Origin: Zychaea mexicana
Lineage: Eukaryota > Mucoromycota > Mucoromycetes > Mucorales > Lichtheimiaceae
DNA: 64,000 bases
Reading direction: 5' to 3'
Assembly (NCBI RefSeq): GCF_025766255.1
Contig: NW_026516723.1
Span: 62,001-126,000, forward strand
Below the pieces are notes generated by a model. It saw nothing but the letters and a program-made list of their open reading frames with translations. It was not told where the DNA came from and searched no databases. Of the stretch, positions 1 to 64,000 are shown piece after piece; position 1 is the first letter of the stretch; each line of letters starts with the position of its first letter. The position numbers and the translations under genes were made by a program.

Positions 1-1510
1 CTCTTCGGTGTCACTGTCGCATTGATGTTAAAGTACTCGGAGCTGTTCCGCTACCCGAGTATTGAAACTTGCTTAATTGCACTAATGGCTTACAGCAGTT
101 ACCTGTTTTCAAATAGCACGCAAATGTCTGGTTAGTGGAACAACTTTCATCAGAGGAGAGAGAGAGAGAGGGCTTTTTGATTATTATCATTGTTGTTGTT
201 GGACAATGCAACATATTGACTGAATGCGGGTGATCCTAGGCATTGTAACTCTTTTATTCACGGGTATCACTCTCAAGCACTATGCTTACGACAACATGTC
301 CCTGCGAACGAAACGCGCAACAAAATACGTCTTCCAAGTGCTTTCTCAGCTGTCAGAGAATTTTATCTTCATCTACCTCGGTGTCAATCTGTTTACGCAG
401 ACTGAGCTCGACTACAAACCTTTGTTTATACTGGCCACGACGGTAGATGATGTGTTGTTTTTTTTTCCTTTTAAAGGAGGCGTGGAAGTTGAAGGGGTGA
501 GTGTCGGTGGGTGGGTGGGAGAAAGGCATGCTAACCAGACTACGTAGATCATCATCTGCGTTGCACGCTACGTATCCGTTGCACCCTTATCCATGTTGAT
601 CAATGCGGTCTGTCGCGCTTTAGGAAAGTCCGAGAAAGTGCTACCACGGTCGCATCAGCTGATGTTGTTCTGGGCTGGACTTCGGGGCGCTGTTGCATTT
701 GCATTGTCATCCGGCTTGGTGGGCGACAGCGCACCAGCCATGCGCACGACAATCCTTGCAGTGGTTGTGCTCACTGTGCTTTTGTTTGGTGGCACTACAA
801 ACCGCATGCTCCAATTGCTGGAGATCCGCACGGGTGTGACGGAGCCCGATGACTCTGGCAGCGAGGACGAAGATCACGATATCGATCCAGTCGGCTATCG
901 CAAGCTACGACGCCTCTCAGCCTCCTCAACGACGGCCTACCACGACGACGTGTTGGTGGACATTGCTGACGACGATCCTTATCGGCGGAGGCCCTCGTCG
1001 TCGACCACTCGAGGTCGCACAGACAATAACAACAATGCACAAGATGTTTCAATAGACGGGCTCCTGTCAGGTCCCCTTGGGAATCCCATGCAGGATCCGG
1101 CAGAGCCACATTGGTTTATTTCGTTTGACGAGAAATGGCTGAAGCCAATGTTTACCAAACAGCATATCCAAGCACGTAACCAGACGCTGGCAGAGTACTG
1201 GAGAGAGAAACGGCGCAAGATGGATCGTGCCAATCGAGGCATGCTGGCTGGGATACGTAGCATGAGCTTTGGACAGGCATCAACAGGCAGTGACGACTAT
1301 GAGGCGGATGCATTGACGTTGGATTCGGTGGGCGGAAGCGGAAGCGGAAGCGGTGGCGGCCCTGGTAGCAGCAGCGGCAGTACAAGTAACGCCAACGTCA
1401 ACAACACCGCCAACAATAGATCTCACCCAAAGAAGCTTATCGTTGGGTCTGGGCGTGTGTTTGGCCGATCACCAGCGTCGAGCCCACCTGATCCGGAACA
1501 ACAACAATAA
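1..1510 (+). CDS. Na+/H+ exchanger (NHX/NHE type), 3' part of gene
   Basis: This is the C-terminal part of a monovalent cation/proton antiporter of the CPA1 family, the endosomal/vacuolar Nhx1/NHE6-9 branch, which exchanges K+ or Na+ for H+ across organelle membranes. The gene starts before the window. Exons read as 1-130, 240-442 and 548-1510, with introns 131-239 and 443-547. The visible membrane part includes LFSNSTQMSGIVTLLFTGI, a helix with FIYLGVNLF, and the family hallmark FWAGLRGAVAFAL. A last hydrophobic helix ends near LLFGGTTNRML. The cytosolic tail of about 230 residues is acidic at first (DDSGSEDEDHD) and ends in Gly/Ser/Asn-rich low complexity. The family call is secure. The organelle is inferred from the family. 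Confidence 0.9.
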
Positions 1511-1820
1511 TAAAAGGTTTTCTTTGCGCTACATGGACAGAGTGCGTGCTCGTCAATTTAAAAGGGGCAATGAAACCGAGATGAAAGGAGGTGGGGGGGG
1601 GCAGTACTGGGTGGGTGGGATCCCCACAGACTGGAAGAGCATGCCCTTTTAGGAAAGAAGACAATGCGGGGGGGTCTGGGCTCCTCTTGCATGCCCTCAA
1701 TCTCGGCCAAACCACAAACGATTTCCTTTTTTACTTGTCCCTCTTTCTTTCTTTCGTTCTTTCCCTTTCTTTTGCTTTCCTTTTTTTCTTTCTATCAAAA
1801 TAAATACTGAAGGCCTTGCG
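1511..1820. other. Intergenic, exchanger to histidine kinase
   Basis: This gap separates two genes on the same strand. It holds a G-rich stretch (1585-1600, 1670-1680) and a long pyrimidine-rich tract (about 1735-1795) just before the kinase start codon, as is common in promoters and 5' leaders of these fungi. No gene is visible. Confidence 0.5.
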
Positions 1821-4800
1821 ATGCCCTCAACAAAAGAAAAACTCGACTGTCTGCTGTCGTTTATCCAGCAGATTGAACTCCAGAGCTGCGGAAACAATGA
1901 CGACGACAACGACAACGACAACGACTCTCCGACACCTGATTTTAGTGGCGAGGATGATCCGGAATGGTGCGGTATCATTGACTCGTTGCAAAGAATAGCT
2001 CTAAACCAATCAAAATGTCGCTCAGACCTGACACGCACCCAAATCATGCTCCAACAAAGCCGAGTCGTAACCGCTGCCAATTTCACACCGGCGCTGCCTG
2101 CCAGGGCCTTGTATGCGAATCCGACGCCGACGCCGACGACGCCCATGCAGCAAACCATCCTTGATGAAGGCCAACATCTGCGTATGCTTCATGAATCTGC
2201 CTTTGCTGCTGCTGCTATCTCGCCGCCTATTTCGGAAGACATGTCCAGCATGTTTGCTAGCAAGGTATTAATACTGGTGGATGGGCGTGTCAAAAAGTTG
2301 AGTTTGAATATTTTTTCTTGTGGTTTGACATGCTCTCTTTCTAGTGTACCACGCCTTCAAGTAGCACAAAAGATCTGGTGCCTCGTCAAGAGCATGCAAC
2401 AACACTGTGCACCCACTGTGTGGAAGAAATTGGCCGCATCAGCGATGCCATTTGCCACGCAGACCTGAATCAACGTGTCGCTTGGTGCCCGTCGTGCCAT
2501 GCCTCCGAACCAGTCCAAAAGTTCAAATCCATGGTTGAGCATATGCGAACTGTCCATCTCTCCATGTCCGCTCTCCTGTCGGGCTTCACGCAGCAGCAGC
2601 AGCAGCAACAGCAACAGCAACATGATCGACCGATTGCAGATTCTGACGAGATCAACGACGTTGATGCGTGGGAACATCTTGTCAATAAGATTAGCAACGT
2701 TTCCCGTTTGTATTCTCAGCAGTTGACCGAAGCTACAAGAGTAATACGCGCTGTCACTGCTGGCGACATGACCCAGCGAATGCAGCTCGAGGTGCTGACC
2801 GATGACATCCCAGTACCGCCAAGTCTCATACAGCTGCGACTTGCTTCTGACGAAATGGGTAAATTTTTATAAAGTGCGTGTATGTTTGTTTCTTTGTTTG
2901 TGTATGCTGATTATGTTAATTACATATTTAGTGACCCGTTTGGACGGATATGTGTCGGAAACATCACGTGTCATTTACCACTTTAGCACGCAAGGACGCA
3001 TTGGCGCCGAATCTCTTGCAAAGAACATTGGCGACGTTGGCGTATGGGAAGAACTGGCCACCGGACTGAACACAATGACTCACAGACTTGCCACTGACGT
3101 GCAAAACATTGTTGAAGTTTGCAGAGCAGTTGCACGTGGCGATCTCACAACAAAGATTACAGTTCAGGTAGTAACACGACCTCACTTGAAATAGCAGCGC
3201 TATTCAACGGTTCTAATCGCCTCAATATATTCAAAACAATTACAGGCCAATGGAGAACTTATTGAGGCCAAAGATACGATCAACTCCATGGTGGATCAGG
3301 TATTAAGCAAAGCTGTTATGCCTTGTAAATTGCTTTGATATCGTATTTCATTCGCCAACTTACAAAAATCATCATTAGCTGAATGCTTTTGCCACCGAGG
3401 TCAAGCGAGTTACCTTACAAGTCGGCGTCGAAGGCTATCTTGGAGGCCAGGCCGTCGTTGAGGGCGCGCAAGGCACCTGGAAAGAACTCACCGAGAATGT
3501 CAATCTGATGGCAAGCAACTTAACGCTACAAGTTCGTGACATTGCCACTGTCTGTAAAGCTGTTGCTCGCGGCGATCTTTCTCACACGGTAAGTTATCCT
3601 AAATCATACCCCCCCCCTGTTTCTAACTGCTGGATACCTTTTTTGTTGCTATCAACAAACAATGACTTTGAATGATTGTTTATAAAAAAAAAGATCACCG
3701 TTGATGTCCATGGGGAGCTTCTCGATCTCAAATGCACAATCAACACGATGGTCGAGCAGCTGCGTCTGTTTTCCGCCGAGCTCAGTCGAGTCACTTTCCA
3801 AGTAGGGTCCGAAGGTCGCCTCGATGCTCAAGCCATTTTGCCATATGACCTCGACGGAATATGGCGTGATCTCACCCTCAATCTCAACACCATGAGCATG
3901 AATCTGACTGCACAAATGCGGGATATATCCAAAGTTTTCAAAGCAGTGGCGCGTGGCGATCTCACACAAAAGGTTACTGTTGAATCCTATGGAGAAATAC
4001 ATGACCTCAAGGTAGCAATAATAATGAAACAACTAAATTATCACCGTTATTTGATTGCTAAACGAGCAATGTTTTTTTTCTCTCTCTCTCCCCTTGTAAT
4101 TAGCAAACAATCAACTTTATGATTGATCAACTCCGTATTTTTGCTACCGAAGTGACTCGCGTGGCACTCGAAGTTGGCACGCAAGGAAAACTGGGCGGGC
4201 AGGCCGTTGTCAAAAACGCTGACGGTATCTGGAAAGACTTGACAGACAAGGTCAACGTGATGGCGGCCAACTTAACTTCCCAGGTCCGTTCGATCGCTGC
4301 AGTGACTGTAGCTATAGCCGACGGCGACTTTAGCAAAAAAATCACAGTCGACGTGAGCGGCGAGATCTTGGACCTCAAGGTGGCGATCAATGACATGGTC
4401 GACCAACTACGCTCCTTTGTTTCTGAAGTCACGCGCGTCGCTCGAGAAGTCGGTACTGATGGGAAACTGGGCGGCCAGGCGACGGTCGAAAACACCAGGG
4501 GCACATGGAAGGATCTTGTCGAGCGGGTCAATATCATGGCTGCCAATTTGACGACCCAAGTACGATCCATCGCTGAAGTCACAACTGCTGTAGCCAATGG
4601 CGACTTGAGCAAGCAAATTGATGTGCCTGTTCATGGTGAGATTCTCGATCTCAAAATAACCGTGAATCGTATGGTTGAAAAGCTGCGTATGTTTGCTACC
4701 GAGGTCACCCGTGTGGCCAAAGAAGTCGGCACAGAAGGCAACTTGGGCGGACAAGCCGTAGTGCAAGGAATCGCAGGCACATGGAAGGACCTGACGGATA

Positions 4801-7720
4801 GCGTGAACGCAATGGCTGCTAACATTACTGCTCAAGTGCGTGATATTGCTATGGTGTCCAAGGCCGTTGCCAAGGGCGACCTGAGCCAGACGATCACTGT
4901 CGATGTCAAGGGTGAGATCCTCGATCTGAAAATTACCATCAACACCATGGTCCAGCAGCTATCGATATTCGCCAATGAAGTATCCCGTGTTGCCCTTGAA
5001 GTCGGTACAGAAGGCAAGCTTGGCGGTCAGGCGGTCGTACAGGGCGTTGACGGCACATGGAAGGACCTGACAAACAATGTCAATATGATGGCCGGCAATC
5101 TTACGACCCAAGTACGATCGATCGCTGCTGTAACTACAGCCGTAGCACGCGGTGATTTATCACGCAAAATTGATGTCGATGTAAATGGTGAAATTCTCGA
5201 GCTCAAGGTAATCTATTTTCGTTTTTTTTTATTCGATGTTTCGTTACTAAAAGATGCATCATCCTAAAATCTTTATAATAATAGAACACCGTCAATTCAA
5301 TGGTGGATCAGCTGCGCACATTTGCGGCCGAAGTTACTCGTGTTGCCCGTGAGGTCGGAACCGAAGGCAAACTCGGCGGGCAAGCTGTTGTTAAAGGCGT
5401 TGACGGCACATGGAAAGATCTGACTGACAATGTCAACTTGATGGCCAGCAATCTTACTGACCAAGTCCGAGACATTGCTGACGTATGTAAAGCAGTTGTA
5501 TGCGGCGAGCTATCCAAAAAGGTGACGGTGTGCGTGTATGGCGAGATTCTTGATTTGAAAATCACAATCAACACCATGGTCGACCAACTACGCACGTTTG
5601 CTGTTGAAGTCACTCGTGTTGCCAAGGAAGTCGGCACCGAAGGCAAACTAGGCGCCAAGGCTCAAGTAGAAGACGTATCGGGTGTGTGGCAGCACATCAT
5701 CTCTGACGTTAATGTGATGGCTACAAACTTGACAACCCAAGTACGAGCCTTTGCCCAGATCACATCGGCCGCTACCCGCAACGATTTCAGTCAAGTCATC
5801 ACGGTCGAAGCGTCTGGCGAGCTGGATTCGCTTAAAACCAAAATCAATCAGATGGTCTTTTCTTTACGAGACGCCATTCAGAAGAATGCCCAAGCGCGCG
5901 AAGCGGCGGAATTGGCGAATAAAAGCAAGAGCGAGTTCTTGGCCAACATGAGCCACGAAATCCGAACGCCTATGAACGGTATTGTCGGCATGACCACGCT
6001 CACACTAGAAACCGACTTGACTCGACCTCAGCGCGAAAATCTGCTGATCGTCAAATCACTTGCCCTCAACTTACTGACGATTATTGATGATATTCTCGAC
6101 ATCTCTAAAATCGAAGCCGGTCGGCTCAACATTGAGCAGATACCGTTCTCACTCCGGAACACAGCACTCAGTGTGTTCAAGACTATGGCTTACAAAGGAG
6201 GCAGCAAGCTGAACCTCATCTATGACATGGAGAGCAATATACCGGATTGGCTGATGGGAGATCCACTGCGGCTCAAGCAAATCATGACCAACCTTATCGG
6301 CAATGCCATCAAATTTACATCCGAAGGAATGGTCAAGCTATCTGCTACACTCGTTGAACATCCTAGATACAACGATCAACGAGAGATTCAATTCTGTGTG
6401 AGCGATACTGGGATTGGGATCTCACAAGACAAGCTAAACGAGATTTTCGAAACGTTCTGTCAAGTCGATGGCAGTACTACGTAAGTTGATCGAGGTTTTT
6501 TTATCCACAAGAAGCACGAAGAGAACATCACTTACTCACTGGTTGCTTAATTAGAAGAAAGTATGGCGGCACCGGTCTTGGCTTATCGATAAGCAAGCGT
6601 CTCATTGAGCTAATGGGCGGCCGGCTTTGGGTGGATTCTGCACCAGGCAAAGGATCCAATTTCTACTTTGCATTCTCTGTCAGCCTTGGTGACCCAAATA
6701 ACAGCTGGATGGTACCCAAACCATCTGTACCGCTCACCCAACGCTTTTTATGCATCAACGATGAAGCAGACGACAATTATGACGTTGGTCAGGCGTACCG
6801 CGAACAAGTTGGCATGCAATGCAAACGACTCAATATCGATGTAGCCTATGCACAGCTTCTTGCAAATGTCGAGCAGCTCAACATCATGGATGACGACAAC
6901 ACGAACGTATCGGTGACAACACTCAACTTTGATGCCATGATCGCCAGCAGTATCAATCAGGTTCGCCGTCTACGTGATGTCCCTCATATTCGCCATACGC
7001 CGGTCATGATTGTCCAACCCGATTTCCGCTGTCTTGACGTGAACGAAAGCATCACATTGGGTATTGCCAGCTATCTCAACAACATGAACGAATTTGCCAG
7101 CTTTGCCACGGCTGTCCACGTTGCGTTGGACAACAACATGATGTCGATGCGTACCAATATCGAAGCCAAACAGGCCCTTCGTGTTTTACTCGTTGAGGAT
7201 AACTTTGTAAACCAGCAATTGGCGGTCAAGATGCTTGAAAAAATCGGCCACAAAATTACAGTTGCGCAGAACGGAAAGGAAGCCGTCAATATATTTGAAC
7301 AGCTACCTTTTGATATCATTCTCATGGATATCCAGGTAGATAAAAAGAAGAGTAGCTTAGTAGATAAGCATTGATCTAACATACGCTCGTCAATTGAATC
7401 AGATGCCGGTGATGGGTGGATTTGAAGCGACGGAATTGATACGCAAGAAAGAGCAAGAACTCAAAGTCAACTCTCGAGTACCCATCATTGCACTCACTGC
7501 ACATGCTATGATTGGCGACCGCGAAAAATGCCTTGCGCATGATATGGTAACATTGTGATTTTTGAGCAACTACTAGAGTTACCTCGCCAGTATTATTGAA
7601 AAAGCTAATCACTTTTCTATGTTTCCTCGAAAGGATGAATACATCAGCAAGCCTCTTCGCTTGGCTGAACTTACTGCTGTCATCAACAAATTTGCTCCTC
7701 GTTCTCCTTCTTGCACTTGA
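1821..7720 (+). CDS. nik1: Group III hybrid histidine kinase with a long HAMP array (Nik1/OS-1 type)
   Basis: This is a cytosolic hybrid histidine kinase of the Nik1/OS-1 class. In other fungi these act upstream of the HOG MAP kinase and are the target of phenylpyrrole and dicarboximide fungicides. Eleven exons (1821-2264, 2345-2858, 2932-3167, 3246-3299, 3379-3588, 3694-4011, 4104-5207, 5285-6480, 6555-7335, 7403-7546, 7634-7720) sum to 5088 nt, or 1695 residues, in one frame. The N-terminal 270 residues include acidic DN repeats, a CxxC...CxxC segment and a poly-Gln run. Nine clear HAMP-type repeats of about 92 residues follow, plus a weaker first one. Next come HisKA ([11 protein letters not shown], His near 1184), the ATPase motifs [15 protein letters not shown] and GTGLGL, and a receiver domain with the phospho-acceptor in LMDIQMP (Asp near 1617) and ISKPL. 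No membrane segment is seen. Confidence 0.95.
2591..2621 (+). repeat. CAG/CAA repeat coding for poly-Gln in the histidine kinase
   Basis: A run of CAG and CAA codons gives about ten glutamines in the N-terminal region of the kinase. It lies just before the degenerate first HAMP repeat and is likely variable in length between strains. Confidence 0.8.
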
Positions 7721-8583
7721 AGAAATAATCTGTCCTCTAATGAAATAAACTGGAATGATGAGTTGTACATACATTATACAATGATATCCCAACAACAGAT
7801 ACTGATGTACATTGTGGCTATTTCGTTCCTCGCGGGGGTTTATCATATATACGCTGTCCTTCAATCAGCCGAAAACACTACGTCAACATAACATAGTCGA
7901 CTTGCTTTATTTTTTCTCTTTTAAGGAACAGCCTATAATGTATGATACTGACTTATGTTTGCTGCGGGTAGAGCTTAATATACTACTTCCTAACTCACAC
8001 ATACCTAATATCTATGCATATGAAAGAGCTATCAGCGTCTTGAAAGAAACTATATTTTGGTAACTGGACATGATGTTCTAATATAACGAGAACAATCAAG
8101 ACTTCCATCAAAAATGAATTACATCCCATCATATTATTTCCATATATAAGTCCTCAGGTGGACATGTTTGAGGTCCAGAACGATGGCTGAAATAGAGAAG
8201 CACACTTTCATATGTCCATATATTATAGTGCTCGAAGGATAGATTTGATATTGAAATTAAGTTTGCAGTATAAGTTACTTCATCGGTTCAAAAATTAGAC
8301 ATTTACAATCAATAGTACCAAATAAAAGATAGTTATTATATATAAATTACAATTACATTACTACAAGGAGAGACAAGCAGGAAAATCAAGCCTATATTCA
8401 TCTCGCTTTTTGCTATAATATGCTTAAAGTAATGCTCTGCTGCACGATGATCATTCATCAGAAAATCACAAAAGCGGAGCTTGTCCGTCTCTATTTCCTG
8501 CCTGTGAAGTAGCAGCTATCAGGTTCAAGCATATGAATTATAGCGTAGTGTAGTTAGCAGAAAATTACAATCATGTGCATAAT
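7721..8583. other. Intergenic between convergent genes
   Basis: This AT-rich spacer lies between the kinase and the kelch gene, which converge here. Short open frames are present but show no recognisable domain or codon bias. It probably holds both 3' ends, with several AATAAA-like signals. No gene is supported. Confidence 0.4.
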
Positions 8584-11007
8584 TTATTTACTTTTCTTAC
8601 CAGAATATGATGGCGGGGATGTGTATAAAGTGCTTGCTCGAGACAGCGATGGTGCTGTTTCATCATCCATTGTACTAACTTTTTCTATCCCTGCATTTTG
8701 ACGTCTTCTCCGAACAAAAAGAAAGATGGCAGCAGCAATAAAAGCAGCCTACATATGATATATACATACTTGTTATAGCAGACAGAGAAGCTCACGTTGA
8801 TACTGAAGACACTTTAGTACCCGGCCGTAAAAACTTACACCAGCAATTGCGCCAATTACTATACCAGCTATTTGACCTCCGTACAAATTTTTTCCAGGAT
8901 AACGATAGCTGTTATTCCCATCGCCAGGAATACTGTCGTCCGTAGGTGTAGTAGGAGAGTTTCCATCAAGATAAGAAAGCCATATCCATTTCTCCACATC
9001 CAGAACCGCAAATCCTGCTGTAATGATCATCCAATATCCATCCCAACCGAACATGATAAACAAACGGCTACCAACGAGAACAGCTTTTGCAAGTATATAA
9101 TCCAACACAAAAAACAATGCGAATTAGATTTTAAATTCTTTTTTTTTTCGAGTATACCGATTACTAACACAAGTCGTCATTGACATCTTGTTGCATACAA
9201 CTATGCAACGGTCCTCCCGCCTCTCTTCTTTTCAAAAAGACACGGCAATGACAGAAAATTATAGTGCAAAAATAAACAGAATGACATACCAGAGTGGCCG
9301 CAGACACCTTTAGTTATCCCACTTGAATCTTCCATCGTGATGGTTCTATTACTCCATTCTAACTTGTCTGTGTCCAATATATAGAAATAGTCTTCTCGAG
9401 GTCTGGACCCAACTAATACGGAAGAGTGTGAGTACGAAAGACAGGTTAGTGGTAGTCCCTTTGTGCTGCTCCACACCATCCTAGAAATAGCTTAGACGAT
9501 GGAATGAAATTTATACTTACGTGGACCGATACCACCTATCAATATGATTTCTCCCGTGCTCGGTTCTATGATCCAATTGCATTAATACAAGGATGAGTTG
9601 ATGTTACGATTTTTCCCCCAAACATCTCCACATCTTCCGAGTATCCGAATACATCATAAGACTTACTCAATGTTAGTGTATGACGCATTCTAGTCGACGG
9701 GACCACTGGTCCGGTAGTATTTTCTGATCGCCAGGCGCCCGATTTGGTATCAAAGATGGTTATTACGTTCATTGGTACGTCAGCATAATCATGATAATCT
9801 GTCATGCCATACTGGTTTAATATGCTCATTGGCATTATTCCTCCAATATAATAGATGGATGATCCGTCTTTTCCCAATACTGCCTCATGATATTGTCGTC
9901 GCTCTGTGATTGTGTGCACAGGACTTCCAAGGGACCAAGCATTTTCCTAAGATTATTTCACACATACCAAACGTGGCTCAATTGCACGCACACATCGTAC
10001 ACATACACTGCTTTCGCTGCTATATTACTAATATCACTTACTGCGACATTGAACCAATGCATGCGGAATGGAATGTCTACTAGTGTACCTTCTTCGCCCG
10101 TAGTATTTTGATCTCTAAAACGATAAAGAGTATAAAAGCATTCATCATCATGTTCCCAAAATACACTGAAAAGTAGTTGACGGGGCGTACATATTATGCA
10201 TGCTTATACATAAACGGTATGCCTTCCTTACCTGCGTCCACCCCAAAAGTATATAGTATTATTTGGTCCCAATGTGGCGGTGTGGCCGTACCTGATTTAT
10301 ATACCAAAAAGCATTAATCAATTTTGTTTCAATTCTCTTTTTTATGCAATTGAATGGGAAGAGGAAAAAACTCGGTATTGTTTCAAACCATATTACTTAC
10401 ACACGCATATGAGGAGAAGAAGTATTCTTAGTCCAAGTTCCGGAGTCGGTGTTATAGATTGTTGTACGGTGTTGTGGAATTGTTGTGCCATCACCAAGTC
10501 CCATGCCTCCGTCCATTACAATAGTATTGAGGGTAGGTACAGCCACCAAGGTATGATAAAGATTGGGACCAACGTCATTTTCGGCAACAAACGTAAATTT
10601 CATATCATAAGGTGTTGTGTTTTGGGATGGATCTAGAGAGAAAAATAATGGCTTGTCGGCAATGACGGAAACCATGTTATCTGAGGAGCTATCGAAGTCC
10701 CCTTGCCCTCCATAGCACCAGATACGTCGTGACAAGTATACGCACTCTAATTTGTGTGTATGTGGTTATAGATAGTTTAAATGTAGGAGAGCTCATCATT
10801 ATTATTACAGTATTAGACAATGATCTCGTTATGTAAAAAGCATGCTATCATGCCATTTTACATACCAGTATCGCTCCGAATATCGACATTGATCGCCTGG
10901 GAAACTGCCGATAGTATTGTTGTGATCAATAATAGTACGAGCGCTGCCCGCGAATAAAGCGCTGCCGTTGCTGTTTTAGCTGATAATGATTTGCTGCCAC
11001 GAATCAT
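8584..11007 (-). CDS. Kelch-repeat protein with signal peptide and C-terminal membrane helix
   Basis: This is a predicted surface or secretory-pathway beta-propeller protein. Nine exons on the minus strand (10866-11007, 10401-10746, 10232-10291, 10042-10165, 9667-9946, 9521-9565, 9290-9490, 8839-9083, 8584-8748) sum to 1608 nt, 535 residues. The N-terminus has a basic start, then a hydrophobic stretch (ALVLLLITTILSAVSQA) typical of a signal peptide. Kelch features recur: WCYGGQGD, VMDGGMG, RYGHTATLG followed by FWGGR, IYYIGG, ILIGGIGP and HSAVLVGSRLFIMFG. Near the C-terminus, GGQIAGIVIGAIAG plus AAFIAAAIFLFV forms one membrane helix, followed by RRRR and a Ser-rich cytosolic tail ending SGKKSK. 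The glycan or protein ligand cannot be told. The sixth intron, 9491-9520, would be only 30 nt. Confidence 0.85.
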
Positions 11008-12309
11008 CAGGAATCGGTGAATGTGTTAATAATTTTAATCAAACAAAGAAAAAGGTTTCTGAATATGCATATGTATATACTTTCCATTATATTGACTCGT
11101 TGTTCTGACCTACAAAGTTAGTGCGCTTTATCATTTAGCATCGTGATACAGACGGGGCGCAATTTGGTGTGAAGGATAACCTTATATTTCTCTCTCACAC
11201 ATATTGTGTATATAGCGTTTGCTTTAAATTAAAGGAATAATTATCTGACAAGTGCTGTCTTTCTTCTATTTATAAAGGGTGCCCAAATAAATTTAGCATT
11301 TGTCATTTTTTGTATTGTGAAAAGATAAAATAACTATGGCCTTTGAGGAGTACCTTTATTTATCGAATATTTAAACCAGCATGTGACTTTGTTGTGGGGC
11401 CCAGTACTTCCTTCTTTTTCTGGCCTTGTGGTAGAACGCTGTGGAACACGCCATCATTGAATATCCACGAATATTTAGACTGCGTTCAGTTTGAGGCGTG
11501 GTGTGTAGCATAATAGCAACAGTTGTCTGGTCTAAGATAGATGTAAAAAATGGTGTATTCTACAGCTTCTCGGAGCATATTTGTGTTTAGAACTGTAGCT
11601 CACTGTTTGTCATAACTTCTATAAGCTGCTGCTAAGTCTATCATTCATTTGCCATTGTTGTGAACATTTTCCTGCCTCGGAATCGCGCAAAATGGTTGTA
11701 AATATAGTGGCAAATGTCACAGTTGAAAAGTATGTGATTTATTGTGGCAAGACTTATAGACCTCTCCTATAGAAATATGGTCACTTGCTTGCGGTGCGTA
11801 TGCTTAAGAGTAATTGAGGCTTGGCGTCATGTCTGTGGCAAATGTAAAATGTGCAACAAGAAGTAACTTTCATCTTTAAATGCATATCAGGTAATTAATA
11901 GGATACACAAGAGGATATGATGACCTTTATCAAAGAGATGTTTTTGATTAGGAAGTAGCGTAGCTTTAGGAAAAGTCAATAAACATGATCCAAAATGACA
12001 ATGCCCTCTGGGCCTTTTGAGACCTTTAGCGTCGTGGAAGGTTGTTCCAGGTGTTTGAAAGGCTACAAACGGCAACTAACGGCAATTTATATCTTTCGGA
12101 TTACGCCGTAGAAAAAACCAGAGAGCAACTATAATGAAAATCCAACTTGGCCGAAAATCAGAAAAAAAAATTGAAAGGCGACTTGCTATGAAAACCACGT
12201 TTTGAAGCAAACAACCCTTTGTTCTCGGCTTGATGGTGGCATCTTTTAAAAGAATGAGAATATGTACGTGTAAGAGTTGTGTACTTATCCTTGTTTCAGG
12301 TATATACTA
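11008..12309. other. Gene-poor AT-rich DNA upstream of the kelch gene
   Basis: The first few hundred bases are the kelch promoter. Beyond that only short, broken frames are seen. Around 11380-11470 the minus strand has a short basic, Lys/Arg-rich open stretch that could be more of the LINE relic next to it, but I cannot place it in a family. No intact gene is supported. Confidence 0.35.
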
Positions 12310-12680
12310 TGAAATTGATATTTTATTTTGACTGTAAACGCTGGTGCTTTCTTGTAATGCTGGTACATTTTGCCAGATGAAAGTACGGCATAGTTTGGTA
12401 CAATGGCTGTTTGTGATGGTGAACAAGAGTGTGGTAAGTAGAGCATCATCAGTGCAAAAAGTATGCCCTGTATAAAAATTTCGCTTGTAGAGTAGTGGTG
12501 CGTTCCTGCATGCTGGGTAGGTTGGCAATATGTCGTGTTACTTTAGCTAAGAGTAAGGGTTCGCTCCGTATATTATGCGGAGGCATTGGTTTTGGGCTGT
12601 GTCGAGTGCTTTCAATTGTGTCTTGGTTAATGAGGTTATCGCGAGACCAGCTTCAAATTTAGGTCGCTTAAATTTGAGCG
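12310..12680 (-). pseudogene. Decayed LINE (non-LTR retrotransposon) reverse-transcriptase C-terminal fragment
   Basis: Read on the minus strand in more than one frame, this stretch gives pieces that follow the pattern of the region after the reverse-transcriptase domain in fungal LINE-type elements. The pieces are RPKFEAGLAI, then LDTAQNQCLRIIYGANP, then HIANLPSMQERTTTLQAKFLYRA, then DDALLTTLLF. They run in order along the strand but are separated by at least two frame changes and several stops, so nothing functional is left. The family placement rests on recognising the LxxAQNQCLRxIxGA...NLPSMxERxxTLQxxFLxR arrangement, not on a search. No ends, poly-A tail or target duplication were found. 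Confidence 0.5.
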
Positions 12681-13815
12681 TTACAAGCGGCTTGATAAAA
12701 GGCTTGATAATCCTGAGGGGTTAATATCATGAAATGCTCTGTATAAAGAGATGTTGTACTCTACGAGAATGGCTATATGTTTCCTAGCAAAAGTAAGTGT
12801 TATTCTGATGTGATAAAAAGGATATGTTTATCCTACCAAATGTTGTTAGTAAGTTTACGTCCGTGGTAATGATAGCCCCTTATTCTTTTGCTTCTACAGT
12901 AATCTAAGTTTCTGCTCTGAATGCTAGGGTTAACTTTAGGTGCCCATAACTTTTTCTTGGAAATGGATGACAAAATAAACCTATAAAAAATATGCAAATA
13001 TAAATAGTAAAGGCTGTTTTCTTGCATTTCATGCATATATAAAAAGTAATGAGACCTTGAAGGTGTGAACCTGATCAATAACATATAATATCTGCTCAGT
13101 CATTAAAGGTTGCTGTTATTTCCCTTATAACCTCACATGTGCTCATCCGAATAATTTTGGTGTTACAGTACGCGGTTTACCTATGCTTAGGACGAAGTTG
13201 TCAATATAATGATCACGTAATTCACACAATCCACTTGAACAGATATCCAATTTATATTACTTAATGCTATATGAATGATTAATAATATCAATTCACCTAT
13301 TTAATACACACGCTGTTCGGCTCCTGCTCTGTATATGATATGATACAACAAAAGAAATTGAATTCCAGAAGTTACTAAAATGAAAAGGGTATAAAATCTA
13401 TATCTTGATTGGGGGTAAATCACTTTACTAGCTATGGGTTCTATTCTGCTGTTCAAGCTTAATGTATATTGACGCTACTTGACATCTTTTTATCAGAGCA
13501 AGTTGAGCGTAAACGCAGGGCAAAGAAGGATAAAAAGTACAGCAATTTCTATAGACCTACAGTAATGTCATGGCGGTTATCCATCTATATGGGATATGAT
13601 TATTTAAATGGATGGTTGTTGTGTGTATCTATATTTTCTTCCCAAAATGTTGGCTTCCCGATAAATAAAAACGCAGGAGCTATACCACATGCATGCAGGC
13701 GGTATCACATTGACACTTAAGGCGTTTTGCGGGAGGCCGTGAAGGTGATGCATAAAAACTCAGAGAATGTTGTCTATTATAACTGGTTCCTCTGCCTTTT
13801 TTTCATCATTACAAC
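12681..13815. other. Intergenic, upstream of the acyl-CoA synthetase
   Basis: AT-rich sequence with short frames only. The last 100 to 200 bases, with a TATA-like element and pyrimidine-rich DNA, are the likely promoter of the downstream acyl-CoA synthetase gene. Confidence 0.35.
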
Positions 13816-16116
13816 ATGTCTTCAATAACGCAAAGTCTTGCAGCTGCAACAGCTAAAGCGAGAATCAAAGCTGTTACTAACCATTTATCCCCACAATATA
13901 ATAACACTTGCTTAAAAAAATGTAAAAAGAGGATATAATCATGTATAGTTTATGTCCCGCCCGTTTAAATAAGTATTTTTGTGCGTTTTCTAGATCAAAT
14001 TGACCGTCGACCCGAGCAAGTGCCATATCATACACCAATGGACCCCATTCGTTTTCTATTGAGAAGTGCCATGGTGTACCGCAACAAAACTGCCGTCATT
14101 CACGGCGATCAAGCCTACGACTATGAAACCTTGGCGGACCGTGTTTTGCAACTTGCGAATGTCTTGATCCAAGATTTTCATGTTCGACCAGGCGATCGTG
14201 TGGCGGTCTTGTGTCAAAACACACCTGCTTATCTCGAAGCAACGTTTGCAGTTCCTGCTGCAGGATGTATACTAGTGCCACTCAACACACGGTTGGCTCC
14301 ACCAGAGAATGAGTACTTGATCAAACACTGTGGAGCAACAGTGTTAATCATACAGGAACAGCATCTGTCTCGTATTACTCCTGGTGTTAAAGAAACGATA
14401 AAGATGATCCGTGTGGCGGATCAGCAGAATCCGGGCCAACCTTCTTGCCAATACGAGCTATTATTGCAGGAGAAGAAGAAGAAAGAAGAAGCTAGTGGTA
14501 CTATGCTGATGAAATGGAACGAATTACCTTTAACGACAGACGAGAATGCCCTTATCACAATCAACTATACATCAGGCTCAGCTGGCAAACCAAAGGGCGT
14601 CATGCAGTCGTATAGGAGCTGTTACTTGATGGCAATGAACATGTGTGTGCATGCACGTCTAACGCTGGACACGAAATATCTATGGACCGCTCCAATGTTT
14701 CATTGCAATGGCTGGAACTTTACATGGGCTGTTGTGGCAGTAGGAGGTTGGTTCAGAATGCCGTGCACGTCAGCAGCAATAAGCTAACCCCCACTGTTAC
14801 GGTTAAGCTCAATATACTGATGCTGACTCCCTTCTTCACTGATGCTGTACAACAAAACAGGTACCCATGTTATGCTCGATAAAATTGATTATCCTCGCAT
14901 ATGGAAATTGCTACAAGAGCATCGCGTAACACATTATGGCGCTGCACCCACCGTGCAGAACGAGTTAGCCCATCATAAAGATGCTGTTTGTCTTGACCAT
15001 CCCGTTTCCTGCATAATTGGGGGTTCGCCACTTTCAAGCAAGGTGATCGGCAAACTCAACACACTCAACATTTATCCAGTGCACGCATATGGCTTGGTAG
15101 GTTGTCAAACAATCGATGAAAAAAAGATGCGACCAGACTTCTCAGCTGACAAGTGTAACTTTTCTTTGAACCTCAAAGACAGAGACATCTGGACCAAGTG
15201 TGCATACGTATGACAGAGCGGCTCTGTCTCAGTATCCAGAGGAGCAACATGCAGAGCTAATATCTCGTCAAGGCTTCAGTATTATTTCGCAAGATGAAAC
15301 GCGGGTACTCGATCCAAAAACTGGCAAAGATGTAGTAGCAAATGGAAAACAAGTCGGGGAGATATGTTCGTCTGGTAACACGACAATGTTGGGTTACTAT
15401 AATGACGTAAAGGCGACGAAAAAGGCGTTTCAAGGAGGTGTTTTCTGGTCAGGCGATTTGGGTGTGCGACATCCTGATGGGGCGGTTGAAGTGATCGATC
15501 GAGCCAAGGACGTTGTTGTGTCCGGAGGAGAGAATATCAGCTCTATTGAGGTAGAAAATACAATCATGATGCTGGAAGTAGTATCTGATTGGTAAGTAAA
15601 AACATAACAATGATGAATGTGATTATTCTGATCATGATGATGACGGATGTTGCTTGACGGTGGTTATTGATGATGCTAAAACTTTTGATTACTAGTGCCA
15701 TTGTTGGTGGTCCAGATGAAATTTGGGGTGAACGCCCTTTCGCTTATATTGTCGTCTGGGAAGGCAAAGCAATCACGGCCGAAGCAGTTATTTTCCACTG
15801 TCGTAGAAACTTGGCAGGATACAAATGCCCGTCGAAAATTATCTTTGTAGACAAGCTTCCAAAAACCGAGTAAGAATTTTGCCTTCTTCGCAACGTGCTG
15901 CCATGATAAAAGTTTCTCTAACTGGACAGTAATAATTATATTAACCCTGATTATTATATGATAGGACCGGTAAGAATTTTGCAGCAGCAGCTATGTTTTA
16001 TGTTGACACGGATCAGTCCATATTGTTTACTGACTATGAATGATTTTATAGGTAAAACTAAAAAGTATTTGCTGCGGGAACAGCTCTGGAAGTCCCACAC
16101 AAAGCGCGTCAACTAA
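13816..16116 (+). CDS. AMP-forming acyl-CoA synthetase (ANL superfamily)
   Basis: This enzyme is predicted to activate a carboxylic acid, probably medium- or long-chain, with ATP and CoA through an acyl-adenylate. Exons 13816-13921, 13994-14746, 14861-15096, 15179-15591, 15696-15869, 15965-15969 and 16052-16116 sum to 1752 nt, 583 residues. Core motifs are the P-loop-like YTSGSAGKPKGV, MFHCNGW, YGL/TETSGP across a splice junction, FWSGDLGVRHPDG, the hinge IDRAKDVVVSGGENIS, and the C-terminal catalytic lysine motif KTETGKTKKYLLRE. That last motif only appears if a 5-nt exon (15965-15969) is included. The start at 13816 gives a short leader with ALA-rich sequence and joins in frame to the conserved RPEQVPYHT. 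No peroxisomal PTS1 is seen. The exact substrate is unknown. Confidence 0.85.
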
Positions 16117-16615
16117 ATTGTCAGCACTTTGAATAACCCTGCTATAGAATTGCTGTCAAGGAAAAAGCTATTAATAAAGCACTAACTGCGTTCTTGCTCA
16201 TAACGGAAATAGAAAGAATAGTTTGTGATTAATGTGTATGCATGAAATATGAGCACGTCTCTTTCAGTTCTGGTGTCACCTAAACTGCAGCACACGAAGC
16301 GCTGTGATTGGATGTCGGGAAATTGAGAGAAAAGAGCTATCCGTTTGCAACGAGAGAAAGGACAGCCCGGTTCCTCCAACGCTCAAAAGGTAGGTAGCAC
16401 ATTGGTCTGTGCTTGTAAAAGAAAGCAGCTCTAATTTCCAATCTTAGTTGTCAAGAAAAAAAAAAACGACCAAACAGGGCGATCCATTTCACAAAGCGAT
16501 TCTTTTGCGTCCTTGAATAGCGCTGCGCAAGAAGAAAATACAACCTTTCTTTTAATTCTGCTCTCTCTCTCTCTCTCTGTCTTTATAAAAAACCATTGGT
16601 TCCTTGGAAAAGATC
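16117..16615. other. Promoter region of the Sgf73 gene
   Basis: This gap contains a poly-A run near 16455 and a CT-repeat tract just upstream of the Sgf73 start codon. No gene is seen. Confidence 0.4.
16561..16578 (+). repeat. (CT)n microsatellite in a 5' leader/promoter
   Basis: Nine CT dinucleotides lie 38 bases before the Sgf73 start codon. Pyrimidine tracts of this kind are frequent just upstream of start codons in this window (also near 1740-1795, 20080-20105 and 56020-56050). Confidence 0.8.
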
Positions 16616-19154
16616 ATGTCGGCCAACGGGCCCAGTAAAAAACAAGGTAAATGGAAAGAACGAAAAAGCATCTGGTTGCTTAAAATGAATTGAAGACGAC
16701 AAAAGATGCACTTAAATAGAGTAGAAAAAGTTTAGCGCAAATATACCATAGGAAGAAAGGGGTGGTTAATGGTGGTTCTTTTGCAAGTTATTCTTTTGTA
16801 TGATCCCGTTTATTAATTCGAATCCATTGCATAGACTACTTGACAGAAGAACAGCAAAATATCTTGAGTAAAAAAGGAACTGAAATTGAACGGTTTCAAA
16901 CAGGTAGGATTATCAACAAGTTCTGTATATGAAGCACACACGCTCTTCTTTCTTGTTTTTGATCCAGTAGTCTGCGATGATATGTTTAACGGTGAAGAGC
17001 AACAACTAAACGCTTCTTTAATTTGACAGATATCACTACTTTAGCAAAACCATTAATTACAGCGGCAGACGGAAACGCATTCGATTGGTCAAAGCACGTA
17101 ACACCCGGCACACTCTCCGTTTTTCAAGAAGACTCTAGTTGGAACCGATTACCATACAATTCGGAAAGTGGACTGTTGAAGCGCAAATACCCCTCAGATA
17201 TCCGTGAAGCAACCGGTGGATCGACGTCTTCGTCGGCGTGGAAAAAAATGCGAGATCTCACTGATTCTTTTGATGAGGCTGACAACGACAGTCTATCCGA
17301 TGGCGACGAACTGTCGCCTACAGTAACAAAATTCGAGACAAGTGAACGTAAAGCATTTGGAACAAAGACGATGGAGGAGGATGTCATTGTGGTCAAGTGC
17401 AAAACTTGCCAACGTCCTATTCTTGCAAGCAGTTTTCGGGCCCATTCAGGTAATAAAAGAATGCTCGGATAGAAAGGGACGTGCGAGAGCGAGAAGAGAG
17501 ATAGATGTTATGAGAAGGAAACTTTGACGATGTTATTATTACCGTATCTAGAAACATGTGGTCAAGGTGATAAACGGCCACGGGCATTGACCCAGATTGA
17601 ATCTTCGTCTTCATCCAACAACGGCAACAACAACGATAAGTCGAATATCAAGGGATTCTTTTCTGACGACGACGACGATGATGACGACGACGACGATCCA
17701 ATTGCACTGAAGCGACAAAACGACCCTTCGTTCAAAAAGAAGAAACAGACAGATAAGAAAAACAATGGCAGCGGTAGTGGTGGTGATGTGATTGAAGGTT
17801 AGTAGCAGCAGTTTACACGTGATTTTGGATCTACCAATAGGTGGAATGGCGTGGTTATGAAAACTGAATTTAAAAAGTTACAGAAGCACTGGATCCAACC
17901 TCTGTACCTGCAAAACGACCCCCATCGACAAACGAGAAACCGGAAAAGAAGAAGACTAAGAAGGAACAGAAAAAGGCCAAAGCGACACCCAAGCAGAAAG
18001 GTAAATATACTGTGGGGTGTGAGATGTCTCGTACTATATCGTATGAAGGAAAAGCGACTAAGTTGTCAATACACGTATCACAGCACCTCTGGACTTGGAT
18101 AAGCAATGTGGTGTGATCCAAGGACCCAACAACACGCCGTGCACTCGGTCGTTGACATGCAAGAGTCATTCCATGGGTGCAAAGCGTGCGGTAGCGGGAC
18201 GATCCCAGCCCTATGATGTGCTACTGTCAGCATATCAAAAGAAAGCGATTGGCCGGCCACAGTGTAAGAACAATGGACCGAGCTTCGGACGTTGGAGAAG
18301 TGGGGGAGGGGTGGTAGGGGAGGGAACAAGTCGGATTGCGTGAAAAAAAAAGTCAACTCTGGATAAGGTTACGGGAAACGATTGTTTGCAAATGTAACAA
18401 GCAAAATATAGCTACAGGTGGAAGCACAGGTGCCAACAAAGGTGCGACGGTGGTGGCCAAAGCGACGACAAAATTGAATGCCAAAAAATTACAAAACAGG
18501 ACAGCATCACCTGCTCCTGCCGGCGGTGCTGGCGGCGCTGGTGGTGTCGGTGGTAGCACTGCTGGTGGTGGTGGTAGTAGTGCTGCTGCTGCTGCTGCTA
18601 CGGGTGGTGCTGGCGGAGTCAATGCGCAAGACAGCACGCAAACCAACGACGAGCAATTCGTAAACTCGGACGAGGAGGTGGAAAACGTAATGCATGCCAT
18701 ACGCACGAGCTGCCCTATGCCTCTTGCCGAAAAGCCATTCTACTTTGTAAAGCGACGAAGGCAGTGCTATCGACTGCGAGACATCCTGTTTGATACCATT
18801 ACACCCAAGTTCGTGTCCATGGCTCACAGTGACAGCAACAGCAGCTTGTCGAGCCTCTACAATAATAACAACAATAACAACAATACCAATACCTCCCCTT
18901 CTGTTCATAATAACGGCAGCACGCCATCTCCCTTACACCCGCAACAACAGCTCCATCTACCACAACACGCATTCCAACCTGCCCATACCATGATGAACTC
19001 ACCCGCAAACACAGCAGCCATGAACCGTATCAGTCAGCCGGCAACAGGCCTAGCCGGTCCTTCTCTAGGAATGATAGGCTTTTCAGGATCCATGGACGCA
19101 GGAACAATGTTTGCATCAGCCAACGGCAACATGCGAGATACTTTGCAAAAATAA
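16616..19154 (+). CDS. SGF73: SAGA complex subunit Sgf73 / ataxin-7-like protein
   Basis: Sgf73 anchors the histone H2B deubiquitinase module to the SAGA coactivator in the nucleus. A short first exon (16616-16646, [10 protein letters not shown]) joins a second beginning [10 protein letters not shown] near 16835, then an exon at 17031-17451. The first zinc element, [16 protein letters not shown] followed by ETC across the next intron, binds the deubiquitinase module in yeast. Further exons carry an 11-Asp run and Lys-rich linkers. The SCA7 domain is near 18090-18262: [38 protein letters not shown]. The last exon starts at 18418 and has Gly/Ala-rich low complexity, then [18 protein letters not shown] and [17 protein letters not shown], a conserved C-terminal segment. 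The family call is firm. The Ala/Gly expansion (18515-18620) is unusual. Confidence 0.9.
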
Positions 19155-20139
19155 AAGAAAAGACTGTTGTTGTACAGAGCAATTAATGTTGTGTGCCTTC
19201 TTTTTTTTGGGGGGTGGGTTGGAGTAGTAGGTAAAGAAGGTTGGGGGGTCGGTTGGTACTTCTTGGCTGTGGTTACTACGCAGGAGTTGCTATAGCAACA
19301 TGCTGCTAGTACCCCGCAGACAAGGTTTGATGAAGGCCGCCTACATGAAGTTTCTCACGAAGCCCATCATAAGTGTGATAGGCAGGGCGAAGGGCCAGGT
19401 TTGTTATCTCTGTCCAATGAGAACAGAAACCAGCGCGAGAAGTGACAGAACTCAGTTTCCGAATTCACGGGGATTGTTGTTGCTGTTTCATTATTATTCT
19501 CTCGGACGTTTCTAGTAGCGTGGGGGGGCGGCGGGTCTATATTTTACTTTTCCAAGATAAGCTTCAGCAGGCTGTAACCGATGGTAAACCATAAAACGTC
19601 CAAGCAGAGATCTTGTCCACCCGCCCTTCCGGAGTATGCTAAAGAGGGAAGCGGTATAATACATACGCAGGCAGCTTGCTGGTACCTCATTCGCTCAGGG
19701 TCCTCGATGTTCGGGGAACACAGACAGGGGCGGCACACACAAGTTCAAGACCGCGCGGAATTATTACACGTTTAAAACGGTTTAAAACAGAAATTGAGAT
19801 AAGATAAAAAAAACCAGCAGGCGGATGCGGGGAAACAAAGTTTTTCTTGTGTGTGCATATTTTCTGGAATAGCGAGCACACGGCTTTAGCTGGAGCCAGA
19901 ATCAATGCAAACGCACTTTGGGCTGGGGAGCTCGCCGGACATTCGGGTTACACGGGGCGTTTTTTACTTTTCTGACCTGGCATTTTACATTGTAGGACAT
20001 GTCTGATCGGCAACCGTATCTGCTTTACAATCTCGATATTAAACACTGTTTGTAACTCTAAAGAAAAATATTTTCTCCTCTTTCTCTCTTTCTCTCTCTC
20101 TCTTTCGTCTAATACTTCTTCCAAAGTACTTCTTCATAC
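19155..20139. other. Intergenic, Sgf73 to GATA factor
   Basis: It has G-rich runs (19208-19260, 19524-19535) and a C/T-rich tract (20075-20106) directly before the GATA factor start. No gene or RNA gene is recognised. Confidence 0.4.
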
Positions 20140-21450
20140 ATGCAAACATCAGAGTACTCGTCCAGCGACCGTCCCATCCTCCCTCCCATCTCCAGCATTG
20201 ACAGCCAACTTCCGTCGTCGTCATCCACTTCCTCCTCTTCCTCCTCATGGAGTTTCGGCGGCCCAGGTGGTGGGGGTCCTTCCATGTCCTTGCCTTCACC
20301 GCCACTCGGCAATCACAAATCCGCTCCAGCAGCAACCATCTCTTCGCAGACAGCATTCGACCAAAGCCGTCGACTTTCTCCTCTAAATTTCCAATCGCAC
20401 ACACAAGCACAAGCACAACACCAATACCCACATACTTTGCATTCACAGCCACTTCCGCATTCACCGCCACAACATCACCAGCAACCGTCGCCACAAAAAC
20501 TAGCCCCATGGCCACAACCTGACTACCGAGCATCACAACATCAACAAATCGAAACACAGCGAGCGGCTGCTACACGCAAGCGGGTATTCCAAGACATGGA
20601 CCAGGTGTGTGTTTCGCTTGACAAGCAGCTCTACCTTTTCCTTCATGTACTTACTAGCTCACTCACTCACTCACCTACTCATTTGCTGCTCTAAAGGTTG
20701 TCAATAATTGCACCACAATGCGCGAAACAATGCTTCGTCAACAATCCAATATGCCTGTCGATGCACACCTTTTGGCTAACTCTCAACCATGGCTCGACGA
20801 CATGATTGGTCATGCAAACGAAATTTTAAACGCACTCTTACGAATGCAAAAACAGCAACTCGCTGCTCAAGAAGAAAAACGTCAAGCCTATTACTCCACA
20901 CTGGTCACTCCAACAAGTGTTTATGTAAGTTTTTTGTCATTGGATTCACACAACCAACCGATTGCAGCAGACAAGGTATAGAGACTCACCGTACTTTCAA
21001 TCTTCAGGTGGACCAACGACCGGAGATGCACGATGACGACGAAGCAATGCATTATGACGACAGTAATCCTTTGCGTAGCCTTCGCCAACGCAAGCGAAGA
21101 GTATGTACACATCATTTTCTCTCTCCGTCTAAAGACTATGGTTAACATGTATCAATAATTGATTTCTATAGAAGCGAAACGTGTTCCAAGGACGCTGTCA
21201 TTCATGTAATATCTCAGAAACACCCGAGTGGCGCCGAGGTCCTGACGGTGCTCGTACTCTCTGCAATGCCTGTGGTCTTCACTATGCCAAGCTGGAACGT
21301 AAGCGAGCTGCTGCTGAAGCAAACAAGGAAAAAGACCCAACAGCGTCAACGAATAAAGACGATCAACAGCAATTGCTTGTATCTCCCTCATCCTCTCCTA
21401 CAACCACTGCCAGTTCATCTATGCAAGATGATGCTGTCGTAACGCCATGA
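20140..21450 (+). CDS. nsdD: GATA-type transcription factor, NsdD/SUB-1-like
   Basis: This is a sequence-specific DNA-binding regulator. Exons 20140-20604, 20697-20924, 21008-21100 and 21172-21450 sum to 1065 nt, 354 residues. The N-terminal third is Ser-, Pro- and Gln-rich (for example [17 protein letters not shown] and long HQ runs), as expected for an activation domain. A middle helical part includes [21 protein letters not shown]. The single zinc finger lies near residues 271-296: [18 protein letters not shown], then [17 protein letters not shown]. It has an 18-residue loop and is preceded by a basic stretch (RQRKRRKRN). The [19 protein letters not shown] pattern matches the NsdD/SUB-1 class, which controls sexual and asexual development in ascomycetes. 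The role here is inferred only from that similarity. Confidence 0.88.
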
Positions 21451-24400
21451 AAATAGCCCAAAAAACGCCCATTTATATCGTCTTTATCGTTATCCCGCTC
21501 TTTCCTCCTTCATCCTCATTCTTCTGAAAGATATATCTCTCTATAGCCATGCAGCTTTTATAATCTGTACTTATAGCCCTTCCTTCTTCTTCCTCTGTAA
21601 CACGCTTCCTGTAACAAATCATTACGACAAAGCCACGTCAACTTCACATGCACATACAGCACTAATTGTAGTAATACCACCACTTCATGTTTTTATATAT
21701 ACTGTATCATCCAATGTCATCATTTATTCCCTTTGCTAGCTTTTTGGGAAAGAAGCATCGCTTCTCTTCTTTTCCGAATCTAATAGTATGAATTCCTATA
21801 TTTTATGTTCATTTGCTTTCTTTTAATCATTAACAAAAAACCGTCTCTTTTCTCGCCATCAATAAACACACGTACTCCTCTCTTTCTTCTCTGAGAACTC
21901 GCATCCATTAGACTGATGACAAATTACCAATTCCCATGACATGAAAGAAACGTAAACAAAAGATATAATGTGGGTAGAGTGTCTTTGGTGCTCAACGATT
22001 CATTCGTATTAGGCGCATCCGTTGACACTAATAACTAAAGGCAGCAGATCCATTTTTCATAGCAACCTTATGCTACTACTGTTTTCGAACAACAGTGGAC
22101 AATGTAAACCTTTCCTGTAGCAAGTCCTCAGTACACCCCAGAAGAAAAAAAGTCTAAAACAAATGTATATAAACAAATAGAAACTTTCAACAAGGTTAGA
22201 ACACCAAAACAAGCACTAGTCTATTTTCATGATCATTATCTCCCTAGGTAGACTCGTATACTGATGTCCTATAGGCGTAATATAATATAATCGATAATGC
22301 ACCAAAAGATTTACCTTCCAATCATCTTTAGTATCGTCATCCATCTACAACGTCATCAAAAAGACAATCTAGTATCACCTGTATAAAGTTAAATTTAATT
22401 GATGGGCTTTCCCCAAACCTTGCTTGTTACTATTTTCAGTAGTAGTTATTATCATCATTCCAAATCTTCTTGTGAACTTTATCTTGATCGCCTATTTGGT
22501 CACATATGTATCGGTTTTTTCAGCCTAGCTACGAATAGTTCCATTCATTTGATACACGTACCCTTTGGTAAAGAGGGCTTAACTGCCAATTAATGTTTCT
22601 TTCTATATAAGATTTCTCTTTCCATTTATCATCATAAATGAGCGATTACATACCTATTTTGCGGTTCTCGTCTGTTCTCGATACGTATGTATGCATTGCA
22701 CAAAGTTAATACTTATAAAGGAATATACATATACCATATGACAATTCTTCTTCACCGAAAGCCCATAGACGAGAGGACATACTGATCTGAGTCAAGAAAA
22801 CGTAAGCGGTAACTGTTGTACCGTCTTTCACGTATTCTTCCAATGACCAACGATGAACAGCCACGATCCTTGCTATTTCTAGAAAAGCATCATGAATTTA
22901 TTCCGCGGTTTTGCTCCCTTACTCTTTTTCCAAACGCACGGAACAACCGTTCTCAATATATAAAAGTAGGATCGATAGGAGAACCAAGGAAAAGGAAACA
23001 TTGCAGCCATCCCAAATGATCAAGTGCTGGTACGTGGAAGGTATACGACAATAAATAACAGTAAAAAACATAAGAAACCAGACAATACCTGTGTGTTGAG
23101 CGCACAATGAAGAGCACTTTGGGTTGAGAGTCAATTTACGATCTTTAATATTACATGAGAAACCAACATAGATTAAAGTACACATACGCACACCTTCAAG
23201 GTAGAAAACAGTTAACGGTTTCTGTATATATACATGCCAGCATCAACATGTAGCAGCTTTGTAGATTGGAAATTGCTGCAAATATAAGGCTTCAATATAC
23301 ATATATATACATTAAATATCTTACGTCGATGAAGAAGAAAGTGTCTCTTCCAGCGGTGCATTAACATGTAACGATCTGACGACAACAAGAACGTGCTTCT
23401 ACAGCATAGCTTGATAAGTGGCTCAATTAGGACTTTTTGCAGGATAAAGATAGGCTGCAATTATTGACAAGAGAGACATCAGGCGCATGTGAAATATTAC
23501 TCTATTGCTCAGATCATATTGAAAATATGATGAAAAGCCTCATTTGTGCTATCGGGAGGGATGACTATCCGAATATGAGTGTTCGCAAACATCTAAACTT
23601 ACGATTACTATTTGACGAATCCAATGAGTCAGTTCTCCACAGATGGCATCTGTCTAAGTTATTTGGTATACTGATATCCTAAAAACGAACATATTGGGTC
23701 ACATGTGCGTGTAGGATTCCATATCAGTTCCTGTCATGGCAGCATGCAGTGACGACTTTATTTGCTACTGTGTGTTATACAAGACTCTTTTGTGTGACAC
23801 ATCGGGAGGGGGATCTTTTTACTGCGCGGAGCAAAGAAAAACACAGCACCAGGCTCAGCGCCTTTTCAAGGAGCAAAAGGCGGAGGAAAGCGAGAAAGTT
23901 GTCATCCAGATGTTAAAGGCCTCGACTATAAAAGGTAGCTTTCGAAAAATTAACAAGTACGTATACAGAACATTGCGAGAGAACGTAGAAGCTGTTGGGA
24001 TCTCTCTTTTCTAGTATGATTCTATATGACGCCAGTTTGAAGAAGATGAGAGAGAGAACGTGAGTAAAAGTTCAATTCATTGGTTTTCAGCTTTTATCAA
24101 AAACTGATATGAGCAAGCGACACACGAGGAAATAACAAAGCGATCCTGAGACTTATTGTTATGAGCCCCGGACTACGGAGGTGAAGGTTGCAACAGTTAG
24201 GGCCTTTCTTTTTGCACAAGTTTAAACCATAATCTCGAACACTGATTGGTTCCTGACCTGAGAAAACTCAAACAGCATTATCTTTTGACGAGTAAAATAC
24301 ATCCTCAGCAAAGGAGAAAAAGGAACCATGAGAGTGCTTATGCGTATCTTTTCTAGTAGGTGCATCCGATTTTTCATCACAAGCCTCTGCTGTAGCTATG

Positions 24401-24550
24401 CGAACAGGCTCTGCTTTGGTTTTTCTATCTCTCCGGAAAAAAAGGAGCGTCATTTTCTTACAAGTCACACGCACTTTCATATGTATCTAAAGAAAATGTG
24501 CTAGGCTGCATAAGCGTGCCGGCAGCTTGTATATTGGTTACTGTGTTATA
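21451..24550. other. Three kilobases without a recognisable gene, left of the composite element
   Basis: The first 400 bases are the pyrimidine-rich 3' flank of the GATA factor gene. The rest is AT-rich with only short frames. The longest, 23736-24014 (+), would give 92 residues with a Lys/Gln-rich helix but no domain I know and no supporting context. I see no tRNA-like cloverleaf. Confidence 0.35.
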
Positions 24551-24566
24551 CAGTGCTTCCAACAAG

Positions 24567-24720
24567 CAATGTCGCAGCCAGCCAAAAACGAAGTCGTTGG
24601 CCAATCAAAATCGATGTCGTTGGTTGGTCAAAATCAATTTCGCACTTTTGGAAATGGAAGTCGTATTTTTAGAAACCATGTCGTTTGCATTTGAAAATGA
24701 TGTCGTGTTACGATGATTTC
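24567..24720 (+). repeat. Subterminal iteron array, seven 20-23-bp units, left arm
   Basis: Seven units begin at about 24567, 24590, 24613, 24636, 24657, 24677 and 24699. Each starts with a form of (G/C)A(A/T)GTCG; the fourth is degenerate (AATTTCG). A-rich filler follows in most units, for example CAAAATC. The spacing of roughly two helical turns suggests transposase-binding sites on one DNA face. The same array occurs inverted in the right arm, about 30592-30745. This role is inferred. Confidence 0.7.
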
Positions 24721-24803
24721 TTGGCACTCGAAAAAATATAAAAATGAGGTCTTTCTTCTCCTGAGTCTGTTTTTTTCTTTTCTTCAATTGCTTAAATTTT
24801 AAC

Positions 24804-26087
24804 ATGAGTACAATATTTTTATTTGAAGATGGGCATGGAAATGTCGTTGATGAGAATGGAGGTCCTGAACCCATGGAATATATTGTTGAGCAGAATGAGT
24901 TCATTGTAGAGCCGATTGCGACTCACAGTGAGTACTTGAAAAATATGCGCTCTAGTGAATCTTCATCTGTTTGTCCAATGCTGACAGAAAAGCCAAAAGA
25001 TGAAGACATTCGTATGAAAGAGGTAAACACAAAGCGCGATTATGTGCGCTATTCCCTCCAAGATAAGGTTCGCTTTTTCGAACTGAAGATTGAAAAGTGT
25101 ATGAGCGCATCAGCTGCAGCGAAGCAGTTGGGTATTCACATTCGGACTGCTCAGAGATGGGTTAAACAGTACAATATGTGTCCTGATAGCATTTTTGAGG
25201 TTTGTAAGCAAATTGGTCGTAAATGTATCTTGAGCAAAGAGCATAAAACAGCTGTTATCAATTTTATTGATAGTAACCCTTCTGCTTCTGTTGTTGAAGT
25301 AACCGAGCATTTGTTGAATCGGTTCGGTGATCTGAAAGTTTCACGTAGCACTGTTTACAATTTCATGAAAAGTGAATGCAACCTTTCGTTGAAGAAGGCT
25401 GACTTTCATTCTGTTGAAAGGAACAGTCCAGCCAAGGTTGAAGAGAGACATGATTGGGTTCGTAAGTGGGAAAATACTGATATAAATTTTTTGACGAATT
25501 GCGTGTTTCTTGACGAGTCAGCTTTCGATATCAATATGAAACGCTCTAGGGCTTGGTCCAAAAAAGGTACGCGTGCCATTGTTACCCGACCAGTAACGAG
25601 AGCAAACACGACGTCGATATTGGGTGCCATCTCTGCTGAAGGTTTGATTACAATTGGTGTCAAAAAACCGAGACCAGCGAAGAAGAGAAAGGCTGAAGGA
25701 TACATAAGCTCAGGTACCGTAACGGGTCATTATATCAGTTTCTTAAAAATGACTCTTGATGAGATAGACAAGCATCCTCACATGAAAGGCTACTATGTAG
25801 TCATGGATAATGCACCAATCCACACACATGAAAACATGAAAAAATATATTGAGTATCGAGGATACAAATGCGTGTATCTTCCTACTTACTCCCCTGAGCT
25901 TAACCCAATAGAACAATTCTGGGCAGTGGCAAAGAGTAAGGTTAAGCGTCATAGGTTTTTGCAGGAAGACACTTTATCAAAAAGAATCACGGAAGCTTGC
26001 AATAGTGTGGAGAAAAGTCATTTCCGAGGTTTCGTTTCGCATTCTTACAACTGCTTGGATAAATGTCGAAACAAAGTGCCCATATAA
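24804..26087 (+). CDS. Tc1/mariner (DD34E) transposase, left copy
   Basis: An intact, intron-less gene of 427 residues with an N-terminal acidic leader of about 70 residues, then a helix-turn-helix region (ASAAAKQLGIHIRTAQRWVKQ) and a second winged-helix-like part (SASVVEVTEHLL, VSRSTVYNFMK). The DDE_3-type catalytic core follows. Its first Asp is in VFLDESAFDINM, the second in VVMDNAPIH and the Glu in YSPELNPIEQFW, with 34 residues between the last two. All three acidic residues are present and there is no internal stop, so it may be active. It cuts and pastes DNA at TA sites if it behaves like its family. It differs from the right copy by Met instead of Ile after THEN. Confidence 0.93.
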   Translation: MSTIFLFEDGHGNVVDENGGPEPMEYIVEQNEFIVEPIATHSEYLKNMRSSESSSVCPMLTEKPKDEDIRMKEVNTKRDYVRYSLQDKVRFFELKIEKCMSASAAAKQLGIHIRTAQRWVKQYNMCPDSIFEVCKQIGRKCILSKEHKTAVINFIDSNPSASVVEVTEHLLNRFGDLKVSRSTVYNFMKSECNLSLKKADFHSVERNSPAKVEERHDWVRKWENTDINFLTNCVFLDESAFDINMKRSRAWSKKGTRAIVTRPVTRANTTSILGAISAEGLITIGVKKPRPAKKRKAEGYISSGTVTGHYISFLKMTLDEIDKHPHMKGYYVVMDNAPIHTHENMKKYIEYRGYKCVYLPTYSPELNPIEQFWAVAKSKVKRHRFLQEDTLSKRITEACNSVEKSHFRGFVSHSYNCLDKCRNKVPI

Positions 26088-26219
26088 TGGCAACCAACGA
26101 CTTCATCAAAAGGCAACAATACAGAAGTAAGAACCACGTAAGTATCAATCAGGTAAGTAATTAGCAATTTTATTTCACTTTTTTAAGAGTATTACATCGA
26201 CTGTCAGTCATTTTATGAG

Positions 26220-26899
26220 CGACCATGAAAGTAAAAAGCAAACTGATTTGCACAACGCCAGCAACACGAAAAAAAAACATGAAAACCAGGCAAGTTGTGT
26301 CGTTACAGCTGACAGAAAGTGTTGCAGGCTAAGTTATTGGGATTAGTTCTGGAAATATAAAGGACAAAAGTGCAAATCTATTGCGTTCTAATTTTATTGA
26401 TACATCTGCGCCAAATAGATTTTGAGACTAGACCAAAAAGCAAGTATGTACAATGTGACGAAAGGCTTGGGTCTACCATCTTTGCAATGGTTCTAATTGT
26501 CCAATTCTCCATAAAAAAAAAGACACTGTTAGTGTGACGTATCCATAAACATTACGAAAAAGGAGACTGCTTAACTATTGCTCCCAGTTTTGTAGTGAAA
26601 CCGATGTAAGTCCGTTCAACGACGATGCATACACCAGTAACATAGACGTTCATCTCCAGTCTTACAAAAGCAAGACCTTCACTGACTACTAACCTCACTG
26701 CAACTCCACAATTGTAGTCCGAATCAGTCTCTTACCATCATTACCTTTCAACCGGAAGATTTAAGCCAAAGGAATAAAGAAAATCAAAACATCCCAGTAA
26801 TCATAAGAATTTTTCACAAAAATCGCCGATTCAAAGTTCATGTGTGACTTCTTGTTTTCTTCTTTTGCAGTGTAGATTACTGTATGTTTCTTCCTTGAA
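26220..26899. other. Interior of the composite element, 5' of the cargo gene
   Basis: AT-rich non-coding DNA between the inner end of the left arm and the nuclease-like gene. It presumably contains that gene's promoter; a run of A (26511-26521) and a TTTTGCAG are seen. No further frame is supported. Confidence 0.35.
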
Positions 26900-28736
26900 A
26901 TGCCACCCAAAAAAAAGTCGTCGGCATCTACACTCTCCAGAAAGAAGCCAAAGATTCAAGTACCAGACGATGCACAATGGTGCTTGGACAACCTACGCCA
27001 TCTTACTTTTAGAAAGTTTATTGAAAAGTTCCAATGCTTGGACAAGTGTAGTTCGCAACAACGATACCTCAATATTCTCTCAAAGTATATCAGTAACACT
27101 CAACATTACGAACGCGTTAGAATGGAGTACAAGACTTGGACTGGTTCTGCTGATTATCAACGATTTTGGAACGAGCAAGAGGAATTGGATATCATATTGC
27201 GAACAGATGGAGCTTGTACAAAGTTTATTGGCTCTGTTACTGAACACAGGTTGCGAAGTCTGAATGCTAAGGCCAATACTGTTGTCCGAGAAACACTCGA
27301 TGGTGTTGACGATCAAGAAACTACCGACGACACTGCTGATATTCAAGAAAGCACCAAAGACACTACTGAATACCAAGAAACAGCCTGTACTATTGACACT
27401 CAAGAAAATATCAATGCGAATGATGCTCAAGAAACAACCGACGACAACTCTTTCAGCGACGATGATAGAAGTTGTCAGCTTTACCCGACCTCGTCCATCA
27501 CCAGCAACAATGATACCAATGTTAATTCAGACAATATCAATGTTAACCCCTGGATCTTCCGCGGGAAAAACATTACTCTCATGTTCGAGAATTACAAGTC
27601 AGTTGTCCATGATTTGATCAAAAAACACACAAAACTTCCGCTTGAACCCTATATCAATGAATTGGCAGCTTTATCGCATATTTTGATCTTAAACAAGCAT
27701 CAGCACAGTTCTATTGCCACGAAGGTATTTTCCAGTGAATTATTGGAAGAATTAGCAGCGTCTTTGTCTTCCGAATCGATGAACTACAATCTCGATTTCA
27801 ATGATCAGCATTATCTGACGCTCACAAAAACCATCACGAATCTCAGCATGTCAATTAAAACAAGAGAGCAAGCCATTGTTGAACTTACAGTCATGTCTGC
27901 TGATATGGATTATGGTCCTAGACGTCTTGTTCGTGGAATCTCCAATTTGTAAGCAATATTTATGTGCTTAGTTTTTTTTTTATTCATAATGCTTTATTAA
28001 TCTCTTTTTTTTATGATCAGAATTCAAAAGTTACCAAACACACCATTGAAAGACAACAATGACATCAGTGAAAGCGAACTATGGAGTACTTACTTTGACC
28101 CTCTACTTTCATGCTTAATCTGTGATCCGGATAGGCTTGTACATTTACGTTGGACGAATTCCATTCCAATCGAAGGTGGAAAATTGCGACCAGATGCAAT
28201 CATCGCCAAAAAACAACAACTCGAGTATGATCACAGTGTTGGGCACGGTGAAGTGAAAGTGAATCAAGGCAACACAAGCAAATACCTTCTCTGCATGGAC
28301 ACCCTTCGATTGGCAATTTTCAACAAAAATGCAATCGACGTGAACAAATTGGATGGATCGCTTGCTTTTCAAATTCATGGTATGTCAAAAAATCAAATCA
28401 CCCACATAGGATATTAATATATTTTTATCTCTTCACATGGTAGGGTTTAACATCACGTTTTTTGTCTCTCGCTTGGTTGCCAATGGGATTTACACTTTTT
28501 TTGAAATTGCACATTTTCGTTTTCCTCAATCCTTGGATGATCTTCCATCTTTCATATCCTTGAAGAACATGAAATTGTTGCTTGGTATCAACGAGGCATT
28601 TTGGCGCCTGTGCAGAAAATCCGACGATTCTGCCACCATAGCTGGTAGATACAAAGTAACATTAGCAAGCTTGGAAACACTGATTGACGGAAGCAAAGAT
28701 CGAGTAAGAAGCTGTTCTGTGCGATATGGACAGTAA
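26900..28736 (+). CDS. Cargo gene: protein with a possible PD-(D/E)XK nuclease motif
   Basis: This gene sits between the two transposase arms. Exons 26900-27948, 28021-28379 and 28444-28736 join in frame to 1701 nt, 566 residues. The N-terminus is very basic (MPPKKKSSASTLSRKKPKIQ), as for a nuclear protein, and is followed by an aromatic and charged helical part. Next is an acidic, Thr-rich stretch of imperfect QE(T/S)T-DDT repeats (about 130-180), then a helical C-terminal half. There, RPDAII followed 17 residues after the Asp by GEVKV gives the D...ExK spacing of PD-(D/E)XK nucleases. Nearby conserved-looking segments are LRWTNSIP, LLCMDTLRLAIF and GIYTFFEIAHFRFP. The nuclease idea is motif-based inference. 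I recognise no named family. Confidence 0.6.
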
Positions 28737-29093
28737 AGGAACACGTTTGCTTGATGAATTGCGATTTTCCCCTTTCGATTCGTTTTTTTTTCTTTTTCTT
28801 GTGATTCGTTTTTTTTTTACATGATTCCTTTTTTACCCAATACATCTTATGGATACACTTAACCAATCTCGTCAGTATGAAAATGCTATGTAAAGCAGTA
28901 AATTATACTTGATTTCGTCAAAAAAAAAGTGAACTGAAACCTTCTGTTCATTCATTTTCCCATTATTTCAACGATGCAATTTCAATAGCTGCACTTGTCA
29001 CAAAAACAGTTGCAAAACAATCTAATTGATAGGAAAATCACTACCAAGTTATTGTTTTTATCTATTACTGCATATTGATTTGAAGATTGCTTT
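28737..29093. other. Interior of the composite element, 3' of the cargo gene
   Basis: T-rich 3' flank of the cargo gene (28775-28835) followed by AT-rich DNA up to the inner end of the right arm. No gene. Confidence 0.4.
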
Positions 29094-30761
29094 CTCATAA
29101 AATGACTGACAGTCGATGTAATACTCTTTAAAAAGTGAAATAAAATTGCTAATTACTTACCTGATTGATACTTACGTGGTTCTTACTTCTGATTGTTGCC
29201 TTTTGATGAAGTCGTTGGTTGCCATTATATGGGCACTTTGTTTCGACATTTATCCAAGCAGTTGTAAGAATGCGAAACGAAACCTCGGAAATGACTTTTC
29301 TCCACACTATTGCAAGCTTCCGTGATTCTTTTTGATAAAGTGTCTTCCTGCAAAAACCTATGACGCTTAACCTTACTCTTTGCCACTGCCCAGAATTGTT
29401 CTATTGGGTTAAGCTCAGGGGAGTAAGTAGGAAGATACACGCATTTGTATCCTCGATACTCAATATATTTTTTTATGTTTTCATGTGTGTGGATTGGTGC
29501 ATTATCCATGACTACATAGTAGCCTTTCATGTGAGGATGCTTGTCTATCTCATCAAGAGTCATTTTTAAGAAACTGATATAATGACCCGTTACGGTACCT
29601 GAGCTTATGTATCCTTCAGCCTTTCTCTTCTTCGCTGGTCTCGGTTTTTTGACACCAATTGTAATCAAACCTTCAGCAGAGATGGCACCCAATATCGACG
29701 TCGTGTTTGCTCTCGTTACTGGTCGGGTAACAATGGCACGCGTACCTTTTTTGGACCAAGCCCTAGAGCGTTTCATATTGATATCGAAAGCTGACTCGTC
29801 AAGAAACACGCAATTCGTCAAAAAATTTATATCAGTATTTTCCCACTTACGAACCCAATCATGTCTCTCTTCAACCTTGGCTGGACTGTTCCTTTCAACA
29901 GAATGAAAGTCAGCCTTCTTCAACGAAAGGTTGCATTCACTTTTCATGAAATTGTAAACAGTGCTACGTGAAACTTTCAGATCACCGAACCGATTCAACA
30001 AATGCTCGGTTACTTCAACAACAGAAGCAGAAGGGTTACTATCAATAAAATTGATAACAGCTGTTTTATGCTCTTTGCTCAAGATACATTTACGACCAAT
30101 TTGCTTACAAACCTCAAAAATGCTATCAGGACACATATTGTACTGTTTAACCCATCTCTGAGCAGTCCGAATGTGAATACCCAACTGCTTCGCTGCAGCT
30201 GATGCGCTCATACACTTTTCAATCTTCAGTTCGAAAAAGCGAACCTTATCTTGGAGGGAATAGCGCACATAATCGCGCTTTGTGTTTACCTCTTTCATAC
30301 GAATGTCTTCATCTTTTGGCTTTTCTGTCAGCATTGGACAAACAGATGAAGATTCACTAGAGCGCATATTTTTCAAGTACTCACTGTGAGTCGCAATCGG
30401 CTCTACAATGAACTCATTCTGCTCAACAATATATTCCATGGGTTCAGGACCTCCATTCTCATCAACGACATTTCCATGCCCATCTTCAAATAAAAATATT
30501 GTACTCATGTTAAAATTTAAGCAATTGAAGAAAAGAAAAAAACAGACTCAGGAGAAGAAAGACCTCATTTTTATATTTTTTCGAGTGCCAAGAAATCATC
30601 GTAACACGACATCATTTTCAAATGCAAACGACATGGTTTCTAAAAATACGACTTCCATTTCCAAAAGTGCGAAATTGATTTTGACCAACCAACGACATCG
30701 ATTTTGATTGGCCAACGACTTCGTTTTTGGCTGGCTGCGACATTGCTTGTTGGAAGCACTG
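29094..30761 (-). repeat. Right arm of the composite element (1668 bp)
   Basis: Inverted copy of the left arm. The outer end GGAAGCACTG at 30752-30761 is followed by TA. The arm contains the mirrored iteron array (about 30592-30745) and the second transposase gene. Confidence 0.9.
29225..30508 (-). CDS. Tc1/mariner (DD34E) transposase, right copy
   Basis: This is a full-length 427-residue twin of the left transposase on the opposite strand. It has the same helix-turn-helix region and the same catalytic residues (FLDES, VMDNAPIH, NPIEQFW). The only amino-acid difference I found is Ile for Met in the segment after THEN, a single ATG/ATA change. Such identity points to very recent duplication or ongoing gene conversion between the arms. 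Confidence 0.93.
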   Translation of the reverse strand: MSTIFLFEDGHGNVVDENGGPEPMEYIVEQNEFIVEPIATHSEYLKNMRSSESSSVCPMLTEKPKDEDIRMKEVNTKRDYVRYSLQDKVRFFELKIEKCMSASAAAKQLGIHIRTAQRWVKQYNMCPDSIFEVCKQIGRKCILSKEHKTAVINFIDSNPSASVVEVTEHLLNRFGDLKVSRSTVYNFMKSECNLSLKKADFHSVERNSPAKVEERHDWVRKWENTDINFLTNCVFLDESAFDINMKRSRAWSKKGTRAIVTRPVTRANTTSILGAISAEGLITIGVKKPRPAKKRKAEGYISSGTVTGHYISFLKMTLDEIDKHPHMKGYYVVMDNAPIHTHENIKKYIEYRGYKCVYLPTYSPELNPIEQFWAVAKSKVKRHRFLQEDTLSKRITEACNSVEKSHFRGFVSHSYNCLDKCRNKVPI

Positions 30762-31898
30762 TACTGACAACGATATGCTACAAGGCTGAGTCTGCCCAAT
30801 TTCAGGTACGCAGCAAGTCGGAGCACTCCGAGACGCGGGTTCGAGTTTCAGGTGGCTTATATTCTCAAAGAACCATGGGTGAAGTGAATAAAATAAAATC
30901 TTTTACAAAGTCATGTGCTATTGCAGTCCGTCAGTTACTGCGAATGGAGCAACTTTTTTTTTTATCATTTTCTTTTATTTTTATAATAAATGGGGGATTT
31001 TCCAGTTGGTAAATAATCAGATCAGTGAAAACCACGCTGTTAAGGATGGTTGAAGGCCTCAGCGTGTCTCGTCAGACCTCCCATAAGCACACGGCAGAGC
31101 CATGAACCAAAGTGGAAGCTTGATCGTTCAACAGGCCAGGAAAGATCATCATCTTTTCCAAATTCTGGAAGATTCGTCTAAGGAAAAAAAAAACAGCAGC
31201 AGCTTTGAGGTGAGCACTCTTATTTATACCTTTTCGACGGCACAAGTCACAGCCAGAAGGACCTTAAATAAAAACTGTCACGCTATGCCTCATAAGCGGG
31301 GAAAGTGAAACGCTCATCCATCATAGTCCAGTTGTTGGAAAGAAAACGTATGGTGCCAAGTACAATTACCATCGTAAACTGTAACTGTTGAGAGTCTAAC
31401 TTATATTTCGAGTCCTTTTGTATATCTCCTGAGGACGTGTCGCTCGCATAGCTGATTATTATCACGGCATTCTGTTCTGGCGTCTCACCAACGGCTGAAT
31501 TGCTGTGGCCGCGCCTGACACGGAGATTGCCAGCGTAGTTTGTGTCACCATGCTTCGCTTACTAACGACAGACACTGCAAACTCGAGTGGCGGTTGTTTG
31601 CTTAAATGAGTAGGAAAGCAGAATCAGAACTACATTTTCATTCACGGCTTTTGTATAGAAGTCCAAAGGAAAAGAGTACCAGATTCTTTCATACGTTGTT
31701 AAAGATATTGGGCGGAAGCGAGAAAGAGAGTATAAGAGCTTTGTGAAGAAGGTATGGACAAAGAAAACAAAGAAGTGATATATAAAAGAAGAGAAAACTA
31801 GAGTTATCTATCGCGGAACGAGGAAATGCAAGTATGTGTGTGAAGAGAAGGATATGGCATGTGCGTGTGACTGATGTTGTGTATGTGGGTTTGTTGGT
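30762..31898. other. Intergenic, right flank of the composite element
   Basis: It begins with the TA bordering the element and runs to the 3' end of the Yme1 gene. There are only short frames, and no gene or RNA gene is recognised. The first 100 bases do not resemble the left flank, so the flanks are not part of the duplication. Confidence 0.4.
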
Positions 31899-34811
<2,913 letters not shown>

Positions 34812-37800
34812 GAAGGTCAAAGGGCTAAAAAAAAATCAAGGTGGAGAAAAAGAATAATCAAAAGGGGTGTGTGCGTGCGTATGCGTGCGTGTGTATTGGA
34901 GGTGGCGGTTGTTCAACAAACGAATCTGCATTTTGCGAAACAATTCAAGTTCCTACTACTTAGTACTACCAAGTCCGTTTTCCTGCATGTTGCTGCTGCA
35001 ATAAACAGCAAGTGTTGAAGGCAAATATGTATGAGCGTACACGGGGCGTATTGCTTCATTGCAGCAACTGTATCCTACATAAGAGGCATAGGCGATGTAC
35101 CTAATGTTTTTGTCAATGAGAAAAGGTTGTTGCAACGATAAATAATAAGAAACCCCTTTGGTTATTATTATTGATTTCGCCTCTTCCATCCAAGATAGCA
35201 CTTATCCCATGGCTTCCTTGTATACGCAGAATATGGTGAGAGAACTACCTACTGTACATATACACCTATTGACGACAGTGCAGAATTATGTCAGCCTTTT
35301 TCAGTGAACAAGGTCCACGCTATTTGAACTATATTTAATCATTTAGGGACGCGATCCACAAACAACTATTACGGACTACCCATTGTTAGAATTGCACATG
35401 TTCTTCTTAAATTCGTATCTGCGAGCTTCGCGCTACATGTTAAGCGTGTTATTGATTATCCTACCTTTTGGTACCCTTGCTTGGGCTTCTGGTATGCTTG
35501 CCAGTTTTCTCGAAATACATACTAAAGCGATCTGCACACTCGACGCTTTTATTTTTTGTTCACAAATACGTCCCAGAGCTCATGTCTACCATTCAGTGGT
35601 ATACAGAGCCAATCACAAAACCCCTGATTTGATTTTTAAACAAAAGAATAATAAGCTTATATGTAATTCATTGAGACAGTTATAATGTCACATGGTATCA
35701 CATGCCTGTCTTTGGCATTTAAAGTGGGTTCCAGAATTGCTCCATAGCACAATCTTCAAAAGGATTCCTATCTTGCTGACGCTTTTTTGCATCATTTTCC
35801 AAATCAAGATCAGTGCACAGCACCTGGTTGCGTCTGTATCTATCTGACAACGTAACCTGAATCATCGCACAGTGGTAGCGTATCGTTTTCGCATAAATAT
35901 TAAGATGCTATGTAACAAATTGCATGTATGAACCAGAAGTATGAGTGTGACTTCATCATCCATATAGTATATAGACTGTGTGCTCCTTGGAACAAGAATG
36001 ATTTTAATGCTCATATTATAAAAGATACCCACCGGATCAACTGATCACTTGCGTGATGGCCAGTAGAACTCCCAAATCTCGTGAAAACAGTCAGAACGTA
36101 GAGATATAAGGACACCTAGTACGGCAGGAAGCGGATCGATATTCGATTCACTTAGTACTAACACAGATCGCCCTATAAAATATGGTTTTCGTCGGCGGTA
36201 GATGTCACAACCGACATATCGATGGTTGGTATAACAAATCACGACGCTGTTCTACTGCTAACCGAGTACTAAATTATAAAATGTGATTGGTTTAGCCAAC
36301 TGATGCTGTACAACACGATGCGTACATTCATGCAGGACTCTCTATCGTGAGCGGCATCCGTCGGGCCACACTATGACTGTAGAGGCATTTGGAGCAAGTA
36401 TCATAGTACTCAAGATGTCAAACACTACACCACATACATACGTGCCCTATAGTTTCGTACTTACACTCAAACATCATGCCACAATATCCTGCTTCCATCA
36501 AGCAACATCATTATGGATTTACTTGCTAAGCAAAGTAATTAAATTGCTTGTACTTTCGACCGAGACATATGTAATAGAAAACTTTGCAACAGCGACTTAT
36601 CACTGCGCTTACATTGCTGCTCTTCTTTTATATGATTCCTCTCCATGTCAGCAGCTTGTAGGTATATATTGTCTCCATTGGTTGCTATGTTATTGGTGAT
36701 ACTTCATAGATTAAGACTAATTGGTATGCTAAGCTTAACACAAGTAGCATTACGATAATACTACCAGGGATGAAGAAGTATATCTACAAGTACAGTATAA
36801 AGTAGTGCCTGCTTTCTAAGTAAGGATTCTAATACCAGTATCATGGAGCGATATAGGCAGACTTCATAATGTGGCTTGTGTTGTAGGTAGGCATTATGAA
36901 GAAGGCAACCCTTTTGTTCTACCACTATAAAGCAAGTTTATGAGCAGCCTTCAAAGTTGATGTATGTACGACTTTGCTACTTTAGCTAAAGGCAATGATA
37001 ATGTACAAATATGCGCATCAACTTCGATTAAAAACTAATTCAATAATATGAACCTCAGCGCACTGAGAGAAATTGTTACTGTTTTACTGAAAAGATCTGT
37101 AAGGAGGCCATGTGTGAAAGCATTGTACTGAATGCGTATCTACTATAAATTTGTTTTGCTTTTTTTAAATCTATCATCTATTACTGTTACCTTAAAAAAC
37201 TTTCAATGAGCAATAAAGTGTCTTCACCGTTGACTCAATATCTAGAATTGTCATTAATACGTCTCATCAACTAATCATTTACTGTGAACAGCATTTATGT
37301 TCCGGCTGGGATCACAAAAAATGTAAATTTAAGCGCGGCTACAGACATGCCAAGCTCATCTAAATCTTCTTACAGACTTTGACTTTCTTATGTAGTTATG
37401 AAGGAAACGGGACTTAGATTATTTATATATCGAGCCCTCTTCGCTATCACTATAGCTTTCAATGCTTATCATCCCCGCTTTATCACTAATATTGCCGCTT
37501 TTGACGTCGTCGAAACGAACAACAGAAAGTATTCCAAAAATATAGTTTTAGTAGCTATAGCTTCATGCTGCATGCTATATACAGAACGAGAAGGCATATT
37601 GCTGTGAAGCTGGTGCAAGAAGACGCTATTCTATGTTATTATCTTGTTTTTATAGAGATATTATTGGTTACTGCTTAGAGTAAACGGCAGAGTCTAGAGC
37701 CGTTGTAGCATTGGTTAGGTAATGTACTAGCCCTTACGGCATTGAGAGAAGAAATAGCACTCCTTCTGTTATGTTTATGTGTTACGCTGCGGAACAGGTT

Positions 37801-38626
37801 GTTTTGGCTATGCTAGTTAGTTAGCTAGCTTAAAGAAAAGCATCGGCATGACGCTTCTTACTAAAAGAGGTTGAGGTGGGGTGAGAAAGTTATGTTACAC
37901 GTTCCCAACAGCTCTCCGGTCGTGTACGCACGGGCAGCTGCTAAAAAGTCTGATTTCTCACTTGTCATGTGTAACCTAGAGCGTCCTCTTATGGTCAATT
38001 TAAAGATAACAGTCTTTTTGGCATTGACTACATTTGATATCGGAGTGACATCATCAAGAAACATTCTGCTATATCCTTGTGCATTCAGCAAAAGTCAGTG
38101 CTCAGTATTTAATCAGGAGGTGACCTCTTGTTTAATAGTAAAAGTATCTCTGGGCACTCGTTTACTGCGTGGTACATACATTCTGCATTGTTGAAGGTGG
38201 CTCACGTTCACGTGAGGAAGATAACAAGGATTGGCGTCATCTGTTAAGAAAAGGAAATTAGCTTCAAACAAAACAGATGGCTGTCTAAGCATTTTATTAC
38301 CGTGGCATAGCACCGTAAAACGGATACCATGCTCTGAGCCCCTAGACTGCGCATTGATTATCAAAGGAACTTTGTTCCTGAGACTATTAAAAATTGTTCA
38401 CAGCCTATGGAAAATTATATTCGCGATGACCTCGTCTAGGCGACCATGGGAACCTGTGGGACCGTCCAATGAAAATGGAGTATGAATTTTTTACAGTACC
38501 GCTCTACAGACACCTTTGCGGGGTACCCTGTCACCACGCAAAAGTTGAAAACAAGTGAAGCGCCTTTTTCTCATTCCACTCAACTCCACTTAACCACCCC
38601 CCTCTCTTGATTTTATTCCTGCAACA
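34812..38626. other. Gene-free 3.8 kb between Yme1 and Sdh2
   Basis: The first 150 bases are the Yme1 promoter and the last few hundred the Sdh2 promoter (pyrimidine-rich, 38560-38610). In between I see only short unrelated frames. Two minus-strand frames, 38113-38364 and 37861-38091, lie next to each other and look somewhat protein-like (an acidic/hydrophobic mix, FLDDVTPISNVV, YVPRSKRVPRD). They are separated by stops and may be a decayed gene or mobile element I cannot identify. Confidence 0.35.
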
Positions 38627-39911
38627 ATGTCCATTGCTCTCACTTCTTTGAGAAGCGCTGCCGTCCGTGCTCGCTGGGCCCCTGCTGTCGCTGCCGTGAG
38701 TTTCCTCATTTCAAATTATTCGCTGTGTTTTCTGGATTTGCTGAATTTACGCCCTAACAATTATAATAAACAATAGCCCATGAACCGCCTCTTGAACACC
38801 AGCGCCACCAACAGCATGGCTACTCCTACTGAAGGTGCCCCTACCAAGAAGCAGCCTTTGATGAAGACGTTTGAAATCTACCGCTGGGTAAATTGATTCA
38901 AGAGGAAGAAAGGGACACTAAGAAGGGATATTGGTGGTTCTGCATAGACACGCAAACGGCCGCACTTTTAACACGTACCATTTCTTCTTTCTCTTTGATA
39001 GAGCCCTGAGAATCCCACCGAAAAGCCTCGTCTCGAAAAGTATGAGATCGATTTGAACTCGTGTGGACCTATGGTTTTGGACGCCTTGATCAAGATTAAG
39101 AACGAGCAGGACGCCACGTTGACCTTCCGCCGTTCGTGCCGTGAAGGTATTTGCGGTTCGTGCGCCATGAACATTCAAGGTGGCAACACGTTGGCTTGTA
39201 TCTCCAAGATTGACCGTGACGTTAGCAAGCCCGCCAAGATCTACCCCTTGCCTCACAGTAAGTTTTCTTTCAACAAAAGGATTGCTTGAAAGTGTTTATT
39301 TCGTTGGTTCGGTCGGAATAATCCGGACGAATTGACACATGAAAACGGAGTTTTTTTTTGGTCTGACACCTCTTCTTTACAGTGTACATTGTCAAGGATT
39401 TGGTCCCTGATCTGACCCACTTCTACAAGCAGTACAAGAGCATCGAGCCCTACTTGAAGCAGACCAACCCACCCACCGACGGTCTCGAGAACTTGCAAAC
39501 AATTGAGGACAGAAAGAAGTTGGATGGTTTGTACGAGTGCATTCTCTGCGCATGCTGCTCGACCTCGTGCCCCTCGTACTGGTGGAACCAGGTAAAATAA
39601 TCTTTATATACTGTGCAATGAACAATAATATGTCCTCAGTGGAAGAACAGCATTGGTGGAAACTGATTGTATCGTGGGTTGCACGGTTAAATTTTTAGGA
39701 GGAGTACTTGGGTCCTGCCGTCTTGATGCAGGCCTACCGCTGGATGATCGATTCGCGTGACCAGTTTGGTCCTCAGCGTCGTGAGCGTTTGCAGAACAGC
39801 ATGTCTGTGTACCGATGCCATACCATTATGAACTGCAGTAAGACCTGCCCCAAGGGCTTGCAGCCTGGTGCCGCCATTGCCAAGATCAAGTACCAGATGG
39901 CATTGGAGTAA
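38627..39911 (+). CDS. SDH2: Succinate dehydrogenase iron-sulfur subunit, mitochondrial
   Basis: The electron-transfer subunit of respiratory complex II, passing electrons from FAD to ubiquinone. Exons 38627-38695, 38777-38887, 39002-39257, 39383-39591 and 39699-39911 sum to 858 nt, 285 residues. The N-terminus ([17 protein letters not shown]) is a mitochondrial presequence. The [2Fe-2S] ligands are in CREGICGSC and the downstream TLAC. The [4Fe-4S] and [3Fe-4S] ligands are in [17 protein letters not shown] and [14 protein letters not shown]. The Pro in CPSYWW and the His in YRCHTIMNC are the residues usually present in carboxamide-sensitive fungi. All expected cysteines are present. Confidence 0.97.
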
Positions 39912-40182
39912 ACCCTGTTGTTGCTGTTTTTCTGAATTCTGCTGCTGTCGGTATAGAAAGAAGAAAGCACTCGCTAATAATAAAATAAAAAAAAAGCACA
40001 AACTGTTTTTGTTCCTCAATTGGTCGGCACAGTCGTCGTTTTTTGGCAGTGGAAGGGTTATTGCGCGACGTGTGTGGCATGTGCATGAAATAAGCGGGAT
40101 TTTTGAGATTTTTAAAGCGAAACCAAAACCGGCGTACGGGATTATAAATTGTTTTCTCTTTCAAGCCTTCCAACAACCACCA

Positions 40183-41591
40183 ATGTACATCGCGCCAGTA
40201 AAACGTATTATCACTAAAGAAGACCTTGAGGAATTCCTCGAGTCTGATGCTTATCGTGACTATATCGACTTTATCATTCGTTTGAATGATTCGGTTTGCG
40301 ATCTTAAAGTCGATACTGAATTAGAAGTTTCATCGGTAAGTTCGAGAGAAAGGAGTGTTACACCTGTAAACCATTGATGACTTGGCCTTTCATTGAACTG
40401 ACCGAACCAACACCATAGAATGTCACCGAAATTCTCAATATTCTGGACATTCTACTACAATACGTTAAAGATATACCGCCTGTGGAAAATGCCATGTCTC
40501 GTTTCGGCAATCCAGCGTTCCGAGATTTTTACGACCGTGTACAAAATGTAAGCTATTGACTTGTCAAAAGTGTGTGCGTGTCTAGTTATGAATGTCTCGG
40601 TTGTACTAATGAGCATTTCTCATTGTTACTACTATCAGAATGCAGAGGAACTGATGAAACCACTCGTACCGGAAGAAGCCATCAAGGAAGTATCGCGCTA
40701 CTTTATTGAAAGCTTTGGCAATCGCCGACGTATAGATTATGGCACAGGTCACGAAGCCAATTTTATGGCGTGGTTGTAAGTAGGAAAAACTAGAGGTAGA
40801 TCAGCCCAAAATATACTGCCGGATTATTGATGTACTAATAAATCTACTAGGTTATGTCTCGAAAAGCTCAAAGTGATTACACCCGAGGATGACAAGGCTG
40901 TAGTGCTGCGCGTATTTGTAAAATACATTGCACTTATGCGACAACTGCAATTTGATTACTGGCTCGAGCCAGCTGGATCACATGGTGTATGGGGTTTGGA
41001 CGACTATCACTTTTTACCATTCATGTTTGGTTCCTCACAGCTCAAAAGTAAGCACGACAGACGAATCTTATTATTACTTCATATAATTAGATGGAGCATG
41101 GGGAGAATTTGATTAAACGAATTTATTTTTGGGTTTCCATTTCAGATCACAAGTATATCCGACCGAAATCCATCCATGATGTTGACACTGTACAAGAATT
41201 CTCGAAATCCTACATGTATCTCGCCTGTATCCGCTTTATTAACGAAGTCAAAACATCAGCATCACTACGATGGCATTCGCCCATGCTGGATGATATATCG
41301 GCCTGCAAAACATGGATCAAAGTGAATCAGGGCATGATCAAAATGTACAAGGCCGAGGTACTGAACAAGTTACCAATCATGCAGCACTTCATGTTTGGTA
41401 GTTTGATCAAGTTTGAAGGTGGCACGCCACAGTCCGAAGATAATGACGGTGGCGATTGTGGTCATGTGCATACGACGACTCAGGATACATTTGCAATGGG
41501 ACAAGAGTATCCAGATTGCTGTGGTATTCCAGTACCAAGTGCAATTGCAGCTACTGCCGGTAAAAGATCACGGCCTATACCTTTCGATTAA
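40183..41591 (+). CDS. RRD2: PP2A phosphatase activator PTPA (Rrd type peptidyl-prolyl isomerase)
   Basis: PTPA/Rrd proteins activate protein phosphatase 2A and have peptidyl-prolyl isomerase activity. Exons 40183-40335, 40419-40547, 40639-40775, 40851-41047 and 41146-41591 sum to 1062 nt, 353 residues, the usual size. Family motifs in order: [84 protein letters not shown] and [19 protein letters not shown]. The tail is His/Asp-rich ([12 protein letters not shown]) and ends RSRPIPFD. Whether it matches Rrd1 or Rrd2 cannot be settled by eye; the symbol is a guess. It starts 271 bases after Sdh2 ends, on the same strand. Confidence 0.92.
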
Positions 41592-41892
41592 AGAAATGGT
41601 TAGTACATTTAAGAATTGATATAAAAAGTTTCAATATTTTACGGTGTATCGTGCTGTTATATTGTTGATGCGTAAATAGTGTCGATGATGGCTGTTCTTC
41701 CGAGTATTTGCATTTACTGTTATTAGACAATGTATTCTAAGAAAACGATTACATACTGTATCCACTACTATTTGTTACATCCAATGCGAATGGTTCCAAA
41801 AATAGCTTGAATGATTATTTACTCTAGTATAAGTTTTGATAGGGTGGGGAAACGTATCAACAAGAACCATTATCCACAATTGTGTGTGTAAT
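41592..41892. other. Spacer between convergent PTPA and dienoyl-CoA reductase genes
   Basis: About 300 AT-rich bases shared by the 3' ends of two convergent genes. No other feature is seen. Confidence 0.5.
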
Positions 41893-43117
41893 CTACAGTT
41901 TCGATGGGGGATTGAGGACAATGCCAGGGTAACCAGGAGTGTAATGGGTCAACCAGTGGGCACCATCAACAACAAGCATGTGGCCAGAAATCCATTCGGC
42001 AGCATCTGAGAAGAGGAACACTGTGGACTGAGCAATGTCGGTGACGCTACCAGCGCGCTATAATGAAGAGCATGTTTAATTTTCCTGGGCTTATATTACT
42101 AGTAGCTGAATTAAGCACTTACTCCAAGAGGGATGGTTTCGTAAGATGCGCCACTACGAGCCAACTTGTCCAAGCCCACTGTATCTACGATTGGACCTGG
42201 AGCGATACCGTTTACGCCTATAGAAAAGAGAGAAAGTCAGCCCATAAGTCATGTTTTGTGTTTATATATATTTACTTACGAACACCAAATGGACCAAGCT
42301 CAACGGCCCAATGCTTCGTCAATGCCTATTTTAAAAAAGCAAACGATTATAAATAACCCCTCTTTCTTTTCGATCCATCCAGACGACCGAAAAGTTCCAC
42401 TTCTCTAAATGATCTCCCAGATCTTTTCTTTACTTACATCAATGCCAGCCTTGGCAGCGCCAGCATGCTGTTGGTATGGAGAGCCGGTATAATGAAGTGT
42501 CATGCTGACATTAATGATAGAGCCCTTGGAAGCCTTGAGATGTTCTGACGCAGCCTTGGTAAGGTTGAACGAGCCCAGCAAATCGATTTCAACAACAGTG
42601 CGGAATGCATTGTACGAGAGTTTTTGGAAAGGAGCCAAGAAGTTGCCGGCAGCACCATTGATCAAGAAATCGATCTTGCCAAACTTTTCCACTGTCTTTG
42701 ACACAGCGTTCTCTACGTCGGCAGGCTTACGAACATCTGCCTGGATAGGACTTTTGAACGACACAATGAATTTCGTTATCCTTCCTATGGTGCGCATAAA
42801 CAGAAAACGTGTATTTTTACAGTAACTTACATGACTTCACCGCCAGTTGCTTCGCTCATTTCCTTGGCTGCCTTTTCGAGCTTATCAAAGCTATTTCGCA
42901 TATTTGGAAAGCCGGCTCGTTTAGTGCCACATGTTAAGAAGGAGTGCTCATTGTGGCCCTTTTATATTACTTACCTGCGGCTAATAATGACAGCCTTACC
43001 GCCATGACGAACAACGGCTTCAGTCATGGCGCGGCAAATGCCACTACCACCTCCGGAGCAAAGGAGGACCTTGCCCTTGAAGATTTCGTTCTTGAACACG
43101 TCGGTTGTTTTTGCCAT
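41893..43117 (-). CDS. SPS19: Peroxisomal 2,4-dienoyl-CoA reductase (SDR family)
   Basis: This NADPH-dependent reductase is needed to oxidise unsaturated fatty acids with even-numbered double bonds. Exons 42975-43117, 42831-42890, 42438-42750, 42280-42325, 42123-42217 and 41893-42057 sum to 822 nt, 273 residues. Short-chain dehydrogenase features: cofactor loop CSGGGSGICRAM, IPIQADVRKPADVENAV, NGAAGNFLAPFQKLSYNAF, IINVSMTLHYTG, and the catalytic-helix region QQHAGAAKAGIDALTKHWA. The family lacks the usual Tyr of the SDR triad here, as in other dienoyl reductases. The protein ends in Ser-Lys-Leu, a perfect PTS1 peroxisome signal, which fits a Sps19/DECR2 role. The start codon gives MAKTTDVFKNEIFKGKVLL, standard for the family. 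Confidence 0.93.
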
Positions 43118-44175
43118 TGCAATAGAGAAATAAAAGACGAGGGAAGTTGCGTTGTCAAATGTCTAATTGGGAAATGCTGGATTTTATTGGGAGAGGAACT
43201 TCTCTTTATAAGCGACTAACAGTTCTCTCCGCCCGGCGAGTTATTTCCATAAACATCGAAACCTGGGGGAAGTTTATCGGAATGACAGCGAAGAGAGAAG
43301 GCGTAATACAGATGCGGAGCCATCCATATGGCAAAACTTTCGGGATGACTAGTCAGTGTTGGTTATCCCTTGTGCAGTGCTATCTGATATATTCAATTTC
43401 TTGTTAAGAAGCAAACGCTTAACACATAGCATAAAATTATCACTTGTACCGTCAAAAATGTGATACAATGCTTCATGAAATCTTCCAATGCTCTGGTAAG
43501 CTTTAAAAGGCTTTTAAAATATGTACTTCTTTCGGCAATAACCCACCAAATCATGTGAACTACTTGATAGCTAATATACGATATGCTCATTGGAGTGAAA
43601 TCCCTACCATTAACGCAGGATAAGACCATAGCTGCCCTCAATGTTTTCGATATGCGTTTGAATTCTAGTGACATAAGAGCAAACTAGTCTTTTACTATGC
43701 TCATTTGGTGCAATTCCTAATACAAGACTCAAAGGAGGAGCTCGTTGCCAATACAATATTGCGCCTTCAATAAAGGCAAATTCGTATGAGCACTAGTTTG
43801 TTGTATGACTGAGGATATCGTCAACTAGTTCGCTTCATCAGCGTGATTCACCTGACCAGTAAGGCCGCAAATAAGAAAGCCAAGGGGAGCGAGTCGCGTT
43901 CTACAAATTATAATCTTTCCCTCTAATATTTCACTGCATTTCACATATCAAACTTAGAATGATATGTATTTCATCCATCTGCATAACGATATACAACACA
44001 ACAGCAGCTGGTTGTTAGCTTGATCATGGATGAAACGTTTTTGTTACTATGGAAACCAAAGAGCTGTCATATTCAATGGTAATCGACCAATCAAACCTTT
44101 TCCTTATGCAGAAAATTAGGCTGTGAGGGTCCGTCACGGCACGAGTTTATTTTTCTGAAAAAAAACACACACAAA
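43118..44175. other. Intergenic between divergent reductase and TPR genes
   Basis: About 1 kb between two gene starts pointing away from each other, so it must hold both promoters. A 93-codon minus-strand frame (43393-43674) has no recognisable features and is probably chance. Confidence 0.45.
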
Positions 44176-45107
44176 ATGTTGACACGAGCAATCACGCGAT
44201 TGAGTTATAGACGAGCCATTACTCCTTTGTACCGTGCCCAACCCGTAGCTGCTACCCGGACCCCAAGAGCAGTACGAAGTGAGTTGGAATTTTTGAAAAT
44301 GGAGTTCAGCATGGGACTAAAAACAATCCTTTTTTTTTCTAATGTAAACAATTTGAACGAAACAAAAGCCTTTTTTGCAACTCGTCCAAAGTTTGATCGA
44401 TTTGACGATGCCGAAGAGCAAATGAAGAAGGGCTCAGAGTATTTGAACGAAGGATCGCTCGATATGGTATAGAGAAAACGAAAGCAGCAGGAGGTGGAGT
44501 GCAGTGAACATATAAGCGCGGGCGCGCTTAATTAATGTTATTGAACTTGTTTGCTTTGTATACATCTTTTCTAGGCTATGCATAGTTATCACAAGAGTGT
44601 ACAACTGGCTCCTAGTGGTACGTTGCGCTGATTTGATTTAGTTGCCATAGCATTAAGACTGACAATATTATATACTGTTGATATAAAAAGCACCTGGTCA
44701 CTTTAACATTGGCGTATGCTATTTTCAGATGGGTAAGAAAGTCAACGCCTATTTTCATCATCATTTGAAACTAAACAACCTCTTTCATATCCGCTATAGG
44801 CAAGCATCAGGATGCTATTCGTGCGTTTGAACGATCACTAGAATTCGATCCTAACCAAGCCGATGCTCACACCAACATCGCTTCTGCCTTTCTGATGTTA
44901 AAGAACGTGCCTGAAGCCGTCAAACATCTGGAACAAGCATCAAACTTTAATCCTTTGGACGGCGAGATCCAATATAACCTTGGATGTGTATACGAAGCTA
45001 TGGGTAGATTGGATGATGCCAAGACACGTTTCGAGCGAGCTCAAGTCTTAGGCATCGATAAAGCAGACGAAGCCTTGGACAAAGTGACCACAAAGTTAGA
45101 AAAATAA
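44176..45107 (+). CDS. Mitochondrial TPR-repeat protein of unknown function
   Basis: A small tetratricopeptide-repeat protein. Exons 44176-44278, 44369-44466, 44575-44617, 44691-44732 and 44800-45107 sum to 594 nt, 197 residues. The first 35 residues are rich in Arg, Ala, Leu and Thr and lack acids (LTRAITRLSYRRAITPLYRA), which predicts import into mitochondria. At least four TPR units follow: one across EEQMKKGSEYLNEGSLDMAMHSYHKSVQ (read over an intron), GHFNIGVCYFQMGKHQDAIRAF, ADAHTNIASAFLMLKNVPEA and GEIQYNLGCVYEAMGRLDDA. TPRs bind peptides of partner proteins. No partner can be named from sequence. Confidence 0.85.
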
Positions 45108-45267
45108 TAGAGCGAAAGAAAAAGTTGTTTATTATCGATAATAATAGTATGCTTTGTATTTTATATATGTACAGAACGAAGGACCCTGTATAATAATGAA
45201 AGGATGTAAGAATACTGGATTGTTAGGCGGGAATTTCATCATGATATCAAGGTGCTCAGAATAACCG

Positions 45268-48200
45268 TTACCTTGCGACATTTTCCATGCCTTTACGGTG
45301 TGCTTTCTGCCTGGGAGTGCTGGTATAGGAAGCGGTGCTATTGTCTCGTAACAATCTAAATGAAATAGCAAAATAGTGGATGTTAAAAACCGCGTTCTCT
45401 CTCACTCTGTTTCGACTTCGTACAAATTCTCACTTTTCAAAAAAGACAATCACGTCCCGTCCATTCACTCGACCATATTTGCGGCTTCGAACTTGAGGTG
45501 TCAGATATTCTTCCGAGTTATCGCTCATTGCGAGATCAATAAGCTGTTGATGGTTGTTAGTAACGAAAAAGAAATGGGGTTTGTCTACTCTCTCCCCCTC
45601 TCTTACCTGACGAAGCTCGGCAAACGTATCCAGAATCGTTGGATCACCTAGTTGATGTACGAAGTCTTCCATAAATCGAACATCGGTATCAAAGTTGCGT
45701 AATGCAACTTCAGTGATAATTCTATTATCCGGATCCAAAAGGAGGTTCTAAAACCAGCGTTAAAATGATACAATCCCAGTTTTGTATGTCGATTCGGTTT
45801 TTCCATCTAAATATATTTACCTTCAGGGAATGACTCAAATGCTCCAAGGCGTCAAAGTACAATAGGCTTTTAATAGACTCGGGCAAATTCAATAGTGCCG
45901 CATTTGTAACGTTTGTCAAAAACGTAACCAGATCTTGTAAATGAGAGCTTGGATATTGCTGTAATTCGCGCGTTTCCCTACTCCCGGACGTCATACGGAT
46001 ATGTTAGCTTCGCCAGTCGTGCATCCAAATGTTTTAGTTATGACAAACTAACCAATCGAACTCTGCCAATTCCAAAAATTCATCCAATTTCGAGTTAACC
46101 AGCTCGAAAATACGCTTCTCGGCCTTTCGTCGAGTTTCCTTGAACGTGGAAGAAGCTTTCAAATGGATACGTCCCGACCGATGGAATGAGCGCGTTTCCA
46201 TAAGCAGCATTTCAAAATCAGGACACGTGGACTCGAAATACTCGATATTGATAATGATCTGGACAATCTGTGACAAATTCGTTGATTGAAGCTTTTTCAA
46301 AAGGATGGCGTTGACTTTTTGGATAAGCAGGCTATCGACCGCCTATTATACGATTTCGTGAGACACATCGCAACTTAAGTAATTGAAGTAGATTGATGGA
46401 TACTTGGATAGTTGACAAAAGTATAAATGTACAGTATCTTGCTTTACCTTTTTCAGGATATCATCCATTTCACCATGTGTTTGTGAAAAGCCTTCAGCAA
46501 ATTGATAGAATTGGTGCACAAAGGCACTCACATCGCGACAACAAGTGGGAAATACTTTGGAGAAGGGTAATCGTAGTGGAAATCTATATATTTGCACTTA
46601 ATTAGTGTCCTTACTAGTCGCGCTTCCAATAGTGATTAAGCAAGTATAAAAAATGTCCATACCCATGACGCTTGAGGAACTCGCGGTCAGGACGGAATCG
46701 GGTATATTGCATGACCTCTCTGAGTTCATCAGCGTTTTCCACCGTCATTGGCATGCACTCATCTTCTTGAACAATCTATATAAACATTGATTGTTGATAC
46801 GGGAGTTTAATCCGATCCATCTCCTTCTTCTGAGCGAGAGATCCAGGGCAGCGCGGGAAAGAATTTAAAGCTTATTATTACCTTTTCAAATACCTCGCTG
46901 TATTGGTTGATCAAGAGTTCAGAATAACGCTGGAACAAAGTGAGCAGTGTTTCTTGTAATGGTTTGACCAAATAATCGAAGCTCTATACAATTTTTAAGC
47001 CTTATCAACTGCCTATCCTCCCTCTTCTCACATCCACTACAGATATACTTTGAAATAACTGGTACCTCAAGTGTCTGAATAAAAATCAGCAAGGAGAATT
47101 TGATGCGCAGGAATAATTCTGGATCGCGGCAACCCTTGAGACTTTCAGATACAACCAAGATAATTTTGCCCGTAACCATTTCCCACAACGCATCCACTTC
47201 AGCACGGCTTCTAAAGTCTTGTGTGCTGTGCATGACGATGTGCTCAATGATAAAGAAGCCAACAATATCCTGCAACAGCGTTTCAAAAGGTGTCATATTG
47301 CCATCTCGAAGATTGATGGGCGCTGATAAAGCCAAATTTGCTTGTGCCTAGAATACAATGAGGTCAGCTCAACCTGCACGCCATATAAAGACAGACGTAA
47401 TCTATTCTGCTAAAGTTACCCGACGATCCTCTTCGTATGATGCCTTGAACTCGTGGCGTCTTCCCAACGTGTCATAAACATGAATACAGCGATATAATGG
47501 CTCAAAATCAATGGCTACCTCATCGACGATGCTTGCTATGTACATGTATCAGATGACAAGAACATAGATTGCTTAGTATAATCCAAGGCCACAAGTGACT
47601 CCAGCATTGACATACATTCAAGACCCTCATTGACGACCATCTCGATAGCCGAATTGACGTTATGGTGCTGCAGATATCTCAATTTGGGATTATCTGCAGT
47701 CTTTGCACGCCAGCGATCCTGCCGTTCCTGCATACGTTGCATCGCAAGTGATCCAATTTCGCGCGATACGCCTCGAACACTGGTAGGAATTTTTTAAGTG
47801 AGCAACGATTATCCTCCTATCACCTTTTCAAACATCTCAGACCGAGTGGGATGATGAAATCCTTACGTTGCCAGCCATTCACGCAATTGCACTGTAACAT
47901 CATCTTGTATCATTTTCTGTGTAAGAGGCACACCTTTGCTGATATGTTGCACAAAGGTATACGAAGGCATGTCTTGCAAATGCTCATTCTCCAGACCATC
48001 CAAAGTCTAAACTCGAAAAAAAAAGTTTTTAATGCAATTTATCCCCTTACACACGTGTCATTGCCCCGGGAAAATTATAAAAAGAGAAAGCTGGCCTTAC
48101 TTTCAAAGCAGAGTAATATTTTTTGCTTTCCAGTTGATGATTTGCCTTGTTTGCAAGTTCCAGCATGGCCAAACTGTTCTGCAAAACTTGGATCGCATCT

Positions 48201-48804
48201 TCTACATTCTGCTGAACTCGTCGGGCTTCTATTAATTCGCGACGCTGATATAAACGATAAGAGACCGCATGAAAATTAATAAAGTTGGGCGTTTCGCAAA
48301 GTGTTCTTCCTCAAAATATTACCTTTTCTGATAGTCTGCTTCCTCGAGTTTGAAGTGTGACGTTGACATCGGCAATCTTCTGACGCAAAGCAACCGATCC
48401 TTGTCGAACTTTCAATAATTGATCAACTGCTTGAACGAATTCCTATCAATTGATGAAATATCAATATAGAGAGAAAGAGAAAGAAGAATATTGGTATGTA
48501 TTGTCCGCCGATATACTACGACACATACTTGATAATGAGCATTGCACATGCGTTCGATTTCGGCGTCCTTCTTGCGTACAAGATTATCGAGCTGATCCAC
48601 AAAAGCCTCCTGTCGACCAGTCTCGGTAATCTGCTTAATAACTGGGCCTAGTTGTTCCAAGTTTTCGGCATCATCTATGGCCGCTGAAAAAGTTAATTCG
48701 ATGCCGCCGCCGGCTAAAACATCGGTGTCGCTAAGATTAGTTGTTTCCATCATGTTTTCCGCGAGCTTGTTAAGCTCGGGATCGTTTTTGGCGACGACGG
48801 ACAT
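45268..48804 (-). CDS. SEC15: Exocyst complex subunit Sec15
   Basis: Sec15 links Rab GTPases on secretory vesicles (Sec4/Rab11 type) to the exocyst tether at the plasma membrane. The gene is on the minus strand with more than ten short exons. The first is about 48531-48804 (start MSVVAKNDPELNKLAENM) and the last 45268-45355. Matches to the family in order: coiled-coil N-terminus (RELIEARRVQQNVEDA), YSALKTLDGLENEHL, an internal segment DFEPLYRCIHVYDTLGRRHEF, the core stretch ETLLQDIVGFFIIEHIVMH, SRAEVDALWEMVTGKIILVV, the C-terminal domain LSQIVQIIINIEYFEST and KLDEFLELAEFDW, and near the end RNFDTDVRFMEDFV with FAELRQLIDLAMSDN. The last exon was found by splicing FFEK to LLRDNSTASY. The total is roughly 760 residues, normal for Sec15. 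Confidence 0.9.
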
Positions 48805-48918
48805 GGAGTGCAAAGAAGAAACGAGTTTAGAAGTGTCACTTCTTTTTTTGGACTGGCGCCACTGCTAAAATGCGCACGCGGAGTTGGCCTTGACGATACT
48901 CTTTTCGTATTTCTTTTC
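48805..48918. promoter_or_regulatory. Shared divergent promoter, SEC15 / Gemin8-like
   Basis: Only 114 bases separate the start codons of Sec15 (-) and the Gemin8-like gene (+), so both must be transcribed from this stretch and its immediate surroundings, including overlapping leaders. No TATA box is evident. Confidence 0.6.
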
Positions 48919-49591
48919 ATGAGCAACGTGCTGCAGTTTAGATCATTTCATAAGAGGCATTTCAGCCCGGAACAAGTCAAATATTGGCAGCAACAAGTTC
49001 TGAATCAGCAACAACCAAACACATCGTCGCAATGGCAACAGTATAGTAACACAGTATATGACTCAAGGCATCCTCATTATGACTACGACTATACCAACTA
49101 CCCGTCTGAAGGATTAGAAAATAAGAGCGAAACTGACGTTGATATGACGGAAGCAGAACGAGAAGAGTTTGACGAAGAAGAAGGACAACAGCAGCAAACA
49201 ACACTATCTCAAGAAGCTATAGAAATATTCAAGTTTTCTGAAGCGTACCGTAAAGAACGTAAGTTCTTGATGAAATAGATAGATCGTGTCTTTTTATTCT
49301 AATGCGATGTTTCTACTTGTAGGTGAAGAGTTAGAAGATAAGGTCGAGGAAGAAGAAGAACATGACAAGTGGATTACGGATGCATATAGGAATGGAATTG
49401 AAGCACCTGTCACTTGTCTCGTATACCATAATAACAACAGTGATGATCATAATGATGCCACCCGTACCGCAGCAACATCTTCTTCATCGGAACACGTTCG
49501 AATACAAGAACATTTGCTTAATTCAGCATACTTAGATGCGTGTCGAGAAGGTCAAGCAGTCTTGTGGCCAGTATTGCCTTTACGGCTGTAA
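48919..49591 (+). CDS. GEMIN8: Gemin8-like SMN-complex protein
   Basis: Probable Gemin8 homologue. In animals Gemin8 links Gemin6/7 to SMN in the complex that loads Sm rings onto snRNAs. Two exons, 48919-49258 and 49323-49591, give 202 residues. The N-terminal half is Gln-, Tyr- and Asn-rich and contains FSPEQVKYWQQQ. A long acidic/charged helix follows (EAEREEFDEEEG, EIFKFSEAYRKEREEL). The C-terminus has KWITDAYRNGIEAP, then a helix and finally QAVLWPVLPLRL, which mirrors the characteristic YWPVIPLKF end of animal Gemin8. The call rests on the charged helix plus this C-terminal signature, so it is likely but not certain. The 3' end lies 50 bases from the end of Urm1. Confidence 0.65.
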
Positions 49592-49641
49592 AATATTAAA
49601 TGTACATACATCCAAACGTTTTCATAATAAATAGTTTCTTT

Positions 49642-50120
49642 TTATCCACCGTGCAGTGTGCTAATAAATACAATCTCATCCTTATCCTCCAATTCGTAAT
49701 CGAGTTCGTCACATAATTCCCAATCCACATTGTTGATCAGAACCAAGATGCCTGGTCGTCTATTATAGAGTCAAATTCTCGTAAGTCTTCCTTGTCGCTT
49801 CTTGCTCCAAATAATCCATGTACATGTGACACATACACTGTATCCTTTTCGACGAAAAGGTCCTTTTTCTCGGTCATCATGTTATCTCGAATATAAAAGA
49901 TCAGATCACGCAGTGTGGCAGGTTTTGAGGTATCGAGTTTGGACTGTGCAGGAAGTGTAATTTTGTGTTGACGGACATTGTCAAAAAGTAGCTCCATGCC
50001 ACCACTAAAAAAATATTCAATTCAAGCGAAATAAAATTAGTTTCCGTTAAACATTAGAGTCATTTGTGCGCGCTGGTCATCAATTTACCTGAATTCTACA
50101 TTGATCGTTAAATCTGACAT
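49642..50120 (-). CDS. URM1: Ubiquitin-related modifier Urm1
   Basis: Urm1 is a sulfur carrier for thiolation of the wobble uridine in certain tRNAs and also a protein modifier. Exons 50089-50120, 49837-50004 and 49642-49759 sum to 318 nt, 105 residues, the usual size. Visible motifs are [13 protein letters not shown] at the start, [15 protein letters not shown], the conserved [16 protein letters not shown] across the last junction, and [16 protein letters not shown] at the end. The terminal Gly-Gly is exactly at the C-terminus, so no processing is needed and the thiocarboxylate can form directly by adenylation (Uba4). Confidence 0.95.
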
Positions 50121-52371
50121 GGTTTCTGCAAGAGTTCTACCCGGTATCTTCAGCCGCAAAAGAAGCGAAGATTTAAAAAAATGCGCACCTGTACAAATCG
50201 AAACACCGCTACTGCAAGTGACAACTGTTGCCGGGTATTGTTACTACTCTAGGCATTGACTGACTGGACAATAATACATTATGCAAACTTGTAATACGCA
50301 GTTGACTGATTAATAATACTAACAGGCACGTCAAAATTAATTCTAGGTGAATCGTTTATAGATAGATAAATAAATCTGGAGCTCATAGTTCAAGTGTTTT
50401 TGTAGGTGCGCTACTCAGAGTGCAGACATTTACTAGCACCTACGATAAGTTGACATGATTTGCAGAATATAATGCATTAGTCTCTAATCACCGAATTTTA
50501 AAACATAGTACACAGCTTCGATACTAATAGTATATGATGGGATTGTTATATCAACGCTCCTTATAAAGAAGATATTTATATATATTTAAAAGCAGTACAT
50601 CACTGTCCTGCAGATGCTAGTAGGTCATTGCCCACAGTATTCAGCTGTTCCAATAATCATTCTGTCCATTCTGAGGGAATGATGGTCGATGTTTGACGTT
50701 ATTTAAACAAAACTATCTGCATGTCATATGTCATCCATCCCTCAGTGCGAGCACTACATGAATACTTGCATACTATTAAAGAAGTTGCCGAACCACACAT
50801 TGACACCATTTTGTGTGTGAGCCAGTATGATAAAGAGGGTCCTCTACATATTAGATAACAGCACGTCGAGTATTACTCGTAATAGCATTTGTTGGCTGCT
50901 TCTACCATACTACTAATATCCTCCGAGCATATTAATCGCCTTAAATAGAGAGTACACAGAGCGATTTAAGTACAAAACCACCTGTTATACAATTCTTTAG
51001 AATGTTCACTTTCTGTGAAACGGGAAACCCGGGTATGTATGTCCTGGTTCATCCTTCGAATTAGCCGTTGATTTTTCCAAATGTGCGCTTATGCTTCTAT
51101 GGTTTAGCGCGAGGTGCCTTTTTTACACTTGGTAGAACTCATATAATCGCACCATTAAAAAAGAAATCCCTTCACGCAACTTACACGCGTGTATGAAGTC
51201 TAATCGTTGCGAATGACTATTCATCAAAACATCCAACAGGTTCTCTTGAGGTTATCACGATACCAATGTCTGACACAGACATCTACCGAGATACGCGACC
51301 TAACGTCAAACAGACCAAAGAGTTCCCTGCAACAAATCGTTTGAATCGTGAGGAAAACTAGCAAAGGAATGGAAATTGATAGCCTAGCCCAAGACCAGGT
51401 GCCACAACACTCGATTTTTCCTTCTAGACCAACCAATAAAAGGAACGTAATACTATCATGCACCACGCAACAGAAACACTAACATAACTAGTGTTAAGTT
51501 TAACTTCATTTAAATAAGTCATGCAGTATACAATGTTCAAAATCGCACCATATACGACAAAGATCTTTTAGCCATACAGTATATCTTTCTAGCTCAATAA
51601 GATGTACGCATATATAAAAGGTATGAAAGAAATGATCAAACCTCTAAATATATTGCTAGACATGTGTAGCAGTAGTTAAAGAGACTTGAAAAAAGCATCA
51701 TGCAATCGATGATTTTACGCACAAGTCATATATGCATAGAAGAGCTGGAAGGGAACACGCCACTAAGCGTAAGGGTTTGATGATTGACGGACTTCTTTTA
51801 ATGCTGCAAAAATAACAAGGAAACGCGGGTTGTGTAATTTTAAAGTGAACCTTTTGAGTTTTAGGTCCGAACAGCAAGAGCGAGAGCGTCGTCCACCAGC
51901 CATTTTGTACCACAAAAGCGACGGCCAGCCTCATTCTTTTTCGTTAAAAGCGAAAGCACAGTTGCACAACAGGGCGGAGGCCTAGTTCCTTTTCGTGTCG
52001 ACATGCCGACGACGCTAGAGCGACACACACCATTGACGCGTGTTCGAAAAGAATAACGGTACTGTAACATATAGTAGAAGACGTATGTAGAGAAAGACGG
52101 ATGTTGAGGTAGAGAATAAAGTAATAAACTAAACGCTGAATGAAAGCTTACCCTTGTTTATATATTCCCAAGTAGTGGGAGTGGGAGAGTGAAAGAGGAG
52201 GTGTAGGCCGGGTTTGCTGGCGGTGCCAAATTCAGTATGCAAGTCATATAGTGGAGGAAGAGATAAAAGCGACCCTTGTGCCCCCACCCATCGTCTTTCT
52301 TTTTCTCTTTCTTCTTTACCTCTACCTTTTCATCTTTTTCGACTTTAAACGCGTTTTCGTACAAGTCCAAG
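50121..52371. other. Gene-free 2.2 kb between Urm1 and phospholipase D
   Basis: AT-rich sequence without a convincing frame on either strand. The last 150 bases are pyrimidine-rich and act as the leader of the phospholipase gene. No RNA gene or mobile-element end was recognised. Confidence 0.4.
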
Positions 52372-55300
52372 ATGGCATTTTTCACTAACTTTTTCAGTAA
52401 TATGTTCGAAGCCGATAACGAGGAAGACGAACGTGAAGATGAGTTCACCAAGTCGTACCATCGTTATGACTCGTTTGCCCCGGTGCGTCATGAAGCCCAA
52501 GTCAAGTACTTTATTGATGGTCACGATTACTGCTGGTAAGTTCGTGTGTGAGAAAACCCACTGCTAGTACTACTATCGCTATATATCTTTGTTGCTATCT
52601 ATTTGATCATGCTGTCGTTACTGCTGCCCCGCTCTATTCCGACACAAACTAATATGCATGCTTTTTTTAAAAAAAAAATGACCCTGTAGGGCAGTAGCGG
52701 AGGCTATTGAGAACGCGCGCCAAGTCATCTTCATCGAGGATTGGTGGCTGGTAAATGTTTGGGAGAAAAAAGAGAACACGTGTTGTAGCTCGATAACTGA
52801 CGTGCCGCTCATTTTATTTTTGTCTTTACAAATAGTCCCCGGAAATGGTAACGCACGCCCAATCCATACAAACACTCGAGCATACGTCTCTCGTTATAAT
52901 TGAACTAACTGGCCTTATGTACCTTCTTTAAAAATTAGTATCTCCGCCGTCCTCCTGCTAAATACCCCGAATACCGCATTGATAACTTGTTGAAGCGAAA
53001 GGCTGAAGAAGGTGTCAAGATCTTTGTCGTTGTTTACAAGGTAACAAAGGACTAGCAGTTGTATGAGTCACCTAATGTGAGCTAGAACCAAGACCTTTTT
53101 ATTTTACAATTTAGGAAGTTTCCATGGCATTGACCATCAACAGCGAGCACACCAGGGATGTTTTGGAGAACCTTCATGAAAACATTATTGGTAAAAACTA
53201 AAGAAAACAAGGGAGCCGTGTGTATGAAGTTTTTCAAACAAGAAGTCTAAAATGTTTCATCGTGTATATATCGTGGATCGCGTCGTTCCCAGTCCAACGT
53301 TCGCCTGACTTTACATTGAAGGGCTTGAACGCATACTGGTCTCATCACGAAAAGTATGTTGTTGTGGATAACAAGATTGCTTTCTTGGGTGGTCTGGATC
53401 TCTGCTTTGGGTAAGTTCATCATTTTGCTTGCTGCTCTACAAAACATTTAAATATGTGCTAAATTACACCATAATTATAGTCGCTGGGATACGCATGCTC
53501 ATCACCCAGGTGACTTCTTTGATGGAACTGGCCATGAGATCTTCCCTGGTAAGCATTTTCGTAGCACATAATACAACAAGTAAATGCATGTAATTTACTG
53601 ACGTTTATCTCTATACGTATTTAGGTCAGGACTATAACAATGCTCGCGTTCGTGATTTTGAAGGAGGTAATAAGAGGCGCTATTGTATAACGAGAAATAA
53701 ACAAATAATAACCACCTTACAATTTTAAAGTTAACGAATGGGACCGTCGTTTAATTGACAAAACCTCGCTTCCCAGAATGCCTTGGCACGATGTTTCGCT
53801 TTGTATGGTAAGTGCCTGTGTCACAAAACCATACAGTCCACTTTCGGGGAACACAAAAGATACAGCAAATAACAACTAAGATACTGAAAAATCATCATAA
53901 TGCATGCAGGTTGGTGGCCCTGTCCTTGACGTAGGCCGTCACTTTACTGAACGCTGGAATTACATCAAGACCAAAAAGAACATGGACAATGAGCGCGTCT
54001 TGTTCTTGAAGCCAGCCTTGGGTGGTTTTGGTCATCATCAACACTTTTCTATTCCCGACGACGCGGACGAAGTTGCTGCCCATCGTACGTACCGCTTTAT
54101 GCACGGTACACGTGATGTGAAGGGTACATGCCGTACCCAAATCCTTCGTAGCGCAGGCGACTGGAGCTTGGGTTTGGATGAGACCGAACATTCGATCCAG
54201 AATGCATACATTGCTGCTATCCACGGAGCTGAGCACTATATTTACATTGAGAACCAGTTTTTCAGTAAGTGACTTTTCTCATTATAGTATCGGGCAGTGG
54301 ACAAACTTCGAGAACCCTTCTATCGATGAATCTTAGTTAGCAATACACGCACTTACTTTTCTGTTTCTTTCAGTCACTTCAACCGAGAAGGATGACGACT
54401 TTGTGATCAAAAACGCGATCGGTGAAGCTATCGTGAAGAGAATCAACCGTGCCCATGAAGAGCGCGAACCCTTCAAGGTGTACGTGTTGATGCCATTGAT
54501 GCCTGGTTTCCCTGCAGAGCTTAGCACCAAGGAAGCTTCCAACCCCAGGTAAATAAGCTCCTTTTTGATTACATATACGACATAGCACATGTTGACACTA
54601 TGTTTCTTTCCTCAAATAGAATGATCATGCATTACCAGTACATTTCGATCTGCCGTGGTGGTCGCAGTATCATTGAAAAGCTCGAGCAAAACGGAATCAA
54701 CGCCAGCGACTATATTAGTTTTTACAGCTTAAGAAACTATGACAAGATCGCCCGCCAAAAGACAGAAGAAATGCTAGCTCAAGTGGATGGCTATTCCAAG
54801 TCTTACAACAACGGCTATGGACAAGGCGTTGAAGGAGAAGTTGAATATGCTGCTGTCTCTGAAGTGGGCGACGGACGAGAAGATAAAAACCATGACTTTG
54901 TTTCGGAAGAGCTGTACATCCACTCCAAGCTTCTTATTGTTGACGGTAAATCCACAAAGAATCTTTCAAAAGGAGAAAGGAAGAAACTCATTTTTACGTG
55001 TCACTTTTTTTATATATAGACCGTCTCGTCATCATGGGCTCGGCTAACTTGAACGACCGTAGTCAGTGCGGTGAAAGAGACTCAGAAATTGCGTTGTTGG
55101 TTGAAGACCAAGATATGATTCCCTCCCAAATGAATGGCAAATATGTATGTAATGAACAATCCAGGGGGGGAGTGGGTCTCTTCTGGAATACCAAAAGGAG
55201 GAGAGTGCTTAATTAACAGCTTATAATTGATACAGTATGAAGCCGGCCGATTCGCCGCCACACTCCGCCGTCAATTGTGGAAGGAGCATTTGGGCTTGCT

Positions 55301-55800
55301 TACGGACTATGACAGACCATTGGACGAAGTGACCGACGATATGCTTCCATTGCCTGTGCCTCAGGTCGACCACACCGAGTCCGAAGAAGATCGCTTGGTG
55401 ATGGATCCGCTTTCCGAAGAGACCATTAACTATGTCAGCGAGATTGCTGCCAACAACACCGATGCCTTCCGCCAGGTGTTCCACTGCGTTCCTGAGGACA
55501 GTGGTAAGGAAGCTTAAAAAAAGAGACCCTGTTGCTTGACGTTGAGCAAAATTCTAAACAATGGTTTGTTGTCCTGTAGTACACAACTGGGATGAGTACA
55601 AAGAATTCTACCCCGACCAAGGCAGAGTGGAGATCGGCCACGTCTATGACCGTGACATGCCCGTGGAAGATATCCGGGATCAACTTAGCCGTGTGCGAGG
55701 CCATCTAGTCGAGTTCCCTCTCGAGTTCTTGAAGGATGAGGATCTTGCTGGCGAATCCATCCCCTTTATTACGAATATGATGGAAGAGCTGTACACTTAG
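52372..55800 (+). CDS. Phospholipase D, short form without PX-PH
   Basis: This enzyme hydrolyses phosphatidylcholine to phosphatidic acid and choline in membrane signalling. The gene has about 14 exons starting at 52372 and ending at 55800; one exon (52836-52847) is only 12 nt and codes for Ser-Pro-Glu-Met in DWWLSPEMYLRRPP. Both catalytic HKD motifs are intact: HHEKYVVVD with [12 protein letters not shown], and [10 protein letters not shown] with [18 protein letters not shown]. Other conserved parts are [35 protein letters not shown] and [11 protein letters not shown]. Total length is roughly 750 residues. The catalytic part starts after about 50 residues, so the PX and PH domains of yeast Spo14 or mammalian PLD1 are absent. 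Targeting must differ from those enzymes. Confidence 0.93.
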
Positions 55801-56080
55801 AAAAAGAAAAGAATACCGCTTTAACACCCAACCCAATATTCTAAAAATAGCAGTCGTATAGCAACAGACAAATTTGTTCCAGTAAAAACTAATAGGCGTC
55901 GCGGTCTCGAGCGCCAAGTCTATCACAGTTTCAGATCAAAAAGTCGAACAATTGTGCCTTTTTTTTTCTTTTTGGAAAGGTACAGCTTTTTGTTCTTGTC
56001 CCTCCCTTTTCTATTCACGCAGTCTCTCTTTCTCTCTCTCTCTCTCTCTATCTTGCTTATATACTCTCGTTCTTCCTTCG

Positions 56081-56117
<37 letters not shown>

Positions 56118-56229
56118 CTCGCCACCAAAACAGGGCTTTCTCATTCTCCAGTAATAAAGCCCTCCCTATTCCACGTTCCTTACACTTTTATTATATCACA
56201 CTACTACACCCTTTACTGCACCGTGCGTC
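55801..56229. other. Promoter region of the NIPA transporter gene with simple repeats
   Basis: Spacer with a CT-rich tract (56010-56050) and an (AC)n microsatellite, followed by a pyrimidine-rich leader ahead of the start codon at 56230. No gene. Confidence 0.5.
56084..56112 (+). repeat. (AC)n microsatellite
   Basis: About 14 AC units within the leader/promoter of the NIPA-type transporter gene. Preceded at 56025-56050 by a CT-rich tract. Confidence 0.9.
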
Positions 56230-57857
56230 ATGATTCCTGACAAGTACATTGGCCTCATCCTGGCCATGAGCTCTAGCGTGTTTATTGGTCTTTCCTTTAT
56301 CATTACAAAAAAGGGTCTTATTAACGCCCAACGACGACACGGTAACTTTCAATCACCTTTTTGCGGAACTATAGTCGAAATGAGGCAGCAACCGACTTGA
56401 CTCTGTCTGTTCATTGACGACTGACTGTATTCAACTCGTCTATAACGCTCTAGGCGTATCTGCGGCAGACGGAAAACATCACTACCTTCGGAATTGGACA
56501 TGGTGGGCAGGAATGAGCACAAGTAAGAGTAGCTCTTTTTAAACGATCTCTACTGGAAGGAAGGAGGAGGTGTGTTGTGTCATTCAAAAGAGGATAAAAG
56601 TATCTGACAAAACGGGTCTCTTGTCTATAAAGTGGCGGTGGGTGAGGTCTTGAACTTCTCAGCATACTCGTTCGCACCAGCTATTCTTGTCACACCACTT
56701 GGAGCACTTAGCGTTATATTGGGGTATGTTACATTGGTTTTATAAGTATGCATATGTGGGAACGCCTTTTTGATTGACATGTCTTTTATTAACCGAACAT
56801 CACGTGTTTGACCAATATTTACACTTTTTACATGAATAGTGCGATCTTCGCATCCATTTTCCTCAAAGAAACACTAGGTGCCATTGGCAAGATTGGATGT
56901 TTATTATCGGTTGTTGGTGCAGTGCTCGTAGTATTACATGCACCGCAGGATCCGAACGTTGACAATATCGATGAATTGCTGTTCTATGCGCTGCAACCTG
57001 GTAAGATCCTCAAAAATAGTCGTCAAGAGAAGGAGGTTAGCGAGTTAGTGCATCAATTGAGAAACTAAGATTCGTTTCTGGCTACGCTACACTTATTTAG
57101 GCTTTTTGATCTACTGCACCATGGTGGTCGTAACTAGTCTCTTTATGATCTACAAAGTCGTGCCAAAGTACGGAAAAAGGAACCCTTTTGTTTACGTGTC
57201 CATCTGCTCGCTAGTCGGCTCGGTGTCTGTCATGTCAATCAAGGCTTTCGGCATCGCCTTGAAGCTCACATTTGCGGGAAACAATCAATTCACCCATCCA
57301 TCGACCTATGCGTTTGGTATCGTGGTAGCTGTCTGTATCGTGACTCAGATGAACTACTTCAACAAGGCATTAGAGCAGTTCTCGACAAATGTGTACGTGC
57401 TTTTTTGCTGAAATAGGATAATCATAGGGGTGGGATCAGTGGTGGAGAAAAAGGGGGTATGTACATTACTCTCCAGGTAGTTTTTACTCACAAACGTGGC
57501 GAATTTAGTGTAAATCCCATCTATTTCGTGTGTTTCACAACTGCGACCATTACCGCATCCACCATTCTATTCCAAGGCTTCAACGTCGACAGCCCTGTAT
57601 ACGTCGTGTCATTGATAGCCGGTTTTGTTGTCATCTTCACCGGTGTTTATTTGCTGGATTCGATTGCACGTGGCGCCGGCGCCAACAGCAATAACATCGG
57701 CGACAACGGCGATGGTGAAGATGAACACTTATTGATGAGCGAAGCAACGCTCTTGGAAAACGAGGACGCGGTCGGTCTAACCGATATGCGCGACGATGAT
57801 TCGGATCTAGAGGACGGACTGGTCAACCGAAGAGAAAGTAGTCAAAGAGTGCGGTGA
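56230..57857 (+). CDS. NIPA-type magnesium transporter
   Basis: A membrane protein of the NIPA family (drug/metabolite transporter fold), whose animal members carry Mg2+. The first exon (56230-56341) gives [30 protein letters not shown], the family's first helix. Later exons give [69 protein letters not shown], a loop with VDNIDELL, then [32 protein letters not shown], a segment with [39 protein letters not shown] and a last helix ending GVYLLDS. About nine membrane helices are visible. The cytosolic tail is acidic ([28 protein letters not shown]). The family is certain. The ion and membrane are inferred. Confidence 0.9.
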
Positions 57858-58430
57858 GCATGAAATCAGAGAAAAAGCCTTCCACCAAAATACCCCACCC
57901 GTTTCCCTGCTTCACCACCTCTCAGCTTCAGTTTTGTAAAATAGCACACAAAAGCCAACCCATAGTCCTGCTCGCGCATACAAGACTTTCTCCTCTCCTA
58001 TACACTCCATTTCCATTCGAAAGCCACTGAATCGCGAGAATCCCCGCACAAACGCTCGTTCTATCCACACTTACTCCTAGTTAGTGCTTCTTTCATTATT
58101 TATCTCTCTCTATTCTTTTCCCACCCATTCGTTCCTCTGTTTGTCCTTTTTCCCCCTTCTACCAAACTTGTTCATCTCTTTCAACGCGAGGCTTTTCCTC
58201 ATCGCACTCCAGAGATACTATGTATACAAAACACATCTTGGATCATAAAGAGAAAAATTCGTCGGCTGGGCCACTGTCATAACTCTATTCCGTATGTTCC
58301 GCGAATTTTGACTCACCCTCTCGCTTATAATCGGCGCAGTAGACCGGAGTCAGTATCTGAAATTGGTTAGTTCTGAAATGTGGGGAACTAATAATTATGT
58401 GCCGAGCTCTTGGGATCATTTCATTCCTCA
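57858..58430. other. Intergenic, transporter to P450
   Basis: C/T-rich 3' flank of the transporter gene (58080-58200) followed by the P450 promoter. No gene seen. Confidence 0.45.
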
Positions 58431-60460
58431 ATGATTTTACTTGACAGCATCGTTGTCAAACGAGAACACTTGGCTTCTCTGGCAGCTATTGCCACCACTG
58501 CTAGTGTACTTTTTTACTACTGGTCTTCTCGCAAGAATGATCCTTTAGATGCGCTTCCAAGTCCCAAAGGTCGTCTCCCGTATCTTGGTAATAAAATAAA
58601 CCTCCTTCGCCAAATGGTTAACTCTTAAGTTTGATATGATTGTCTATGAGTCGCTGTTGTTGTTGTTGTTGTTGACACTAAGATAAAATTGTACTTTAAC
58701 TTTATGAAAAAGTCATCTTTTAAATATGGACGCGCTGCCTGGCTTCAAGTTTCATGAGTGGCACAAAGAATGTGGTCCTGTGCTTCGGATTGACGTGGGC
58801 GTCCAACGATGGATTCTCGTCAGTGATCACGAAATTGTCCAGCATTTGTTTGTTACCAATGGCGCCGTTGCGTCGAATCGACCTTTCCAATTGTTTAGCT
58901 CACAGTATTATGCACTAGGAAAAAGGTAAGGTAGCAAGTGGTAAATATGGCCTCTGGGCTTGCAAGTCTAAACACGTGAGTATGCGTTATTTCTTTAGAG
59001 GCATCGTACTAGCGGATCCAACGAAGAAATGGAAACACCTACGAACTGTGGTACTTTCCGTGGCATCGCCAAAAATGGTAGCCCAGTTCAGCTCAATTCT
59101 TCAACGCGAAGCCGACAGCCTTATCAAAGACCTTACTTCAGCTTGCACCGGGAATAATAACGAAGATACTGATGTGAATCCATTACCCCTACTGCAACGT
59201 ACATCACTGAACTATGTGCTACAAACAGGCTTTGGCTTATGTGTTTCCGAACAAGACGAATTGTTTCATGAAATTATCACTTTTATCGACGAAGGCTTGA
59301 AGTTGGGAGGCGTGCAAAACGATCTGGCTGGGTTTCTGCCTATTCTCAAGGTTGTGGACGTAATTTTGGGTCATGCCAGTGTTTACAAAAGATTTATTCG
59401 TGAGAGACGAGATCCATTATTCACAAAATTGATTCAGAAAGCCGCTGAAGGGGATCAGGATTGTGTGTTTAAGCGTTTGTATGAGCAAAAGGAACAGCTT
59501 GGACTTGAGGATGCTGATTTGCTCGTCGCTGCAGGTAATATCTATACATACAAACATATGTAGTTTCTAGATCTTATGCTTTGCATATACAAATCCCAAA
59601 GCCCTTCTTTTTAAAACTGCCAATTTAACAAGCTTACAATTCATGTAGGCGACTTTATTACCGGTGGAACTGACACAACGGCTGTAACGTTGGAATGGAT
59701 TTTTGCTATTTTGTTGCACCATCCCGATGTATGTCGAAAACTCAGCGAAGTAGACTCGTTTACCCAAGAGCACAAACGATTCCCAATTTTTACAGATCGC
59801 GAATCGTTCCCTTACCTTATATCCGTTCAAAAAGAGTGCATGCGGTACCGGTCCTTGGCACATTTTTCGTTCTTCCATGTCCTAGAAAAAGACAGTACGT
59901 TTTTTGATTATTCTTTATCTGCTCCTGGAATACATTTCAACTATATGAAGAGCCGAGAGCTTATAACAGTGCAATATTTCTATAGTAACCTACAAAGGTT
60001 ATCTGTTTCCGAAAGGAGCATCTGTTCTACCAACCACTTACTCGATGCATAAAAACCCAAAACTGTTTCCAGATCCAGACAAGTTTATCGCTGAACGATT
60101 CGTGAATAAGACCCAAACCATGCAGTCGGCTGCTAGTGGCAAGATTGAGGACCGTGATCATTTCTTATTTGGATGGGGCAGAAGAGTGTGCCCTGGCATT
60201 CACTTGGTACTACATTTTCAGCTCGCACATAATCACGTTGTCTGATCTATATTAATATGCATTCTTGTATTACTCGCGGTGATATATAGGCCGAGGTCCA
60301 AATGTTTAATGTTCTGACACGTGTGTTTGCACACTGTACTTTGAAACCACCAGTAGATGGGACTCTACCTGATCTCGACGATTGTCGCAGTGGAGGTATC
60401 ACAATATCACCGCCTCCATTCAAAGCACGTTTTGTACGTCGCCAGCAGAATTCAACATAG
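58431..60460 (+). CDS. Cytochrome P450 monooxygenase
   Basis: A microsomal P450 with an N-terminal anchor (LASLAAIATTASVLFYYW) and proline-rich hinge (LPSPKGRLP). Landmarks: WHKECGPVLRIDVG, the C-helix KKWKHLRTVV, the I-helix oxygen-activation motif GGTDTTAVTLEW, the K-helix ExxR in KECMRYR, DSYLFPKGASV across an intron, PDPDKFIAERF, the haem-binding loop FGWGRRVCPG with its Cys ligand, and the C-terminal ITISPPPFKARFV. Exons include 58431-58579 or so, one up to the donor near 58926, a large one ending near 59534, and a last one starting near 60292. The splice between the hinge and HLLNMDALPG is unclear: the best-looking donor (58582) breaks the frame, and the earlier GT at 58580 keeps it with loss of three residues. 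Substrate unknown. Confidence 0.85.
58650..58675 (+). repeat. (TTG)n repeat in the first P450 intron
   Basis: Several TTG units inside the intron that follows the P450 hinge. Simple repeat, probably neutral. Confidence 0.7.
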
Positions 60461-60849
60461 CTTTTATTGTTCCTCTTTCATATCATGGTCAAATCAATAA
60501 AGTACTATCACACCGATACTATACTAAAAAGACTCCTTAATAACACGTCCATATGTTGTATTTCGATCTGGATACATCGTAGGACTGTGAATTTTATGTG
60601 GTGGCCACGTTCAGATATTCGATCTTCCCGAGAATAACCACGAATACGGCACTGCCAGCATTTCAGCTTACTAACTTTATTCCTTTGCTCATCGTAATAT
60701 TATCTGTTGTTCTTGGGTCAATTGCGTGTATACAGCATTGTACTTTTCACTCTGTTAGAAGCAAAGTCTACTTTGAATTTCGAAGCTTTTTCTCATTTGA
60801 TCTAGACCGGGTATCGAATAATCGATCCAACTTTCCGGAAATTATCAAA
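60461..60849. other. Spacer between tandem P450 copies
   Basis: About 390 bases with the first copy's 3' end and what was the promoter of the second. No gene. Confidence 0.45.
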
Positions 60850-62812
60850 ATGGGCCAATTTGACGAATCCAATAACAGCAGCTGTAGCAGCCACTGCTGC
60901 TGTCAGTACCTTCCTGTACTATTGGATTCGCTCGTTTAAGAATGATCCATTAGACGATCTACCGAGTTCCAAAGGCCGTGTTCCTTTCTTCAGTAAGTCT
61001 TTACTGCCTACGTGGGTACTTTCTAACAATATATATACTGATTTAATTATTGTTTCTCATCCACTATCCTCCTACATGCACTTGTGAAAAATAGGGCACC
61101 TTTTGTGTACTGACAGGCTTCCTGGAAACAAGTTTCACGAGTGACGTACAGAATGTGGGTCAGTACTCCGGAATGACATAGGTGTTCAACCGTGGATTCT
61201 GGTCAGCGATCCAGATATTCTTCACTATTTATTTGTGACCAATGGTGCTGTTTCCTCCAATCGTACTTTCCAGTTGTTCAGCTCACATTACTATTCCCTG
61301 GGAAAGAGGTAAGATAGGAAGTGGTTATGTGAACTGCGGGCTTCTTGTAAGTCTTGAAATGGGCGTTTTTATCAGAGGCATTTTGTTTGCAGCTGCACTT
61401 TCCGTGTTGTCGCAAAAATCAGTAGCCAAGTTTAACCCAATCCATCAACAAGAGGCCAACATTCTGGTCGACGATCTCGTTATAGATACTAGCAACGCCA
61501 AAGGATAAGGCATAAACCCACTTTCTCTGCTTCAACGAACTTCACTATGTTTTACAAATTAGCTTTGGTTTACGCGTTTCAGAACAAGACCCGCTATTTC
61601 TTGACAATTGTTAAACTTGTTGAAGAAGGCATGAGGCACTTTCAAACCTATTTGCAGGTTTTTTCGCAAGTGCAAGTGCAAGAAATTTTTTTTGACCAAT
61701 AAAACTTCATGAAAACATCTGCAACTTTGAGTGTGCCGCAAGTTATATTCTAGTCTTTCAATGCAAGGTTTTCCAGTGTAACTTTTAAATAGATCCAGTC
61801 CAAGACTTATACTAGCTGGTCTCGTCTAACTGCTCCTTGGCGCTTTCTTCTTTCTTCATCGACTCACGTTAACTGCTTAGGGAATTCGTACAACGTACTT
61901 GTGTCACGTGTTGCGATTTTTGGATAGGAATGTTGCCGACCTGCACTTGCGAAAGTTATCTGTACCTGTTCCCAGGTGCAGATGCAGGTTCTTTGTACAG
62001 GAATATTCTGACCAATCACATTACTTTTTTATTTGCACTTGCACTTGCGAAATAACCTGCAAATAGGTTTGAAAGTACCTATGGTATTGAGCAGTGTTCA
62101 AGAATTGGGGGCATTATTCTTTACAATTCTCAAGTTTGTCGATGCCTTGTTCGGCCGAGCCAATTCGTTCAAGAAATATATTGAAGGGAAACGTGAACCT
62201 TTATTTAAAAGTTTGTTGCAACAAGCGAATGATGGTGATCAGGAGTGTGTATTCAAACATTTACACGAGCGAAAGCAAGAGCTGGGACTCGATGATGCTG
62301 ATCTAATAGTCGCTGCAGGTAAAACGATAATGACTTTACGCTTCGTATTCTTTCTTGCCTATACTTGTAAGTTACAAAAAAGCAGAATATTTCAATTGCT
62401 ATATAAACGGACGAGTGTTTCCCAAAGGTGTATCCAGATCCAGAAAGCTTTATCCCTGAAAGATTCCAAACCATCGAGTCCGCTACTCATGGTAAACTCG
62501 AAGATCGTGACCCTTTTCATTTCGGTTGGGGAAGAAGAGTATGTCCCGGCATCCATTTGGTACGCTATATCTACTACTACACTTGGGAACCGATAATGTT
62601 CGTTGCCTCTACTGATAGTTTATTAACGTGATGATGCATTACCTATAGGCCGAGGTACAATTGCTTAATGTTTAAACCCGGGTACTTGCTCAATGCACCT
62701 TATTACCACCTGAGGACGGATCACTCCAGATCTCGATGATTGCCGAGATGGTGGCATTGCCGTTTTGCCTCCTCCATACAAGGCACGCTTCGTTCGCCGC
62801 TGCAGCCAATAA
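60850..62812 (+). pseudogene. Decayed tandem cytochrome P450 copy
   Basis: A second P450 that follows the first and shares its pattern. Pieces in order are NPITAAVAATAAVSTFLYYWIRSFKNDPLDDLPSSKGRVPFF, HLLCTDRLPGNKFHE followed by a stop, PWILVSDPDILHYLFVTNGAVSSNR, a degenerate C-helix region, FVDALFGRANSFKKYIEGKREPLF, LGLDDADLIVAAG, then directly PDPESFIPERF, the haem loop FGWGRRVCPG and PPPYKARFVRR. The only ATG near the start (60850) is out of frame by one base. The region between the VAAG exon and PDPESF, which should hold the I-helix GGTDTT and the ExxR motif, is missing. An insertion at 61635-62079 splits it further. It cannot make an active enzyme. Confidence 0.85.
61635..62079 (+). mobile_element. 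MITE-like element with 47-bp terminal inverted repeats
   Basis: The left end (61635-61681) and the reverse complement of the right end (62033-62079) agree at 45 of 47 positions by eye, starting GGCACTTTCAAACC versus GGTACTTTCAAACC. The interior of about 350 bp has no reading frame. It contains further relatives of the repeat core (for example ACCTGCACTTGCGAAAGTTA near 61940 and GACCAAT boxes near both ends). It interrupts the P450 remnant between the GAAGGCATGA and TATGGTATTG flanks. No clear target-site duplication was found, so the superfamily is open. Confidence 0.75.
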
Positions 62813-63575
62813 AATAACCATATACATGTGTGCTTCATTCTCTTTCTCATTTTCATTTTAAAAAAAAAATACATGACTGTCCCGCAACTCTCTTACTGAA
62901 ATATCATTGACCTCCAATGAAGGAAGCTGTGTCAACGCCAGTCTTTAAAATCACGACCTAATAATCGTTTCTGGCTCCGTGACGCTTATTGTCTATAAAA
63001 TCTGACATAAAGCGGCCGATCGAAATCGACATCCAGAATTCAGCATGAGCACGAAAAATTGTTCGTTCCGCTAACCTTCAGGATAATAACTGGGTCAAGC
63101 AAGTTGTGGGACCGCCAAAAGGTTGACGATAATTAGAGTATAACTGCTATACACATACTCGTACTAGCCCAAGACATGCTCCATCAATTGCTATTTGGGC
63201 AGATCCGATCGACTCTATATGACGAAAAAGGCTTTAGTGACTCGTCTCCATAGCAACCAACAAATTCAAACTATAGCAATGGTCCTCATAGCAGCCAAAA
63301 GTAGTACTATAGCAACCAAAAGCTTACACGGAAATAACGCTTTAGTAATGAATTAAGCAATGCTTTGTATGTAAGATATTATCCTAAGTATATGTATTTG
63401 CGCATTTTCTCTGTTTCGAGTTCTACTTGCATGCAATGTACTACCATGTTCCTATCAAGCCACCCAGAATAATATAAGCCGTCACGAAGATCGATGAATG
63501 GCAAATCCGACTTTTACTACTACTGCAACACACTTTGCGCTTTTCCTGCTTGGAAAAAAGAATCGAATATACACA
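62813..63575. other. Intergenic upstream of the AC19 gene
   Basis: AT-rich DNA with a few TAGCAACCAA-like repeats (about 63255, 63290 and 63310) near the middle. The last 100 bases are the promoter of the AC19 gene. No gene is seen. Confidence 0.4.
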
Positions 63576-64000
63576 ATGTCAGCAAACGAAGACGCCATGT
63601 CAACCAGCAGCCAACACGAAGATACCCTTGCTGACGAGGAAATGGCCGAAGCCTCTGACGCTGAAAGCGAATTTGGTCCCATCGATAAACTCGACATTGT
63701 AAGTTTATTTCCTTTCTTTTTTCGGCGTCGCTTATACTTGGGATTCCTTCGAGCGCTTAAAGCTAAAATGTATGATTTGTTAGGTTGCTGGCGCAGATAA
63801 TGAGAAAACGGCAATGACATTTAGCTTTAAAGAAGAAGATCACACCTTAGGCAACTCGCTTCGACACATGATTAACAAAAAGTAGGCTTCTTTCTCTCTT
63901 TTTAATGCTTGTGCAAGCTCTCTTCTTTTTATTTTTACTGACTGTAAAATGCATCCCTTTTGCATAGCCCGGAAGTCGACTTTTGCGGTTACTCGATTCC
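63576..64000 (+). CDS. RPC19: RNA polymerase I and III subunit AC19 (Rpc19), 5' part
   Basis: AC19 pairs with AC40 as the alpha-like platform of RNA polymerases I and III. Exons 63576-63698, 63784-63881 and 63968 onward are seen; the gene runs past the window end. The N-terminus is acidic (DEEMAEASDAESEFGP). The alpha-subunit signature follows: FSFKEEDHTLGNSLRHMINKN, then PEVDFCGYSIP. Start at ATG 63576 gives MSANEDAMSTSSQHED. The family call is firm. Confidence 0.93.

Follow-up and report, generated by a model that had tools for sequence, protein, structure and literature searches.

Most known Tc1/mariner elements of eukaryotes are minimal transposons with a single gene; they target TA dinucleotides and have CAGTG ends. 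The bacterial transposons Tn5 and Tn10 have two inverted, transposase-bearing arms around other genes. Each arm of such a composite transposon is an insertion sequence that has two ends of its own, and the outer ends are the ones used. (The giant Starship transposons of fungi are mobilised by a tyrosine recombinase.) A published account gives one ORF, in a single copy, as the usual form of Tc1/mariner elements, and long TIRs for some IS630-group elements such as Minos (PMC7325037). That account also describes the Tec and TBE elements of ciliates, which have a DD34E transposase and three ORFs, with TIRs of about 700 bp in Tec (PMC7325037). KolobokP elements are described as composite-like eukaryotic DDE transposons with long terminal repeats and a nuclease as the second protein (Kojima and Bao 2022; PMC9587614). 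According to this description, the repeats are direct, are about 450 or 660 bp long, have short TIRs of their own, and are seemingly excisable; the transposase and the His-Me finger nuclease are both internal, and the reported hosts are animals.

We analysed a 64,000-nucleotide stretch of the Zychaea mexicana genome (the window; NW_026516723.1, positions 62,001 to 126,000). It contains an element of about 6.2 kb with the transposase in duplicate and one further gene, outside the usual single-gene size of about 1.3-2 kb. Like Tc1, Minos, and Sleeping Beauty, the window element has a DD34E triad, HTH and DDE_3 domains, a TA target, and CAGTG ends. Unlike the usual Tc1/mariner element, it has a transposase gene in each inverted arm and a second gene between them. 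The inverted transposase arms that flank another gene resemble those of Tn5 and Tn10, and arms and centre appear to form a unit as in bacterial composites, but the arms of the window element are not complete elements: their inner ends have no terminus. The likeness to KolobokP lies in being a eukaryotic DDE element with a composite look, long terminal repeats, and a second protein (here a nuclease by motif only). In contrast to KolobokP, the arms are inverted, the transposase lies within them, the superfamily is IS630-Tc1-mariner and not Kolobok, and the centre protein has no His-Me finger match. By description, Tec and TBE share a DD34E transposase with more than one ORF; they differ in having three ORFs and ciliate hosts, and the passages that describe them say nothing of a transposase within the TIRs. 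Unlike a Starship, the window element has a DDE transposase, TIRs, and TA borders.

Arms, ends, and centre gene of the window element

A self-alignment of the window places the left arm, from outer terminus to inner boundary, at 24549-26219 (+ strand) and the inverted right arm at 29094-30763 (- strand). The two are 99.82% identical over 1671 columns with one gap, and they differ at three positions only. A second self-alignment gave the same coordinates, in two ungapped pieces. A chance origin of this match is out of the question. The first-pass annotation had described nearly identical arms of about 1668 bp in opposite orientation, each with an intact DD34E transposase. We confirmed this, with a small correction of the arm lengths to 1671 and 1670 bp (TA borders counted).

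The intact transposase ORFs (24804-26087, + strand, and 29225-30508, - strand) each encode 427 amino acids and differ at one residue. In both, the catalytic spacing from DNAPIH to NPIE is 34 residues, the D34E spacing expected of the IS630-Tc1-mariner group. The left-arm transposase matches the Pfam families DDE_3 (1.1e-28; 100.4 bits, cut-off 28.6) and HTH_23 (28.1 bits, cut-off 24.6), and the curated IS630 family score is 162.6 bits (cut-off 100). Among proteins of solved structure, Sleeping Beauty SB100X is the closest in sequence (E 3.6e-6). There is a relative in Rhizopus microsporus (91% over 80% of the length); beyond fungi, the search for arm relatives found no viral contig and two streptococcal genome contigs, with relatives at 25-28% only. 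Stops or frame breaks mark many copies of the family as decayed. Among intact divergent transposases, dN/dS is 0.07-0.15 (for pairs with computable dS), and purifying selection on the transposase is shown at the level of sequence.

The outer end of each arm reads TA|CAGTGCTTCC, with the TA target duplication at 24549-24550 on the left and at 30762-30763 on the right. The outermost 40 bases are the same at both ends (TACAGTGCTTCC..., each beginning with the bordering TA); that the outer ends are identical and bordered by TA had been noticed in the first pass. Of the 13 elements listed, 12 have TA/TA borders; the remaining one, C232, is listed one base off, and both of its ends actually start with TA. 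The left terminal and subterminal region (24551-24710, + strand) contains the CAGTGCTTCC terminus, a 23-bp tandem repeat, and WWGTCG motifs at 24569, 24591, 24614, 24658, 24678, and 24700, mostly in steps of about 22 bp with one site skipped. The right region (30602-30761, - strand) is its mirror image. These motifs are likely to be the transposase-binding array. Some relatives have only a weak array, with a single site at each end in C262 and C232 and none in C102.

The inner boundaries of the arms read TATGAG|CGACCA and TGCTTT|CTCATA. In the window element they show no terminus, bordering TA, or motif array; the absence of a matching terminus and of TA had been remarked on earlier. In all eight elements checked, the inner ends were without the array. 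(Each inner end of the window element has an isolated single motif; the other seven elements have none.)

The centre region (26220-29093) matched, in a DNA search of the genome, only itself and a copy on C52, where it is in two insertion-split pieces. It holds a gene with three exons on the + strand (26900-27948, 28021-28379, and 28444-28736), joined by predicted GT-AG splicing into a 566-aa product, so the 566-residue gene reported between the arms is upheld. Exon 1 has homologous proteins in Mucorales. The protein has relatives in Rhizopus arrhizus (89%) and Apophysomyces (98% over 70% of the length).

The signature of PD-(D/E)XK nucleases is the set of catalytic residues PD...(D/E)xK, and exon 2 contains the motif RPDAII...GEVK. 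The PD is conserved in 38 of 38 aligned relatives, and PD...GE[AV]K is found in 34 of them. Within this genome, 5 of the 9 elements scanned have the PD...(D/E)xK pattern (C287, C297, C157, and C303 do not). The motif points to PD-(D/E)XK, and the centre protein is possibly a nuclease. The earlier description of a nuclease-like cargo thus holds for the motif, which is what the label rests on, but no nuclease domain family was matched: domain and family searches gave no match to His-Me finger or any other nuclease family. A PDB sequence search with the centre protein had no match. Models from two AlphaFold2 runs are weak (mean pLDDT 59 and 63, and below 50 in the motif region), and Foldseek with these models found no match at E 0.001.

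Related elements in the Zychaea mexicana genome

All counts are from one Z. mexicana assembly. Among 28 neighbouring transposase pairs, 25 face inward and none is in tandem (p 1.3e-12). The inward pairs were read in sequence in 18 cases and by position only in 7. Outside them are 41 of the 91 transposase loci, mostly not assignable to an element type. A scan for TIRs found 25 of 27 neighbouring ends in +/- order, with 0 for reversed-pattern controls. We identified 25 TIR-bounded elements. Terminal transposase arms number two in 15 of them, one in 8, and none in 2. (The one-arm elements include C305, which is a disrupted two-arm element, and a plain monomer.) The first-pass annotation had held that numerous single copies, each with its own pair of TA borders, would speak against a two-arm unit, and just this one plain monomer is among the 25 (C223:927132-928667, 1.5 kb, positions only). 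The flanks of one element, C147, are palindromic too, possibly from an assembly fold-back; it was retained in the counts of pairs and of TIR-bounded elements. Tc1-type ends in this genome bound 5-19 kb with passengers. There are also compact one-arm elements of 4.2 kb with both genes (C179 and C297, 97-98% alike).

The centre gene is found repeatedly with this transposase. Across elements it appears to alternate with an unrelated gene (cargo B), and different second genes are found between related arms; the alternation is read from the arm tree and element comparisons. The partnership is not exclusive, because 37 of the 58 centre-gene loci lie away from the transposases of the main locus search (one of these, C79, has a transposase in another search). 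Cargo B and the centre ORFs of C102 and C59 were considered as distant forms of the nuclease and rejected (profile comparison probability below 1%). Genes of nested transposons in the centres of C232, C68a, C212, and C262 (Helitron-like, Tc5/DDE_1, and DDE_Tnp_4 with a chromodomain) were not counted as cargo.

The first-pass annotation had proposed that the pair of arms moves as one unit and had suggested a search for full-length copies. We found a second copy at C52:13658-23777, with arms and centre about 98% identical (98.3% over 2233 bp and 97.6% over 660 alignment columns for the centre), the same inner junctions, and unrelated flanks. A second whole copy at an unrelated site indicates that arms and centre probably behave as one mobile unit. 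No empty TA site was found for the window element, because both flanks are single copy in the assembly.

When the four arms of the window element and its C52 copy are compared, 16 substitutions and 2 gap columns unite the two arms of one element, and 0 unite arms by position. A replicate with C68b and C52c gave 36 to 0 by element, with two further columns ambiguous. In an arm tree of 45 of 50 loci (the 5 shorter than 700 bp were dropped), mates are sisters in 16 of the 17 elements with both arms present; the exception is C287. Since each arm matches its own mate and not the other copy's arms, these comparisons show that arms are homogenised within elements.

How the element may have arisen and moved

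We think it probable that the window element is a DNA transposon of the IS630-Tc1-mariner group with two genes and a length of about 6.2 kb, and that its TIRs have lengthened until each encloses a whole transposase gene. TIR expansion would then be the origin of the arms. Transposase made from either arm would bind both outer ends (the CAGTG terminus and six WWGTCG sites). The outer ends would be paired, and the whole unit would be excised and inserted at a TA. The arms would not leave singly, because their inner ends have no terminus or site array. Gene conversion would keep both arms alike, so an intact transposase could replace a damaged copy in the other arm. The centre protein may have an auxiliary role.

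Another explanation is a classical composite, in which two independent Tc1-like monomers inserted in opposite orientation so as to flank a host gene, lost their inner ends through decay, and from then on moved with the gene as one block. The existence of the one monomer on C223 fits this, as do related arms that enclose different second genes. Also, the C59/C116/C247 family of one-arm elements has retained a 51-bp TIR vestige at the inner end of the arm; it is inverted and above shuffles in the two members tested (scores of 62 for C59 and 67 for C247, where the highest shuffles reached 28 and 31). This vestige fits an old monomer fused to cargo, which makes an early composite step possible. 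But among 16 left arms tested, only this family supports arms that are decayed monomers with inner TIRs; in the window element the best inner match scored 23, which 44 of 300 shuffles equalled or exceeded (the highest at 30). Inner arm boundaries also vary, lying 114-571 bp beyond the transposase match and 6.7 kb beyond it in C13, with no fixed monomer end, and one-arm elements already carry the same centre gene. Overall, we consider this explanation unlikely. The term composite, as applied in the first pass, does not fit in its bacterial sense, given the lack of inner arrays, the recurrence of the centre gene with the transposase, and the one-arm, two-gene elements C179 and C297.

The other explanations do not involve transposition of a unit. 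With only three differences between them, the window arms could reflect a duplicated assembly stretch, that is, an error that joined two element copies as inverted arms; or two unrelated insertions might have landed side by side. However, the same layout occurs elsewhere with clearly differing arms (94.5% identity in C94, 96.3% in C52c, 96.6% in C232, and 97.4% in C52a), nearly all neighbouring pairs face inward, and the whole unit is also at the second site. We give this almost no weight, and the first-pass view that two independent insertions are hard to reconcile with the locus is reinforced by the genome-wide inward pattern, which makes them very unlikely. A segmental inverted duplication made by the host would also yield near-identical arms, but it would not account for TA-bordered outer termini at different sites with unrelated flanks, or for a motif array that is confined to the outer ends of the window element. 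Host-made palindromes are only slightly less improbable than an assembly error or chance neighbours.

Returning to the two-gene transposon with expanded TIRs, its two transposase copies might be a self-repair design, in which either copy can correct damage in the other. The centre protein would then be a nuclease whose cuts set off the conversion, and perhaps also restore the element where a site has been emptied or at the allelic site. We are doubtful of this. If it is true, then this would be a DNA transposon with two coupled ways of persisting.

A single genome contains 25 loci in which the transposase is doubled in inward-facing arms, with the two copies resembling each other within each element, together with a recurring and exchangeable second gene. 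This family is a natural system for asking if transposase duplication prolongs the life of an element via gene conversion. It is equally suited to asking how ends of the Tc1 type manage to bound such long stretches with passengers. Close relatives in other genera of Mucorales make transfer among fungi testable.

Structure of the two-armed element and its second copy

We examined the two-armed DD34E transposon at 24549-30763 of the window (contig C263; C-numbers denote contigs or elements of this genome assembly). Aligning the window to itself gave a left arm at 24549-26219 (+ strand) and an inverted right arm at 29094-30763 (- strand), which are 99.82% identical over 1671 columns. Each arm has an intact 427-amino-acid open reading frame with DD34E spacing, and the two proteins differ at a single residue. 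The left-arm transposase has DDE_3 and HTH_23 domains (Pfam) and scores above the cut-off for the IS630 family; by sequence search, its nearest solved structure is Sleeping Beauty (E = 3.6e-6).

At both outer ends, TA is followed by CAGTGCTTCC, and 40 bases are identical between the ends. WWGTCG motifs occur at positions 21, 43, 66, 110, 130, and 152 of each end. The C59 element has seven such sites at its left end and six at its right end, with a spacing of ~22 bp. The 14 elements that we scanned differ in this array: it has as many as seven sites, but one in C262 and C232 and none in C102. In element interiors, the motif density is 0 to 0.54 per 260 bp. The array was absent from the inner arm ends, which face the centre, in all eight elements examined; only the window element has isolated motifs there, one per arm.

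The centre of this element recurs once in a DNA search of the genome, at C52:13658-23777. The C52 centre is split by an inserted stretch of ~3.9 kb, and the two centres align in two pieces, one 98.3% identical (2233 bp) and the other 97.6% (660 alignment columns). (This insertion, C52:17560-21470, contains most of a 585-amino-acid open frame, for which no Pfam match was found; 9 bp of the centre are repeated at its junction.) The flanks of C263 (1500 bp per side) and C52 (658 and 1223 bp) share only chance matches of 14 bases or less. A second copy at an unrelated site indicates that arms and centre move together. The inner junction sequences are identical in both copies, so the two-arm state predates their divergence. 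In C52, the centre gene has a premature stop, and its codon changes are 7 synonymous and 16 other, so this copy appears to be decayed.

Elsewhere in the window, Pfam identifies ordinary host genes: a sodium/hydrogen exchanger (548-1507), an AMP-binding enzyme (13969-14784), an AAA plus M41 protease (32436-33122), and a cytochrome P450 (58919-59560). The open frames at 4104-7371 encode serial HAMP, HisKA, HATPase_c, and response-regulator domains and are a hybrid histidine kinase gene.

Transposase pairs and elements across the genome

In the 50.3-Mb assembly (305 contigs), a protein search for the transposase gave at least 105 rows (98 of 507 candidates scored), which merged into at least 91 loci. 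Among these are 28 neighbouring pairs less than 25 kb apart: 25 inward, 3 outward, and none in tandem (p = 1.3e-12). Inward pairs account for 50 loci; most of the 41 loci outside them are short, decayed, at contig ends, or taken by position only. DNA was read for 18 of the 25 inward pairs, and the others (C52:80419, C57, C280, C67, C121, C265, and C24) were taken by position only.

Scans for terminal inverted repeats (TIRs), using patterns for three termini, gave 35, 37, and 13 hits, and every reversed control gave 0. Neighbouring TIR ends less than 25 kb apart were in +/- order in 25 of 27 cases. Terminal transposase arms number two in 15 of the 25 elements bounded in this way, one in 8, and none in 2. 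The one-arm elements include C305, which shows two arms in self-alignment and is thus a disrupted two-arm element, and C223:927132-928667, a 1.5-kb monomer. C179:291719-295953 and C297:121251-125490, which are both 4.2 kb long and 97-98% similar, have one transposase and one centre-gene match apiece. (The C179 element and the right end of the C297 element were taken as positions only.) C59, C116, and C247 form a further one-arm family: C59 and C116 are 6.9 kb, with a 195-bp TIR at the opposite end from the arm, and C247 carries a nested insertion and its sequence covers only part of its 195-bp TIR. The TIR-bounded elements C212:216053-217501 (1.4 kb) and C273:87799-95799 (8.0 kb), in which no transposase arm was detected, are possibly non-autonomous derivatives.

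On C212, family elements at 116135-127726 (one transposase arm) and 127725-146504 (two) lie end to end, apparently with one common TA. At C147:21200-29480, the inverted identity extends past the element into its flanks (arms of 2855 bp on a 34-kb contig), so either the palindrome is larger than the element or the assembly folded back here. C13:429557-446244 has 8.0-kb inverted arms, 99.9% identical with only ~0.7 kb between them, which we read as arm growth reaching almost to the middle.

Genes carried between the arms

For the centre gene (window 26900-28736; 566 amino acids, three exons as predicted), a protein search with a cut-off of E 0.001 found 46 relatives, and a profile query found 49. 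The named relatives are all from genera of the order Mucorales, and three others are from unnamed or metagenome sources. (The Z. mexicana protein P0002 matches both the C52 and C263 copies.) All 38 relatives that were aligned have a PD dipeptide, and 34 have PD...GE[AV]K; the latter pattern is in 5 of 9 elements scanned in this genome. No Pfam or NCBIfam family matches the centre protein at cut-off, PDB sequence search and Foldseek found nothing, and two structure models are weak precisely at the motif region. We therefore call the protein "PD-(D/E)XK-like" as a motif-level label, and its description as nuclease-like is likewise motif-based. Identity to the centre protein is 89% for a protein from Rhizopus arrhizus and 98%, across 70% of the centre protein's length, for one from Apophysomyces sp. 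(P0001 and P0003 were the proteins compared), versus about 25-48% for paralogues in the same genome. This may reflect transfer between genera or, for the short Apophysomyces contig, contamination.

A relative, P0004, has 84 rows in this genome, corresponding to 58 loci. The inward pairs, spanning 0.45% of the genome, contain eight of these loci (p = 2.7e-10). A further 13 lie no more than 8 kb from an unpaired transposase found in the protein search, and 37 are near none of those transposases (one of the 37, on C79, has a transposase arm ~3 kb away in another scan). This distribution indicates that the centre gene is a frequent but non-exclusive passenger. C168:51862-63456 has outward-facing transposase loci with adjoining centre-gene matches, and on C35, C8, and C267, centre-gene matches form mirror-image pairs that lack this transposase; these are maybe further families with the centre gene itself inside the arms.

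In other elements of the family (C223a, C223b, C68b, C52c, C1, C212, C291, and, via another exon, C94), the centre is occupied by an unrelated gene, gene B. We ruled out that gene B is a distant form of the centre gene. Related arms carry different second genes in C263 and C291, and in C305 and C94, and these sequences point to exchange of the centre. Alternatively, an ancestor may have carried both second genes and one was lost. None of the elements that were read has both within its bounds. (Two weak centre-gene matches, in C52c and C68a, trace back to query proteins that are fusions and fall beyond the element or within a nested DDE_1 gene.)

Homogeneity, origin, and movement of the arms

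Across the four arms of the C263 and C52 elements, the two C263 arms are set apart from the two C52 arms at 16 substitutions and 2 gap columns, and no column unites arms of different copies according to position. A second pair of copies (C68:457883-463052 and C52:58933-63970) has centres that are 96.1% identical over 1319 bp and flanks without a match at E 0.01; here, 36 columns group the arms by element and 0 by position. (Two more single columns, close to the arm ends, unite one arm per element, and the remaining two arms differ.) In a tree of arms from 45 of 50 loci (the other 5 were shorter than 700 bp), mates are sisters in 16 of the 17 elements with both arms included. The exception is C287, whose arm clusters with the near-identical C157. 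C26 and C228, both at contig ends, are sisters as well and may be halves of a single element. Given the inner junctions shared by C263 and C52, the simplest reading of the homogeneity is gene conversion between arms.

The inner arm boundary lies 114-571 bp beyond the transposase match, or 6.7 kb in C13. Such variable boundaries fit lengthening of the TIRs by gap-repair copying better than they fit fusion of two monomers, but the inner TIR vestige in the C59 family would allow for an early fusion step.

The nearest published eukaryotic parallel that we found is KolobokP, which is also composite-like with a nuclease, but has direct repeats and belongs to another superfamily (PMC9587614). Tec and TBE are DD34E elements with multiple ORFs (PMC7325037), and one study reports Tc1/Mariner as the largest group of transposable elements among its Mucorales genomes (PMC7928374). 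Our searches of listed open-licence papers, which do not include the main survey of fungal cut-and-paste transposons, showed no Tc1/mariner element described with transposase in both inverted arms, so an earlier description may exist.

We propose that the transposase of either arm would act on both outer ends and that the whole unit would be moved into TA. The inner ends are seemingly unable to serve, so the arms would remain with the centre. Intact, divergent transposase copies have dN/dS of 0.07-0.15 wherever dS is computable (which excludes pairs with C68a), and for C59/C116, which are very close, the ratio is 0.78 from few changes. Judging by these ratios, selection is maintaining the transposase. 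As for the centre protein, our guess is that it is an auxiliary nuclease.
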